Shown here one piece after another: positions 1-64,000 of a DNA stretch of 64,000 nt. Each line of letters begins with the position of its first letter. Position 1 is the first letter of the stretch. The notes under the pieces were generated by a model. The model had not been told where the DNA came from. It made no database searches and saw only the letters and a program-made list of their open reading frames with translations. The position numbers were made by a program, and so were the translations under genes. The DNA is from an uncultured Shewanella sp. (GTDB lineage: Bacteria; Pseudomonadota; Gammaproteobacteria; Enterobacterales; Shewanellaceae): positions 32,246 through 96,245 of the forward strand of contig NZ_CANMUW010000015.1 in NCBI RefSeq assembly GCF_947501225.1, in the 5' to 3' direction.

Positions 1-26
1 CCACTCTTCCTCCAATAATCCAGCCC

Positions 27-626
27 TTAGAATTCAGTTCCTTCATCATTACACTTTTCATAACAAAAACAATCTGTTGTATGATCGTTCACCATACCAA
101 CCGCCTGCATGAACGCATAACAGATCGTAGGGCCGACAAAGTTAAAACCTAGTTTTTTCAGAGCCTTAGACATTGCTTCCGACTCAGGTGTCTGAGCCGG
201 CACCTCGTCCATTGTCTTAAATCGATTGACGATAGGCTTTCCACCGACAAAACTCCACAGGAACTCTGAAAAATCATCGCCCTGCTCCCCCTCGATGTCA
301 GAGAAGTGGGTCATATAGCTCCGGGCATTTTTTATGATCGAATTGACCTTCAACCTGTTACGTACAATCCCCTTATTCTGCAGTAGCACTTCGACTTTCT
401 CATCATCAAACTGAGCGATAATTTTCGGATCAAAATTGGCGAATGCGGCTTCATAGTTCTCCTGCTTCTTGAGAATAGTAAGCCAGGAGAGACCTGCCTG
501 CTGACCGTCGAGACAGAGCTTGGCAAACAACTCCTGACTGTCATAAACCGGTCGCCCCCAAACCTCATCATGATACTGCTGATAGAGGTCATCGGCCCCA
601 ACCCAACTACAACGCTGCTTTTCCAT
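27..626 (-). CDS. tag: DNA-3-methyladenine glycosylase I (Tag)
   Basis: Tag excises 3-methyladenine from alkylated DNA and so starts base-excision repair in the cytoplasm. The 199-aa product from the ATG at 626 matches the family's usual length; an open frame continues upstream to 761 but that extension is not Tag-like and would overlap glyQ. Visible features are an early Cys (C6) and His (H19, in YHDEVWG) and a C-terminal HTTDC, which correspond to the four zinc ligands of E. coli Tag, plus the substrate-pocket motif GQQAGLSW and the FVGPTICY segment. The residue just before GQQAGLSW is Asp (D40), where E. coli Tag has Glu38, a base-contacting residue. The gene diverges from glyQ and shares its short promoter interval. 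Confidence 0.93.
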   Translation of the reverse strand: MEKQRCSWVGADDLYQQYHDEVWGRPVYDSQELFAKLCLDGQQAGLSWLTILKKQENYEAAFANFDPKIIAQFDDEKVEVLLQNKGIVRNRLKVNSIIKNARSYMTHFSDIEGEQGDDFSEFLWSFVGGKPIVNRFKTMDEVPAQTPESEAMSKALKKLGFNFVGPTICYAFMQAVGMVNDHTTDCFCYEKCNDEGTEF

Positions 627-690
627 GGTTATTTTTCCAAATTTGTCCTGTGACATAAAAAATAACCTACATAAGACTACATCTACAAGG

Positions 691-696
691 TATAAT
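691..696 (+). promoter_or_regulatory. Probable glyQ -10 element
   Basis: A perfect TATAAT lies 38 bases before the glyQ ATG in the tag/glyQ divergent interval. No good -35 hexamer is visible 16-18 bases upstream, so the call rests on the -10 box and its position only. Confidence 0.4.
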
Positions 697-733
697 CGAA
701 ACCATTTTCTATGACGGCCTGATATTAGTAGAC

Positions 734-1639
734 ATGACGACGAAACATGATGTAAAGACATTCCAGGGTTTCATTATGACCCTGCAAGAGTACTGGGCGC
801 AGCAAGGTTGCGCTATCGTTCAACCACTCGATATGGAAGTTGGTGCGGGCACATTCCACCCACAAACTTTCCTGCGTTCTTTAGGCCCGGAGCCGATGAG
901 CAGTGCCTATGTGCAACCTTGTCGTCGCCCAACCGATGGCCGTTATGGTGAGAACCCAAACCGTCTTCAGCACTACTATCAATTCCAGGTTGTGTTAAAA
1001 CCTTCTCCTGACAACATTCAAGAGCTATATCTCGGCTCGCTCGAGGCTCTGGGTGTTGATATGGGCGTCCACGATGTTCGCTTCGTTGAGGACAACTGGG
1101 AATCGCCGACACTGGGTGCATGGGGTCTGGGCTGGGAAGTTTGGCTGAATGGCATGGAAGTGTCGCAGTTTACCTATTTCCAACAGGTTGGCGGACTTGA
1201 GTGTAGCCCGGTTACCGGCGAGATCACATACGGTCTTGAGCGTCTGGCTATGTATATCCAGGAAGTTGACAGTGTCTATGATCTGGTCTGGACCGATGGC
1301 CCCATGGGCAAAATCATGTATCGTGATATCTTCCATCAGAACGAGGTAGAGCAATCGACCTATAACTTTGAACACGCCGATGTCGATGTGCTGTTTAAAA
1401 TGTTCGATGACTGTGAAATCGCCTGTCAACGCCTTCTGACTCTGGAGAAACCACTTCCACTGCCTGCCTATGAGCAGGTAATGAAAGCCTCTCATGCATT
1501 TAACCTGCTTGATGCTCGCCACGCTATCTCGGTGACCGAACGCCAGCGTTATATCTTACGCGTCCGTACAATGGCTAAGGGTGTAGCAGAATCTTATTAT
1601 CAAGCCCGTGAAGCCCTAGGCTTCCCTATGTGTAAGTAG
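734..1639 (+). CDS. glyQ: Glycyl-tRNA synthetase alpha subunit
   Basis: GlyQ is the catalytic (class II) subunit of the alpha2-beta2 glycyl-tRNA synthetase and charges tRNA-Gly with glycine. The 301-aa protein carries the hallmark family segments [52 protein letters not shown] and GLEWEVW-like [13 protein letters not shown], and is within two residues of the E. coli length. glyS begins 11 bases after its stop, so the two are co-transcribed and translated together. The upstream tag gene is divergent. Confidence 0.97.
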
Positions 1640-1650
1640 AGGTATTACAG

Positions 1651-3720
1651 ATGAATTTTGAAAACTTACTCATTGAAGTAGGCACAGAAGAGCTGCCACC
1701 AAAAGTACTTCGTAAACTGGCAGAGTCTTTTCTAACTAACTTTACCGATGAACTGAAAAAAGCCGAACTGAATTTCGAATCGGCTACCTGGTATGCCGCG
1801 CCCCGCCGTTTGGCTATCAACGTGCAGCAACTGGTATTGGCACAAGCCGATAAGGTTGTCGAGAAACGTGGCCCGGCTATCGCTCAGGCTTTCGATGCAG
1901 ATGGAAACCCGACCAAAGCCGCTATGGGCTGGGCTCGCGGTAACGGTATCACGGTCGATCAGGCTCAGCGCCTGAAGACAGATAAGGGTGAGTGGTTGCT
2001 ACACCAGGCCAAAGTGGTAGGTGTAGAAACTAAAAGCCTTATCCCGGATATGGCTCAGCGCGCCCTGGATAAGTTACCTATCCCTAAGCCTATGCGCTGG
2101 GGCGACAACAAGACTCAATTTATCCGTCCGGTTCATACGGTCACTATGCTACTGGGTAGTGAAGTGGTTGAGGGTGAGCTGTTAGGCGTAAAATCTGCTC
2201 GTGTTATCCGTGGTCATCGATTCATGGGACAGGCAAGCTTTGAGCTGGATCATGCCGATAACTACCTCTCTTCACTGAAAGAGCAAGGCAAGGTATTAGC
2301 GGATTATGAAGCACGTAAAGCGATCATAAAGGCCGACGCCGAAGCCGCAGCCGCTAAAATTGGCGGTGTTGCCGAACTTGAAGATGAACTGTTGGAAGAG
2401 GTTACCTCTCTGGTCGAATGGCCTGTCGTGTTGACGGCTAACTTTGAAGAGAAATTCCTTGATGTACCTGCCGAAGCTCTGGTTTACACCATGAAAGGCG
2501 ATCAGAAATACTTCCCTGTCTTCGATAAGGCTGGACAGCTTCTGCCTAACTTCATCTTCGTTACAAACATAGAATCAAAAGATCCACAGGTCATTATTTC
2601 CGGTAATGAAAAAGTGGTTCGCCCTCGCCTGGCCGATGCAGAGTTCTTCTTCGAGACAGATAAGAAAGAATCTTTGGAATCTCGCTTAGCCAGTCTGGAA
2701 ACCGTCGTGTTCCAGAAACAACTCGGTACCATTAAAGATCGTGTCGAACGTATCTCAGCCATGGCCGGTTTTATTGCGAACAGCATAGACGTAAACTCTG
2801 AAGAGGCCGCTCGCGCAGGCCTGCTGTCAAAGTCAGATCTTATGACGAACATGGTAATGGAGTTTACCGATCTTCAGGGCACCATGGGGATGCATTACGC
2901 TCGCTTGAATGGTGAAACGGAAGCGGTCGCCATGGCGTTGCAGGAGCAATACAAGCCAAAGTTCTCAGGTGATACCGTACCGACGGCCCCCGTCTCTATC
3001 TGTGTAGCACTGGCAGAGAAGCTAGATACTTTAGTAGGTATTTTCGGTATAGGACAAGCGCCTAAAGGTGCCGCTGACCCATTTGCACTTCGTCGTGCCG
3101 CTATCGGTATCCTGCGGATCTGTGTTGAGAACAACTTACCGTTGAACCTGGTAGACCTGATAGCTAAAGCACAGGAGTTACACGGTGATAACCTTACCAA
3201 TGAAACCACGGCCGAGCAGGTACTGGAGTTCTTCATGGGTAGATTCCGCGCCTGGTACCAAGATCAAGGTGTCAGCGTAGATGTGATCCTGGCGGTATTG
3301 GCACGTCGTCCTACAGCTCCTGCCGACTTCGACAGCCGCATCAAGGCCGTTTCTCACTTCCGCAGCCTTGAGCAAGCATCGGCACTCGCTGCAGCAAATA
3401 AGCGTGTATCTAACATTCTTGCTAAGGTTGAAAGCGAAATTCCGGCAACCATCGATACCGGCTTACTGGTTGAAAATGCAGAGAAGGCACTTTCAGAGAA
3501 GCTGAATGAACTTCAGCCACAACTGGCACCACTATTTGCCGCTGCTAACTATCAGGAAGCACTGGCGTTGCTTGCGGGTCTGCGTGAAAGCGTCGATACC
3601 TTCTTCGAAGATGTAATGGTTATGGCCGACGATGAAGCACTGAAGAACAACCGTTTAGCTCTGTTATCCAGCCTACGCGACCAATTCCTTCACGCAGCCG
3701 ATATCTCACTGCTACAGTAA
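1651..3720 (+). CDS. glyS: Glycyl-tRNA synthetase beta subunit
   Basis: GlyS is the tRNA-binding beta subunit that pairs with GlyQ. The 689-aa protein begins with the typical [14 protein letters not shown] segment, has the HD-like and anticodon-recognition-type C-terminal part ([22 protein letters not shown] at the end) and has the usual family length. It follows glyQ by 11 bases and is closed by a strong intrinsic terminator, so glyQS form a two-gene operon. Confidence 0.97.
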
Positions 3721-3756
3721 GCAATAAGCTTCGAGCTTCTAGCTTCGAGTAAAATG

Positions 3757-3790
3757 AAAAAAGCCTCAGATCTCTCTGAGGCTTTTTTTT
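3757..3790. terminator. Bidirectional terminator between glyS and the HDOD gene
   Basis: A 10-bp perfect stem (AAGCCTCAGA / TCTGAGGCTT) with a 4-base loop is followed by eight T on the plus strand and preceded by an A run, so it can stop both converging genes. It touches the stop codon of the minus-strand gene. Confidence 0.85.
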
Positions 3791-4844
3791 AAAACTCTTT
3801 CAGCTTTTCATGAAGCCGGTCAAACACATCCCGGGCAAGATCGGCATCGATGAGTAAGCGGTTTAAACAGGCTTCATCCAGCTTTCCGGCTTGATGTAGC
3901 ATAGAGCACTCGCTGATCAAATTTGCCCGCCAGACTACCGCTGCAAGCTTCTCGGTTGGCTTAGTTCCGGTATTGGCCAGCGCACTTAACGCCTTCTCAA
4001 AGCTTGGCGGAAGTTGCCAACACCTGACCAGAAGCGCACTTAAACTCAACGACTTGCTGGTCATCACCTGCCTGAAAAGAGAGGAGCTGGGTTGCTCGCC
4101 GGGCTCGGCCAGATTAAACCCATCTAACAACATCTTGAAGATGGCAATCTTACCCACATCATGAAGCAGGCCTAACATAAAGGCGGTATCGGGATCTTCA
4201 CCGGGCAGTTCCGCAGCTAACTCAGAAGAGAGGTACGCCACCTGCATAGAGTGACGCCACACCTGCAAACCAAAACGACGAAAATAGATAGGCTTTATCT
4301 CTATCATCTCCCTTATCAGGCAGGTGGTAACGTAACGGCGTAATTGATCTCGCCCTAGCTGTACAAAGGCAAGTTGAAGACTCGTCACCTCTCTGTCAGA
4401 ACGCCTGAAAGCGGGAGAGTTACATAACTTAAGTACCTCAACACTCAATACAGGATCTTGCTGGATCAGCTCCAGCAGCACCTTGATATCGACATCCTCG
4501 TCTCCAAGCTTCTTGTCCAACTCAGCCATACGGCTGGGCAGCTTAAGTACATTCTCAGCAATAGTCATAGGTGAAGAGAGCGCACGCTCAACATCACCGA
4601 TGACATTTTTTTCCAGATTATTAGCCACTCCCCCCTGATCCCCCTTCCTCGCGGGAAAAAGCAGGCTATAGAAGAGTGTCGACACATCCACCGTTTCAGT
4701 CTCAAGCTCCGTTAATTCCGGACTTGTAGCCTGTTTTTGAATGGGGGCCTGTTTGAATTCAGGGTTCTGACTAAAGCTTTTTGGCTTAGCTACGGTAGTG
4801 TTATCTCTGATATTAAAGAGCTTATTAAATAGTTTTTTGACCAA
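3789..4844 (-). CDS. HDOD domain protein (signal transduction)
   Basis: The 351-aa product has a low-complexity, charged N-terminus of about 90 residues and then an HDOD domain: LPSRMAELDKKLGDEDVDIKVLLELIQQDPVLSVEVLKLCNSPAF, followed by an HD-like helix MLGLLHDVGKIAIFKML. HDOD proteins are related to HD phosphohydrolases but usually act as non-catalytic signalling modules; no output domain is fused here. The frame opens at a TTG codon at 4844 without a convincing ribosome-binding site, and no ATG occurs in frame for about 90 codons, so the start is uncertain. Its target cannot be told from the context: it converges with glyS and diverges from pxpB. Confidence 0.85.
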   Translation of the reverse strand: MVKKLFNKLFNIRDNTTVAKPKSFSQNPEFKQAPIQKQATSPELTELETETVDVSTLFYSLLFPARKGDQGGVANNLEKNVIGDVERALSSPMTIAENVLKLPSRMAELDKKLGDEDVDIKVLLELIQQDPVLSVEVLKLCNSPAFRRSDREVTSLQLAFVQLGRDQLRRYVTTCLIREMIEIKPIYFRRFGLQVWRHSMQVAYLSSELAAELPGEDPDTAFMLGLLHDVGKIAIFKMLLDGFNLAEPGEQPSSSLFRQVMTSKSLSLSALLVRCWQLPPSFEKALSALANTGTKPTEKLAAVVWRANLISECSMLHQAGKLDEACLNRLLIDADLARDVFDRLHEKLKEF

Positions 4845-4970
4845 TTTTTATGACCGGGTATAAATGAAATACTGGAGATATACAGAAAGATTATAGGACA
4901 ATATCCTATAACTTAAGTTACAAAAACATAATCATGCCCATATTTATACTTACCGCTTGTTTTTGCGGCA

Positions 4971-5702
4971 ATGAATGCCGAAACTAGCTTAAACACCCGG
5001 ATTAAGAAGCCAGAAATGACAACAGAACAGGCCCCGAACGTATTCAGATTGGGAGAGAGAGCAGTGGTTATAGACTGTACAGGGTCATACCCCCAAAGCT
5101 CTCAACTCGAGATCCAAAGTAAAATCTGGTGGTTGGCCGATAAGTGCCGTCAAACACAGGAATTTGCCGATATCGTGCCGGGAATGAACAACCTCACCCT
5201 CTTTTTAAAGAGCACGAGCCATATAGGCCATTGGTTGTCTCAGTTAGGTACACTTTGGCAACAGGCTGAAGAGATAAGCATCAGGGGTAAAAACATACGG
5301 CTTCCGGTTGTCTACGGCGGAGATTACGGACCTGATCTGGAACAGTTAGCCGGGTATCACCAACTCAGTTGTGAGGAGGTGATACGGCGGCACTCCGACA
5401 GGAGGTATACGGTTATGTTTCTGGGCTTTCAGCCCGGTTTTCCCTATCTGGACGGGCTTGACTCATCTCTGTACACACCCAGACTGGCAACACCCAGGCT
5501 ATCCATTCCTGCGGGCTCAATAGGAATAGGTGGAGAGCAAACCGGAATCTACCCGGCTTCTGCCCCCGGAGGCTGGCGACTCATAGGTCGAACAAACCAA
5601 AGGCTATTTACCCCGGAGTCCTCCGACTCACCCACCCTGGTCCAGCCCGGTGATACGATTCAATTCATGCCGGTGGACAGTTTAATATTCGATGCAGAAT
5701 AA
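4971..5702 (+). CDS. pxpB: 5-oxoprolinase subunit PxpB (KipI-like)
   Basis: PxpB works with PxpA and PxpC as the ATP-dependent 5-oxoprolinase that converts pyroglutamate to glutamate. The 243-aa protein has the allophanate-hydrolase-subunit-1 fold signatures: RLGERAVVIDCTG near the N-terminus, the central FLGFQPGFPYLDGL and RLSIPAGSIGIGGEQTGIYP blocks and the final LVQPGDTIQFMP. The ATG at 4971 has no clear ribosome-binding site; an in-frame ATG at 5016 is an alternative that keeps the whole conserved domain. It is the first gene of a pxpB-pxpC-pxpA operon. Confidence 0.92.
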   Translation: MNAETSLNTRIKKPEMTTEQAPNVFRLGERAVVIDCTGSYPQSSQLEIQSKIWWLADKCRQTQEFADIVPGMNNLTLFLKSTSHIGHWLSQLGTLWQQAEEISIRGKNIRLPVVYGGDYGPDLEQLAGYHQLSCEEVIRRHSDRRYTVMFLGFQPGFPYLDGLDSSLYTPRLATPRLSIPAGSIGIGGEQTGIYPASAPGGWRLIGRTNQRLFTPESSDSPTLVQPGDTIQFMPVDSLIFDAE

Positions 5703-5718
5703 TGAAGCCGAGTGAAGG

Positions 5719-6684
5719 ATGGAAATAATTGCAATGACTGAAATGAGTAGTGTGCAGATCCTCAAGGCTGGTATCCACTCATCGGTGCAAGACCTGGGTT
5801 GCACCGGTTACCGACATCTGGGCATCTCCGGCGGAGGAGCACTCGACAGACATGCCCTGATACTGGCTAACCGACTGCTCGGAAACCCTGATACTTCGGC
5901 AGCGATAGAGCTGACCTCCGGCACGGTAGAGCTTATGTTTAACCGGGACACCTGGTTTGTGGTAACGGGGGCGAGCTACCAGATATCGATCGGTCAGCGT
6001 AATATCTGGTGTAACTGGAGAAATAAGATAAAAGCCGGCGAAACCCTCAGCCTGAAGGGACCAAAATCCGGTATGCATGCCTACCTCGCATTCGAGGGAG
6101 GAATTACGCATGTTAACGATAGCACTCACAACACTCCAGATGTCCCTCTGGCCTCCAGGTTTACCGGTAATCCGGGCCGGGTATTACAGGATGGAGACAG
6201 GTTGGCTTTAGGTCAGGCGGGAACCATATCTAAACCTATAGGCGCGGTGCAGCGTGGATATTCGAATGAGATCCGTGCCCTTCCCGGCCCGGAGATGGCG
6301 CTGTTTTCGCCCGAATCAAGAAAAGCCTTCTGGAACACCTCATGGGAACTGACTAACGAAAGCAACAGGATGGGAGCCAGATTGTTCGGCACGACACTGT
6401 CTCTTACCCAGCAGCAGGAGTTACAATCTCATGCCGTAATGCCGGGAACAGTCCAGGTCCCGCCTTCAGGGCAGCCCATAGTCTTACTCGCCGACGCACA
6501 AACCACAGGCGGCTATCCGAAAATTGCCACTGTTATCGAAGCCGATCTCTGGAAATTGGCCCAAACCAGACCCGGTGAAGATATTAAGTTTGTTCACGTG
6601 AGTCCCAATCAGGCAGACGATGCAAATTATGAATGGGAGCAATATTTTTATCGTTTACAGAGAGCAATTGAAGCTAACAGCTAA
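5719..6684 (+). CDS. pxpC: 5-oxoprolinase subunit PxpC (biotin-dependent carboxyltransferase-like)
   Basis: PxpC is the allophanate-hydrolase-subunit-2-like partner of PxpB. The 321-aa protein shows the family's N-terminal AGIHSSVQDLGCTGYRHLGISGGGALDRHAL block, the central ALPGPEMALF and SNRMGARLFG motifs and the late GQPIVLLADAQTTGGYPKIATV block. It starts 16 bases after pxpB. Two ATG codons (5719 and 5734) could be used; both keep the domain whole. A seven-copy tandem repeat separates it from pxpA. Confidence 0.93.
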   Translation: MEIIAMTEMSSVQILKAGIHSSVQDLGCTGYRHLGISGGGALDRHALILANRLLGNPDTSAAIELTSGTVELMFNRDTWFVVTGASYQISIGQRNIWCNWRNKIKAGETLSLKGPKSGMHAYLAFEGGITHVNDSTHNTPDVPLASRFTGNPGRVLQDGDRLALGQAGTISKPIGAVQRGYSNEIRALPGPEMALFSPESRKAFWNTSWELTNESNRMGARLFGTTLSLTQQQELQSHAVMPGTVQVPPSGQPIVLLADAQTTGGYPKIATVIEADLWKLAQTRPGEDIKFVHVSPNQADDANYEWEQYFYRLQRAIEANS

Positions 6685-6702
6685 GATTAAGAAGGTCTCG
6701 AT

Positions 6703-6752
6703 CGTAGCTCGTAGCTCGTAGCTCGTAGCTCGTAGCTCGTAGCTCGTAGCTC
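6703..6752 (+). repeat. 7-bp tandem repeat, seven copies (CGTAGCT)
   Basis: Seven uninterrupted copies of CGTAGCT fill 6703-6751, in the 90-base gap between pxpC and pxpA. Related degenerate words occur at 3727-3749 and 7905-7937, both also intergenic. Such perfect arrays commonly vary in copy number by replication slippage. Confidence 0.95.
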
Positions 6753-6774
6753 AATAATATCACTGAGGTCCATC

Positions 6775-7521
6775 ATGTTATCAAATTCGAAAGGTTACCC
6801 TATCGATCTAAATGCAGATATTGGTGAAGGTTGTGAGTTTGACTCTCAGTTGCTGGAGCTCATCACCTCGGCAAATATCGCCTGTGGCGGACATGCGGGT
6901 GATGACTCCAGCATGATAAAAACGGTTGCGGCAGCCATGAAGCACAAGGTTAATATTGGTGCTCACCCCAGCTTTCCCGACAGGCAAAACTTTGGCCGTA
7001 CCCGTTTAGATATCTCGGATGAAAGGCTAACAGACTCATTACACAGACAAATATCGGCTTTAAAAGCTGTGTGCGATAATCTGGGGGCAAAACTGTTTCA
7101 CGTGAAACCTCACGGGGCACTTTATAACGAAGCGGCCAGGAGTGAGGTTTTAGGGCTGATATTGATAGATACGATTAAACGGATAGATCCAAATCTTAAG
7201 TTGATGACCTTAGCCGGGAGTCCCTTGGTAAAACAGGCCAGGTTACATGGGTTAACCGTCATCGAAGAGGCCTTTGCCGACAGAGCCTACCTCAATGACG
7301 GTTCACTGGCTCCCCGCAACCTGGATGGCGCCGTGATCCACGACAGTCATCAGGCACTGCGGCAGGTACAGCAAATTATCGAAAATAAACCTCTGACAAG
7401 CCTGGATGGTGCGCCGGTCATCATAAATGCCACCAGCATCTGCCTCCATGGCGATAACGAACAGGCCCTGGAGTTTGCAAAACTGATAAGTGCAAAGCTA
7501 ACCGAGGCAAACAAGTCATAG
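6775..7521 (+). CDS. pxpA: 5-oxoprolinase subunit PxpA (LamB/YcsF family)
   Basis: PxpA is the third subunit of the 5-oxoprolinase complex. The 248-aa protein carries the LamB/YcsF signatures IDLNADIGEG, ITSANIACGGHAGD, NIGAHPSFPDRQNFGR and VKPHGALYN, and its length is normal. A GAGGTC ribosome-binding site precedes the ATG. The gene is the last of the pxpBCA set. A parS-like palindrome is embedded in its coding sequence at the FHVKPH codons (7094-7109). Confidence 0.95.
   Translation: MLSNSKGYPIDLNADIGEGCEFDSQLLELITSANIACGGHAGDDSSMIKTVAAAMKHKVNIGAHPSFPDRQNFGRTRLDISDERLTDSLHRQISALKAVCDNLGAKLFHVKPHGALYNEAARSEVLGLILIDTIKRIDPNLKLMTLAGSPLVKQARLHGLTVIEEAFADRAYLNDGSLAPRNLDGAVIHDSHQALRQVQQIIENKPLTSLDGAPVIINATSICLHGDNEQALEFAKLISAKLTEANKS
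7094..7109. other. parS-like ParB-binding site inside pxpA
   Basis: TGTTTCACGTGAAACC matches the widely conserved ParB/Spo0J parS sequence (TGTTNCACGTGAAACA) at all but the last base and holds a perfect 14-bp palindrome. It lies about 27.6 kb from parA, within the usual origin-proximal parS zone, and is read as FHVKP in pxpA. Confidence 0.8.
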
Positions 7522-7668
7522 CTCCCGATTTAAAGCACGTCGGAATGACCGGGAGTACAATCTGTCATCCTGAACCATGCACAACGTCTATTTATATACG
7601 TCCCAACCCTTCTTGCCGGTAAAGAGTGACACAAATCCATTCTAACAGCGTCTGACCTCCAAGGAGGG

Positions 7669-7853
7669 AATGCCAATAAATGAAGGGAACATTTATGGCC
7701 CTGGCGTTCAGGGATAACTTTCACTGACAAGAGGTCCATGTACAAGGTAAATTTCTGTCCATCCATGGGCTTCTTATTTTCCAAGAGTGGCATAAATGCT
7801 CTGACTGCCATGGATGGCGGAAATGCCAATAAATGAAGGGAACATTAATGGCC
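7669..7853. repeat. Imperfect duplication in the pxpA-gyrB gap
   Basis: A 32-base word at 7669-7700 recurs at 7822-7853 with one mismatch; both copies start AATGCCAATAAATGAAGGGA and each is preceded by a short palindrome (CCTCCAAGGAGG and GCCATGGATGGC). The interval 7522-7857 otherwise holds no credible gene. A 99-codon open frame across it is built from this repeat and looks spurious. A TGTCATCCTGAAC word at 7563-7575 recurs inverted at 18870-18882. Confidence 0.75.
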
Positions 7854-7857
7854 AGAC

Positions 7858-7897
7858 ATAAAAAAGCCCCGGGACAATCCGGGGCTTCTGTTTTTTT
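7858..7897 (-). terminator. gyrB terminator
   Basis: A GC-rich stem (AGCCCCGG / CCGGGGCT, loop around GACAAT) sits between an A run on the left and a T run on the right, so on the minus strand it ends in a T tract just after gyrB. It could work in both directions. Confidence 0.8.
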
Positions 7898-7938
7898 GCT
7901 CTAACCTCGCAACTCGAAGCTAGAAACTCGTAACTTGC

Positions 7939-11455
<3,517 letters not shown>

Positions 11456-11696
11456 TAATCGCTCGGTAATCGCTTATCTGGCAAGCCGGCAATCGAGTAT
11501 CCGCCCCACGGTTGAGAGACAGCAGCAAAATTACCATGCAGAAAAATTCAAATAGCCAAGAAGATTAGCATATCCACAGGCCACATCAAAGCGTCGATTG
11601 CTCCCGAGTTGAGTCAGAAAATGCTCTACAAACCACAACCGAAAAACAAACGCTATCCGTTGACTCTACAACCGAAAAGAAACAGGAGTTATAGAT

Positions 11697-11724
11697 ACAA
11701 AAAAGGCTGTATAAACAGCCTTTA
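11697..11724 (-). terminator. Terminator downstream of dnaN
   Basis: Stem AAAGGCTGT / ACAGCCTTT with an ATAA loop, followed on the minus strand by a run of six T. It lies 33 bases beyond the dnaN stop, in the dnaN-recF gap (11456-11756). The rest of the gap holds no visible gene. Confidence 0.75.
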
Positions 11725-11756
11725 ATGAAAAAATAGTTATAACATCGAGATAAGAA

Positions 11757-12857
11757 CTAGAGTCTCATAGGCATAACCACATACATAGAATCTTCTTCTA
11801 TATGATTCTCTATCAGGGCACTGGAGTTGCCGTCGATCAATGTGATACGAACATCGTCTGACGGCAGGTTGTTGAGGACATCAAGCAGATAGCTGACGTT
11901 AAATCCAATCTCCAGTGGACTGCTCTCATATTCTACATCTAAGATCTCTTCCGCCTCCTCCTGTTCAGGGTTATTGGCGGTGATCTTTATCAGGTTATTT
12001 TCAAGCTGAACCCGCACACCACGGAACTTTTCATTCGAAAGAATAGAGGCACGTAACAGAGCTTGTTTCAGATGGTTACGGCTCGCAATCACGATTTTAT
12101 CGCCGCCTTTGGGCAAGACCCGGCGGTAATCGGGGAAGCGACCATCGACCAGCTTACTGGTAAATACTGCACTGCCGGTAGTGGCACGAATCGCGTTATC
12201 ACCGATAGAAATGGTGATATCTAAATCTTCACCTTCGAACAGGCGCTGCAGCTCGACAACCCCTTTACGTGGCACAATCACCTGCTTCTCCGGCAGAGAA
12301 TCCTCCACCATGCGATGACTCAGGGCTAACCTGTGACCATCGGTTGCGATTGCACGCAGTACATTGCCTTCGGTCTCTAATAACAGGCCGTTGAGGTAGT
12401 AACGTACATCCTGGTTCGCCATCGAGAATTGAGTCGCATCGATAAGAGACTTGAGTGTCCCCTGCTTGATAGTAAACTCGATATCGGCCTGGAAAGCCTC
12501 AACATTCGGATACTCTTCGGCTGGCAGAGTTGCCAGAGTAAATCGACTTCGGCCCGAACGGAGTATCAGGCGGTTTTCCTGCTGCTCGAGTTTAAGTTCG
12601 ACCTGATCGGGTAATGATTTAACAATATCGAGAAACTTCTTTGCCGGAATCGTGGTGCGCCCTTCCTGAACGTCACCCTCTAACTGTACCTGACCGACTA
12701 ACTCGACCTCTAAATCGGTACCGGTCATCTTAAGTGAGTGACCACTCACTTCAACTAAAAGGTTTGCCAGAATAGGTAAGTTATGTCGTCTCTCCACCGC
12801 TCCAGTCACAAGCTGTAACGGCTTTAATAGGGCATCCCTATCAATTGAAAATTTCAT
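11757..12857 (-). CDS. dnaN: DNA polymerase III beta sliding clamp
   Basis: DnaN is the ring-shaped processivity clamp of the replicase. The protein from the ATG at 12857 (MKFSIDRDALLKPLQLVTG) is 366 aa, the E. coli length; the frame opens three codons earlier at a TTG that is poorly placed for a ribosome-binding site. The three clamp repeats are continuous and the end (EDSMYVVMPMRL) is the canonical C-terminus. It starts 19 bases after the dnaA stop, so the two are co-transcribed, and it is followed by its own terminator. Confidence 0.97.
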   Translation of the reverse strand: MKFSIDRDALLKPLQLVTGAVERRHNLPILANLLVEVSGHSLKMTGTDLEVELVGQVQLEGDVQEGRTTIPAKKFLDIVKSLPDQVELKLEQQENRLILRSGRSRFTLATLPAEEYPNVEAFQADIEFTIKQGTLKSLIDATQFSMANQDVRYYLNGLLLETEGNVLRAIATDGHRLALSHRMVEDSLPEKQVIVPRKGVVELQRLFEGEDLDITISIGDNAIRATTGSAVFTSKLVDGRFPDYRRVLPKGGDKIVIASRNHLKQALLRASILSNEKFRGVRVQLENNLIKITANNPEQEEAEEILDVEYESSPLEIGFNVSYLLDVLNNLPSDDVRITLIDGNSSALIENHIEEDSMYVVMPMRL

Positions 12858-12876
12858 CAGTTTCAATTTCCCAGAT

Positions 12877-14265
12877 TTATGAAGATAACGTACGGATTAA
12901 GTTAGCATAATCTTCTTTCGTGTCATGACTTTCTTCTCTCAACTGCGCAATTTTGCGACAAGCATGCAAAACAGTTGTATGGTCTCGTCCACCGAAGGCA
13001 TCCCCAATCTCGGGTAAGCTATGGTTAGTTAACTCTTTAGAGAGTGCCATTGCCACCTGGCGCGGTCTGGCAACACTACGGGAACGACGCTTAGAAAGCA
13101 TGTCTGCCATCTTGATCTTGTAATATTCAGCGACCGTTTTCTGAATGTTATCTATAGTGACCAATTTTTCCTGTAGTGCCAAGAGATCTCTTAAGGCTTC
13201 GCGCACAAAGTCGATAGTGATCGGACGTCCGGTAAAGTTGGCATTGGCAATGACACGATTCAACGCCCCCTCAAGCTCACGTACGTTAGATCGTAAACGC
13301 TTAGCAATAAAGAAGGCCACCTCATCGGGCAGGTTGATACCACTCTCTTGTGCCTTACGCATCAAGATCGCCACTCGGGTCTCTAGCTCAGGAGGCTCGA
13401 TGGCAACGGTTAATCCCCAGCCAAAACGGGACTTTAGACGATCTTCAACGCCATCGATCTCTTTCGGATAACGATCTGAAGTAAGAATGATCTGATGATT
13501 ACCCTCTAATAGTGCATTAAAGGTATGGAAAAACTCTTCCTGAGATCTGTCTTTGTTAGCGAAGAACTGAATATCATCGATAAATAGCGCATCGACACTA
13601 CGGTAATAGCGCTTGAACTCTTCGATGGCATTGTTCTGCAGCGCCTTAACCATGTCCTGCACAAAACGCTCTGAGTGCATGTACACGACTTTGGCATTCG
13701 GATTGTTCTTGATGATCCCATTACCAACAGCATGCAGCAGGTGGGTCTTACCCAGACCGGTACCACCATATAAAAATAGTGGATTATAGGCACCACCCGG
13801 GTTTTCAGAGACCTGCATCGCTGCAGCCTTACCCAACTGGTTAGACTTACCCTCTACGAAATTATCAAACTGATAGGTCAGGTTGATATTGCTTCTGTGG
13901 TTAGCAGCAACCGCCGGCTCTGGAGAGTTGACATTGAAAGCTGTCTTGGCCGGTTTAGTGTCTCGCTCCTGCTTTGGCTTTTCTACCGCTGCGGCAGCCT
14001 GCATTGGCGGAGGCGATGAAGGGCGACTACCGATATCGAAACGTAATTTAGGTGCATCACTGCCCATCTGTTCAGTAAAAAACTGATTGATGATGTTGAT
14101 GTACTTATCTCTGACCCAATCGAGAACGAAACGGTTCGGAGCGTAAAGAACTAATGTATCTCCATCCATTTCAGCTTGTAACGGTCTAATCCACATACTG
14201 AATTGCTGAGCAGAGAGCTCATCTTGTAGTCGTCCGATACATTGCTGCCAAAGTGAAACCGCCAC
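12877..14265 (-). CDS. dnaA: Chromosomal replication initiator DnaA
   Basis: DnaA binds DnaA boxes and opens oriC. The 462-aa protein starts at a GTG (as in E. coli) and shows the N-terminal helicase-loading domain, a variable linker, the AAA+ core with Walker [16 protein letters not shown] and Walker [11 protein letters not shown], and the C-terminal DnaA-box HTH with [26 protein letters not shown] split across its helices. Just upstream are DnaA boxes and a dense GATC cluster, consistent with autoregulation and SeqA/Dam control. Confidence 0.97.
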
Positions 14266-14580
14266 GTACTTATCCCCAAAAGATCACACAAAGAGTGGTA
14301 TTCTATAGTGAGATCACGATGATCGCTATCCTTATAATATATTTATCCCCAGTTAGATCATCTTTATTTGCATATATCGATCAAAAAAGATCGTCTGCGA
14401 TCCTCTAATTTTCAAAAAGCGGCAAATCCAGCTTTATAAAGCGATCCGGATCGATCTATAATTACGCGGTTCAGATCAGGTTTAAGATCACTGGATCCAC
14501 AAGATGTAGTGTCCATTCACAGAGTTATCCACATATTATGGTGCCTCTGGATAACCTGAGACAGAATTAATTGGCCAGAA
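14266..14580. promoter_or_regulatory. dnaA control region with DnaA boxes and a GATC cluster
   Basis: Thirteen GATC sites fall within about 250 bases, against about one expected. A perfect DnaA box TTATCCACA is at 14525-14533, and near-matches are at 14270-14278 and 14343-14351 (TTATCCCCA) and at 14546-14554 (reverse, TTATCCAGA). This layout fits dnaA autoregulation and SeqA sequestration. The rpmH-dnaA interval is also the origin position in many other bacteria, so residual origin function is possible. Confidence 0.75.
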
Positions 14581-14605
14581 TTTTATCACTTGACGTTTTT
14601 GCTTG

Positions 14606-14634
14606 TTGACGGGCATAGCTAAAGTGATTACAAT
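14606..14634 (+). promoter_or_regulatory. rpmH promoter (sigma70)
   Basis: TTGACG at 14606-14611 and TACAAT at 14629-14634 are 17 bases apart, close to consensus, and lie 76 bases before rpmH. Confidence 0.8.
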
Positions 14635-14710
14635 TCGGCCTCTTTTTTGCCCTTGCCTCAATTTTATTGTTGGTAAGGTTTGTTAACTAACACAAAGACG
14701 GATTGCCCCA

Positions 14711-14848
14711 ATGAGTAAACGTACTTTTCAACCAAGCACCCTAAAGCGCAAGCGTTCTCACGGCTTCCGCGCTCGTATGGCTACAGTAAACGGCCGTAAG
14801 GTATTGGCTCGTCGCCGTGCCAAGGGTCGTGCTCGCCTTTCTGCTTAA
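14711..14848 (+). CDS. rpmH: 50S ribosomal protein L34
   Basis: A 45-aa, very basic protein starting [19 protein letters not shown] and ending KGRARLSA is the canonical bacterial L34. It was read directly from the sequence. It lies between dnaA (divergent) and rnpA (18 bases downstream), the standard rpmH-rnpA-yidD-yidC order, behind a near-consensus promoter. Confidence 0.97.
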
Positions 14849-14866
14849 TCTTTAAGTAGATATCAG

Positions 14867-15223
14867 GTGACTAGCTACACCTTTACGCGGGAGTTACGTT
14901 TGTTAACTCCCGCGCAATTCAAATCTGTATTAACAAAACCCATCAAAGCTTCTTCGGCTGAAATAACCTTACTTGCAATTCCTAACTCTGAACAACATCC
15001 TCGTCTGGGATTAACTGTTGCTAAGCGTTTTGTAAAGAAAGCCCATCAGCGAAACAGAATTAAGCGTATCATCAGAGATAACTTTCGTCTGCATCAGCAC
15101 GAACTACCTCCAATCGATATAGTCGTACTCGTCAGAAATGGCGTGGTAGAGATGGAAAATACAGATCTCCATAAATTGGTAGAAAAGCTATGGCGAAAAC
15201 TCAATCGCCGTTACAATGGCTAG
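14867..15223 (+). CDS. rnpA: Ribonuclease P protein component
   Basis: RnpA is the protein cofactor of RNase P, which matures tRNA 5' ends. The 118-aa basic protein uses a GTG start behind an AGGTG-type context and holds the RNR signature ([18 protein letters not shown]), as well as [10 protein letters not shown]. Its last 34 bases overlap yidD in another frame, a common arrangement. Confidence 0.95.
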
Positions 15224-15447
15224 CAACCACGTTAATTCGTGGCTACCAAGTCTTCATAAGTCCCTTTTTAGGGGCTAATAAGTGCCGCTTTCATCCAACT
15301 TGTTCAACATACGCAATTGAAGCAATTCGTTTGCACGGATTTGTAAAAGGCAGTTGGCTTGCAGCAAGACGCATATTAAAATGTCACCCTTTACATCCGG
15401 GCGGAATCGATCCCGTCCCCCAAAAAAAACACAGGTGTAATAAATAG
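15190..15447 (+). CDS. yidD: Membrane protein insertion efficiency factor YidD
   Basis: YidD is a small membrane-associated protein that assists YidC-dependent insertion. The 85-aa product has the family core [20 protein letters not shown] and [14 protein letters not shown], with conserved cysteines, and an amphipathic N-terminus. It overlaps the rnpA 3' end and is followed three bases later by yidC. Confidence 0.95.
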
Positions 15448-15450
15448 GCT

Positions 15451-17085
15451 ATGGAATCTCAACGCAATATATTGCTTATCGGTCTGCTATTTGTCAGCTT
15501 TTTGCTATGGCAACAGTGGCAGGTTGATCAAGCCCCACAACCGGTAGCGACTGAATCTTCAGCAGTTATTCCGTCTTCGTCTACTTCAGATTCTCACAGC
15601 TCTGATGTTCCGGATGCCGACTCAGCTCTTCCTGCTGCCGTCGTTGCCTCTAAGGAACTCATCACAGTGAATACCGACCAGTTAATCATTAAGATTAACC
15701 CAGTCGGTGGTGATATCGTTTATTCGGCACTGGTTGAACACAAACTTGAACAGGACAGTGATGAGCCTTTTGTTCTGCTTGAGCAGACGCAAGATATAAA
15801 CTACATAGCTCAAAGTGGTCTTATCGGTCGTAACGGTATCGACAGCAGCTCAAAGGGCCGTGCACACTTCGACAGTGCTTCACGTGAATACACCTTAGCC
15901 TCAGGTCAGGATACTCTGGAAGTGCCGCTGACTTTCGTTGCCGATAATGGTGTGACTTACACTAAGATGTTTGTCTTCCATCGTGGTCAATTTAAGGTGG
16001 ATGTCGACTATGTAATCGACAACACCACAGACCAGCAGCTGCAAGTTCAGATGTACGGTCAGATTAAGCACAGCATCAAGCAGAGCGAAAGCAGCATGAT
16101 GATGCCTACATACCGTGGTGCGGCTTACTCAACCCAGGACACTCGCTACGAGAAGTACAGCTTCGAAGATATGGCCGATAAAAACCTGGATAAGAAGACA
16201 TTAGGTGGTTGGGCAGCGATGCTACAACACTACTTTGTGTCTGCCTGGGTACCACCAGCCAACGATCAAAACATCATCTTCTCAAGCATCAGTGCCGGCG
16301 GACAAGCCAATATAGGTTTCCGTGGTGCTATCTATGATGTAGCACCGGGTGCAAGCCGTACAATCAACGCCGAGTTCTATGTTGGTCCTAAGAATCAAGA
16401 AGCCCTGTCTAACATCTCAGACTCTCTGAACTTAGTGGTCGATTACGGATTCCTTTGGTGGTTAGCCGTACCTATCTACAAGTTACTGATGTTCTTCCAG
16501 TCGTTAGTGACTAACTGGGGTATCGCAATTATCCTTATCACGCTAACGGTACGTGGCTTGCTATATCCGCTAACGAAGGCACAGTACACCTCTATGGCTA
16601 AGATGCGTAATCTACAGCCTAAGCTTGCCGAAATGAAAGAGCGTTTCGGTGATGACCGTCAGAAGATGGGTCAGGCAATGATGGAGCTGTACAAGAAAGA
16701 GAAAGTTAACCCTATGGGTGGCTGCCTTCCTATCTTGCTACAGATGCCAATCTTCATCGCCCTATACTGGGTACTGCTGGAGAGCGTTGAGCTTCGTCAC
16801 GCACCATTCATGCTATGGATCACCGACCTTTCGGTACAGGACCCATACTATGTAATGCCAATCCTGATGGGCATATCTATGTTCGTTATGCAGAAGATGC
16901 AGCCAATGGCACCGACTATGGATCCAATGCAGCAGAAGATGATGCAGTGGATGCCGGTAGTATTTACCGTGTTCTTCCTATGGTTCCCTGCCGGTCTGGT
17001 ACTTTACTGGTTAGTGGGTAACTTAGTTGCTATCACGCAGCAGAAGATCATCTATGCCGGTCTGGAGAAAAAAGGGTTAAAATAA
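15451..17085 (+). CDS. yidC: Membrane protein insertase YidC
   Basis: YidC inserts and folds inner-membrane proteins, alone or with SecYEG. The 544-aa protein has an N-terminal membrane anchor ([17 protein letters not shown]), a large periplasmic domain, and a C-terminal five-helix insertase core with [20 protein letters not shown] and [13 protein letters not shown]. The length fits gammaproteobacterial YidC. An intrinsic terminator follows. Confidence 0.97.
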
Positions 17086-17103
17086 TCCTTAGTATCCAAT
17101 AAA

Positions 17104-17143
17104 CGAAAGCGGTTGATACTCAGTATTAACCGCTTTTTGCTTT
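17104..17143 (+). terminator. yidC terminator
   Basis: A long stem (AAAGCGGTT...AACCGCTTT, extended inward by GATACT/AGTATT) is followed by TTTTTGCTTT, 20 bases after yidC. Confidence 0.85.
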
Positions 17144-17198
17144 ATATGAGAGACCGTACCAATTTTTAATTTCCATATCTGAATCAGGAAACACAGTA

Positions 17199-18560
17199 AT
17201 GACAACAGATACTATCGTGGCACAAGCAACCGCCCCCGGGCGTGGTGGTGTAGGTATCATTCGTATCTCAGGCGATCAGGCCAGCGAAGTGGCTATGGCA
17301 GTCCTTGGACATATCCCAAAGACCCGCTACGCCGATTACTGTGACTTTAAGGATGGTGAAGGTGAAGTGATCGATCAGGGGATAGCCCTCTACTTCAAGG
17401 GACCCAACTCCTTTACCGGTGAAGATGTCCTCGAACTTCAGGGCCATGGCGGCCAGATAGTCCTCGACATGTTGATTAAACGCGTGATGGAAGTTGAGGG
17501 ACTTCGTATCGCCAAACCCGGCGAGTTCAGTGAGCAGGCGTTCATGAACGACAAGCTTGATCTTGCTCAGGCCGAAGCGATTGCCGACCTTATCGATGCC
17601 ACCAGTGAACAAGCCGCCAAGAGCGCTCTGAACTCACTGCAGGGTGAATTCTCTACTCAGGTACATGAACTGGTCGATCAGGTCACTAACCTGCGTCTAT
17701 ACGTCGAGGCAGCCATCGATTTCCCCGACGAAGAGGTCGACTTCCTCTCCGACGGCAAGATAGCGGCCTCTCTATACCGTATCATCACTAAACTGGACTC
17801 GGTACAGGCCAGCGCCAAGCAAGGTGCCATAATCCGGGAAGGGATGAAGGTGGTAATTGCCGGACGCCCCAATGCCGGAAAATCCAGCCTGCTCAACGCT
17901 CTGGCAGGTAAAGAATCGGCAATTGTTACCGAAATAGCCGGAACTACCCGTGATGTACTGCGTGAACACATCCACCTCGATGGCATGCCACTGCACATCA
18001 TAGACACCGCAGGCCTGCGCGACACGGCCGATACCGTAGAGCAGATAGGTATCGAACGCGCCTGGGCAGAGATAGAGACCGCCGACCAGGTACTGTTTAT
18101 GGTCGATGGCACCACCACAGATGCCGTAGACCCCCATGAGATCTGGCCTGACTTTATCGACCGTCTGCCAAAGAACTTAGGTGTCACCGTTATCCGAAAT
18201 AAAGCCGATATCACAGGTGAAGCACTTGAGGTTACCGAGGAGCAGGGCCACAGCGTATTCAGAATATCGGCTAAAACCGGTTTAGGCGTCGAGGAGCTAC
18301 AGCAGCACCTGAAATCTCTTATGGGCTACCAAAGTAATCTTGAAGGTGGTTTTATCGCACGACGTCGCCATCTGGAGGCTTTAGAGCTGGCCACCAGCCA
18401 CGTGATGATAGGAAAAGAGCAGTTAGAGGTATACCAGGCAGGTGAACTGCTGGCCGAGGAGCTGCGTATGGCACAGATGGCGCTCTCTGAGATAACCGGT
18501 AAATTCACCTCTGACGATCTACTCGGAAAGATCTTCAGCTCATTCTGTATAGGTAAGTAA
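17199..18560 (+). CDS. mnmE: tRNA modification GTPase MnmE
   Basis: MnmE works with MnmG to put the 5-carboxymethylaminomethyl group on U34 of certain tRNAs. The 453-aa protein has the formyl-THF-binding N-domain, the G domain ([27 protein letters not shown]) and the C-terminal FCIGK motif. A CAGGAAACACAG leader carries the ribosome-binding site. Its last 72 bases are repeated, with only synonymous changes, at 18608-18679, and the 3' end is a known integration site for SGI1-type genomic islands. Confidence 0.97.
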
Positions 18561-18607
18561 ACAGGAGTCGCCATCTAAGAATCAGATGGCCTCATACAAC
18601 TCCCAAC

Positions 18608-18679
18608 GAGATCACGGGTAAATTCACCTCTGATGATCTACTCGGAAAGATCTTCAGTAGTTTTTGTATCGGTAAGTAG
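18608..18679 (+). pseudogene. Detached second copy of the mnmE 3' end (island attachment scar)
   Basis: These 72 bases repeat the last 24 codons of mnmE (18489-18560). By my count 62 of 72 bases match and all ten differences are silent, so both copies encode [23 protein letters not shown] split as [12 protein letters not shown] and [11 protein letters not shown] plus a stop. No gene body precedes this copy. The 48 bases between the copies hold only a 7-bp hairpin (18570-18590). Integrases of the SGI1 type recombine at the mnmE 3' end and restore it with their own version; the remnant is best read as such a scar. Confidence 0.8.
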
Positions 18680-19598
18680 TTTTAGAAGAACCTAAGGCGA
18701 CGCTGCGCTAATTAAAGATCCTGATAGCTGGGATCTTTAATCCTCTCCTGTCATTCCTTCTAACACCTCAGAAATACCGGTCACCCCTCTGTCATTCCGG
18801 CATGCTTTTGGCCGGAACCCACTGTTTTAAATTTCTCAATAGCAAAAACAGCACTGGCTCTTGAAACAAGTTCAGGATGACAATACTCAACTCTCTGAGT
18901 GCGACTAAGCGATCTGATAATATTCAGATCCCACTCCCTTGATTGACAACTTAGCGGCACCAGATCTGCAAAATTGAGCTAAATAAACGGCATTACAGGC
19001 TTATGAAGCAGAGCGTTCATCGCGGGCCCAAATGCTGCACATATCGATCGATTTTTTGAGATCTGAAGACGATCCCAGTGGTGGCGCTAAAGCAGAAAAT
19101 ACAATGATCCGGATCAAGATAATCAACAGAGATATCAACAAGCAAAGTAAAGTCGACTAAAGATCGAAACCACTGTTTAGATCTTTCCGTATCTGATTGT
19201 TTTAAAAGAATTTATATTCAGATCTTTTTTTGAAAAAATAAATATAAAAATAATTAAATTTTGAGCCTGTAGATAAGTTATACGCATATGAAAGCAGAAT
19301 AATAGTTATCCATACTGTAAAGGATCCCGCGCCCCTGAACCGGCAATTTCAAGAGGTTCATAAAACGCCTGTTTTTATGCTGAATAACCTCATAAAACCA
19401 GTACAAAAACTAACCGGCACAGCTTTTGGCAAAATAAACGTCCGAGCCATTTTTTTAACGGAATCGGCCTCAAACCCTTGAGGAATTTTTTGTAGCAATA
19501 ATCCGACAGAGTTCGCTCCGGTTTCGCTCGCTGACCACTCATTCGTCGTCTATTTCAGATCTCATACTCTGCCGGTCTTTATTCTTATATATAGAGAG
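18680..19598. other. Gene-free interval with GATC cluster and AT-rich tract
   Basis: No coding frame is convincing here. Parts 18740-18890 hold GTCATTCC / GTTCAGGATGACA words typical of dispersed intergenic repeats. From 18911 to 19325 there are about twelve GATC sites. An almost pure A/T stretch follows GATCTTTTTTT at 19221-19262, and two DnaA-box-like nonamers lie next to it: TTATACGCA (19278-19286) and TTATCCATA (19306-19314), each one base off consensus. Confidence 0.6.
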
Positions 19599-19632
19599 GT
19601 ATCTTCCGCCCTACCCGGCTAGGTAACTCCTA
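19599..19632 (-). pseudogene. Decayed duplicate of the hrpB 3' end
   Basis: 34 bases at 19599-19632 match hrpB 19676-19709 at 27 positions. Read on the minus strand, the fragment gives ELPSRVGRKI where hrpB has ELPRWTGWKI. It sits just downstream of the hrpB stop and is too short to be functional. Confidence 0.6.
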
Positions 19633-19637
19633 ATTAT

Positions 19638-22178
19638 CTATTTCACATCTACAACCCGGCTCGCTTTACGATACTGTATCTTCCACCCTGTCCAGCGAGG
19701 TAGCTCCCACCTTTTCGGTCCCGTTTTCCGCAGGCCGCTGGCATATACCAGAGTGACCAACTTTCGCTTTGGCTGATACTCTACCGTCAGTTTCAACTCA
19801 GCCAGAGATAGCTGAGTTGGATACATGGCATCGAAAGCTTCACGTTCCCACTCAGGGATCCCCTCGAACAGTAGATCTTCCGCTTCGATTAACTCAAGAT
19901 CATCAAAGCTCTCAACTCCCAGCTCACACAACTTATCCATGAGATAAGCCTCGAGTACCAAAGGCTTATCACCCAGGGACTTCAACTCCTCCGTTTGCTC
20001 CTGCTCTCTGTGTTTCCCTAAGGCGAGCCAGATATTCCAGGCACTGATATCGCTATTGAGTCTGTTTGCTAACCCCTTAAACTGGCGCCCCAGAGCTATG
20101 CTGCGAACTATCGCCTCTATGGCCTGCTCTCCCTCGACTGCCTTCAAGCGGGAGGCTATCACCCGGCCGGCATAAACCGTTTCGACCACGACCTTATGAG
20201 AGGCCCCCTGCTCTCGGTTATCAGCTAAGCGCTCTTCACCTAATCCGGCTTCGAGTAACAGCTTTAATGGAACAGGAGCCATACAACTGGCCAGATTTAA
20301 TGTCTGCTTACTGCCTTTGCCGGCAATAGAGTGTTGATCGAAAACCACGGCCGCCAGAGCACTCTCTTTACCATTGAGATCTTTCAGCTCACTGCAGAAG
20401 CGACTGTCACGACCTATCTGCACTTCGCTGTAGCCATTACCTAAGGCATTTACCCTTTTCTCACGGCGCACAAACACTAACTCAGGCAACGCCTTTATCA
20501 CGGCAGACAACCAACGCAGCCTTAGCCCGGAATCTTTGACTCCCAAAGCTTCAGCTCCCTTCAGCCCCTCCAGTTGCAGTGCAGAGCGGATTTGATTCGA
20601 GAGAAACCTCGCCTCCTTACGGGCAGCGGGCTCAACGAGTGCGTTATCGGTCATGAATTCGGCGAGAGGTTCACGAACCAGCCTGATCAGGGTAAACGCA
20701 TCACAACCCAGCCCCTCCCACTCGCTAAGATCTCTTAATAACAACTCTGATGTGGGTAACTTAAACAGACGCTGTGGCACACTCAATGCAGCAGCCAGAT
20801 CGATCATCAAGCCCCGACACTCATCGTCGGGCATGGCACTGATTAAATGTGCAAATTGAGTATCGATAGGCAAAGGAGATAAATTTTTGCCATGGAGGGT
20901 GATCTTCCCATCTGAATCGATAGCTCCCATAGATAACAGCTTCTGTTCGGCAATGGCTAACGCCTTATCCGGAATATTATCGACGAACTTAAGCCCGGAC
21001 AGCCGATAACCACAACCGGCGGCCGCCAACATGGGCTCTACCAACTCCTCCCTTTGCAGTTCCGGCGGCGTCATCGCCTCTAAAGGTGCGCCCTTGCCCC
21101 AAAGACGAATACAGATCCCATCCTGGGTACGCCCCGCACGCCCTTTTCTCTGTTCACTGCTTGCTGCAGATATTCGAACCAGAGATAAAACCGTGCGTCC
21201 ATTACGCTGATGTGTTCTACGCTCGAGTCCGGAGTCGACAACGGCGGTGACACCGGGAACGGTAAGAGAGGTTTCGGCGACATTGGTAGAGAAGATCACT
21301 CGTTGACCAGATGACTCACTCAATATCTTCTTCTGTTCCACAGGGTTAATGCCACCATGGAGTGATAATAGCTCCACCTCACTCCCCGCCAATCCTGCAT
21401 GGCATGCCTGCAGGCAGCTCTGTATCTCTCGTTTTCCCGGCAGGAATACCAGGATGTCACCACCGGTCTCAGATAACAGCTGAGTCACCGCAGTTTTAAC
21501 CGCCTGCTCTACGCCACGAACATCCGGCAGATGGTGACTCTCCTTAGCCTGATACCTGAGTTCCACGTGGAACCTTCGACCCTGCGCATATAAACGTTTA
21601 GCGCCTACATCATCAGCTGTATCGGTAGCAAGATAGGAGGTTAGCCGTTCTCCATCTATGGTAGCCGAGGTCAATATCAGCCTTAAAGCTGAACAATCCG
21701 ACACCTTTCGCTTCAACATGGCCAGCAACAGGTCGGTATCCCAGCGGCGTTCGTGAAACTCATCGATAATCACAGTATCGAAATTTGCCAGTCCATCTTC
21801 CTGTAACCAACGCAGCGCTATACCCGGTGTGACGAAGGCTATCTGAGTATTCTCTGTCACCGTCGAGTCGAAACGTATGGCATACCCCACCGCTAAATTC
21901 GTTTGCGAACCAACATAAGAGGCAAGCGCTAAACAGGCGACCCTACGAGGCTCAACCACCAATACCCGTTTAGCGCTTCCGTTATCGGGCTCCATCTCTG
22001 CACACCAAAGCGGTAAGCGGGTAGACTTACCCGATCCCGTGTCTGACTCGACCACCAGATGGTTATCTTTAATCGCCGTCTTGAACTCATCAAAGAGCTT
22101 ATCTATGGGTAAGGAGCCAGCTGGTAATGAGTTAGTGGATATAGAGTCGATAGGCTGTGTCATCTGTTTTGCCGTCAC
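19638..22178 (-). CDS. hrpB: ATP-dependent helicase HrpB
   Basis: HrpB is a DEAH/DExH-type RNA helicase-like ATPase of unsettled cellular role. The 846-aa protein has motif I SDTGSGKSTRLPLW, motif II DEFHERRWDTDLLLAML, motif III TSATIDGERL, motif V STNVAETSLTVPGV and motif VI QRKGRAGRTQDG, followed by the HrpB-specific C-terminal domain. The frame opens at a GTG (22178) and an ATG follows at 22163; neither has a strong ribosome-binding site. A GTTCCACGTGGAAC palindrome of parS type is embedded at 21560-21573. The sulfotransferase-like gene ends eight bases upstream, so both are probably co-transcribed. Confidence 0.93.
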   Translation of the reverse strand: MTAKQMTQPIDSISTNSLPAGSLPIDKLFDEFKTAIKDNHLVVESDTGSGKSTRLPLWCAEMEPDNGSAKRVLVVEPRRVACLALASYVGSQTNLAVGYAIRFDSTVTENTQIAFVTPGIALRWLQEDGLANFDTVIIDEFHERRWDTDLLLAMLKRKVSDCSALRLILTSATIDGERLTSYLATDTADDVGAKRLYAQGRRFHVELRYQAKESHHLPDVRGVEQAVKTAVTQLLSETGGDILVFLPGKREIQSCLQACHAGLAGSEVELLSLHGGINPVEQKKILSESSGQRVIFSTNVAETSLTVPGVTAVVDSGLERRTHQRNGRTVLSLVRISAASSEQRKGRAGRTQDGICIRLWGKGAPLEAMTPPELQREELVEPMLAAAGCGYRLSGLKFVDNIPDKALAIAEQKLLSMGAIDSDGKITLHGKNLSPLPIDTQFAHLISAMPDDECRGLMIDLAAALSVPQRLFKLPTSELLLRDLSEWEGLGCDAFTLIRLVREPLAEFMTDNALVEPAARKEARFLSNQIRSALQLEGLKGAEALGVKDSGLRLRWLSAVIKALPELVFVRREKRVNALGNGYSEVQIGRDSRFCSELKDLNGKESALAAVVFDQHSIAGKGSKQTLNLASCMAPVPLKLLLEAGLGEERLADNREQGASHKVVVETVYAGRVIASRLKAVEGEQAIEAIVRSIALGRQFKGLANRLNSDISAWNIWLALGKHREQEQTEELKSLGDKPLVLEAYLMDKLCELGVESFDDLELIEAEDLLFEGIPEWEREAFDAMYPTQLSLAELKLTVEYQPKRKLVTLVYASGLRKTGPKRWELPRWTGWKIQYRKASRVVDVK
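21560..21573. other. parS-like palindrome inside hrpB
   Basis: GTTCCACGTGGAAC is a perfect 14-bp palindrome identical to the core of the parS form known from Pseudomonas-type chromosomes. It encodes part of RFHVELR in hrpB and lies 13 kb from parA. Confidence 0.7.
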
Positions 22179-22186
22179 TTATGTGA

Positions 22187-22939
22187 TTAGGAGTTAGGTA
22201 ATTTATAACTGAAGTATTTGCGGTTCTCGGAGCCCGCAGCATTAGCGCTGATCTTATTGGGATGTTTATATTCATCCCAACTGGCCACATTTCTGCCCCT
22301 GTTCAGATGCGGAAAGCTCAGATGTGGAAAGTTCAGGTGCGAAATATCCGAGTCACAGGTGTCTGGGTCGCACTCTAAGAAGTTAAGCAACTCAGCTAAG
22401 CTTCCCGGTTCACTGATATCGATACTCAAAAGATCGTCTCGGTCTCTGAAGTAATCTAAAACCTGTTCTTTATGAGCAAGATAACACTTAATAAGATGCT
22501 CACTATCCATGACATCATCCACCCTGTTGACCCCAAAGCTGCAATTAAAACTACGCTTCATAATCGCGTTAAACCGCCCGGTCTTATCATCGAGATGCAC
22601 CAACATGCGACTCAATAACATCTGCATCGATGGCACCCAGGTGTCGAGTGCACGATCCAGATAGACAAACTTAGCGCCGGGAAACAGCTTATCCAGCTGC
22701 CTGTAATCGCTGAAACAGGGGGCATCGGATATTACATCCGCCAACTCGAATGAATGCTTGGTAAAGGCTTGATGCGCCACCCTGTATCCCTGTTCAAGCA
22801 GGGCCACACTCACACTGGTCGTCCCGGTACGAGGCAGGCCTATGATGAAGATCTTGGTCGCTCCACCTTCTTCAGGTAAAAGTCTGTTTTTGGCGTTAAT
22901 TTTAGTTGACGAGTTTGATGCCACCGGGATTGATGTCAT
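22187..22939 (-). CDS. Sulfotransferase family protein
   Basis: The 250-aa product has the PAPS-binding P-loop of sulfotransferases (KIFIIGLPRTGTTSVSVALLEQG split as KIFIIGLPRTGTTS and VSVALLEQG, around residues 29-50) and a downstream FPGAKFVYLDRALDTWVPSM block that resembles the second nucleotide-binding segment. It has no signal peptide or membrane helix, so it should act in the cytoplasm on an unknown acceptor. The C-terminal part contains a short repeat-like run (LNFPHLSFPHLN). It ends eight bases before hrpB. Confidence 0.75.
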   Translation of the reverse strand: MTSIPVASNSSTKINAKNRLLPEEGGATKIFIIGLPRTGTTSVSVALLEQGYRVAHQAFTKHSFELADVISDAPCFSDYRQLDKLFPGAKFVYLDRALDTWVPSMQMLLSRMLVHLDDKTGRFNAIMKRSFNCSFGVNRVDDVMDSEHLIKCYLAHKEQVLDYFRDRDDLLSIDISEPGSLAELLNFLECDPDTCDSDISHLNFPHLSFPHLNRGRNVASWDEYKHPNKISANAAGSENRKYFSYKLPNS

Positions 22940-23003
22940 AGGAAAAATATTCAGGAGTCAATATGGCCGCAGTATAAGCCAATAGCGGGTGCAGGTTAAC
23001 AAA

Positions 23004-23438
23004 TTACCGTGGATAGAAAGGTGCAATGTGTAAACCCGTCAGGTATTGAGTCAGGGCAGCAGGCTCTTCGGTCTCGAACAGGGTGAAGCTATGCTCATCA
23101 TGGTAAATTTCGGGTTCATAGGGTGATCCCAGATTAGTCGCGGTCACGATAGAGTAGCGACTCGCCCTGCTATTCTCCCGCTCTTCACTGTTTGGGTAAT
23201 CGACCCAGAGCACCAGGTATTCCTCAAAGCTATTATGCTCAGGCTCCACATCCTCAGCATCACCACCTAAACCAGAGCTTGGTAAACCAGAGCTAGCATG
23301 CCCCAAACCAGAGTTAAGCTTGAACATAAAGCTCGGGCAGGCCTCATCCTTCCAGCTCTTATCCTCCAGGTATGGAAAATCACTAAGCTGAAAACCCAGC
23401 TCAAAACCTTCACCAAACTCCTGTTTATATTGAAGCAT
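23004..23438 (-). CDS. Hypothetical protein, function unknown
   Basis: I do not recognise this protein. From the ATG at 23438 it is 144 aa, acidic and soluble-looking, with a Gly/Ser-rich linker in the middle (LNSGLGHASSGLPSSGLGG) that is encoded by a short repeated word, AAACCAGAGCT. A GTG six codons upstream (23456) is an alternative start; neither has a clear ribosome-binding site. The aromatic-rich N- and C-terminal halves look structured. It lies 65 bases upstream of the sulfotransferase-like gene on the same strand. Confidence 0.55.
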   Translation of the reverse strand: MLQYKQEFGEGFELGFQLSDFPYLEDKSWKDEACPSFMFKLNSGLGHASSGLPSSGLGGDAEDVEPEHNSFEEYLVLWVDYPNSEERENSRASRYSIVTATNLGSPYEPEIYHDEHSFTLFETEEPAALTQYLTGLHIAPFYPR

Positions 23439-23686
23439 AGAGAAATACCCAAGCACTTTTCGATACTTAATTATAGTTTAAGAAGCAATGATATCGTACT
23501 CCAGAAAGAGGCGCTAAACGTACAGGGGGCATGCTCAAAACTTCAGATAAATATCTGTTTGCATAAAAACCTTCAATAGTTCAATAACCACATGAATAGT
23601 AATAAAGATTTTTAATATCCCTCCACTACAGCAACTATGAGTAAAACCTAGAGATTTAAGTCGTAATCACCTTAATATGGCAACGT

Positions 23687-23721
23687 ATGTGACTCATAGT
23701 CCGTAGACTCATAATCAACAT
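23687..23721 (+). promoter_or_regulatory. C-box operator of a restriction-type controller protein
   Basis: GACTCATAGTC (23691-23701), a CGTA spacer and GACTCATAATC (23706-23716) form two tandem palindromic half-operators flanked by ATGT and AACAT. From memory this matches about 28 of 35 bases of the C.Esp1396I left/right operator used in structural work. It lies 37 bases before the controller gene, as expected for autoregulation of a C-R promoter. Confidence 0.85.
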
Positions 23722-23758
23722 ACAAAGATGATCTTGAAAAACATTCAAAGGATTCTTC

Positions 23759-23986
23759 ATGGATGATCAATTGCTGGCAGCATTCGGTGCTCATATAAAA
23801 AAGTTACGTTTATCTAACTCTCTATCTCAAGAGCAGCTTGCTCTAAGAGCTGATATAGATAGAACTTATATCAGTGGAATTGAACGAGGAAAGAGAAACG
23901 TTAGTGTCATCAATTTATTCAAAATTGCGGATGCATTGAATATTCCAGCATCAACACTTTTAGATTTTAAAGCTGATAATAAATGA
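23759..23986 (+). CDS. Controller (C) protein, XRE-type helix-turn-helix
   Basis: The 75-aa protein is almost entirely one XRE helix-turn-helix domain: FGAHIKKLRLSNSLSQEQLA then RADIDRTYISGIERGKRN. This size and the RTYISGIERGKRN recognition-helix block are typical of the C proteins that delay and balance restriction-enzyme expression in type II R-M systems. An AAAGGATT ribosome-binding site precedes the ATG, and a C-box lies immediately upstream, so positive autoregulation is expected. Its stop overlaps the start of the next gene (ATGA at 23983-23986), so both are translationally coupled. The region is AT-rich compared with its surroundings, a sign of transfer. Confidence 0.9.
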   Translation: MDDQLLAAFGAHIKKLRLSNSLSQEQLALRADIDRTYISGIERGKRNVSVINLFKIADALNIPASTLLDFKADNK

Positions 23987-25941
23987 TGACTCAACAAGCC
24001 TTTTATTCAGCCACTTTTAAAGAGTTCTTAACTGAAGATTCATCTGCAATTTTTGGCAAAATTTCAAAACGCCATACTCAGCAATTACAGTATTTACAAA
24101 CAAAAGCATGGCTATCAGAAATAGAGTTGCTTAAAGACTTATTGTACGAGCATAACATTCTTCAAGGACACATATTTTTCGAATTTATGATCCCAAGAAT
24201 GGGGCGTAGAGCTGATGCAGTTATAATCCTAAAAGGGCTCATCTTCGTTATTGAATTTAAGATCGGCAAAGCGGATATAAATCATTGCGATATGAGACAA
24301 GCACACGGATATGCTTTGGATTTGAAGAATTTTCACAGCGCTAGTCATAATAAGTTAATTGTTCCAATACTCGTTGCAACCAAATCTAGAAGCCACTTTT
24401 CCTCAGTAAATTTTTCAGATGATGGCGTTGCTGAAACTGTATGTATAAATGAACAAGATCTGATTAAAAGAATTTATCAGATCGCAACAAAATATAATCA
24501 ATCAAACTTTAATGCCCAGCATTGGGCTGAATCTGGCTATCTACCAACACCAACAATTATTGAGGCGGCTCAAGCCCTCTATGCACACCATAAAGTCACA
24601 GATATTGCGCGTAGTGAAGCTGACTCACAGAATCTTGGACAAACAAGCCATCAATTACTGCAACTCATTCATAAAGCACGCTCAGAAAAAAGAAAGGTAA
24701 TTTGTTTTGTTACTGGTGTACCTGGTGCAGGAAAAACATTGGTAGGTTTGAATATTGCCAGCTCTCACTCGAGTCCAAAAGAAGAGGAGTATTCGGTTTT
24801 CTTAAGTGGTAATGGCCCTTTAGTTTCTGTATTGCAAGAAGCATTAGCAAAAGATAGAAATATTCGTACCAATGAAGGCTTAGGAAAGTGTAGGAGACAC
24901 ACAGAACAATTCATTCAAAATGTTCATAAATTTAGAGATGATTCACTTAAAGGTAATAAACCACCTGAGCAGGTGGCAATTTTTGACGAAGCACAACGAG
25001 CCTGGAATGCTGAACAAACAAGTAAATTCATGCAAACCAAGCGCAATCAAGTTGGGTTTAATAAGTCAGAGCCTGAATACCTTATTGAAGTAATGGATCG
25101 TCACGAAGACTGGGCGGTTATTGTGGCTCTTATAGGTGGAGGGCAAGAAATTAACACTGGGGAAATAGGCTTATCTGGTTGGCTAAAAGCTTTAGAAAGT
25201 AAGTTCTCTCACTGGGATACGTATTACTCAACAGATTTACTAAACGGGGAATACGTTTCTTCCGGATTAGACTCTAAAAAATTATCCAATGCTAACCTCA
25301 TGCCTTGTCTTCATCTAGCAACATCCATGCGTTCATTCAGAGCAGAAAAGCTATCTAGCTACATCCATCATCTAATAGAAGGGAACAGTGAGTTAGCGAA
25401 GCGATTGTATGAAACCTTTAAACACCTATACCCTATAAAAATAACAAGAAATTTAGAAGACGCAAAAAGATGGATAAAACTCAAATCTAGAGCAAATGAA
25501 AGCAAAGGAATGTTAGCCTCCTCCAACGGTATTCGTTTAAAAGCAGAAGGCATATTTGTAAAGAACAAGATTGAACCTAAAGATTGGTTCTTAGGAGCTC
25601 CTGAAGATATTCGCTCTTCACACTTTTTAGAAGATGTAGCAACTGAATTTGACATCCAAGGATTAGAAATAGATTGGGGATTAATTGCTTGGGATGCTGA
25701 TTACCGATTTGGTGCTGATAAATTTGAGCACTGGAGGTTTAGAGGAACAAAATGGGAACAGCGGAAAAAAACCGAAAACCAAAGGTACCTAGAGAATGCT
25801 TACCGTGTATTAATGACACGCTCCCGGCAAGGCATGATCATTTTTGTCCCCAAAGGTAATGATGATGATACAACTAGAAAAGTTGAATTTTACGATAACA
25901 CTTATGAATATTTGAAAAGATGCGGCATTGAAACAATTTAA
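23983..25941 (+). CDS. PD-(D/E)XK nuclease fused to an SF1-like helicase (DUF2075 type)
   Basis: The 652-aa protein has two visible parts. Residues 60-120 hold a PD-(D/E)XK nuclease core: D78 in RRADAVIIL, E91-x-K93 in VIEFKIG and Q106 in RQAHGYALDL. Residues about 238-620 form a superfamily-1 helicase/DUF2075 domain: Walker A GVPGAGKT (245-252), Walker B IFDEAQ (333-338), ALIGGGQE (382-389), motif V QGLEID (559-564) and motif VI RVLMTRSRQG (608-617). It overlaps the C-protein gene by four bases and takes the place normally held by the restriction enzyme, but no methyltransferase is nearby. A defence role against phage or plasmids is inferred, not shown. Confidence 0.85.
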   Translation: MMTQQAFYSATFKEFLTEDSSAIFGKISKRHTQQLQYLQTKAWLSEIELLKDLLYEHNILQGHIFFEFMIPRMGRRADAVIILKGLIFVIEFKIGKADINHCDMRQAHGYALDLKNFHSASHNKLIVPILVATKSRSHFSSVNFSDDGVAETVCINEQDLIKRIYQIATKYNQSNFNAQHWAESGYLPTPTIIEAAQALYAHHKVTDIARSEADSQNLGQTSHQLLQLIHKARSEKRKVICFVTGVPGAGKTLVGLNIASSHSSPKEEEYSVFLSGNGPLVSVLQEALAKDRNIRTNEGLGKCRRHTEQFIQNVHKFRDDSLKGNKPPEQVAIFDEAQRAWNAEQTSKFMQTKRNQVGFNKSEPEYLIEVMDRHEDWAVIVALIGGGQEINTGEIGLSGWLKALESKFSHWDTYYSTDLLNGEYVSSGLDSKKLSNANLMPCLHLATSMRSFRAEKLSSYIHHLIEGNSELAKRLYETFKHLYPIKITRNLEDAKRWIKLKSRANESKGMLASSNGIRLKAEGIFVKNKIEPKDWFLGAPEDIRSSHFLEDVATEFDIQGLEIDWGLIAWDADYRFGADKFEHWRFRGTKWEQRKKTENQRYLENAYRVLMTRSRQGMIIFVPKGNDDDTTRKVEFYDNTYEYLKRCGIETI

Positions 25942-25987
25942 TAGATAGTTCTAAAATCGAAGAAACAATCTGCTTTTTAGATAAAAG

Positions 25988-26077
25988 GTGTAGGTAGGCA
26001 AGAGGGTCTCGAAAACAAGGATGTTTTCGCGAAGCGCCCACGGAAGGGTCCACAGCGTCCCGAGAGCTTACCTACAC
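25988..26077. repeat. 90-bp palindromic element
   Basis: The element is bounded by a perfect 9-bp inverted repeat (GTGTAGGTA at 25988-25996, TACCTACAC at 26069-26077). Inside are a second pairing (GTCTCG with CGAGAG) and a 6-bp hairpin GAAAAC...GTTTTC. It could be a REP/MITE-like unit or a structured RNA. It starts 46 bases after the nuclease-helicase gene. Confidence 0.65.
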
Positions 26078-26193
26078 ATAAGCCTGCTGCAAGCAATTAA
26101 CATCAATGAAGCCAAGGTTCCCATAAACTAACCAAACAATACAAAAGTCCAAAGCTAAACCAAGTTACTTGCTAAGCTTGTTAACCCACAAGC

Positions 26194-26346
26194 TCAACTC
26201 TCTTTGTATTGCCAATCCGATTGCTCAACAGCGACTTCAAGCTGCACTAACTCCTGCTCTTGCTGCTCCTCTATATAGGCAGAAATATCCTGATAAGTTA
26301 ACCAGGAAGCGTAGGCGATAATGCCGTAAATCAGATAACGAAACAT
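26194..26346 (-). CDS. Small single-pass membrane protein (50 aa)
   Basis: This short frame was read directly from the sequence. It encodes a 50-aa protein with a hydrophobic N-terminal helix (MFRYLIYGIIAYASWLTY) followed by a strongly acidic, Gln/Glu-rich tail (IEEQQEQELVQLEVAVEQ) that could form a coiled coil. A GAGAG ribosome-binding site lies eight bases before the ATG. I do not recognise the family. Its only neighbours are the palindromic element and a gene-free stretch. Confidence 0.6.
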   Translation of the reverse strand: MFRYLIYGIIAYASWLTYQDISAYIEEQQEQELVQLEVAVEQSDWQYKES

Positions 26347-27116
26347 AACAAACTCTCACTACTTTAAAACTATTAATGAAGAATATAGCTCACATTAGCA
26401 ATAGATTATACTGTCAATACGTTGTCGATTTTATTGGCTTTTTTTCCTGATTTGACTGTCTTTGCAGACAGTCAAAAAATGATTAAGACGTCATTTTTTT
26501 GAACATTTTTCATACGATATGTTAAGGCGTTTTTACGCTTTTTTCATAGCGCAGTTAAGATGAAACTGCCGCCGGCCTCATGATAAGAAGTCGATGCTAA
26601 TCTCGCCCGGGCGACTAAAAAGGCTCCCTCACTACTGACTCAACTTTCACTCAGATAGCAGATTAAAAATCGAATAGTTACAGTTAATTATTACCCATAT
26701 ATAAATTTGTCCAACGGCTAAACTCACTCGCCCTCAGGAGTAGAGCTGAGTATATTGCAGATAAGTGCAAATCAAGAGCGACTCTGGGTTGCAAGCCTGA
26801 TTGAAGCCATAAAACTATTAACAAATGGCGAGTACCAACCTGAGGTTACATACAACTAAAAGTTATTAGGTGCGTAAAAAAAATTCTAAGAAAGCCGCGC
26901 AAAAGCGAGGCAAAAAAGAGGCAGTGTCAATAAAACGATCACCATTTTTGTATGCCTGGCGAATATAAATGACAGCATCACCAGCATGGTATTCAGCAGC
27001 AGATCAGGAATTGTAAACAGACCATGACACCCAATAGCGGATTTAAAACCACTATCACTTTTAAATTCTTTTTATCACTGTAAAATCCCGCCCCTTCTAT
27101 ATAAACCTGTGCATTA
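26347..27116. other. Gene-poor 770-base interval
   Basis: Visible structures are a hairpin GACTGTC TTTGCA GACAGTC around 26454-26473 followed by a second, AAAAAATGA...TCATTTTTT. The rest shows only short open frames without ribosome-binding sites, including a hydrophobic 33-codon frame on the minus strand (26886-26987) that could be a decayed membrane-protein end. Confidence 0.4.
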
Positions 27117-27761
27117 ATGATGATCGATCTCGCTATACTTCCTCTCTATTTAACCACTGTCATGGCTCTTTTGCTGATCCCAGGCCCGGATATGTTACTA
27201 ATTGCCAGCTCAAGTTTAAGTTACGGACGTAAGGTCGGTATCTTCGCCAGCTTAGGGAATGCGACATCGGGGATACTCTTAACCCTGTTGGCGGCGATGG
27301 GAGTATCGGCGCTGATAGCCATGAATCCGATGGCGCTGCAACTGCTGCGCTTGTTAGGCGGCGCCTACCTGTTGAAGATGGGATGGGATTGTATGCGAGC
27401 CGGACCGGTCGATGCACCAGAGGTCGCGCAAGATAATCACCTGGCCAAGACCCTCTATCGCCGCGCGGTATTCAGTAACCTGCTCAACCCAAAGGCTCTG
27501 CTCTTCTTTGTACTGTTTCTGCCTCAATTTGTCTCCGCCCAGCTCACGGCGACATCGGGTGAACAGATGCTGGCATTAGGGCTACTGCTTAATGTGATGG
27601 GACTAACCTTTAACCTGTTGCTGGTGGCCATGGTTGGCACTCTGGGTAAACCACTGTTGAAAAATGAGAAGTTCAGGACTAATCAGAATAAGTTTATGGG
27701 TGTCATCTTCTTTGCATTAGCTATCTGGTTATTGGCATCTCAGGTTCAAACCATGAGCTAA
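27117..27761 (+). CDS. LysE/RhtB-family amino-acid exporter
   Basis: The 214-aa inner-membrane protein shows the LysE family layout: an N-terminal helix ending in LLIPGPDMLLIASSSLSYGRKVG split as LLIPGPDMLLIASS and SLSYGRKVG, the LRLLGGAYLLKMGW block, and FSNLLNPKALLFFVLFLPQF, with five to six membrane segments. Such proteins export amino acids or their derivatives by proton antiport; the substrate cannot be inferred. Two adjacent ATG codons (27117, 27120) are possible starts. A GC-rich hairpin without a T tract (27778-27800) follows. Confidence 0.9.
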   Translation: MMIDLAILPLYLTTVMALLLIPGPDMLLIASSSLSYGRKVGIFASLGNATSGILLTLLAAMGVSALIAMNPMALQLLRLLGGAYLLKMGWDCMRAGPVDAPEVAQDNHLAKTLYRRAVFSNLLNPKALLFFVLFLPQFVSAQLTATSGEQMLALGLLLNVMGLTFNLLLVAMVGTLGKPLLKNEKFRTNQNKFMGVIFFALAIWLLASQVQTMS

Positions 27762-27800
27762 ACAGGGAAAACAAGATGCGCGGAGGTCTATCTTCCGCGC

Positions 27801-28298
27801 TCGATCTCCTGTTAACCCAATCTCTAACTTCAACAACTCCCCCCCCTTAAAATACAAGTCCCACCGAAATATAGGTTTAAGTTTCACGTGAAACGATATT
27901 TTTTATTACCGAACATGCCCTCAGCTTTTATCAAACCCGGTCGATATAGAGCATAGTTAAAGGGCTCAACTTATTCTCCCCCTTCCCCTGCTACGGTTTC
28001 ATGGGGAGGATGATAAGAGGTAGGCAGAGAGTAAAATTCAAAAAATTTAATAAGCTGTATTCAAACAAGTTATTCGTTAACTGATTGTTAATACCGAGGT
28101 TGGATTTACATATTTAATTCAGGAATGCAGACAAAATCGATACTAAAAGAGTCAATTATCTGCACAGATTTCAACCTGAAAGCTTATGTTCTGTGGCGTG
28201 AAAAGTGCGCTAAATTCAGCGGTTAGATTAAATTAGCAATAACACTATTAGCGCTGTTTTCTTCAAAAACAGCATCTGGTGAAGTAAGATGTTTCCAA
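27801..28298. other. Gene-free stretch between the LysE-type exporter and the chemoreceptor
   Basis: Apart from the parS-like palindrome at 27882-27895 I see no gene or RNA in this stretch, which is AT-rich from about 28020. Confidence 0.5.
27882..27895. other. Intergenic parS-like site
   Basis: GTTTCACGTGAAAC is a perfect palindrome and equals the 14-base core of the parS consensus. It is intergenic, 3.6 kb left of oriC and 6.8 kb from parA, so codon constraints do not explain it. Confidence 0.85.
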
Positions 28299-28349
28299 GC
28301 TGTAACAGGGCTTGGATGAAAGTACCCTTTCCTGTTACAGCATTATAAT
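28299..28349 (+). promoter_or_regulatory. Inverted repeat and -10 box before the chemoreceptor
   Basis: GCTGTAACAGG (28299-28309) and CCTGTTACAGC (28331-28341) form a perfect 11-bp inverted repeat with a 21-base loop. A TATAAT (28344-28349) follows directly. The arrangement suggests a regulator operator straddling the -35 area, or a stem in a leader RNA. Confidence 0.5.
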
Positions 28350-28400
28350 TTGAGCCCAGGATGGCCAGCCAACTACCACTTAAAATGTAGGATGATCATC

Positions 28401-29804
28401 ATGAAAGAAGTCGCTTTTCGCTGGATAGACAGATATCTGGTAAATGTAAAACTACAGGAAAACTTTCTGATCCTGTTTTTCTCTTCATTGCTGGCAATAC
28501 TCATCGTTAGCCTCACCTTAATCAGTGCCGAGCAAGATCAGAAAAACCAACAGTTAAAGCAAGAGATCACGCTGGTATCTAGTCTGATATCGAAAACCGA
28601 GTTAACTCAGAGTGAAGTCTCAGCCCTGCTAAGCAACAGCAATCTACAGCTCGGCAACCATGGGCAATTTGCGACGAGCATACCTAATACTAACTTCACC
28701 ATCAGTGCCAAAGAACTTCCGGGAATCTTCTCTGCCTTAAGCCTGGGCCATATCGGCATCATGCTCTTCTGTATCGGCTTCATAATCATAAGCTCCTATT
28801 ATATTAAGACATTTATGGGCGGCGCCCTGTTCAACATCTACGATGCCGTCAAGCGCCTGGCCGATGGCGATCTTGCCTCACGAATAGCCTATGCACCGGC
28901 ACGTAATGAGTTCAACCTGATAGCACAAACGATCGACAGGGTCTCGGAGCGTGAACATGTGTTGGTAAAAACCACACAGGAAGCTATCGCCCTCATTCAG
29001 CAGATCAGCTCTCAGCTGCGTCAACGCAGTAATGAGAATGCCGAGCTGACCAGCCAGCAGCAGGAGCGTATCGATTCACTTGCCAGTGCAACAGAGCAGA
29101 TGGCCTCCTCTGTACGTGAAGTGGCAAGCCATGCCCATGACTCCTCTACGCAAACCAGTGAAGCGACACAAACAGCGACCACAGGATTGTCTCAGGTGGT
29201 ATCGACCCAGGAAGCGATTCAAAAGCTGACCGTGGAGATCAATGCCGCTTCCGGCGCGGTTACCGAACTGGATTCCAGCGCCTCACAGATCGATGATGTG
29301 GTATCGACGATTAACGCCATCTCTGAGCAGACAAACTTGCTTGCGCTTAATGCCGCGATCGAAGCGGCCCGCGCTGGCGAACAGGGACGAGGCTTCGCCG
29401 TCGTGGCCGATGAAGTCCGCACTCTGGCGGGCCGTACCCAAACGGCTACAGTAGAAATTCAGAAGATGATCGAGGCGCTGCAGAGTAACAGCCAGGGACT
29501 CATTACTGTGATAGAGCAGACCGTTAACGAAGCCCAAAGCAGTGAAACCCTCATGGAATCGGTGAGCAAGAGCATCAGCGATCTATCGGGACAGAACCAA
29601 TATATCGCAGATCGCAGCATTGAAATTGCCGCAGCAGCCGAAGAGCAAGGTGCCGTGGCTGACAATATCGCCTCCGATGTCGATCTGGTCCGGGCCGGCT
29701 CAGAGAAGGTTGCAGTCATGGTCACCAAGACCGCATCTGAGATCGAGGCATTAAATAATCAGGCCGATGTGCTTGAAAGTTTGATGAAAGATCTCAAGGT
29801 CTGA
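28401..29804 (+). CDS. Methyl-accepting chemotaxis protein
   Basis: This membrane chemoreceptor relays signals to CheA/CheW. From the ATG at 28401, which has an AGGATG-type ribosome-binding site, it is 467 aa; ATG 28392 and TTG 28350 are upstream alternatives. It has a first membrane helix ([20 protein letters not shown]), a short periplasmic loop of roughly 70 residues, a second helix ([18 protein letters not shown]), a HAMP region and the cytoplasmic signalling hairpin with the conserved tip [20 protein letters not shown]. The periplasmic part is too small for a dCache or full 4-helix sensor domain, so the ligand is unknown. Confidence 0.93.
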
Positions 29805-29989
29805 TCTGCGTCGAAGCTGTCGATTCCACAGCCGAATCGGCAGCTTATCAAACCAAATAACCTATAAGTCGGTTGTGCTCCGACTCCCGCCGCCAACCTC
29901 CCAAGGGCAACACCTTTAATCAAGCGAAACAGCACTCGTCTGCTATTACGTATATAATTGAACGACCACTCACACACGCTCTCTCCCCC

Positions 29990-30783
29990 ATGTTAGATAA
30001 AAGCCGCCTAAGCCCAAGCATTAATAAAGAGAGAAAATCCGCTCTGGACAGAGAAAGAGAGATAGCTAAATTCGATGCATTAGCCAGAGAGTGGCGGGAT
30101 CCTAACGGCAAGTTTAAGCATGTCTTAGCCTTCAATCAGACCAGGTTGATCGCGATCGAGGAGGCTATCGCCTACCACTTCGGCAGGGATCTTAATCAGG
30201 ATGTCCCCTTTACCGATCTGTCACTGCTGGATATCGGTTGCGGTGCTGGCCTGCTGTGCGAACCTCTGGCCTGGCAAGGCACGAAAGTGACCGGGATAGA
30301 TGCCAGCAGCCACAACATAGTCCTCGCACAGCAGCATGCTGACAGCAATTCGGTGACGGTGGATTATCGACACTGTTTAGCCGAATCACTGTTAACGCAG
30401 GTAAAGGAGGACAAGCTGAATCAATACGATATCGTACTCAATACCGAAGTGATCGAACATGTAGAAGATCAGCAAGCCCTGATTCATACCTGCTGCCAGT
30501 TATTGAAACCGGGTGGACTGATGATCATGGCGACACTGAATCGAACCTTGAAATCATATCTGGTTGGCATCCTGGGTGCCGAATATCTGATGCGCTACCT
30601 GCCCATAGGTACCCACGATTGGCGCTTTTTCGTGAAGCCACAGGAGATAGATGCCATGATCACCGCCTTGGTCTACGTACGGTAAAAGTCGAAGGGATGA
30701 GCTTTAACCCTCTGACAAATAAATGGAAAACAACCAAAAACACGGATGTGAACTATCTGCTGTATGCGGTTAAAGAGTCATGA
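29990..30783 (+). pseudogene. UbiG-like methyltransferase, frameshifted near the C-terminus
   Basis: The open part encodes a SAM-dependent methyltransferase with motif I LLDIGCGAGLLCEPLA and the UbiG-type blocks NTEVIEHVED and GGLMIMATLNRT, ending ALVYVR and a stop at 30685. In the next frame, the sequence goes on as GLRTVKVEGMSFNPL and then to a natural stop at 30783 (YLLYAVKES). Restoring one G in the GG at about 30670-30671 joins the two frames into a normal UbiG C-terminus. UbiG performs both O-methylations of ubiquinone synthesis. This is either a recent pseudogene, with another ubiG elsewhere, or a base error in the sequence. The start at ATG 29990 has no clear ribosome-binding site. 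Confidence 0.7.
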
Positions 30784-31053
30784 CTCCTCCCCCGTAAGGG
30801 AGATAGCAAGCCAAGGATAAGCTCTTACAATACTACCTATATATCAACTGCTTTATAGGTATATAACACCTACAGGCCTATGCCACAGAAGCTATTTACA
30901 CATGGCAAATATGGCAATCTGCCTAGCAAAAATCCCCTTTTCCCTTATGATTAGCCCAAAGATGACGCGGCACAGTTGGCAAGTAATGAAGGTTATTCCC
31001 CCCTTGGCCGCGCCATAAACTCACCCAGATAAGCGATAAATTCAGGATAAGAG

Positions 31054-31494
31054 ATGGCAAAAATAGAACTTTTAGTGGGCACAACCCTAGGCGGTGCCGA
31101 ATATGTGGCAGATGAATTAGCGGCTCAATTGAGCAGTTTGGGGCATGAAAACCAGATACATTTGGCCCCGGAACTCGCAGATTTAGACCCAAAATCCCTG
31201 TGGTTGATCGTGTCATCGACTCACGGCGCCGGCGATCTGCCTGACAATATAGTGCCCTTTTTTGATGAGATCGCGGCTAAAAACCCAGATCTCAGTCAGA
31301 CAAAGTTTGCCATTTGTGCCATCGGCGATTCGAGCTACGACACTTTTTGTCAGGGACCGGAAAAGCTGTCAAAACTGCTTCTGCAATTCGGTGCACAAGT
31401 CTATGTGGATAAGATCCAGATCGATATACAGTACGATCATATCCCTGAAGACCCAGCCCTGGAGTGGTTATCTCAGTGGCAAGATCAACTTTAA
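31054..31494 (+). CDS. mioC: Flavodoxin-like protein MioC
   Basis: MioC is an FMN-binding flavodoxin, reported to support biotin synthase. The 146-aa protein has the flavodoxin FMN loop LVGTTLGGAEYVAD, the SSTHGAGDLPDN loop and AICAIGDSSYDTFC. The ATG follows AGGATAAGAG. As in E. coli it lies directly beside oriC and is transcribed towards it, so its transcription may influence initiation. Confidence 0.94.
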   Translation: MAKIELLVGTTLGGAEYVADELAAQLSSLGHENQIHLAPELADLDPKSLWLIVSSTHGAGDLPDNIVPFFDEIAAKNPDLSQTKFAICAIGDSSYDTFCQGPEKLSKLLLQFGAQVYVDKIQIDIQYDHIPEDPALEWLSQWQDQL

Positions 31495-31529
31495 GCTCCC
31501 TTTAACAGAATAACTGTCGAATCAACCCA

Positions 31530-31870
31530 CAGATTAGATCTACTTTATCCACATATTACGATCTACAATGATAAATATGTGGATAAGGTATTATTTTGAT
31601 CTGATCAAAGCCTGTATTATTCAACACCCGATCGGTTCAATGATCCACCTTGTGGATAACTAGGCGATCTATCCCCAAGCTTATTTTAGTTTGATCGTTA
31701 ATAGATCACAGGATCTGATCGCGATTAACCACTGATAATAAAGGTAAATATTGATTACCCACAGAAATTCGCGATCTTAATAGTAAGAACAATAAAGGAT
31801 CTATATAAAGATCTTAAGATCTATTAAGCGGATCCTCTTGCGATCGAAACACTGAAATTGATCATTCACC
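31530..31870. other. oriC: Chromosomal origin of replication, oriC
   Basis: The mioC-mnmG interval has about 18 GATC sites in 340 bases. DnaA boxes are TTATCCACA at 31545-31553 and its reverse, TGTGGATAA, at 31578-31586 and 31651-31659. Nearer mnmG are AT-rich 13-mers in reverse orientation that resemble the E. coli duplex-unwinding repeats: GATCCTTTATTGT (31790-31802) and GATCTTTATATAG (31801-31813). The order mioC, boxes, 13-mers, mnmG equals that of E. coli oriC, and the flanking gene blocks run away from it. Confidence 0.92.
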
Positions 31871-31952
31871 TAAGATGAATCAAATGCTAAAATGCTCTGC
31901 TCGAATTTACAGTTTGTTCTTTACCAACTCAGTTTTAATTTAAGGTTTACTC

Positions 31953-33851
31953 ATGCATTTTCATGAACGGTTTGATGTAATTGTAGTAGGTGGTGGTCAT
32001 GCCGGCACTGAAGCCGCATTAGCCGCTGCGCGAATGGGATCCAAAACCCTGTTATTGACCCATAACATCGATACCTTAGGACAGATGTCCTGCAATCCAG
32101 CCATCGGTGGAATCGGTAAAGGACACTTAGTTAAAGAGATTGATGCCCTGGGCGGCGCAATGGCCATTGCAACCGACTACGCCGGTATTCAATTCCGTAC
32201 GCTTAACTCATCAAAAGGTCCGGCCGTCAGAGCAACACGTGCACAAGCCGACAGAGCCCTTTATCGAGCTAAGATCCAGGAAATTCTGCAAAACCAGCCT
32301 AACTTAAGACTGTTTCAACAAGCTGTAGACGATCTTATTGTTGAAAACGGTAAGGTGACCGGTGTTGTGACTCAGATGGGGCTGGCTTTCGAAGCTCCGG
32401 CAGTCGTATTAACCGCTGGTACCTTCCTTAGCGGAAAGATCCATATCGGATTACAGAATTACAGCGGTGGACGAGCCGGTGATCCACCATCGATCGCCCT
32501 CGCCGATCGTCTGCGTGAACTCCCGATCCGTATCGGACGTCTGAAAACCGGAACACCACCGAGAATCGACGCGAATACCATTAATTTTGAGCTGATGAGC
32601 GAACAGAAAGGCGATAACCCACTACCTGTGATGTCGTTTATCGGTGATGTCAGTCACCATCCCCGTCAGATCTCCTGTTTCGTTACACATACTAACGAGC
32701 GTACACACGATATTATTCGTGGCGGTCTGGATAGAAGCCCTATGTATTCAGGGGTTATCGAAGGTGTGGGTCCACGTTACTGCCCTTCCATCGAAGATAA
32801 GATCAATCGCTTTGCAGACAAGAACTCGCATCAGATCTTTATCGAGCCTGAGGGGTTAAATACCAACGAGATCTATCCTAATGGTATCTCCACCAGTCTC
32901 CCTTTCGATGTACAGTTGAATCTGGTTCGTTCTATCAAGGGAATGGAAAACGCCGAGATCATTCGACCCGGTTATGCCATCGAATATGATTACTTCGATC
33001 CAAGGGATCTGAAAAACTCTTTGGAGACAAAGAGTATTCAGGGGTTATTTTTTGCCGGACAGATAAACGGTACCACAGGTTACGAAGAGGCCGGAGCTCA
33101 GGGACTTCTGGCTGGTATGAACGCTTCGTTGCAGGTTCAGGGCAAGGAGAGTTGGTGCCCCCGCCGTGATGAAGCCTATCTTGGCGTGTTGGTAGACGAT
33201 CTGTCGACACTGGGAACCAAAGAACCCTACCGTATGTTTACCAGTCGTGCTGAATATCGCTTATTGCTTCGTGAAGATAACGCCGATCTGCGTTTGACCG
33301 AGAAAGGGCGTGAAATTGGATTGGTCGATGACGATCGCTGGGCTAAGTTCAATGAGAAGCGCGAGTCTATTGAGCAGGAGCTACAACGTCTGAGAAGTCA
33401 GTGGGTACATCCAAACTCACCGCTGCTCGATGTATTAAATCCAGAGCTTAATACGCCTATCTCCCGTGAGGCTTCTTTTGAAGATCTGCTGCGTCGTCCT
33501 GAGATGGATTACCCTAAACTAATGAGTTTAGAAGGTTTTGGCCCAGGCCTTGAAGATCAGCGTGCCGCCGAGCAGGTACAGATCCAGGTTAAATATTCCG
33601 GTTATATTCAGCGTCAACAGGATGAGATCGATAAGGCTGTTAAGCATGAAACGACAGGCTTGCCACTGACACTTGATTATCAGGAGGTTCCGGGTCTTTC
33701 GAACGAGGTGATAGCTAAACTTAACGATCATAAACCTGAAACAATCGGTCAGGCCTCGAGAATTTCCGGAATGACGCCGGCAGCAATCTCAATTTTGCTG
33801 GTACACCTGAAGCGTCGCGGTCTGTTACGTAAAAACCCTTCTAAAAGCTAA
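31953..33851 (+). CDS. mnmG: tRNA uridine-5-carboxymethylaminomethyl modification enzyme MnmG
   Basis: MnmG (GidA) is the FAD/NADH partner of MnmE in modifying tRNA U34. The 632-aa protein starts with the dinucleotide-binding motif [21 protein letters not shown], has the GidA signatures [24 protein letters not shown] split as [13 protein letters not shown] and [11 protein letters not shown], and [17 protein letters not shown]. The length is normal. An AAGG ribosome-binding site precedes the ATG. It is the first gene right of oriC and is followed by rsmG. Confidence 0.97.
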
Positions 33852-33973
33852 TTTATTTGCCTGTAAGGGAAGCCAAAGCCCATTTATATTGGCTTTTAGC
33901 GCTTCCCTTAGTGTTTTCGGCACTTCATAATGTCAACAGTTTCGATTTACGTACGCTATTAAGGATTAATCCT

Positions 33974-34594
33974 GTGTTATCTGCCCAATTAGATGAGTAT
34001 CTGGCTGAAATGAATCTGTCTGCAACCGAGCAGCAGAAGAAGCAGCTTATCGGTTTTGTTGAGATGCTCAACAAGTGGAATAAAGCCTATAACCTGACCT
34101 CTATTCGGGATCCGCAGCAGATGCTGATCAGACATATCATGGATAGCCTGGCCGTATCGCCCCATCTCGAGGGAGAGCATTTTATCGATGTTGGTACAGG
34201 GCCGGGTCTACCCGGGATCCCGTTAGCCATTATGAATCCGGATAAAAGTTTCGTCCTGTTGGACAGCTTAGGTAAGCGGATCCGCTTTCAGAAACAGGTT
34301 CAGCATGAGTTAGGCATTAACAATATCAGCTCGGTGGAGAGTCGGGTTGAGGCTTTTGAGCCCGAGACAAAATTTGATGGTGTCTTGAGTCGCGCATTTG
34401 CATCGATTGAAGATATGCTGCATTGGTGCCATCACCTTCCGGCAGATAACGGGTGTTATTATGCCCTCAAGGGGCAGCTGGCAGAGGATGAGATGGCGAA
34501 ACTTCCTGAAGAGTTTGAAGTTACCGATATTATCGAACTCAAGGTTCCTCGCCTCGATGAGCAGCGACACCTATTGAGAGTTATCAAAAAATAG
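33974..34594 (+). CDS. rsmG: 16S rRNA (guanine527-N7) methyltransferase RsmG
   Basis: RsmG (GidB) methylates G527 of 16S rRNA; its loss gives low-level streptomycin resistance in other bacteria. The frame is open from 33857, but the GTG at 33974, preceded by AAGGATT, gives a 206-aa protein starting [15 protein letters not shown] after the initiator Met, matching the family length. Visible are [20 protein letters not shown], the SAM motif [17 protein letters not shown] and VLSRAFAS. Confidence 0.94.
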
Positions 34595-34684
34595 CGATAA
34601 AGTTGCATTTTCTTCATGGTTCAAGCAATTTGGTATGGGTTTCAATAGTGTCGATTATACGAACGCGACATACAGGATGGTATT

Positions 34685-35473
34685 GTGGGTAAAGTGATTG
34701 CGGTAGCTAACCAGAAAGGTGGCGTCGGAAAAACTACAACTTGTGTGAATCTTGCGGCTTCATTGGCCGCAACTAAGCGCAAAGTATTGCTGATCGATCT
34801 CGATCCTCAGGGGAATGCGACCATGGGAAGTGGTATCGATAAGTACAGTGTCGATAACACAGCCTATGAATTATTGGTCGATGAGAAATCTTTTGATGAA
34901 GTTGTGTACAAAGATACCAACGGAAAGTATGACCTGATTGCCGGTAACGGTGATGTTACCGCCGCAGAGATCAAACTTATGGAGTTCTTTGCCCGGGAAA
35001 TTAGATTAAGAAATGCGCTGGCACCGGTAAAAGGCGATTATGATTTCATCTTTATCGATTGTCCGCCTTCGTTAAACATGCTGACGGTTAACGCCATGTC
35101 TGCCGCAGACTCAGTTTTGGTGCCTATGCAGTGTGAGTATTATGCGCTGGAGGGCCTGACCGCACTGATGGATACCATCAGCAAGCTGGGCGCCATGGTT
35201 AATCCTGGTCTGCATATCGAGGGGATCTTACGCACCATGTACGATCCGCGTAACCGGTTATCTAACGACGTATCAGACCAGCTAAAACAGCATTTCGGCG
35301 AAAAAGTTTACCGAACCGTCATTCCCAGAAATGTCAGGTTAGCGGAAGCACCAAGTTTTGGGGCTCCGGCAATGTATTACGATAAATCCAGCGCTGGAGC
35401 TAAGGCTTATCTTGCTCTGGCTGGAGAGATTATTCGTCGTGCAGAACAGCACGAACAGGTTGAGCAAGCTTAA
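34685..35473 (+). CDS. parA: Chromosome-partitioning ATPase ParA (Soj)
   Basis: ParA is a deviant-Walker ATPase that moves ParB-parS complexes and so segregates the origin. The 262-aa protein begins at GTG and has the deviant Walker [29 protein letters not shown] and [16 protein letters not shown]. The length is that of chromosomal ParA, without the N-terminal HTH of plasmid types. parB begins 15 bases after its stop. Confidence 0.96.
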
Positions 35474-35488
35474 ACAAAGGCAGTGGAA

Positions 35489-36376
35489 ATGACAGTAAAA
35501 AAACGCGGTTTGGGTAAGGGTCTAGATGCATTACTCAGCACTAGTCACGCGGCAAACAGTAAGCCAGCACCAAAGGCTGAAGTTGTTGATAAGTCAGTTG
35601 AAAATGATGATTTATTGATGCTTGATATAGACCTGATGCAGCCTGGTAAATACCAACCTCGTAAAGATATGTCACCTGAGGCACTGGAGGAGCTTTCTGA
35701 GTCAATTAAAGCCCAGGGCATCATTCAGCCTGTTGTCGTCCGTAAGATCTCTCCCGAAAAATATGAGATCATCGCCGGTGAACGCCGCTGGCGCGCCGCG
35801 CAGATTGCCCAACTTGAGCAGATCCCCTGTATTGTTAAGCAGGTGCCCGATGAGTCGGCTGTCGCCATCGCCCTGATCGAAAATATTCAGCGTGAAGATC
35901 TGAATGCGATGGAGGAAGCGATCGCCCTGCAACGCTTGATGGAGGAGTTTAGCCTTACTCATCAACAGATCGCCGATGCCGTTGGTAAGTCTCGTGCTAC
36001 CGTCTCTAACCTGCTGCGTTTAAATGGCCTCAACGAGCCTGTTAAGCGCATGCTGGAGTATGGTGATATCGATATGGGCCATGCCCGTGCCCTGCTTGCT
36101 ATCGAGGGAGATGAGCAGACGACAATAGCAAGATTAGTCTCTTCCAAAGAATTAACTGTTCGTGAAACTGAACGATTAGTTACTAAAACACTAAATCCAC
36201 CTAAAATTGCAGATAAACCTGCAAAAGATCACGATGTAGCCCGTCTTGAAAGTCAATTAGTCGAACGTCTAGGCGCAAAAGTTTCTATTAGCCACAATAA
36301 AAAAGGCAAAGGAAAATTGGTAATTAATTATCAAGATCTTGCTGAATTAGACGGTATTATCGACAGAATTCGCTAA
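35489..36376 (+). CDS. parB: Chromosome-partitioning protein ParB (Spo0J)
   Basis: ParB is the CTP-dependent clamp that loads at parS and spreads. From the ATG at 35489, placed eight bases after AAAGG, it is 295 aa; a GTG two codons earlier is an alternative. The N-terminal KRGLGKGLDALL ParA-interaction motif, the ParB/Srx box GERRWRAAQIA, ALIENIQREDLN, the HTH region THQQIADAVGKSRATVSNLLR and a C-terminal dimer domain are all visible. Candidate parS sites are at 7.1, 21.6 and 27.9 kb. Confidence 0.96.
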   Translation: MTVKKRGLGKGLDALLSTSHAANSKPAPKAEVVDKSVENDDLLMLDIDLMQPGKYQPRKDMSPEALEELSESIKAQGIIQPVVVRKISPEKYEIIAGERRWRAAQIAQLEQIPCIVKQVPDESAVAIALIENIQREDLNAMEEAIALQRLMEEFSLTHQQIADAVGKSRATVSNLLRLNGLNEPVKRMLEYGDIDMGHARALLAIEGDEQTTIARLVSSKELTVRETERLVTKTLNPPKIADKPAKDHDVARLESQLVERLGAKVSISHNKKGKGKLVINYQDLAELDGIIDRIR

Positions 36377-36487
36377 AAAATCGACGTTATCGTCATATTA
36401 TGTAACTTTGTGACATGTGTTAATTTTGCACTTTTACACTATTGGCGTTAGATCACGCTAAAAGACTCGATTTTCCTCAGCTTAAAC

Positions 36488-36515
36488 TTGCTTTGAAGGC
36501 CCGAAAAGGTATACT
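36488..36515 (+). promoter_or_regulatory. Possible ATP synthase operon promoter
   Basis: TTGCTT (36488-36493) and TATACT (36510-36515), 16 bases apart, lie 88 bases before atpI in the 226-base parB-atpI gap. Confidence 0.45.
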
Positions 36516-36602
36516 TTCGCAAGCTTTTTTGTCGCTAGAGATTATTCGGATATTTGTCATCCGGTCATCGAAACAATAAAGCGTAGATGCGGAGAGGATA
36601 AA

Positions 36603-36995
36603 TTGAGTAAGGTTTTAGCACGTCGTGGCCGGTGGTCTGCCTATAAGTTGGTTTTGATGCAGGCGGCGATGGCTGGGGGTGCTTCAGTTTTCTTTTTCGC
36701 CATGTGGGGAGCTCAGTCTGGCCTGTCTGCCTTGGCAGGTGGCGCTATCGCTGTACTTCCTAATTTTGTATTCGCAACCCTCGCTTTTTCCCATACGGGA
36801 GCAAGTTCAGCAGGAAAGGTCATGAAGACTTTTTACTGGGGGGAAGCGGTAAAGTTGCTGTTAACCATAGCTATGTTCTCGCTGGTGTTTATCAACTTTG
36901 AGGTTGGCTTTATGCCACTTTTTGTTTGTTATACCTTAGCGTTAATCGTGCATTGGACGGCTCCTTTATTTTTCAAGCAAAGTAAAGTGGGATGA
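36603..36995 (+). CDS. atpI: ATP synthase protein I
   Basis: AtpI is a small membrane protein encoded at the head of many F1Fo operons; it is thought to help c-ring assembly or Mg2+ supply. The 130-aa product starts at a TTG five bases after GAGGAT, which favours this start, and has four hydrophobic segments, including ALAGGAIAVLPNFVFATLAF and VCYTLALIVHWTAPLFF. atpB begins three bases after its stop. Confidence 0.88.
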   Translation: MSKVLARRGRWSAYKLVLMQAAMAGGASVFFFAMWGAQSGLSALAGGAIAVLPNFVFATLAFSHTGASSAGKVMKTFYWGEAVKLLLTIAMFSLVFINFEVGFMPLFVCYTLALIVHWTAPLFFKQSKVG

Positions 36996-37793
<798 letters not shown>

Positions 37794-37834
37794 GAATTGC
37801 TGAAGAAATTTTTTTTAGCTAAATCAAAAATTAA

Positions 37835-38113
<279 letters not shown>

Positions 38114-38150
38114 TAAACGCTTCTGTCTTTAATTTAAATAGGAGGCTGTT

Positions 38151-38621
38151 GTGAATATCAACGCTACCCTACTCGGTCAGACGGTTGCCTTTATTATCTT
38201 CGTGTGGTTCTGCATGAAGTTTGTTTGGCCTCCTTTGATGAATGCCATCGAAGAGCGTCAAAAAAGGATTGCCGACGGTCTAGCTGATGCTGATCGTGCC
38301 GTAAAAGACCTGGAGTTGGCTCAGTCTAAAGCTACTGATCAACTAAAAGAAGCCAAAGCTACTGCTAACGAGATCATTGAGCAAGCGAACAAACGTAAAG
38401 CTCAGATCGTCGATGAAGCAAAAGCCGAAGCAGATGCTGAGCGCGCTAAAATTATCGCTCAGGGTCAAGCAGAAATTGAAGCTGAACGTAATCGCGTGAA
38501 AGAAGACTTGCGTAAGCAAGTGGCTACTCTGGCTATCACAGGTGCAGAGAAGATTCTTGAGCGTTCGATCGATGAAGCCGCCCACAGTGACATAGTTAAC
38601 AAACTTGTTGCTGAACTTTGA
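38151..38621 (+). CDS. atpF: ATP synthase subunit b
   Basis: Subunit b is the peripheral stalk. The 156-aa protein uses a GTG start after AGGAGG, has one N-terminal membrane helix ([20 protein letters not shown]) and then a long charged coiled coil rich in Ala, Glu and Lys. The length equals that of E. coli b. Confidence 0.95.
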
Positions 38622-38637
38622 TAAGGAGTTTTGAGTT

Positions 38638-39171
38638 ATGGCTGAAATAACCACCATCGCTCGTCCTTACGCAAAGGCAGCTTTTGATTATGCCATTGAG
38701 AATAATGCAGTAGAAAGTTGGGCCGAAATGCTTAGCTTCGCGGCCATGGTGAGTGAAAACGAAACCATGCAGCCCCTGCTAACTGGCGGATTAGCCAGTA
38801 ACAAGCTTGCAGAACTCTTTATCGGAGTTTGTGGTGAGCAGGTCAATGAGCAAGGTCAGAATCTGTTAAAGGTAATGGCTGAAAACGGTCGTTTAGAAGT
38901 GCTACCTGCTGTTTCTCAGCAATTTGTTGAGATGCAATTAGAGTGGGCTAAAGAAGTTGAAGCATGTGTTGTTTCGGCTACAGAGCTTACCTCTGAGCAA
39001 CAACAGGAAATTAGCGTTTCTCTAGAGAAACGTCTCGCACGCAAAGTTAAGCTGAATTGCAGCATAGATGCCAGCCTTATTGCTGGTTTAATTATCACGG
39101 CAGGAGACCTGGTCATCGATGGCTCGGTTCGCGGCAAAGTTTCGCGTCTGTCTGATACGCTGCAATCGTAA
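38638..39171 (+). CDS. atpH: ATP synthase subunit delta
   Basis: Delta joins the peripheral stalk to the F1 head. The 177-aa protein starts [16 protein letters not shown] and ends with the family's [17 protein letters not shown]. It lies 16 bases after atpF and 14 before the atpA ATG. Confidence 0.95.
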
Positions 39172-39185
39172 TTGGGAGTTTGAGC

Positions 39186-40727
39186 ATGCAACTGAATTCC
39201 ACTGAAATCAGCGATCTGATTAAACAGCGGATCGAGCAGTTCGAAGTCGTTAGTGAGACTCGCAACGAAGGTACTATCGTTGCAGTAAGTGACGGCATCA
39301 TCCGCATCCACGGCCTGGCCGATGTCATGCAGGGTGAGATGATCGAACTGCCTGGTAACCGTTTTGCAATCGCGTTGAACTTAGAACGTGATTCTGTCGG
39401 TGCCGTAGTTATGGGCCCTTATGCCACGTTGGCAGAAGGCGATAAAGTAAAAACAACTGGTCGTATTTTGGAAGTCCCGGTTGGCCGTGGTCTATTAGGC
39501 CGTGTAGTCAACACCTTGGGTGAGCCAATTGACGGAAAAGGACCTGTCGATAATGACGGTTTCTCTCCTGTTGAAGTAATCGCACCAGGTGTTATTGAGC
39601 GTAAATCAGTAGACCAGCCAGTACAAACTGGTTATAAAGCCGTTGACTCTATGATCCCAATCGGTCGTGGACAACGTGAATTGGTTATTGGTGACCGTCA
39701 GACTGGTAAAACAGCTTTGGCGATCGACGCTATTATCAATCAGAAAGATTCAGGCATTAAATGTGTATACGTAGCGGTAGGCCAGAAGGCTTCTACAATC
39801 GCTAACGTTGTACGTAAGCTTGATGAGCACGGCGCTTTGGCGAACACCATTGTTGTAGTTGCGACTGCTTCTGAAGCAGCAGCACTTCAATACTTGGCTC
39901 CATACTCTGGTTGTTCAATGGGTGAGTACTTCCGCGATCGCGGTGAAGATTCACTTATTGTTTATGATGATCTTTCTAAGCAAGCTGTTGCTTACCGTCA
40001 GATCTCATTGCTACTTAAGCGTCCACCAGGACGTGAAGCATACCCAGGTGATGTATTCTATCTTCACTCTCGCCTGTTAGAGCGTGCTTCACGCGTTAAC
40101 ACCGAGTATGTTGAGAAGTTCACTAAAGGTGAAGTTAAAGGCCAGACTGGTTCTTTGACTGCTCTACCGATTATTGAAACTCAAGCGGGTGACGTATCTG
40201 CATTCGTACCGACTAACGTAATTTCGATTACCGATGGTCAGATCTTCCTTGAAACAGACCTATTTAACTCAGGCCTACGTCCTGCTGTTAACCCAGGTAT
40301 CTCGGTTTCTCGTGTTGGTGGTGCGGCTCAGACTAAGATCATCAAGAAACTGTCTGGTGGTATCCGTACCGCTCTTGCACAGTATCGAGAGCTTGCAGCG
40401 TTCTCACAGTTTGCGTCTGACTTAGATGATGCAACTCGTGCTCAGCTTGAGCATGGTGAGCGTGTTACCGAACTTATGAAGCAAAAGCAATATGCGCCTA
40501 TGAGCGTAGCCGACCAGTCTGTGTCTATTTTCTCAGCTGAAAAAGGTTACCTACAGAACGTTGAGCTAGCTAAAATCGGTGATTTCGAAGCGTCTCTGCT
40601 CTCTTTCATGAACAGCGAGCATGCTGACCTTATGAAGACCATCAACGAAACCGGCACTTATAATGCCGATATCGAAGGTGAGTTGAAGGCCGGCCTCGAC
40701 AAGTTCGTTGAAACCCAAACCTGGTAA
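39186..40727 (+). CDS. atpA: ATP synthase subunit alpha
   Basis: Alpha is the non-catalytic nucleotide-binding subunit of F1. From the ATG at 39186, after GGGAG, it is 513 aa, as in E. coli; the frame opens at a TTG two codons earlier. The P-loop [15 protein letters not shown], and SVGRVGGAAQ-type [10 protein letters not shown] motif are present. Confidence 0.97.
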
Positions 40728-40774
40728 AAACAGAGGTGTCGTAAGGCGCCTCAGGTCCAGATTGGAGAGTTAAG

Positions 40775-41635
40775 ATGGCCAACGCTAAAGAGATTAAAAC
40801 CAAGATCGCGAGTGTTCAGAACACTCAGAAGATCACGTCTGCAATGGAGATGGTTGCCGCGAGTAAAATGCGTAAAGCACAAGATCGCATGGCAGCGAGT
40901 CGTCCATATGCAGAAAATATGCGTAAGGTGATCGGTCACGTGGCGCAAGGTTCTCTCGAATATAAGCATCCATATTTGGAAGTGAGAGAGGCCAAGCGGG
41001 TTGGTTACATTGTTGTATCAACCGACCGTGGTCTTTGTGGTGGTCTGAACGTTAACCTTTTCAAGAAGGTTGTCGCAGACGTGAAGAGCCAGCGAGAGCA
41101 AGGCGTAGAAGTCGAATTCTGCCCAATTGGTGCTCGCAGTGTACAGTTCTTCAATAGCTTCGGCGGACAGGTATCTGCATACGCTTCAGGTTTAGGTGAC
41201 GCACCGTCGTTAGCTGACTTGATCGGTACAGTACGTGTCATGCTACAAGCATACAACGAAGGCACATTGGATCGTCTGTACGTAGTATTCAACAAGTTTG
41301 TGAATACTATGAGCCAGACTCCTGTGATCGAACAGCTGCTACCGTTGCCTAAGTCAGAGGTAGATGAGGTTTCTCATCACTGGGACTACCTATACGAGCC
41401 AGATCCAAAAGATCTTTTGGAAACTTTACTGGTACGTTATGTGGAGTCGCAGGTTTACCAAGGTGTTGTTGAGAATATTGCATCTGAGCAAGCGGCCCGT
41501 ATGGTTGCGATGAAAGCTGCAACAGACAACGCTGGTGACCTTATCAGTGACTTGGAGCTGGTCTATAACAAAGCCCGTCAGGCTGCGATTACGCAGGAAC
41601 TGTCGGAAATTGTTTCAGGTGCCGCTGCCGTTTAG
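40775..41635 (+). CDS. atpG: ATP synthase subunit gamma
   Basis: Gamma is the central shaft. The 286-aa protein has the N-terminal helix [31 protein letters not shown] and the C-terminal [18 protein letters not shown] provides the ribosome-binding site. Confidence 0.96.
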
Positions 41636-41640
41636 GTTAG

Positions 41641-43047
<1,407 letters not shown>

Positions 43048-43079
43048 CTAAGTAACTTTACTTAGTTTAAGGAGAACGG

Positions 43080-43508
43080 ATGGCAGCCATGACAGTACAA
43101 CTTGATATAGTAAGCGCAGAAAGTAGCATCTACTCTGGTCTTGTAGCACACCTGCAAGTAACCGGTAGTGAAGGTGATCTGGGTGTTATGCCTGGTCACG
43201 CGCCACTGCTGACACATATCAAACCTGGCATGGCACGCATCGTCAAGCAAGATGGAAGTGAAGAGGTGTTTTATCTTTCGGGTGGTATCCTGGAAGTTCA
43301 ACCTTTTTCTGTTTCAGTATTGGCTGACGTCGTATTGCGTGCCGATGAGATTGACGAGCAAGCAGCTGTAGAAGCTAAGCGTCGTGCAGAAACCGCACTT
43401 GCGGATGCTGGCGCCGACTTCAACTACGCAGCAGCAGCAATTGAGTTAGCTCAGGCTATCGCTCAATTACGCGTTGTCGAAACCATCAGGAAGAACATTG
43501 CCAGATAA
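43080..43508 (+). CDS. atpC: ATP synthase subunit epsilon
   Basis: Epsilon is the inhibitory/coupling subunit. The 142-aa protein has the beta-sandwich ([19 protein letters not shown]) and the helical C-terminal domain. AAGGAG precedes the ATG. It is the last gene of the atp operon and is closed by a terminator 16 bases on. Confidence 0.95.
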
Positions 43509-43523
43509 GGTGATTGTTTGATG

Positions 43524-43551
43524 AAAAAAGGCGCCTATGGGCGCCTTTTTT
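43524..43551. terminator. atp operon terminator
   Basis: Symmetrical AAAAAAGGCGCC TAT GGGCGCCTTTTTT hairpin directly after atpC. Confidence 0.9.
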
Positions 43552-43889
43552 GTGTCTGGAACACTTATGCCAAAACCTATGGATGGAAAGTTTTGGTATT
43601 TGTTTTTTAATGCTTATCTCTGGCTATTTTGCCCTATCTCTTTGTCAAAGCTGCTCACTTATGGGCATAAGCTCCGCTGCTTTTCCTCGATTTAGAGCAA
43701 ACTATCAGCGAGCTAATCTATTAAAAAGTTTGAAGCTTGTGTTTTAGTCTTTATGTCCACCAGCTTGCAAGTGTCGAACAGGCGTTGCCGTCGTCTTTGC
43801 CTTCTATCTTCTTCTCTTTTCCGTTAAAATCAGCGCACAAAATAGACCTCTTTTTAGATTTTTAAAGCTTTTAGCTCAAGGATAACTCG
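43552..43889. other. Gene-free interval atpC-glmU
   Basis: No credible gene or RNA is seen. A 77-codon plus frame starting at 43514 runs through the terminator and has no recognisable protein features. Confidence 0.5.
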
Positions 43890-45257
43890 ATGGCATTGAA
43901 TGTAGTGATTTTGGCCGCAGGCAAGGGAACCCGCATGCGTTCAGATCTTCCTAAAGTTTTACACCCTATCGCCCATAAGAGCATGGTGCTGCATGTGATC
44001 GATACCGCCCATGATGTGGGAAGTGACTCGATTCAGTTGGTGTATGGCTATGGTGCTGACAAGCTACAGAGTGCATTAGGCGAACAGCAGCTTAACTGGG
44101 TACTGCAGGCTGAGCAGCTAGGCACAGGTCATGCGGTGGCTCAGGCAAATGATAATATCGGTGACGACGACACAGTCTTGATTCTCTATGGCGATGTCCC
44201 GCTCATTCAGACTCAGACACTGGAAGCGCTATTAGCTGCTCGTGAAGAGAATGGTCTGGCAATTTTAACCGTTAATCTGCCTAACCCAACAGGCTATGGC
44301 CGTATCGTCAGAGAAGCCGGTAAAGTGGTTGGTATTGTCGAGCAGAAAGATGCAAATGCCGAGCAGCTGGCCATTAACGAGATCAACACCGGCATCATGG
44401 CAGCCCCGGGTAAGCAACTTAAAGAGTGGCTGGGTCAGTTATCTTCGGATAACGCTCAGGGGGAATACTACCTTACCGATATCGTTGCCATGGCCCATAG
44501 AGACGGGGTTTCAATTACGACGGCTCAGCCTGAGTCGGCGATGGAGGTTGAGGGAGCGAACAACCGGGTTCAGCTGGCGCAACTGGAACGTGCTTATCAG
44601 GCTCGTGCGGCGCAGAAGCTTATGCTCGAAGGGGCAAACCTGCGTGATCCATCCAGACTCGATATACGCGGCGATGTCACCGTTGGTATGGATGTGATGA
44701 TAGATGTAAACGTCATCATGCAGGGTAAGGTCACTATCGGTAATAACGTGACTGTTGGAGCGGGCGCCATTCTTATCGATTGTGAGATTGGTGATAATGC
44801 CGATATCAAGCCTTACTCTATCGTCGAGAATGCCAAGATAGGCTGTGATGCCAGTGCCGGCCCATTCGCGCGTCTGCGTCCCGGCGCCGAGCTAAAGCGT
44901 GATGCCCATATCGGTAACTTCGTCGAGATGAAGAAAGCCGTATTAGGTGAGGGCTCCAAGGCGGGACATCTGGCCTATATTGGCGATGCTCAGATAGGTA
45001 GCGGCGTTAATATTGGTGCGGGAACCATTACCTGTAACTACGATGGGGCTAACAAGCACCTTACCGTTATCGAAGATGATGTCTTTGTCGGTAGTGATAC
45101 TCAACTCGTGGCGCCTGTGACTATCGGTAAGGGAGCCACTTTAGGGGCGGGTTCGACCATCACCAGTAATGTAGCCGAAGGTGAGTTGGTTATCACCCGG
45201 GTTAAGCAGCGTCATCTCAGTGGCTGGGCCAGACCGGTTAAGAAGCCTAAAGGCTAA
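43890..45257 (+). CDS. glmU: Bifunctional GlcN-1-P acetyltransferase / GlcNAc-1-P uridyltransferase GlmU
   Basis: GlmU makes UDP-GlcNAc, the precursor of peptidoglycan and LPS. The 455-aa protein has the uridyltransferase N-domain ([29 protein letters not shown]) and the C-terminal left-handed beta-helix with hexapeptide repeats and [24 protein letters not shown] supplies the ribosome-binding site. Together with glmS 9 kb away it covers the start and end of the UDP-GlcNAc pathway. Confidence 0.97.
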
Positions 45258-45289
45258 GCTCTGATATGAGCACTGATAGATAGAAGAAC

Positions 45290-45322
45290 GAAGCGACCCG
45301 TCCGGGTCGCTTCTTTGTTTTT
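45290..45322 (+). terminator. glmU terminator
   Basis: An 11-bp perfect stem (GAAGCGACCCG / CGGGTCGCTTC) is followed by TTTGTTTTT. Confidence 0.9.
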
Positions 45323-45464
45323 GCAGCAGTGTTAGCTGGTGATACTTCTAATCAAAAACGCCGATACAAAATGCTGCCTTTGTTATGACGAAGTGCTTGT
45401 CTTTTCTGCTGACTTCAATAAGTTTGAGGCCCTCCTCTTTTTAATGTAAAGACGTGTAAATAAA

Positions 45465-45492
45465 CTTAAATAAAAACCATTCTCATTTATAT
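45465..45492 (+). promoter_or_regulatory. Possible Fur box before the siderophore receptor
   Basis: TAAAAACCATTCTCA inside this AT-rich stretch matches the 7-1-7 Fur pattern (TGATAATnATTATCA) at 10 of 14 positions, mainly in the right half. Placement about 50 bases before a TonB receptor supports iron control. Confidence 0.45.
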
Positions 45493-45534
45493 TGCGTTCC
45501 AACATTTGTTTGGTATCCATTTTTGAGGTTGGCC

Positions 45535-47670
45535 ATGTCGTTTAAGAGATCATTTAAGTTTTCGTCTATCAGTGTTGCGGTTTTGTCAGCACTTGCCACT
45601 ATTCCGGCTATTGCCGGGGAGCAAAGCGGTGAGCCGGGTATGGCTAACATTGAGCGTATCAGTGTCACCGGACAGAACTTCAATGACTATAAGGTCGGCA
45701 GTGCATCGGGTGCGATGCGTGGCGATATCAGCCTTATGGATACCCCGCAATCTGTGACCGTCATTCCCGACTTTGTCACCGATGAGCAGCTGGCAACTAA
45801 CCTTTCGGAAGTGCTGGTCAATGATTCCAGTGTTACCGGCGGTAGTGAGAAGTGGAACCGTCAGGTGTTCAACATCCGTGGTTTCGAACTCTCATCCGGT
45901 TCCGGTTATCTGATCAATGGTCAGCAGCAGTGGTCGCACTATGTGCAGCCAATCGAGACATTGCAGCAGGTTGAAGTGCTAAAGGGCCCATCGAGCATGC
46001 TCTATGGTCAGTCAGGCCCCGGCGGTCTTATCAACATGGTCACCAAGAAACCGACCTACGATACTATGTTCGAACTGGGTTTCGATACCGATGAGCATGG
46101 CTCGACCCGTTACCAGTTGGATGCCGGTGGCAGCCTGAATGAAGCTCAAACTATCCGTTACCGCACCGTGCTGGTTAAGCAGGACACACAGTATTGGAGA
46201 GAGTATCAGGACGGCACTAATCAGGAACGCGATCGCTGGTTAGGCTACCTGAACCTTGAGTTCGATATCACAGACGATCTTATGTTGTCGCTTAAGTATG
46301 ACCATACCCAGGATAAGACGGGCATCGATCGTGGTGGCTGGTTAGACAGCAGCGGTGAGCTTATCGGCGGCAGCGATATTATCTGGGATCAGCCATGGGC
46401 CTTTACCGACAATACCATCTCCAACATGGGGGCCGATATTGTTTACCACATCAATGATGACTGGAAGGTGAAGGCGGGTTATAACGATCAACAGTTTAAT
46501 CGTCAGCGTCTGGACTCTTCACCATCACTGATAAGTGGCTCAGAAGACCCATTCACAGACGGTTACTATGTCAGTCCTTTCGATCGCTATGACGATTGGC
46601 AGCACAAGACAGGCTATGTCGATTTCGTCGGTAACTTCTCGACCGGTGGGCTGGAGCATCAATTCCTCCTAGGCGCTAACATGCTGGATTACTACTATGG
46701 CCAGCTGAAAGAGTCGGGAGATAAGAAGCAGCTGGTCATGCCAGGGCAGCCGCTACCTAAGCCGGACCTCGATTATAACCGCGATGAGACCCTGTATGAG
46801 AGTGAATATAAGCACTATGGCTTCTATATTCAGGATCTGATTACTATCAATGATAGCTGGCAGGTGCTGGCTGGCGTGCGTTACGATGAGCAGAAGAAAG
46901 AGGGCGCGGGTAACAACAGCTATGCGGTATCGCCAAAGTTTGGTGTGATCTACTCGCCAAGTGCCAACGGCAGCATCTATGTTAACTACTCCAAGAGCTT
47001 CACTCCTCAGGGGATCGTCAATGACGAAGAGGATGTTAACAATGGCCTGAACCTGGATCCTGAGTATGGTGAGCAGTATGAGATTGGCACCAAGTGGGAA
47101 CTGTTCGATGGCAGCCTGCTGTTAACGGGGGCTGTTTTCGATATCACGGTTTCAAATGTCACCGTAACAGAGCAACTTGAAATCACCGATCCAAACGGGA
47201 ATAACACTGTTACTACGCAATCAGGTGAGCAGCGTCATAAAGGCTTCGAGATGGGGGCACAGGGACAGGTGAGTGACAAGTGGTTCCTCACAGGTTCTAT
47301 GATGTATCTGGATGCAGAGTACCTGAGACCTGAAAGTGATAGCTTGAATGGTAAGACGCCGGTCGATGCGCCCGAGTGGTCGGCTAATGTCTGGACCCGT
47401 TATGAGATGACCGAAGATTTCGCGCTGAACTTCGGTGCCATCTATGTGGGTGAACGCTTCGCCAATACCGACAACACCATCTCGAAAGATAGCTACGTGC
47501 GTTTCGATATGGGCGCCGCCTACAGCATGGATGTGATGGGCAGCGATGTGAGTGTTCGCCTGAACATTAAGAACCTGTTCGATGTCGATTATCTGGCCGG
47601 CGGCACCAATACCGATGTGACGGTTGGTGAAGGACGTCACTTCGGCTTAGCACTGGAAGCCAAGTTTTAA
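45535..47670 (+). CDS. TonB-dependent siderophore receptor
   Basis: This outer-membrane beta-barrel imports ferric siderophores with TonB energy. From the ATG at 45535, after GAGG, it is 711 aa. It has a signal peptide (FSSISVAVLSALATIPAIAG), a TonB-box-like stretch (ERISVTGQ), the plug (DTPQSVTVIPDFVTDEQ, GQSGPGGLINMVTKKP) and a 22-strand barrel ending in Phe (HFGLALEAKF). The plug signatures are those of the hydroxamate/catecholate siderophore class, but the ligand is not deducible. It stands alone between terminators. Confidence 0.92.
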   Translation: MSFKRSFKFSSISVAVLSALATIPAIAGEQSGEPGMANIERISVTGQNFNDYKVGSASGAMRGDISLMDTPQSVTVIPDFVTDEQLATNLSEVLVNDSSVTGGSEKWNRQVFNIRGFELSSGSGYLINGQQQWSHYVQPIETLQQVEVLKGPSSMLYGQSGPGGLINMVTKKPTYDTMFELGFDTDEHGSTRYQLDAGGSLNEAQTIRYRTVLVKQDTQYWREYQDGTNQERDRWLGYLNLEFDITDDLMLSLKYDHTQDKTGIDRGGWLDSSGELIGGSDIIWDQPWAFTDNTISNMGADIVYHINDDWKVKAGYNDQQFNRQRLDSSPSLISGSEDPFTDGYYVSPFDRYDDWQHKTGYVDFVGNFSTGGLEHQFLLGANMLDYYYGQLKESGDKKQLVMPGQPLPKPDLDYNRDETLYESEYKHYGFYIQDLITINDSWQVLAGVRYDEQKKEGAGNNSYAVSPKFGVIYSPSANGSIYVNYSKSFTPQGIVNDEEDVNNGLNLDPEYGEQYEIGTKWELFDGSLLLTGAVFDITVSNVTVTEQLEITDPNGNNTVTTQSGEQRHKGFEMGAQGQVSDKWFLTGSMMYLDAEYLRPESDSLNGKTPVDAPEWSANVWTRYEMTEDFALNFGAIYVGERFANTDNTISKDSYVRFDMGAAYSMDVMGSDVSVRLNIKNLFDVDYLAGGTNTDVTVGEGRHFGLALEAKF

Positions 47671-47721
47671 ACCAGGAGTTAAGGTTTAATAAAATGCCGG
47701 CAATAGTTTAAAGCGAACAGC

Positions 47722-47752
47722 GAAAGCCTCTATCCTGGATAGGGGCTTTTTA
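47722..47752 (+). terminator. Siderophore-receptor gene terminator
   Basis: AAAGCCTCTATCC TG GATAGGGGCTTT stem with TTTTT, 52 bases after the receptor gene. Confidence 0.85.
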
Positions 47753-47835
47753 ATTGTGCACATCATTTGAAAGATAACCTTAGTGTCGCCTTCAATGGCT
47801 TACGTATTGAGAATAAGTATGTAAAGGCAAGATAA

Positions 47836-47868
47836 TAAAAAGCCCCAATCATAAAATGATCGGGGTTA
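47836..47868 (-). terminator. Porin gene terminator
   Basis: On the minus strand, AACCCCGATCAT...ATGATTGGGGCTTTTT forms a stem followed by a T run, 87 bases beyond the porin stop. Confidence 0.8.
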
Positions 47869-47954
47869 TGGGAATGCTGCACTAGAGCAGGGGAGCCTAT
47901 GGAATTTTAAGTTGCAGCTTTATTTATATCCATCAAATTGCAGGTTTAGTTCCG

Positions 47955-49115
47955 TCAAATGGCGTATTTTACTGAGAACGTCAAACGGTTAAGTTCACCG
48001 TCGAAACCATCTGTTTTCTCATTATGAGCAAATAGATATTCAATTCCTACACTGAGGGGCGGGACCGGTGAGTAGATCAGGTTGATATTCCCACTATATG
48101 AAACTTCATTAACAGGGACCTCAGGTAAGTTATCATAATCAGCTTTGAACCCCGAAACCGTTAGATTGGTACGTAATTTCTCACTCCACCAATGTTGATA
48201 AGTTGCTAATCCGGAGATAGTGTTAATCGTACTAGCTTCACCGTTTTCCAGAACTGCGGCATTAACAAACTGCATTGCCAAATAGCGACCAGCACCTTCG
48301 CCATAGTTAACCATAAACTTGAATTTATCTCTCCCTGCACCAACAGATATGCTCCCTGACCCCGATGCTGCCCATGCAAATTTAGTTTCATCGATACCAT
48401 GTTCATCGTACTTCAACTGACGTGCCAGGGCCGCCAGAGTATACTTGCTGCCATTATTGTTGAAATTGTAACGCGCGATGAAATCAGGAATTAGATCGGA
48501 GTTGCTGTTGATGAGTGTACCATCAACCGCATTTGTGAAGTTGCTGTTTGGATTCTCCAAGGAAAACTGCCAATTTCCATGGGTATAACGCAGCTGAGGA
48601 TTGCGAGCAAATACGAGGCCCTCAGGAGCACCTGTAAAATCTAGGGACTCAGGTGCAGCATGGAGGTTGACGAACGTGGTCCAGGTTTGTCCCAATGTCC
48701 AGTTGTCAAACCCAATATATGCATGGCGTAGTCTAGGAGAGTAACTATTGGAAATTCTTTCATTTCCATCGGTGTGTAACAGAAAGTCCAATTCCGTAAA
48801 GAACTTTAACTTATGTCCATTTAGCTTAGAACTGGCCATAAAATTAAAACGGCTCTCACGGGCTTGAAAGTCGGTGACACGTTTTCCACGATGGCTACCA
48901 TCACCATATAATGCACCTGGGGCATAGAATTGACGTGCAGGGCTGGCATCACTCGGTGCGCCATTACTGAAGTCGCTGACCATAAAACTAGCTTTTGTAA
49001 AGCCACCAAATGCAAAGCTTGTATCATTTAAAGATTGCATGGGTACTGAAGCTTGGGCTAAACACATTGGTAATGAGGTGGTGGCAAAAAGTGCCAAGTT
49101 ATATAATGCTTTCAA
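47955..49115 (-). CDS. Outer-membrane porin, DcaP-like
   Basis: The 386-aa protein has a signal peptide (LYNLALFATTSLPMCLAQAS) and a beta-barrel of DcaP type: FAFGGFTKASFMVSDF, RESRFNF, GHKLKFFTELDFL, LRHAYIGFDNWTLGQTWTTF and a final FSVKYAI. DcaP porins take up small, often carboxylated, compounds. The frame opens at TTG 49115, eight bases after TGGAGA. An ATG just upstream reads ATG-AAA-TTT-TGA; one additional T would fuse it as MKFLKALYN, a more usual signal-peptide start. It lies downstream of the split flavocytochrome genes and could bring in their substrate. Confidence 0.82.
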   Translation of the reverse strand: MKALYNLALFATTSLPMCLAQASVPMQSLNDTSFAFGGFTKASFMVSDFSNGAPSDASPARQFYAPGALYGDGSHRGKRVTDFQARESRFNFMASSKLNGHKLKFFTELDFLLHTDGNERISNSYSPRLRHAYIGFDNWTLGQTWTTFVNLHAAPESLDFTGAPEGLVFARNPQLRYTHGNWQFSLENPNSNFTNAVDGTLINSNSDLIPDFIARYNFNNNGSKYTLAALARQLKYDEHGIDETKFAWAASGSGSISVGAGRDKFKFMVNYGEGAGRYLAMQFVNAAVLENGEASTINTISGLATYQHWWSEKLRTNLTVSGFKADYDNLPEVPVNEVSYSGNINLIYSPVPPLSVGIEYLFAHNEKTDGFDGELNRLTFSVKYAI

Positions 49116-49469
49116 AATTTCATCTCCAGATTATTTATATGTGACAGAACTACAGATGTTTTTATTAGTGATTTATCTGTCTTGTTGTTTGTCCATTCGC
49201 TTATTTGATTGCTCAGTTGGTTGTTGTTAACTGTTTTCCTTTGAATTGCCCTATAAAAATATAATTTGTGGAATAAGGGGCTGGTTTTGACATTAGTTAC
49301 CCGCCCCTTCATATTCATAATGTGAAAGGTAATATTTGCTGGTCTGATAGTTTATTTCGCCATAGACATTAAATTGCTCTGTGAGGCGACCTTCCCTTAT
49401 TCCACACGGTTTACATAAAAACTTTTTATATAAAACGACAGTGAATATTTTTCCTTATTTGAGAGTTCC
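49116..49469. other. Interval between porin and tetraheme cytochrome with a 13-bp inverted repeat
   Basis: TGTGGAATAAGGG at 49267-49279 and CCCTTATTCCACA at 49394-49406 are perfect inverted copies 114 bases apart. No coding frame lies between them. They may be paired operator sites for the porin promoter or the ends of a 140-bp element. Confidence 0.6.
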
Positions 49470-49823
49470 TTATCGTTTGTGTTTTTTGAAATTAATATTG
49501 TGGCACTGTGCACATAGAGGTTCTTTCGGCTTATGTTCGCCATGACATTCCATGCAAGGAACATTTTTGCCGTAGTGCATATTATTGTGAGGGTTTTGCC
49601 ACTCTTTATGACCTTGACGAGCCGTTTGCTTGGCTAGAAGATCTATATCGTGACACTGTTGGCAGATATCGTCAGAAGGTAATTTATTTATGCCCTGATC
49701 ATGACAGGTTTTACAGCCTGAATCATAAACCGTTTCATGGAAATCACGTTTATCTCGAGCTTGGGCTGATAGTGCTATACAGAATCCAAGAATCAGTGTC
49801 AGTATTATATTTGATTTCTTCAT
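49470..49823 (-). CDS. Tetraheme cytochrome c, electron donor to the flavoprotein
   Basis: The 117-aa protein has a Sec signal peptide (IILTLILGFCIALSAQA) and four CXXCH heme-c sites: CKTCH, CQQCH, CMECH and CAQCH, like the heme domain of Shewanella flavocytochrome c or the CctA/c3-type small cytochromes. It follows the flavoprotein gene by 28 bases, so together they form a split periplasmic flavocytochrome that would take electrons from CymA-type quinol dehydrogenases. GAGAG precedes the ATG, as for its partner gene. Confidence 0.92.
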   Translation of the reverse strand: MKKSNIILTLILGFCIALSAQARDKRDFHETVYDSGCKTCHDQGINKLPSDDICQQCHDIDLLAKQTARQGHKEWQNPHNNMHYGKNVPCMECHGEHKPKEPLCAQCHNINFKKHKR

Positions 49824-49851
49824 TTTTATTTTCTCTCTTCTGTGGTTCTGT

Positions 49852-51372
49852 TCAGGCTTTCATGGCACTACGTGCCGCGGTCATTCCCATAACCAGGCAT
49901 TCGGTGGATGAGGTGCTCCCCAGGCGACTCACTCCGTGCAGGCCTCCGACAACTTCGCCGGCTGCATACAAACCAGAGATGGGCTTATTGGTTAGGCTGT
50001 CGATCACTTGTGCATCGTGGTTGATCTTTACGCCTCCTTGGCAATAGTGCACTTTAGGCCAAAGGTTTACCGCGAGGTAGGGAGCTTCTATGGTTTGCCC
50101 GTTTACCAATCCCATGGGTTTGCCAAATTGTTTGTCTTTGTTATTGCGGACATAATTGTTCCACTCTTCAACTTGCAGCTTGAGTGGTTGTAGAGGAATA
50201 TTAAAGTGTTCTGCAAGAGCATCCAGAGTATCGAACTCCCAGCCAACTTTGTTTTGCAATACTTTATCCATATGCAGTTTACTTTTCTTTTTGGCGTTGG
50301 CTTTGCCTGTCAACAGAATACCTGGTAATGGATTGCCCTGTTTGTCCCGGCGAAGCAGTTCTGCATCGGCTCGGGTTTTACGATCGGCAAGCTCGTTCAT
50401 AAAGCGGCGACCTGTCAACTTGTCAATGGCGATTGAAGTAGGGAAGTTAAGTACGGCATAAACAGGAACGACACCTATGCTGCCCTCGTCAGGGGAGGCC
50501 CATGGACCAGACTGGATGTGAGCCATATGTACAGGTATAGCACCGTGGCGGAACATCTCCAGCATGCCCTCCCCAGTAGCCCCCTTATGGTTGGTACAAC
50601 CTACTTCGTCGGTAAGGGTTGGATCCTGAGCCATGCGAAGTTCTATGTTCTGGGCGAAGCCACCGCAAGCCATGATCACGCCACGGCTGACACGTATGAA
50701 AACTTCATCCCCCGCTATGTTTTCGGCGAAGTAGTGGTTTTTTCTCAGTTTTACTCCTTCGATACCGCCTTCATCATTGATTATGAAGCTTTCGAACTTA
50801 CAGCGGTTTTTCAGTTTAACTCCAATTTTGCGACACTCATTAGTAAGAGGCCTTATAACACCTGCACCACAGTTAACTTTGGTTTGGTAGCTGCGCGGCA
50901 CGGAGTGCCCACCCAAATGTTCAAGCTTAGGCTTGAATTCGACTCCTGCATCCAGAGTCAATTGCAGCGCCTCGTTTGCATGGGTCGCAACATGACGCAG
51001 TAATTCCACATCGGCAACTCCACGTCCCGACTTAATTTGGTCTGCGACCATAGCTTCAATAGAATCCTTAATGCCCATCTCTTTTTGCAGAGGGGAATCT
51101 GGTATAGCTGTCAGGCCGCCGTTAATGGTTGAGTTACCACCAAACACCGGCATTTTTTCGAAGACTGTGACAGACTTACAGCCTTGACGAGTGGCTTCTA
51201 TCGCCGCTGCCAAGCCTGCAAAGCCAGAGCCAATAATGGCGATTTCTATAGTTTCATCCCATTTGATACCATCTGAATTAATAGAGCTGGCTAAAGCTGG
51301 AGTGGTCATGGCAACACCTGCAGCGCCAAGCCCCTTAATAAAATGTCTGCGATCTAATAATTTATTACTCAT
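49852..51372 (-). CDS. Periplasmic FAD-dependent reductase (fumarate-reductase/flavocytochrome c family)
   Basis: The 506-aa protein begins with a Tat signal (DRRHFIKGLGAAGVA, residues 7-21), has the FAD motif IAIIGSGFAGLAAAIEA (48-53 core) and the family's C-terminal LYAAGEVVGGLHG and SRLG blocks. R483 in SRLG aligns with the R544 of S. frigidimarina fumarate reductase, and an Arg in ADRKTRAD with R402, the proton donor. The residue aligned with H365 is Gly (IQSGPW for IQAHPT) and the H503-H504 pair reads H442-Y443. Hence it probably reduces a 2-enoate other than fumarate. It is paired with a tetraheme cytochrome. Confidence 0.88.
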   Translation of the reverse strand: MSNKLLDRRHFIKGLGAAGVAMTTPALASSINSDGIKWDETIEIAIIGSGFAGLAAAIEATRQGCKSVTVFEKMPVFGGNSTINGGLTAIPDSPLQKEMGIKDSIEAMVADQIKSGRGVADVELLRHVATHANEALQLTLDAGVEFKPKLEHLGGHSVPRSYQTKVNCGAGVIRPLTNECRKIGVKLKNRCKFESFIINDEGGIEGVKLRKNHYFAENIAGDEVFIRVSRGVIMACGGFAQNIELRMAQDPTLTDEVGCTNHKGATGEGMLEMFRHGAIPVHMAHIQSGPWASPDEGSIGVVPVYAVLNFPTSIAIDKLTGRRFMNELADRKTRADAELLRRDKQGNPLPGILLTGKANAKKKSKLHMDKVLQNKVGWEFDTLDALAEHFNIPLQPLKLQVEEWNNYVRNNKDKQFGKPMGLVNGQTIEAPYLAVNLWPKVHYCQGGVKINHDAQVIDSLTNKPISGLYAAGEVVGGLHGVSRLGSTSSTECLVMGMTAARSAMKA

Positions 51373-51870
51373 TAAACTCTCTTCTATATTAATTAATCGG
51401 CAAGGTTATTTAACGTTGTCTTAAAAGTTACCCTAATTTGTTTGGCTTTTATTGAAAGCAAAATTTCCCTGTGCCAACTAAGTAAAGTAGAAGCAGCGGG
51501 CATTATAATGCTTGCTTAAACGAATAAGGTTTTTAGTTGTAATTAACAACGTGGATGCAATGCTAGAGATTAATTAAGTAAAAAACTGTGAGGTTTATCT
51601 ATAGTTTGTTAATAATAAATTTGAGTGTTATATGTTTTAAAATTTAGATATTTATTATCTTTATAATGAATATATGCCAATTGAATATACCTTGTTAGTA
51701 ATTCGGTTTTTGCATTTCTCGTCGTTCAAATGTTCGGGTTGTGTATAATTGTTTTTTGTCAGCGATTATTTTTAGGGGGCTTGGGTGGCTGTTTTATGTT
51801 TGATAGGGGGGGAGTTTTATATGTTTGTGGTTGGAAGTATATTTGTAAGCATGAGTGTTATAAGTCTGAA
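51373..51870. other. Gene-free interval upstream of the flavoprotein gene
   Basis: An AT-rich 498-base stretch that should contain the flavoprotein promoter and LysR-regulator binding sites. I could not single out a specific operator or any gene. Confidence 0.5.
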
Positions 51871-52818
51871 CTAAATGCAATATTTATTCTGTAGTTCTAG
51901 TATTTTTAATTTTATATTGTTCACAAGGCTGGTTGTGAGGTCTGGGTCTGCTGATTTATGGCTCAATAAGTAATAAAATGGCATGGCCTGATTCATTTCG
52001 CGTGTCCAGAGATCAGAAATATATATATAGTCCAGTTCTTCTCGCGTTTGTATCAATTCCAGAGATAATACCGATCCCAGGATGCTCAGATCGTCGCTTT
52101 GTTCCAGAATATCCAGCAACAACTCAATATTCGATGTCTTTATGGATGTTTTCATTGGCAGATTCAGCTTTTGGGCGATACTTTCGATCAGATGCGAATT
52201 GCCTTGGCTTACGGCAAAGTTAAACAAGGCTATTGGGTAGTTGAAAATTGTACTGGGAGTCAATGTCTGAGTGAAAATTGGGTGTCCTTTTCTGCCGACC
52301 AGAAACAAATGTTGTGCTTCTGATATCGGGTGTAAATCTACATTATCACTGGTGCTGGCGTTGATAGAGACACAATAGTCCATTTGACCGCGACTGAGCT
52401 TTGTTTCGACCTCTGGTGTCCAATCATGGAAATGAAAGACAAGGTTCTTTTGCAGTTCTTCCTGACTTTGACGCAGACAGTCCATTAACAATCGCGAAGT
52501 ATGATCCTGAACTGCAATGTTTATCTCTTGGATTAAAGGGATGTCATAAGGTTTTATGGCTGCCAAAGTGTCATAGTTGGATAGTATAGATTTCGCTAGG
52601 GGGTAAATTTTGTCTGCTATTTTATTGGGCTCCATACCGTATTGTCGCCGGATAAAAAGTACGTCATCAAAAACTTCCCTCAGACAACTTATCGCTCGGC
52701 TGACTTTAGGTTGAGAAGTTTGGAGCCGCTGGGCTACGACAGTACTATTTTTTTGCTCATATAGTTCTATCATGACTTTGAGTGTGAATAAGTCGAGCCG
52801 GTTTAAGTTTTTAATCAT
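51871..52818 (-). CDS. LysR-family transcriptional regulator
   Basis: The 315-aa protein has the LysR N-terminal winged helix (LDLFTLKVMIELYEQKNSTVVAQ, with SQPKVSRAISCLREVFDDVLF as recognition part in two stretches: SQPKVSRAISCLRE and VFDDVLFIR) and a type-2 periplasmic-binding-like effector domain. It lies upstream of, and on the same strand as, the flavoprotein-cytochrome pair, and most probably controls it in response to the organic-acid substrate. Confidence 0.9.
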   Translation of the reverse strand: MIKNLNRLDLFTLKVMIELYEQKNSTVVAQRLQTSQPKVSRAISCLREVFDDVLFIRRQYGMEPNKIADKIYPLAKSILSNYDTLAAIKPYDIPLIQEINIAVQDHTSRLLMDCLRQSQEELQKNLVFHFHDWTPEVETKLSRGQMDYCVSINASTSDNVDLHPISEAQHLFLVGRKGHPIFTQTLTPSTIFNYPIALFNFAVSQGNSHLIESIAQKLNLPMKTSIKTSNIELLLDILEQSDDLSILGSVLSLELIQTREELDYIYISDLWTREMNQAMPFYYLLSHKSADPDLTTSLVNNIKLKILELQNKYCI

Positions 52819-53344
52819 AGGTACGTATAACTAGCTAAATGAGTTTGGGGGCTTTGGAATACTGTTTCAGTTTATAGCTATATTTTGTTTATTGGTACAT
52901 TGTTTGTTGGAAAGGTGTTGCGCGTCTAAATTTCTCTGACTGAATTAAAGTTATCCTATAGTTGAATATCTGAATTGTTTTTGGGTAATTATTGAGGATA
53001 TTTATGGTGGGTAATGGAGCCTATTGTATAAAGAATATGAGTCAAAACTTTAAGTGGTTTGAGGTTAAGTTTTTGAAACGCAATACAAAGGTGTTGGGTG
53101 GATACTCATTGTACGCGGAACTCTCCTGTAAGATGGAGGAAGGTTCATGAGCACATAACCAGAAAACCAAGCTTATCTTTCTTTACCATCTTTAACCTAT
53201 TCACACTCCTGAAATTGTTGATCCTGCTCATCTTCGTACCTTGAAGCCTGAGGTTAATGGCTAGATATGGTCAACTCAATACCAGTATCTACCAGGTGGT
53301 AGAGCAGTTTAATTTAGCCAAATTAGCTTATAAGGCTGGCAATA
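52819..53344. other. Interval between LysR gene and DeoR gene
   Basis: A 37-codon plus frame (53037-53150, MSQNFKWFEVKFLKRN...) has only a weak AAAG before it and no recognisable relatives. A later fragment around 53213-53263 reads VDPAHLRTLKPEVNG and a stop. Either may be decayed remains of genes. Nothing else is seen. Confidence 0.3.
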
Positions 53345-53385
53345 AAGTTTCGTTTTATTATAATTCACCTTTCGAAACGAAACTT
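53345..53385 (+). promoter_or_regulatory. DeoR-type operator flanking a -10 box
   Basis: AAGTTTCGTTT (53345-53355) and AAACGAAACTT (53375-53385) are perfect inverted copies, with TATAAT (53357-53362) between them. The right half contains TTTCGAAACGAAA. Binding there would block the promoter of the DeoR gene and glmS, so autoregulation is likely. Confidence 0.75.
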
Positions 53386-53399
53386 AAATGAAAGGTTTT

Positions 53400-54170
53400 A
53401 TGAACAAACGAAATACTCAACAGCGCCGTCATAGCATTATCACCACATTGACCGAGCAGGGTGAGGTGAGTGTTGATGAGTTGTCCTTACGTTTCGAAAC
53501 TTCTGAAGTCACAATTCGCAAAGATCTGGCCGCATTGGAAAAAACCGGACTGCTGTTACGCCGATATGGCGGTGCGGTGGCGATACCCGATGAGGTCACT
53601 CAGCAGTTCAGCGCCAAGATCGCGCCCAATAAGCTCTCTATTGCCCGAGAGGCGGCTAAGCTGATTAAAGATCATAACCGAATCATCATAGATAGCGGCA
53701 GTACCACATCTGGTTTAATCCGCGAGCTCAATGATAAAAGCGGTTTGGTGGTGATGACTAACTCGTTGCAGCTGGCCAATGCGGTTCACGAACTTGAAAA
53801 TGAACCGACATTATTGATGACCGGTGGAACCTGGGATCCTCACTCTGAGTCATTTCAGGGGCAAATTGCCGAGCAGGTATTGCGCTCCTATAACTTCGAT
53901 CAGCTCTTTATCGGAGCCGACGGTATCGACCTTGAGCGTGGCACCACTACCTTCAATGAGCTTACAGGGTTGAGCCAGGTGATGGCCGAGGTGTCCTGTG
54001 AGGTGGTGGTCATGCTTGAGTCTGAAAAGCTGGGTAGACGCATTCCCAACTTAGAGCTGGCTTGGAGTAACATCAGTGTATTGGTGACCGATGAAAAGTT
54101 AGCTGCCGAGGCAGTAGAAACAATTTCAAACCATGGGGTGCGGGTGATTCTCGCGCCCTTTGCAGTTTAA
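53400..54170 (+). CDS. DeoR-family regulator of glmS
   Basis: From the ATG at 53400, six bases after AAAGG, the protein is 256 aa; an ATG four codons earlier is possible. It has the DeoR winged helix ([48 protein letters not shown]) and the DeoR sugar-phosphate sensor domain ([33 protein letters not shown]). Sugar-phosphate binding usually releases such repressors. It ends 29 bases before glmS and has a palindromic operator at its own promoter, so it should adjust glmS to amino-sugar phosphate supply. Confidence 0.92.
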
Positions 54171-54199
54171 TCACTTATTTAAATTATCAGGTAAACAGT

Positions 54200-56029
54200 A
54201 TGTGTGGAATCGTTGGCGCAGTAGCGCAAAGAGATGTAGCAGAGATCTTGCTGGAAGGTCTTAAACGTCTGGAGTATAGAGGATATGATTCGGCCGGTGT
54301 TGCCGTTATTCAAGACGGTATCCTCAGCAGCACCCGCCGCGTCGGTAAGGTGCAGGAGCTTTCGGCTGCTTTAGAGGAGGCGCCGGTTTCTGGTGGAACT
54401 GGTATTGCTCATACCCGCTGGGCCACTCATGGTGAGCCGAGTGAGCGTAACGCTCACCCACATCAGTCTGAAGGTGATATCGCGGTAGTACACAATGGTA
54501 TTATCGAGAATCACAGCAAGCTGCGTGAGATGCTTAAAGGTTTAGGTTACAGCTTTGCATCTGACACAGATACCGAAGTTATCTGTCACTTAGTGCATCA
54601 TGAGCTTAAGTCTTGCGACACCTTGCTTGCAGCGGTTCAGGCTACGGTTAAACAGTTAGAGGGCGCCTACGGCACCGTAGTTATCGATCGCCGTGACAGT
54701 GAGCGTATGATCGTTGCCCGCAGTGGTAGCCCGCTGGTTATCGGTTATGGTTTGGGAGAGAACTTTGTCGCTTCCGACCAGCTTGCTCTTCTGCCGGTTA
54801 CCCGCTCTTTCGCCTTCCTGGAGGAGGGAGATGTTGCCGAGGTGATGCGCCGCGAAGTTAATATCTTCGATGTTGACGGTAATGCGGTCGAGCGTGAGAT
54901 AAAAGAGTCGGAAGTGACCCATGATGCGGGTGACAAGGGCGAATACCGTCACTACATGCTGAAAGAGATCTATGAGCAGCCCCGTGCTATCTCTCATACG
55001 CTGGAGGGACGCATCGCCGCGGGTACCGTACTGGATACCGCTTTCGGTGAGAACGCGGCCGACTTTCTTAAAGACATTAAACACGTACAGATCATCGCCT
55101 GTGGTACCAGTTATCATGCGGGCATGGCTGCGCGCTACTGGTTAGAGGATTGGGCTGGCGTCTCCTGTAACGTGGAGATCGCATCTGAGTTCCGTTACCG
55201 CAAGTCGCACATGTTCCCCAACAGCCTGTTGGTGACCATCTCTCAGTCTGGTGAGACCGCCGATACCTTAGCGGCGCTTCGCTTAGCTAAAGAGATGGGC
55301 TACAAGGCCACTATGACCATCTGTAATGCACCGGGTTCATCTCTGGTCCGCGAATCAGATATGGCATACATGATGAAAGCGGGCGCCGAAATAGGTGTTG
55401 CCTCGACCAAGGCATTTACCGTACAGCTCGCCGGTTTGTTAATGCTTACCGGCGTGATTGGCCGTCATAATGGTATGTCTGCCGAGATGCAGGCGAAGAT
55501 CACTCAAAGCCTGCAGTCTATGCCAGCCAAGGTAGAGCAGGCTCTGGGGCTGGATGACGCTATCGCCGAGCTTGCCGAAGATTTCGCCGATAAGCATCAT
55601 GCTCTGTTCCTGGGCCGTGGCGATCAATACCCTATCGCGATGGAGGGGGCGCTTAAGCTTAAAGAGATCTCCTACATTCACGCCGAAGCCTATGCTTCGG
55701 GTGAGCTAAAACATGGACCATTAGCGTTAATCGATGCCGATATGCCGGTGATCGTGGTTGCACCGAATAATGAGCTGTTAGAGAAACTAAAATCTAACGT
55801 AGAAGAGGTACGTGCTCGCGGTGGCCTGATGTATGTCTTCGCCGATGTCGATGCCGAATTTGAGTCAGATGACACCATGAAGGTGATCCCTGTGCCTCAT
55901 TGTGATGAGTTCATGGCTGCGCTGATCTATACCATCCCGATGCAGTTACTGTCATACCATGTGGCACTGATCAAAGGTACTGACGTGGATCAGCCACGTA
56001 ACCTGGCTAAGTCTGTAACGGTAGAGTAA
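54200..56029 (+). CDS. glmS: Glutamine-fructose-6-phosphate aminotransferase GlmS
   Basis: GlmS makes glucosamine-6-phosphate, the entry step to UDP-GlcNAc. The 609-aa protein has the N-terminal Cys2 glutaminase ([48 protein letters not shown]), two SIS sugar-isomerase domains ([34 protein letters not shown]) and the final LAKSVTVE. Length equals that of E. coli. No ribozyme or GlmZ-like site is visible in the short DeoR-glmS gap. Confidence 0.97.
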
Positions 56030-56056
56030 GCCTCAACCGTTAAGCTGTAACCACAT

Positions 56057-56099
56057 AAAGCTCCTGCCGGATTGGGTCTGACAGGAGCTTTTATTTTTA
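56057..56099 (+). terminator. glmS terminator
   Basis: AAAGCTCCTG / CAGGAGCTTTT stem with a 15-base loop, then TATTTTTATT, 27 bases after glmS. Confidence 0.8.
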
Positions 56100-56471
56100 T
56101 TGCCTTGGTAGAACGTGATAAAGGGGAAGAGCAATGACGATTGTACTGGCAACCTACCATGTTGTAGATTCGTGCCCCTGAACCTATAGTCATATCTTTG
56201 CTCGGGATTATTAATCATTCTGGGTTATCCTGATTGATTTTTTTGAAAAAATATTTGAGTAATCTTATCTCTGTAAATTAAATCTCTCACCTTCCTCAAA
56301 AGTGCAGTGCTAGAGTGTTATCCTTCGCTATATCTGGGGTTTAGCTTTGCACCTCTTTTCCCTTACTCTCTCTTTAAAAGTAAAATAAAGTTGCATTTTT
56401 ATGGAGGGTAAAAGTAATATTGCATCCATTGTAGGGTGAAAATGAAAATTTATTTGAAATAAAGAGGTTCT
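56100..56471. other. Gene-free interval glmS-ridA
   Basis: No gene is supported. The stretch should hold the promoter of the RidA gene, but no consensus pair stands out. Confidence 0.4.
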
Positions 56472-56852
56472 ATGAAGAGATTGATTAATGCCGAACAGGC
56501 TCCGGCCGCCATCGGTCCATATTCTCACGGTACTAGTTACGGTGATCTTATTTTTACCTCTGGCCAGCTACCCGTATGTAAGGTGAAGGGAGGCGTGGTT
56601 GAAGGTGGCGTTGCAGAGCAGTCTAAGCAGTCTCTGGAAAACCTTAATCATGTATTGCTTGCTGGTGGCGGGAGTTTAGAAACTGTGTTGAAAACGACCT
56701 GTTACCTGGCCGATATCAATGACTTCGCAGCATTTAATGAGGTGTATAAACAGTATTTTAAGACTGACTGTCCCGCCCGTAGCTGTTTTGCTGTAAAAGA
56801 TCTGCCCTTAGGTGTGAAGGTCGAAATCGAAGCGATTGCACATAAAAAATAA
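56472..56852 (+). CDS. RidA family enamine/imine deaminase
   Basis: RidA-type proteins hydrolyse reactive enamines such as 2-aminoacrylate made by PLP enzymes and by serine/cysteine breakdown. The 126-aa protein has AIGPYSHGTSYGDLIFTSGQLP, a conserved CPARSCFAV (with the active-site Arg) and GVKVEIEAIA. An AAAGAGG ribosome-binding site precedes it. It lies 37 bases before the CyuA-type gene, so it probably detoxifies that enzyme's product. Confidence 0.93.
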   Translation: MKRLINAEQAPAAIGPYSHGTSYGDLIFTSGQLPVCKVKGGVVEGGVAEQSKQSLENLNHVLLAGGGSLETVLKTTCYLADINDFAAFNEVYKQYFKTDCPARSCFAVKDLPLGVKVEIEAIAHKK

Positions 56853-56889
56853 GCAGCAACTATAAGGTATCAGATAAGGTTTTTCCTCT

Positions 56890-58167
56890 ATGAAACAAGT
56901 ATGGCATCAGTATATTCAGATTATTAATCAAGTTGTGAAGCCTGCACTTGGTTGTACAGAACCTATTGCTGCTGCATATGGCGCCGCTGAGGCGGTTAAA
57001 CAGCTGGGTTGTACCTTGCCGGATTCACTAGAGGTATACGTATCTGATAACTTGTATAAAAACTCTATGGGGGTCTTTGTACCCGGGACAGGAAAGATTG
57101 GACTAGCCATATCGGCAGCTGCCGGAGCCGTTGGCGGAGATGCAGAAGCTGGCCTTGAGGTATTATCCGGAATCTTGCCTGAACAGGTTGAGCAAGCTCA
57201 GAAGCTTATCGATGACGGAAAGGTATCGGTTCAACGAACCGTTACCGATGAGTTTATCTACTGCTGTGTCATAGCTAAATATGAAGGCCGGGAGTCCTTG
57301 GTTAAGATCTGTGGTGGCCATACCCTGATAGTAGAGAAACGACTCGATGGGGAAATTAGTTATACTGCCGAAGAGTCGACAGCCCCGGCTACATCCTCTA
57401 TATGTGAAGGGGTTGATATCGATGTTGCTGCTATTTATGACTTTGCTACTCAGGTTGAATTTGAGCATATCGAGTTTATTCTGGAAGCTTCTGATCTTAA
57501 CTCCAGGTTATCGGTCGAAGGTATGACTCAGTCCTACGGTCTGGAGGTCGGCCGAACGATGCAAAAAAGCATTACTGACGGGATTTTGGCCGACGACCTG
57601 CTCAATAAGATCGTTATGCATACCGCCGCAGCATCAGATGCCAGGATGGGGGGAGCGACATTACCGGCGATGAGTAATTTTGGCAGTGGTAATCAGGGGA
57701 TTGCAGCAACCCTGCCGGTTGTGATCACTGCTGAGCATTACGGGTGTGACGATGAGCTGTTGGCAAGGGCATTAATCTTGAGTCACCTTGGAGCCATTTA
57801 CATTAAATCCTATTACCCTCCTCTTTCGGCTTTTTGTGGTAATACGGTGACAAGTGCTGCGGCTTCTATGGCTATGGTATACTTGGCTGGTGGTTCCTTT
57901 GAGCAATCATGTTACGCAATTCAAAATGTTATAAGTGATAGCTCCGGAATGGTATGCGATGGTGCCAAGGCTTCATGTGCAATGAAAGTCAGTACCTCCT
58001 CTTGTGCTGCCGTCAGAGCTTTTTTGATGGCGATGAACTACCGCTCTGTGTCCGGGCAGGGAATTATTGCTAAAGATGTAGAGCAGACGATTATTAATAT
58101 TGGTCAGATGATCAGTCATGGTATGCCCTCTACCGATAGCACTATTATCAATATTATGTCCGCTTGA
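56890..58167 (+). CDS. L-cysteine desulfidase / UPF0597 family (CyuA-like)
   Basis: The 425-aa protein belongs to the UPF0597/serine-dehydratase-alpha family. CyuA (YhaM) of enterics is an Fe-S enzyme that breaks down L-cysteine to sulfide, ammonia and pyruvate through aminoacrylate. Conserved cysteine motifs for the cluster are visible: [17 protein letters not shown] near residue 20, AFCGNT and [11 protein letters not shown] in the C-terminal third. Its neighbours are a RidA and a YheO-type regulator, which supports amino-acid breakdown. Cysteine against serine or another substrate cannot be settled from sequence. Confidence 0.88.
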
Positions 58168-58270
58168 TCTTGTTCCGGGATGAGTAACCCGGCAATTAGC
58201 TGACAAATTGGCGTTATTTATGGGACACGGTTTCGGCTAAAGTGGCTGAAAAACAATGTAAGGGTTAGAT

Positions 58271-58942
58271 GTGAAACTGCAAGAGCTGACACAAAGTGAC
58301 TTCGATATTCTGAAGTCTATGAAGAATGTGGTTGATGGCATAGCGGCTATGTATGGCGAACATACCGAAGTTGTTTTGCACAGTCTGGACGCTCGAGATC
58401 CGTCGGTAATAAAAATTGCCAATGGTCATATTACAGGAAGAAAGTTAGGGGCACCCATAACTAACCTTGCATTACTCAAGTTGAAGACGGGTCAGGATGT
58501 CTCCAGCTCTTATTTGACTAAGTGTGCTTCCGGCAAAACCTTACGTTCTATGACCACCATCATTCGTAACAGTCATAATAGAGCCATAGGTTTACTCTGT
58601 ATTAATAGTGATATGGATGCGCCACTACAATCAGTATTACGAACTATGATGCCCGACAGCATGATGAATGCCGAGTTTACCAGCTCTCCGGAAGTGTTTG
58701 CCCGCAATATAGATGAAGCCCTTCATAGCAGCATAGATGCTGTCAATCATGAGGTGAAACATAACGGTGCAATACCTCCTTCGAAAAAAAGCAGGGAAAT
58801 AGTCACTCAACTCTACGATTTAGGTATTTTTGAACTTAAAGACAGTGCTCAGGTTGCAGCGAAACGGCTCGATATATCTGTACACACTATCTATCGTTAC
58901 CTTAGAGAGATTAAAACCAACCAGGCAGCGGCGAGTGCCTAG
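58271..58942 (+). CDS. YheO/DauR-type regulator (PAS-like plus HTH)
   Basis: The 223-aa protein has the YheO-like PAS domain (TEVVLHSLDARDPSVIKIANGH split as TEVVLHSLDA and RDPSVIKIANGHITGR) and a C-terminal HTH_22 (KRLDISVHTIYRYLREIK). Family members such as DauR and CyuR-type regulators control amino-acid catabolism. A GTG start follows AAGGG. It lies 103 bases after the CyuA-like gene on the same strand, and is the likely regulator of ridA-cyuA here. Confidence 0.88.
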   Translation: MKLQELTQSDFDILKSMKNVVDGIAAMYGEHTEVVLHSLDARDPSVIKIANGHITGRKLGAPITNLALLKLKTGQDVSSSYLTKCASGKTLRSMTTIIRNSHNRAIGLLCINSDMDAPLQSVLRTMMPDSMMNAEFTSSPEVFARNIDEALHSSIDAVNHEVKHNGAIPPSKKSREIVTQLYDLGIFELKDSAQVAAKRLDISVHTIYRYLREIKTNQAAASA

Positions 58943-58976
58943 TCGACTCTGTCAGTTTCGTTATTTTATGGCTGAA

Positions 58977-59990
58977 CTATTTAATAAGGTGTTTGCTGAG
59001 TTGCAACACTTCTGTGGCTGTTTTTCCTAAGGTGTACCTGCCTGAAATTGCGTATTGATGATTATATTTATCCAGCCAGGCATGCAAACTTTCATTGAAG
59101 GTTTCAATTGAAGTGATTTTGTTCTTTTTTAAAAATGGCTCATAGAATTCGTTATAAGCCAGATTTTGGAATTGAGAAGCCATACCATTTACGACTGGGC
59201 CGTTATAGGCTCTCATCTGAATATGGTTAATCTCAAGTCCGGAAATTGCCTCTTGAAAAGGAGTGCTGTTTTTTCCTGAAAACTCAGCTCCCCTATCCGT
59301 AAGAATACTATTAATGCCGATATTGTTCTCTTTGTACCAGGGAATAACAGTTTCCAGCAAAAAGCTGGCCGCGACGGCTGATTCATTACTGGTAGAAATA
59401 ATGGCGTGCGCATATTGACTGTAGGCGTCGATAAATGTGTGCTGAAAAACCGGGCCAAAATCGTTAAGATCTGCGATCTTAAAAGTGTCCTGAACGCAGA
59501 CATCACCAGGATATTTGCAGTCTAATGTCGAGTCATTCTGTTCGAGCTTATAGAGTTGCTCCATATCATGTTGAGCTTTGAAGCTCAGATGATTTTGTTG
59601 CCTTAACCGGCTATTCAGTGCGAGTAATCGGTTTTTCTTCGTTTCTAAGTTATGCCTTAGCCAGATTGTTCTGACTCCACTGGCTGAGATGACGCAACCT
59701 CTGGCAGTCAGGATCTCGGCAGCTTTTGCCTGGCCATAGTTTGGATAATCGAGCGCAATCTCGATAACCTGATCTTCAATTTCCTGTGATACCCGGTTTT
59801 TTAGTGCAGGCTTTTTTCTCGATAAATTAATTAATCCCCGCTCACCAGCCTCTTCATATTGCTTTTTGAAGCGGTAATAACTGTCGCGACTATATCCCAT
59901 AATATCGCAAGCTTTACTAATGCTGTTGAGCTCTTTAGCAAGTTGAAGCAGTGCTAGTTTACTGCGGATTTCGTTACTGTTCTGGGTCAT
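58977..59990 (-). mobile_element. IS481-like transposase gene without a recognisable third catalytic acid
   Basis: The 337-aa protein has an N-terminal HTH (SISKACDIMGYSRDSYYRFKK) and an rve-type integrase core. The first and second catalytic Asp are present (VCVQDTF, ILTDRGAEF). Where IS481 members have NGxxERF, it has NGMASQF, so the third acid is Ser at the expected spacing. No terminal inverted repeats or target duplication are visible around the gene. It may be a dead insertion or a domesticated protein. It ends 34 bases from the convergent YheO-type gene. Confidence 0.75.
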
Positions 59991-60306
59991 AACTTCTCTG
60001 TTTCATCGAAAAATATGGGCAGCTTTGGATATTCTATCAAAAAAGATCATTCAGGGTGTAGCTTAGGTATCTGACCAAAGTCTCGTCTCTATAGAATATT
60101 TTTAGTTGGAGGGGAGTTGTTAAGCCGATAAGTTAAGCTGGAGTTTGAGGCGATGATCTCTTAGCTGTTTTCGATAAAAGCCACAGTTTACCAAGAGGGT
60201 AAAGTAAACCAGAGGCGCAGAGGGAGTTAATTGCATTAGTTACTAAAGCCATTCACATCTAGTGAATGTTAGTGCGGCTGGAGTATGGATTAACTTCTTT
60301 ATCTTG
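59991..60306. other. Gene-free interval
   Basis: No gene, RNA or clear repeat is seen in these 316 bases between the transposase and the DUF2061 gene. Confidence 0.4.
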
Positions 60307-60522
60307 TTAAGCGATAGCTTCTAATGAGGCCTCTGAATCTGAGTGGGAGGGGCTCCTCTCCACTCTCTGCCATACTTTCTCATGAAAATAGAAGACAATG
60401 GTGTTAACGGCCGGTTCTATAAGGGCTATAGCACCACCGATGACGGCGCTGCCGGTAAGTAGATAAGTTACGGTGAATGCGACACTGAAATGTAATATTG
60501 CGAAAGTGATAGTCTTAGTCAT
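60307..60522 (-). CDS. DUF2061 small membrane protein
   Basis: From the ATG at 60522, after a GGGGG ribosome-binding site, the protein is 71 aa, with two membrane helices (AILHFSVAFTVTYLLTG, VIGGAIALIEPAVNTIVFYF) and the DUF2061 pattern KTITFAILHF...HEKVW. The frame opens five codons earlier. Function is unknown; homologues are widespread in marine gammaproteobacteria. Confidence 0.82.
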   Translation of the reverse strand: MTKTITFAILHFSVAFTVTYLLTGSAVIGGAIALIEPAVNTIVFYFHEKVWQRVERSPSHSDSEASLEAIA

Positions 60523-60635
60523 GTTGACCCCCGTCATTAATTTGGCTAAATGATAATAGTTCTCACTTGGTTTTTGGAGAGGGGTTATTAGATTTGTTTA
60601 ATCGATTTATTCAATTTAAGACTATTTTTGGTTAT

Positions 60636-60680
60636 AAAGCCGTCAGTTTTTATGTCTGCACAGGAAGTTCTGACGGCTTT
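60636..60680 (-). terminator. Possible menB terminator
   Basis: AAAGCCGTCAG and CTGACGGCTTT form a perfect 11-bp stem with a 23-base loop, 58 bases beyond menB. The T tract is short (TTTATAA). Confidence 0.5.
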
Positions 60681-60737
60681 TGGGGACAGGTGCCCGGGTT
60701 GACTAAGTTTCGAGCTCATCTCTGTCCGGGAAGTAAG

Positions 60738-61643
60738 TTAGTAATGCCAAGGAAAGGCTGAGAAATCCTGCTCCCGCTTCTCAAGGAAGGAGTCTCTTCC
60801 CTCTTTAGCTTCATCGGTGCCATAGGCTAAGCGTGTTGCTTCACCTGCAAACAGTTGCTGTCCGACAAGGCCATCGTCGGGTAAATTGAAACCATACTTA
60901 AGCATACGCATAGCCGTTGGTGACTTGGAGTTAATCTCTCTGGCCCAGTTCAGGGCTTCTGTTTCAAGTTCTGCATGTGGGATAGAGCGGTTTACCATGC
61001 CCATATCGAATGCTTCGTCGGCGCTGTAATTAAAACCAAGGAAGAAAATTTCTCTAGCACGCTTCTGACCAATCATCTTAGCAAGATAGGCGCTGCCATA
61101 GCCTGAATCGAAGCTACCTACATCCGGATCTGTTTGCTTAAAGATGGCATGCTCTTTCGATGCCAGGGTGAGATCACAGACAACATGTAGACTGTGCCCG
61201 CCACCTACGGCCCAGCCGGGAACGACGGCAATAACCACCTTAGGCATAAATCGAATCAAACGTTGCACTTCGAGTATGTGAAGACGCCCCATACGGGCTA
61301 AATCGGGTGTTCCCTGCTCGGCTCCTTCATATTTATAGCCATCTTTACCACGAATACGTTGATCGCCACCGGCACAGAATGCCCAGCCACCATCTTTTGC
61401 CGATGGGCCATTACCGGTTAACAGTACGCAGCCTACATCAGACCATTGTCTTGCATGATCCAATGCCGTGTATAGCTCATCAACGGTTTTAGGGCGAAAG
61501 GAGTTCCTACACTCAGGGCGGTTTATTGCGATACGTACAGTGCCTTGATCTTTAGCTCTGTGATAGGTGATATCTTCAAAATCAAATCCGGAAACCTGAT
61601 CCCATAGCGTGGGATCAAAAATGTCTGAAACCTGCTGACTCAT
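60738..61643 (-). CDS. menB: 1,4-dihydroxy-2-naphthoyl-CoA synthase MenB
   Basis: MenB closes the second ring of menaquinone, the low-potential quinone used in anaerobic respiration. The 301-aa crotonase-fold protein has RIAINRPECRNSFRPKTVDEL split as RIAINRPECRNS and FRPKTVDEL, the WAFCAGGDQRIRG oxyanion-hole loop, VIAVVPGWAVGGGHSLHVVCD and TDPDVGSFDSGYGSA. The length fits the long MenB type. It stands apart from other men genes. Menaquinone made here feeds systems such as the periplasmic flavocytochrome encoded at 49.5-51.4 kb. Confidence 0.95.
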   Translation of the reverse strand: MSQQVSDIFDPTLWDQVSGFDFEDITYHRAKDQGTVRIAINRPECRNSFRPKTVDELYTALDHARQWSDVGCVLLTGNGPSAKDGGWAFCAGGDQRIRGKDGYKYEGAEQGTPDLARMGRLHILEVQRLIRFMPKVVIAVVPGWAVGGGHSLHVVCDLTLASKEHAIFKQTDPDVGSFDSGYGSAYLAKMIGQKRAREIFFLGFNYSADEAFDMGMVNRSIPHAELETEALNWAREINSKSPTAMRMLKYGFNLPDDGLVGQQLFAGEATRLAYGTDEAKEGRDSFLEKREQDFSAFPWHY

Positions 61644-61765
61644 GATTATTAGCCTTTTATACCCAAATTTAGATTGAGCAAAGGCTAGGCTGAAACCGAA
61701 CTCAGGTCAATCTTCAGTTTCTATAAATGACTATCTATACGATAGACATTGGAGTTGTTGTAATG

Positions 61766-62119
61766 CTATCTAAGCTTGTCGCAAATGAAAAAGAGGTTAT
61801 CTTTGTTGAAACTATCATGCTTCTTTATGCTTCCGCTGCAGTATTCCTCTTTAAACTCCTGCAGGCTATATTCAGAGGCGAGAATGTCGTCCAGGGCTCT
61901 TAACTCCTGTTCGGACATACGTTGGCCAATCTCTTTTTTCAGATGTGAAACTCTGTTATCAACCCTGATCACCTTGGTGCCTGTCATTGAATCTAATTTA
62001 CGCTCAATTTTCTGTAATAGTTCATCTGATTTAGCAATAGGTTCATCGAGTTTATTGGTTTCAGTTGCCAGGTAATATAGCAAACCGGCACCTAACCCTA
62101 ATATTATCCAGCCTCTCAT
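61766..62119 (-). CDS. Hypothetical membrane-anchored protein
   Basis: I do not recognise the family. The 117-aa product has one N-terminal hydrophobic helix (WIILGLGAGLLYYLAT) and a charged soluble part with two Cys (EEYCSG and FICDKL), which could be disulfide-linked if it is periplasmic. It is transcribed divergently from ccoG with 89 bases between them. Confidence 0.6.
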   Translation of the reverse strand: MRGWIILGLGAGLLYYLATETNKLDEPIAKSDELLQKIERKLDSMTGTKVIRVDNRVSHLKKEIGQRMSEQELRALDDILASEYSLQEFKEEYCSGSIKKHDSFNKDNLFFICDKLR

Positions 62120-62208
62120 TTTTTAACCCAACTTTGATGAATAAAATGTAATATAACAGGTATAATAAGCTAATTTTCGTGCAATATTAAAGCGGTAAGG
62201 TTACAAAG

Positions 62209-63639
62209 ATGAGCACAGAGTCTGAAAAAAAGGATTATTCGAAGGCTAAACGAATCAAGATCCATCAACCTGATGAAAATAAGGCTGATCGATTTAATCC
62301 ACGTAATCGAATTTATGTTCGAGCCGTAGATGGTTTATGGAGTCAACTCAGAAGGCGGTTAGGCTGGATTGCTATGCTCTTTTTTCTTATTTTGCCTTGG
62401 ATCCCCTGGGGAAACCGACAAGCAGTTTGGTTTAATTTAGGCGAACAGAAGTTCCATATTTTCGGTTTAACTATCTGGCCTCAGGATCTGACCCTGTTAG
62501 CAGCCTTCCTGATGATAGCCGCATTTGGCTTATTCTTTATAACTACCTATCTTGGCAGAGTTTGGTGTGGTTACACCTGTCCACAAACGGTTTGGACCTT
62601 TATTTTTATCTGGTTTGAAGAGAAGTTTGAGGGAGCCCATAACAAACGGATGAAGCTGGATCAGATGCCCTGGAGCTTCAATAAGTTATGGCGGAAGACA
62701 GCAAAGCACCTATCATGGCTATTGATATCTCTGTTAACTGCGATGACCTTTGTCTCTTACTTCGTTCCCACTACTGAAGTTTACATCGATGTCTTTACCT
62801 TAAGTGCCAGTGGGGGAATCTATTTTTGGGTGGTTCTCTTTACTCTTGCTACTTATGGTAATGCAGGGTGGATGAGGGAGATCATGTGTCTCCATATGTG
62901 CCCCTATGCCCGTTTCCAATCTGCCATGTTCGATAAGAATACTTTCATCGTTGGCTATGACAGTAAGAGAGGAGAAACACGAGGACCAAGATCACGTAAG
63001 GCTGACCCTAAAAAGATGGGATTAGGAGACTGTATCGATTGTGATCTGTGTGTACAGGTATGCCCGACTGGGATAGATATTCGAAATGGATTGCAATATG
63101 AGTGTATTAACTGTGGAGCCTGTATCGATGCCTGCGATAAAACCATGGATAGGATGGGTTATGCTAAAGGCTTGATTGCTTATACTACAGAAAATAAGCT
63201 TGAGGGAATTAAACAGAAAGTACTTCGGCCGAAATTGGTTGGCTATGGTGTCGTGCTGGCCGTGATGATGGTGATATTTGTCTATGCAAGTGCAACCATA
63301 GCCCCGCTGCGGGTTGATGTTATCAGGGATAGAAATCAGTTATTCAGAGAGAATAATGATGGTTTGATTGAAAACACATTTACACTGAAGATTCTTAATA
63401 AGACAGAGTCGGCTCATGACTATAAACTAGCCGTAGAAGGTTTACCTGAATCTCAATGGTACGGCTTACAAGAAGTTCATATTGCCGGTGGGGAAGTACT
63501 GACCCTCCCAATAAGTGTTGCTGTTGATCCTGTGAACCTGTCACGATCCATGACAAAGATAGATTTCAGAGTTACAGCCATTACAGATAATGGTGATGTG
63601 ATAGAAGCGAAACAGGAATCACGCTTCTTCAGCCAGTAA
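62209..63639 (+). CDS. ccoG: Cytochrome c oxidase accessory protein CcoG
   Basis: CcoG (FixG/RdxA) is a membrane Fe-S and copper protein needed for copper delivery to cbb3 oxidase. The 476-aa protein has several membrane helices, GRVWCGYTCPQTVW in the polyferredoxin-like membrane part, two [4Fe-4S] motifs (CIDCDLCVQVCPTG and CINCGACIDAC) and a C-terminal immunoglobulin-like domain. The other cco genes are not in the window. A terminator follows. Confidence 0.95.
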   Translation: MSTESEKKDYSKAKRIKIHQPDENKADRFNPRNRIYVRAVDGLWSQLRRRLGWIAMLFFLILPWIPWGNRQAVWFNLGEQKFHIFGLTIWPQDLTLLAAFLMIAAFGLFFITTYLGRVWCGYTCPQTVWTFIFIWFEEKFEGAHNKRMKLDQMPWSFNKLWRKTAKHLSWLLISLLTAMTFVSYFVPTTEVYIDVFTLSASGGIYFWVVLFTLATYGNAGWMREIMCLHMCPYARFQSAMFDKNTFIVGYDSKRGETRGPRSRKADPKKMGLGDCIDCDLCVQVCPTGIDIRNGLQYECINCGACIDACDKTMDRMGYAKGLIAYTTENKLEGIKQKVLRPKLVGYGVVLAVMMVIFVYASATIAPLRVDVIRDRNQLFRENNDGLIENTFTLKILNKTESAHDYKLAVEGLPESQWYGLQEVHIAGGEVLTLPISVAVDPVNLSRSMTKIDFRVTAITDNGDVIEAKQESRFFSQ

Positions 63640-63688
63640 CTACGGCCACAATAGTTCTTACGAAGAGAATTAGAATAGAAAAAAGTAT

Positions 63689-63714
63689 AAAAAGGGGCTT
63701 ACAGCCCCTTTTTT
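63689..63714 (+). terminator. ccoG terminator
   Basis: AAAAGGGGCT TAC AGCCCCTTTT stem followed by further T, 50 bases after ccoG. Confidence 0.85.
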
Positions 63715-63807
63715 GTGTATAAGCTTCATATTTCGTATTTAAAGTCGCCATATAGCTCGATAAAACCGCACTCAAAGCTATAAATGTCATTTTGTTTCTA
63801 AAACCCC

Positions 63808-63860
63808 TTGTACTCCGAACAGAGTTCTCTATAATGCGCTCCCACTGACACGGCAAAGCA
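63808..63860 (+). promoter_or_regulatory. rRNA operon promoter P1
   Basis: TTGTAC (63808-63813), 16 bases, TATAAT (63830-63835), then GCGCTCCCACTGACACGG. From the -10 box on, this is nearly the E. coli rrnB P1 sequence (TATAATGCGCCACCACTGAC). The region before it is A/T-rich, like an UP element. Confidence 0.85.
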
Positions 63861-63953
63861 GTCTTCTCAAGGAAAGCTGAAAAGCTGTCAGGGCAACAAG
63901 TAAGCTTGATTTTCTTTGTTTTAAACAAAAGCAAATTAAATTTTTAAAAGCAC

Positions 63954-63990
63954 TTGACGCCAACCAAGGAAAGCGTAGAATACGCACCCC
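63954..63990 (+). promoter_or_regulatory. Second rRNA operon promoter
   Basis: TTGACG (63954-63959) and TAGAAT (63976-63981), 16 bases apart, with an A/T-rich stretch upstream and a GC-rich CGCACCCC discriminator, as expected for a tandem stable-RNA promoter. The rRNA genes should start just beyond the window. Confidence 0.7.
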
Positions 63991-64000
63991 TAGCCCGCTC

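Follow-up and report, generated by a model that had tools for sequence, protein, structure and literature searches.

The window analyzed here, a 64-kb stretch of DNA taken as a whole, contains a controller (C) gene preceded by a C-box and overlapping a large gene, ORF2, which encodes a nuclease-helicase. All three elements lie where a preliminary description of this DNA had placed them. The features are as follows.

22187..22939, minus strand: left border gene of a variable site, sulfotransferase-like by eye, adjoining differing inserts in other genus members
23691..23716, plus strand: C-box operator, two inverted repeats (GACT-N3-AGTC and GACT-N3-AATC) with CGTA between them; the C gene follows 42 bp on
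23704..23732, plus strand: putative weak promoter, read from the sequence
23759..23986, plus strand: C gene encoding a 75-aa XRE-family protein that matches HTH_3, PADLOC Control_protein, and solved C-protein chains
23983..25941, plus strand: ORF2, encoding a 652-aa nuclease-helicase (PADLOC PDC-S41, E 1.1e-275), its start overlapping the C stop (ATGA)
23983..24687, plus strand: PD-(D/E)XK, RecB/Cas4-like nuclease domain of ORF2 (about aa 1-235), from a conserved motif and predicted fold order
24694..25851, plus strand: SF1 helicase domain of ORF2 (aa 238-623; PF09848, E 7.6e-77)
27117..27761, plus strand: right border gene, LysE/RhtB-type transporter by eye, adjoining the variable site in the genus

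Controller protein and operator

The XRE protein matched HTH_3 (E 1.7e-17) and PADLOC Control_protein (E 7e-24), and the closest solved chains were C.BclI (8.9e-16) and C.AhdI (1.1e-14). All four plasmid relatives that were opened, out of 15 listed and 609 records, sit in C-R-M-like loci. By these matches and settings, the protein is a genuine restriction-modification (R-M) C protein. The C ORF is shortened in two other loci (L016 and L033).

The pattern GACT-N3-AGTC-N4-GACT-N3-AGTC was matched with one mismatch at 23691-23716, the sole match in 64 kb at up to three mismatches; shuffled windows gave a mean of 0.10 such matches, with at least one in 9 of 100 shuffles. Across the 19 gammaproteobacterial loci compared (a set that includes the window and one duplicate, and in which the start of L031 is uncertain), the C-box lies 41 to 55 bp 5' of the assigned C start and has one to three mismatches, with the exception of L032, which has five. 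The upstream regions in Flavobacterium fit the canonical C-box poorly (seven to eight mismatches). The window thus has both a controller-family C protein and an upstream C-box, as in a type II R-M system with a C protein. Its operator half, TGTGACTYATAGTCCGTRGAC, is shared with C-R-M loci and is present in four viral contigs. Two of these carry a C gene, an overlapping gene of 390 aa, and, by eye, a convergent C5-methylase-like gene; of the remaining two, one stops after the C gene and one has no C gene after the operator half. The Flavobacterium-type operator had no match in the viral contigs.

The putative promoter consists of a −35-like TAGACT (23704-23709), which overlaps the C-box in its right half, and a −10-like GATGAT (23727-23732), spaced by 17 bp. 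Each hexamer has four of six matches, and at the equivalent position in other loci of the genus the values are 4/6 and 3-4/6. A consensus scan for sigma-70-like sites returned none at 23704-23732 (6 sites, versus 8.1 in shuffles).

The nuclease-helicase and its family

ORF2 matched PADLOC model PDLC05014 (PDC-S41) end to end, with aa 4-651 aligned to positions 2-652 of 657, and its predicted structure had a pLDDT of 88.4 and a pTM of 0.84. As claimed in the preliminary description, the protein carries the nuclease residues D78, E91-x-K93, and Q106 fused to an SF1 helicase of PF09848 (SLFN-g3_helicase, presumably the former DUF2075), and the catalytic motif is complete. E67, R72, R76, D78, E91-x-K93, and Q106-x3-Y110 are invariant (101 of 101 rows, the window among them); two of these residues, E67 and Y110, were absent from the earlier residue list. 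In an alignment of 55 rows that takes in two more distant relatives, conservation of Q106 and Y110 is only 90% or higher. The structure model predicts an alpha-beta-beta-beta-alpha-beta order over aa 37-132; with the D...E-x-K triad on this predicted core, the domain fits the PD-(D/E)XK superfamily. A Cas4_II profile matched weakly (aa 75-154, E 0.0029), and the sequence-profile search returned no solved relative of the nuclease domain. In the helicase, Walker A (GVPGAGKT, K251) and Walker B (DEAQ, 335-338), as well as Q388, R450, QGLE (559-562), and R613/R615, are likewise conserved in 101 of 101 rows, and together with the profile match they place the domain in the SLFN-g3/SF1 helicases. The best PDB chains for ORF2 were potassium-channel chains (E 0.005 to 0.01), which we judged to be chance matches; none was credible as a relative.

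The Schlafen group-3 assignment raises the question of whether ORF2 might be an RNA-targeting Schlafen-like effector in which the helicase detects infection and the nuclease cleaves tRNA or mRNA, and SLFN11 did appear in the PDB search, at E 2.5. However, PD-(D/E)XK motifs with Q-x3-Y, such as those of the N-terminal domain, typify DNA nucleases rather than the Schlafen RNase core, and we regard this reading as the least credible of those weighed here.

The family itself is not new, because PADLOC already lists it as PDC-S41, and the suggestion of a newly found defense family therefore had to be dropped. The "S" presumably marks one-gene candidates, whereas in the window a C protein and C-box lie upstream. 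PDC is a predicted label, and the ORF2 family is a probable defense candidate; in the literature searched, we found no naming or experimental paper on PDC-S41 and no phage phenotype for the family. Among other systems, the single-gene Nhi and AbiO resemble ORF2 in having a nuclease and a helicase within one protein, although the profile matches are weak and partial (E 0.0055 and 0.0075, respectively). The Nhi match covers only aa 232-355, and we rejected membership in that family; Nhi relatives had no match in 299 genomes, nor in the control genomes. According to PMC12904381, Nhi activity depends on phage SSB. The MazG-linked SLFN-g3 nuclease-helicases (L145 and L147, and L146 by eye) share the helicase and an N-terminal nuclease-like region with ORF2 but differ from it in their MazG-like neighbor gene and, in one protein, a C-terminal S24 peptidase domain. 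Hachiman (HamAB) consists of two proteins and is not known to have a C protein. Like ORF2 it combines a nuclease with a helicase, and it is described as sensing DNA damage.

ORF2 occurs in 14 of 129 genomes of the genus and in 10 of 369 of the class (the window's own genome being included in both counts), with no match in Escherichia coli genomes by blastn, and at least 572 stretches encode a relative. Its third-position GC content, 0.297, is the lowest among the 42 window ORFs of at least 150 aa (median, 0.493); together with the patchy distribution, this bears out the earlier view that the AT-rich base use marks an acquired gene. The tree and the residue counts were based on 117 loci, of which 100 were kept and joined by the window; one pair (L061 and L109) is identical, leaving 100 distinct rows. 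Left out were duplicates (L001, L029, and L033), split genes (L014, L015, L024, and L025), and distant or partial rows (L026, L028, and L110 to L117). Phyla are intermixed on this tree, indicating horizontal transfer.

The C gene accompanies ORF2 in all 14 genomes of the genus. Across the family, it proved not to be a constant component: an upstream HTH gene was not found in 77 of 101 rows with a profile built from C-like seeds, which could miss other kinds of partner. On the tree, C-type regulation takes two or more changes, in gammaproteobacteria and in Flavobacterium. The unusual feature of the locus is its control by a C protein and not its enzyme family. This distribution also bears on whether the two genes form a toxin-antitoxin-like pair, with a self-toxic ORF2 neutralized or silenced by the XRE protein. 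The XRE gene lies ahead of, and overlaps, the gene for a potentially toxic nuclease, HipA and Fic genes occur nearby, and a Y4mF-type antitoxin is in the NCBIfam table for the XRE protein (E 5.3e-11, below the model's own cutoff). Yet the closest PADLOC and solved matches of that protein are C proteins, the operator is a C-box, and the 77 rows in which no such partner was found do not fit an antitoxin always lying beside its toxin, so that we consider such a pair very improbable.

Methylases and protection of host DNA

C proteins are usually explained as holding back a toxic endonuclease until the methylase has protected the host. The locus shares with C-regulated type II R-M systems of the AhdI, BclI, and PvuII type the C protein, the C-box, and the overlap of the C and effector genes, but its effector combines a nuclease with a helicase, and a cognate methylase did not turn up with the four Pfam families searched (PF00145, PF01555, PF02384, and PF02086) in the 76 contigs of the genome. 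The C5 and N6/N4 families PF00145 and PF01555 had no match, which bears on the earlier concern that a cognate methyltransferase might lie elsewhere in the genome; among 14 control genomes, they had matches in 10 and 11, respectively. PF02384 and PF02086 each had one match, both on other contigs, the former within a type I-like locus and the latter Dam-like. The statement that the window holds no modification gene agrees with these results.

A crude motif screen of 91 loci (one genome being present twice, as L029 and L135) found a DNA methylase near the family gene in three: C5 in two sister Clostridia (L076 and L092) and N6/N4 in L045. Twelve ORFs passed the screen and 10 were scanned, the other two being L091, a family member itself, and L043:2177-4459. 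As most family members have no C gene and, in the loci screened, mostly no linked methylase, the question of self-protection is family-wide. The preliminary description had argued that protection must come from something else; this stands as a trait of the family but not as a trait of the present locus alone.

One answer would be that ORF2 is a modification-dependent, type IV-like restriction enzyme or one blocked by Dam or type I methylation. A Dam-like gene and a type I-like locus are present in the genome, the same site is occupied by a type IV-like enzyme in one relative, and a 28%-identical relative adjoins McrC-family and methylase genes. Against this, no base-recognition domain is seen beyond the nuclease and helicase, and methylases are near the gene in just the three loci noted above; we therefore consider this explanation quite improbable.

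Genomic setting and proposed function

The pair occupies a site at which selected relatives carry a type IV-like restriction enzyme (E 3.9e-211), a DUF2357/PDDEXK_7 protein with a C5 methylase, an MvaI/BcnI-type enzyme with a C5 methylase, an HNH enzyme, or HipA and Fic genes. This survey (L118 to L126) covered genomes picked for widely separated flanks plus one short case, and two of them (L124 and L125) showed no defense gene by eye. Around the pair itself, extended flanks in 11 of the 13 other hit-bearing genus members (all but G098 and G121) contain Fic relatives in seven, HipA relatives in at least three, one PDC-S01, one PD-T4-3, an integrase in one, and an integrase relative in another. 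In the wider family, 95 flanks from 79 loci (flanks shorter than 9.5 kb or with fewer than four ORFs being left out) gave 56 PADLOC models matched by the nearest genes versus 48 by the farthest (1e-10), a difference too small to rely on, and we do not claim defense-island enrichment there. Among 25 listed models each, about nine (nearest) versus two to three (farthest) were true defense types with the mad2/RtcR models excluded, a tally of models as listed, without assignment to individual proteins. The expected co-occurrence with defense genes thus holds in the window's genus and only weakly across the family. Housekeeping functions dominate the Pfam families listed for neighbors in the wider family, and no recurrent second partner emerged from 692 neighboring ORFs at the 79 loci, no non-HTH cluster being present in more than four; the largest cluster comprises HTH genes from 12 loci, not all of these genes being the upstream partner, and one four-locus cluster reflects Flavobacterium synteny.

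Such neighbors, and the combination of a RecB-type nuclease with an SF1 helicase, would suit a mobile RecB- or Dna2-like enzyme of DNA repair or recombination whose dose is limited by the C protein and which has no role in defense. We consider this unlikely, given the patchy distribution in genus and class, the intermixing of phyla on the tree, the restriction and toxin genes that selected genus members carry at the site, and the C-type timers, which are known from restriction systems.

Instead, we hypothesize, with moderate confidence, that the pair is an acquired two-gene defense module, in which a methylation-independent, structure-sensing nuclease-helicase is delayed or dosed by a timer recruited from R-M systems. 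The SF1 motor would most likely load onto an abnormal DNA structure, possibly an ss/ds junction, a gap, or the protein-coated ssDNA that a phage or another invader presents while replicating. Once the helicase has opened the DNA, the RecB/Cas4-type nuclease would cut it. Host DNA would be spared through the nature of the substrate and not through methylation. At low levels, the C protein would occupy the left C-box half and activate its own weak promoter; at high levels, binding would extend to the right-hand half, which lies over the −35 region, and repress the promoter. On entry of the module into a new cell, the nuclease-helicase would then appear late and at a capped dose. The antiphage role predicted for the pair is inferred, as are its DNA target, activation and repression by C, and the timing. 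In favor of the defense module are the end-to-end PDC-S41 match, the invariant catalytic and helicase residues, the C-box and the viral contigs that share its half, the C-R-M-like settings of the plasmid C relatives, the C gene accompanying ORF2 throughout the genus, the restriction, toxin, and defense-type genes at the site or around the pair in genus members, and the intermixed phyla on the tree. The lack of a phage phenotype in the literature searched, the predicted status of the PDC label, the mostly housekeeping neighbors, the weak promoter hexamers, the weak family-wide enrichment, the shortened C ORF in two loci, the methylases near the gene in three loci, and the C-box mismatches in Flavobacterium weigh against it.

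In this locus, a regulator and operator of the R-M kind are joined to an enzyme without a cognate methylase among the families searched, and C-plus and C-minus members of one enzyme family offer a test of a C timer with nothing to methylate. The locus raises the question of how host DNA is spared and gives an experimental entry point to a widespread defense candidate. A bolder reading, which we put forward tentatively, joins a C-box circuit lifted onto a structure-sensing nuclease-helicase with an establishment delay and the exclusion of R-M systems. The circuit would have left R-M systems, apparently twice, and its delay would serve not methylation but the incoming element, which would first become double-stranded and established, as its own nuclease would attack the single-stranded or replicating form in which it arrives. 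Because true R-M systems use the same operator, a copy already resident in the cell could also set off early expression of an incoming C-controlled R-M system and thereby exclude it.

A restriction controller coupled to a catalogued nuclease-helicase

The pair formed by the controller (C) gene and ORF2 is real and well conserved; its enzyme family is known, and its control is unusual. The window, 64 kb long, is chromosomal and lies near the replication origin (dnaA, mnmE, mnmG, and parA/parB were recognized by eye). The preliminary description had reported an XRE gene, its C-box, and a translationally coupled large gene, all of which are present:

23691-23716, C-box, GACT-N3-AGTC-N4-GACT-N3-AGTC with one mismatch
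23759-23986, XRE-family C gene
23983-25941, ORF2, 652 amino acids, its start overlapping the C stop codon (ATGA)

The C-box is the only match in the window at up to three mismatches, where 100 shuffles gave an average of 0.10. Judged by its sequence, the XRE protein is the restriction controller that it was first taken for: it matched the PADLOC Control_protein model (E = 7e-24), and its best-matching solved chains were C.BclI (E = 8.9e-16) and C.AhdI (E = 1.1e-14). A weak -35/-10 pair lies partly over the right half of the C-box in the window and in genus loci, and a consensus promoter scan gave no promoter at this site. The layout fits the activate-then-repress C circuit set out in PMC12707154 and PMC3874152, and regulation of this kind is predicted for the pair. 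Across 19 gammaproteobacterial loci compared (the window and one duplicate included, with the C start of L031 uncertain), the C-box stands 41 to 55 bp before the assigned C start and has one to three mismatches (five in L032). In L016 (1275-1439) and L033 (9775-9939), which appear to be one and the same genome, the C ORF is shortened to 54 amino acids, with a two-mismatch C-box still ahead of it.

Relatives of the C protein were found by tblastn in 609 plasmid records; in all four loci examined, among 15 matches listed, the C gene stands immediately before, or overlaps, a gene whose annotation is restriction enzyme or hypothetical protein, and a DNA methyltransferase adjoins. The operator half TGTGACTYATAGTCCGTRGAC also occurs in four viral contigs. 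In two of them (L148 and L150) it is followed by a C gene, an overlapping gene of 390 amino acids, and, by eye, a convergent C5-methylase-like gene; L151 ends past the C gene, and no C gene follows in L149.

ORF2 encodes a nuclease-helicase of an already catalogued family, matching PADLOC PDC-S41 along the whole protein (E = 1.1e-275) and Pfam PF09848 over residues 238 to 623 (E = 7.6e-77). Hence, of the earlier proposal of a new defence system, the novelty of the enzyme falls away, whereas the unusual control stands. In an alignment of the window with 100 relatives (one pair identical), nuclease residues E67, R72, R76, D78, E91, K93, Q106, and Y110, which include the four PD-(D/E)XK residues named at the outset (D78, E91, K93, and Q106), are identical in 101/101 rows, as are K251, T252, D335, E336, Q338, Q388, R450, Q559, G560, E562, R608, R613, and R615 of the helicase part. 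In a 55-row alignment that took in two more distant relatives, E67, D78, E91, and K93 remained invariant, with Q106 and Y110 at 90% or more. The Q-x3-Y motif and a weak match to Cas4_II (E = 0.0029) point to the RecB/Cas4 branch of PD-(D/E)XK nucleases. The AlphaFold2 model (mean pLDDT, 88.4; pTM, 0.84) places alpha-beta-beta-beta-alpha-beta elements in the expected order at residues 37 to 132.

The AT-rich base use noted before was borne out, the third-position GC of ORF2 (0.297) being the lowest among the 42 ORFs in the window with 150 or more amino acids (median, 0.493). Directly 3' of ORF2 lies a dispersed repeat (25965-26130) with inverted 12-nt arms (25988-25999 and 26066-26077); it has 12 matches in its own genome, itself counted, and many across genus genomes, and may be a small mobile element or a REP-like one.

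Family distribution and the optional controller

Relatives of ORF2 are encoded in at least 572 stretches of genome contigs. The gene is present in 14/129 genus genomes, all 14 with a C gene, and in 10/369 class genomes (own genome included in both counts). At 1e-3, the PDC-S41 model matched 21 of 398 phylum-sample genomes, 12 of these matches being strong (E below 1e-100) and 9 weak or partial. In one genus member (L014/L015) and one class member (L024/L025), two overlapping ORFs take the place of a single ORF2.

Within this family the C gene is optional: a search with a profile from C-like seeds found a C-like gene upstream in 21 rows of the 101-row tree, another HTH gene in 3, and none in 77, a survey tilted to near relatives since it used the best 80 of the at least 572 stretches. 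The C label requires two changes on this quick tree with SH-aLRT support only, where gain and loss look alike; two are also forced by its well-supported branches, one for a gammaproteobacterial and one for a Flavobacterium clade. Flavobacterium upstream regions match the canonical C-box poorly (7 to 8 mismatches) but have a TCCGT centre in common. The C proteins of this group diverge in the stretch following DRTY, and both features are in keeping with separate recruitment. Phyla are intermixed on the tree, one single-cell thaumarchaeote genome among them, which points to horizontal transfer. A recurrent second partner gene was sought in 79 loci, and no candidate turned up in more than 4 of them. 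Beside the gammaproteobacterial clade, two verrucomicrobial loci (L102:9775-10008 and L107:9775-10011) carry a different upstream HTH gene, preceded by repeated TGTTCT...AGAACA-like motifs and perhaps an independent regulator.

Methylases, genomic neighbourhood, and proposed mode of action

The initial statement that the window shows no modification gene agrees with a genome-wide search of four families, which found no cognate methylase. PF00145 and PF01555 had no match in the own genome (completeness 100, 76 contigs) and matched 10/14 and 11/14 control genomes, respectively; the single PF02384 match has neighbours that look like HsdS and HsdR by eye, and the single PF02086 match is a Dam-like gene. 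A crude motif screen, which misses some methylases and met many short flanks, passed 12 of 1165 ORFs in 91 loci, and 3 of 10 scanned were DNA methylases (L045, L076, and L092). The C5 methylase genes near the nuclease-helicase at L076:7953-9575 and L092:4067-5674 belong to sister Clostridia, so linkage to a methylase may exist in a single small clade.

Other genus members, chosen for distant flanks and therefore illustrative rather than a measure of rate, have different inserts at the site bordered by the genes at 22187-22939 and 27117-27761:

L118, type IV-like restriction enzyme
L120, DUF2357/PDDEXK_7 protein, PDC-M26A-like protein, and C5 methylase
L122, MvaI/BcnI-type enzyme, C5 methylase, and HipA
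L123, HTH-Fic pair
L126, HNH enzyme

None such was seen by eye in L124 and L125. A SoFic-like Fic relative lies near the pair in 7 of 11 other genus genomes, and HipA relatives do so in 3 or more (L128, L131, and L136). PDC-S01 and PD-T4-3 occur there once each, L127 has an integrase, and L128 a relative of it; L132 and L137 had none of these. Across the wider family, defence-island evidence is weak, which counts against a defence role: in 95 flanks, 56 PADLOC models were matched at 1e-10 by the nearest genes versus 48 by the farthest, and Pfam families were mostly housekeeping in both sets (among 25/114 and 25/132 listed). With mad2 and RtcR models set aside, reading the 25 models listed per set, unassigned to proteins, gave about 9 defence types versus 2 to 3. 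The PDC-S41 defence label is itself a prediction.

Membership of ORF2 in Nhi was ruled out by score; the likeness that we propose is instead one of action, which most plausibly would be the same. The helicase would locate and open abnormal DNA, which the nuclease would then cut, a mechanism that would require no methylase and would suit most of the family. The C timer would hold back both the onset and the amount of enzyme production, perhaps because the enzyme of this clade is more toxic or perhaps because the element arrives as single-stranded DNA, a target of its own enzyme.

What is unusual is a PDC-S41 nuclease-helicase under a C timer for which no cognate methylase was found. In the open full-text literature, which leaves subscription papers and bioRxiv mostly outside, we found no paper naming PDC-S41, nothing joining DUF2075 with phage defence, and, among five DUF2075 papers, none on defence by title; nor, by title or opening of the abstract, did we find a C protein and C-box paired with a helicase, although such a report may exist elsewhere. 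PMC10121019 counts PF09848 among Abi-type Pfams.

More distant SLFN-g3 nuclease-helicases

A MazG-like NTP pyrophosphohydrolase gene adjoins a more distant SLFN-g3 nuclease-helicase in three of four loci examined (L145:1952-4194, L146:237-3081, and L147:2053-4905; recognized through PF12643 in L145 and L147 and by eye in L146) and was not seen in L144. The L147 protein (796 amino acids) carries at its C terminus an S24 (LexA/UmuD-type) peptidase domain (PF00717, E = 1.4e-6), which might act as a sensor of DNA damage. The N-terminal nuclease domain stands alone at L142:2836-3372 (178 amino acids) and L143:2842-3411 (189 amino acids), in two genomes of another family with similar gene order; because the E-x-K residues are gone in the tblastn alignment, this domain appears to be a dead nuclease put to another use.
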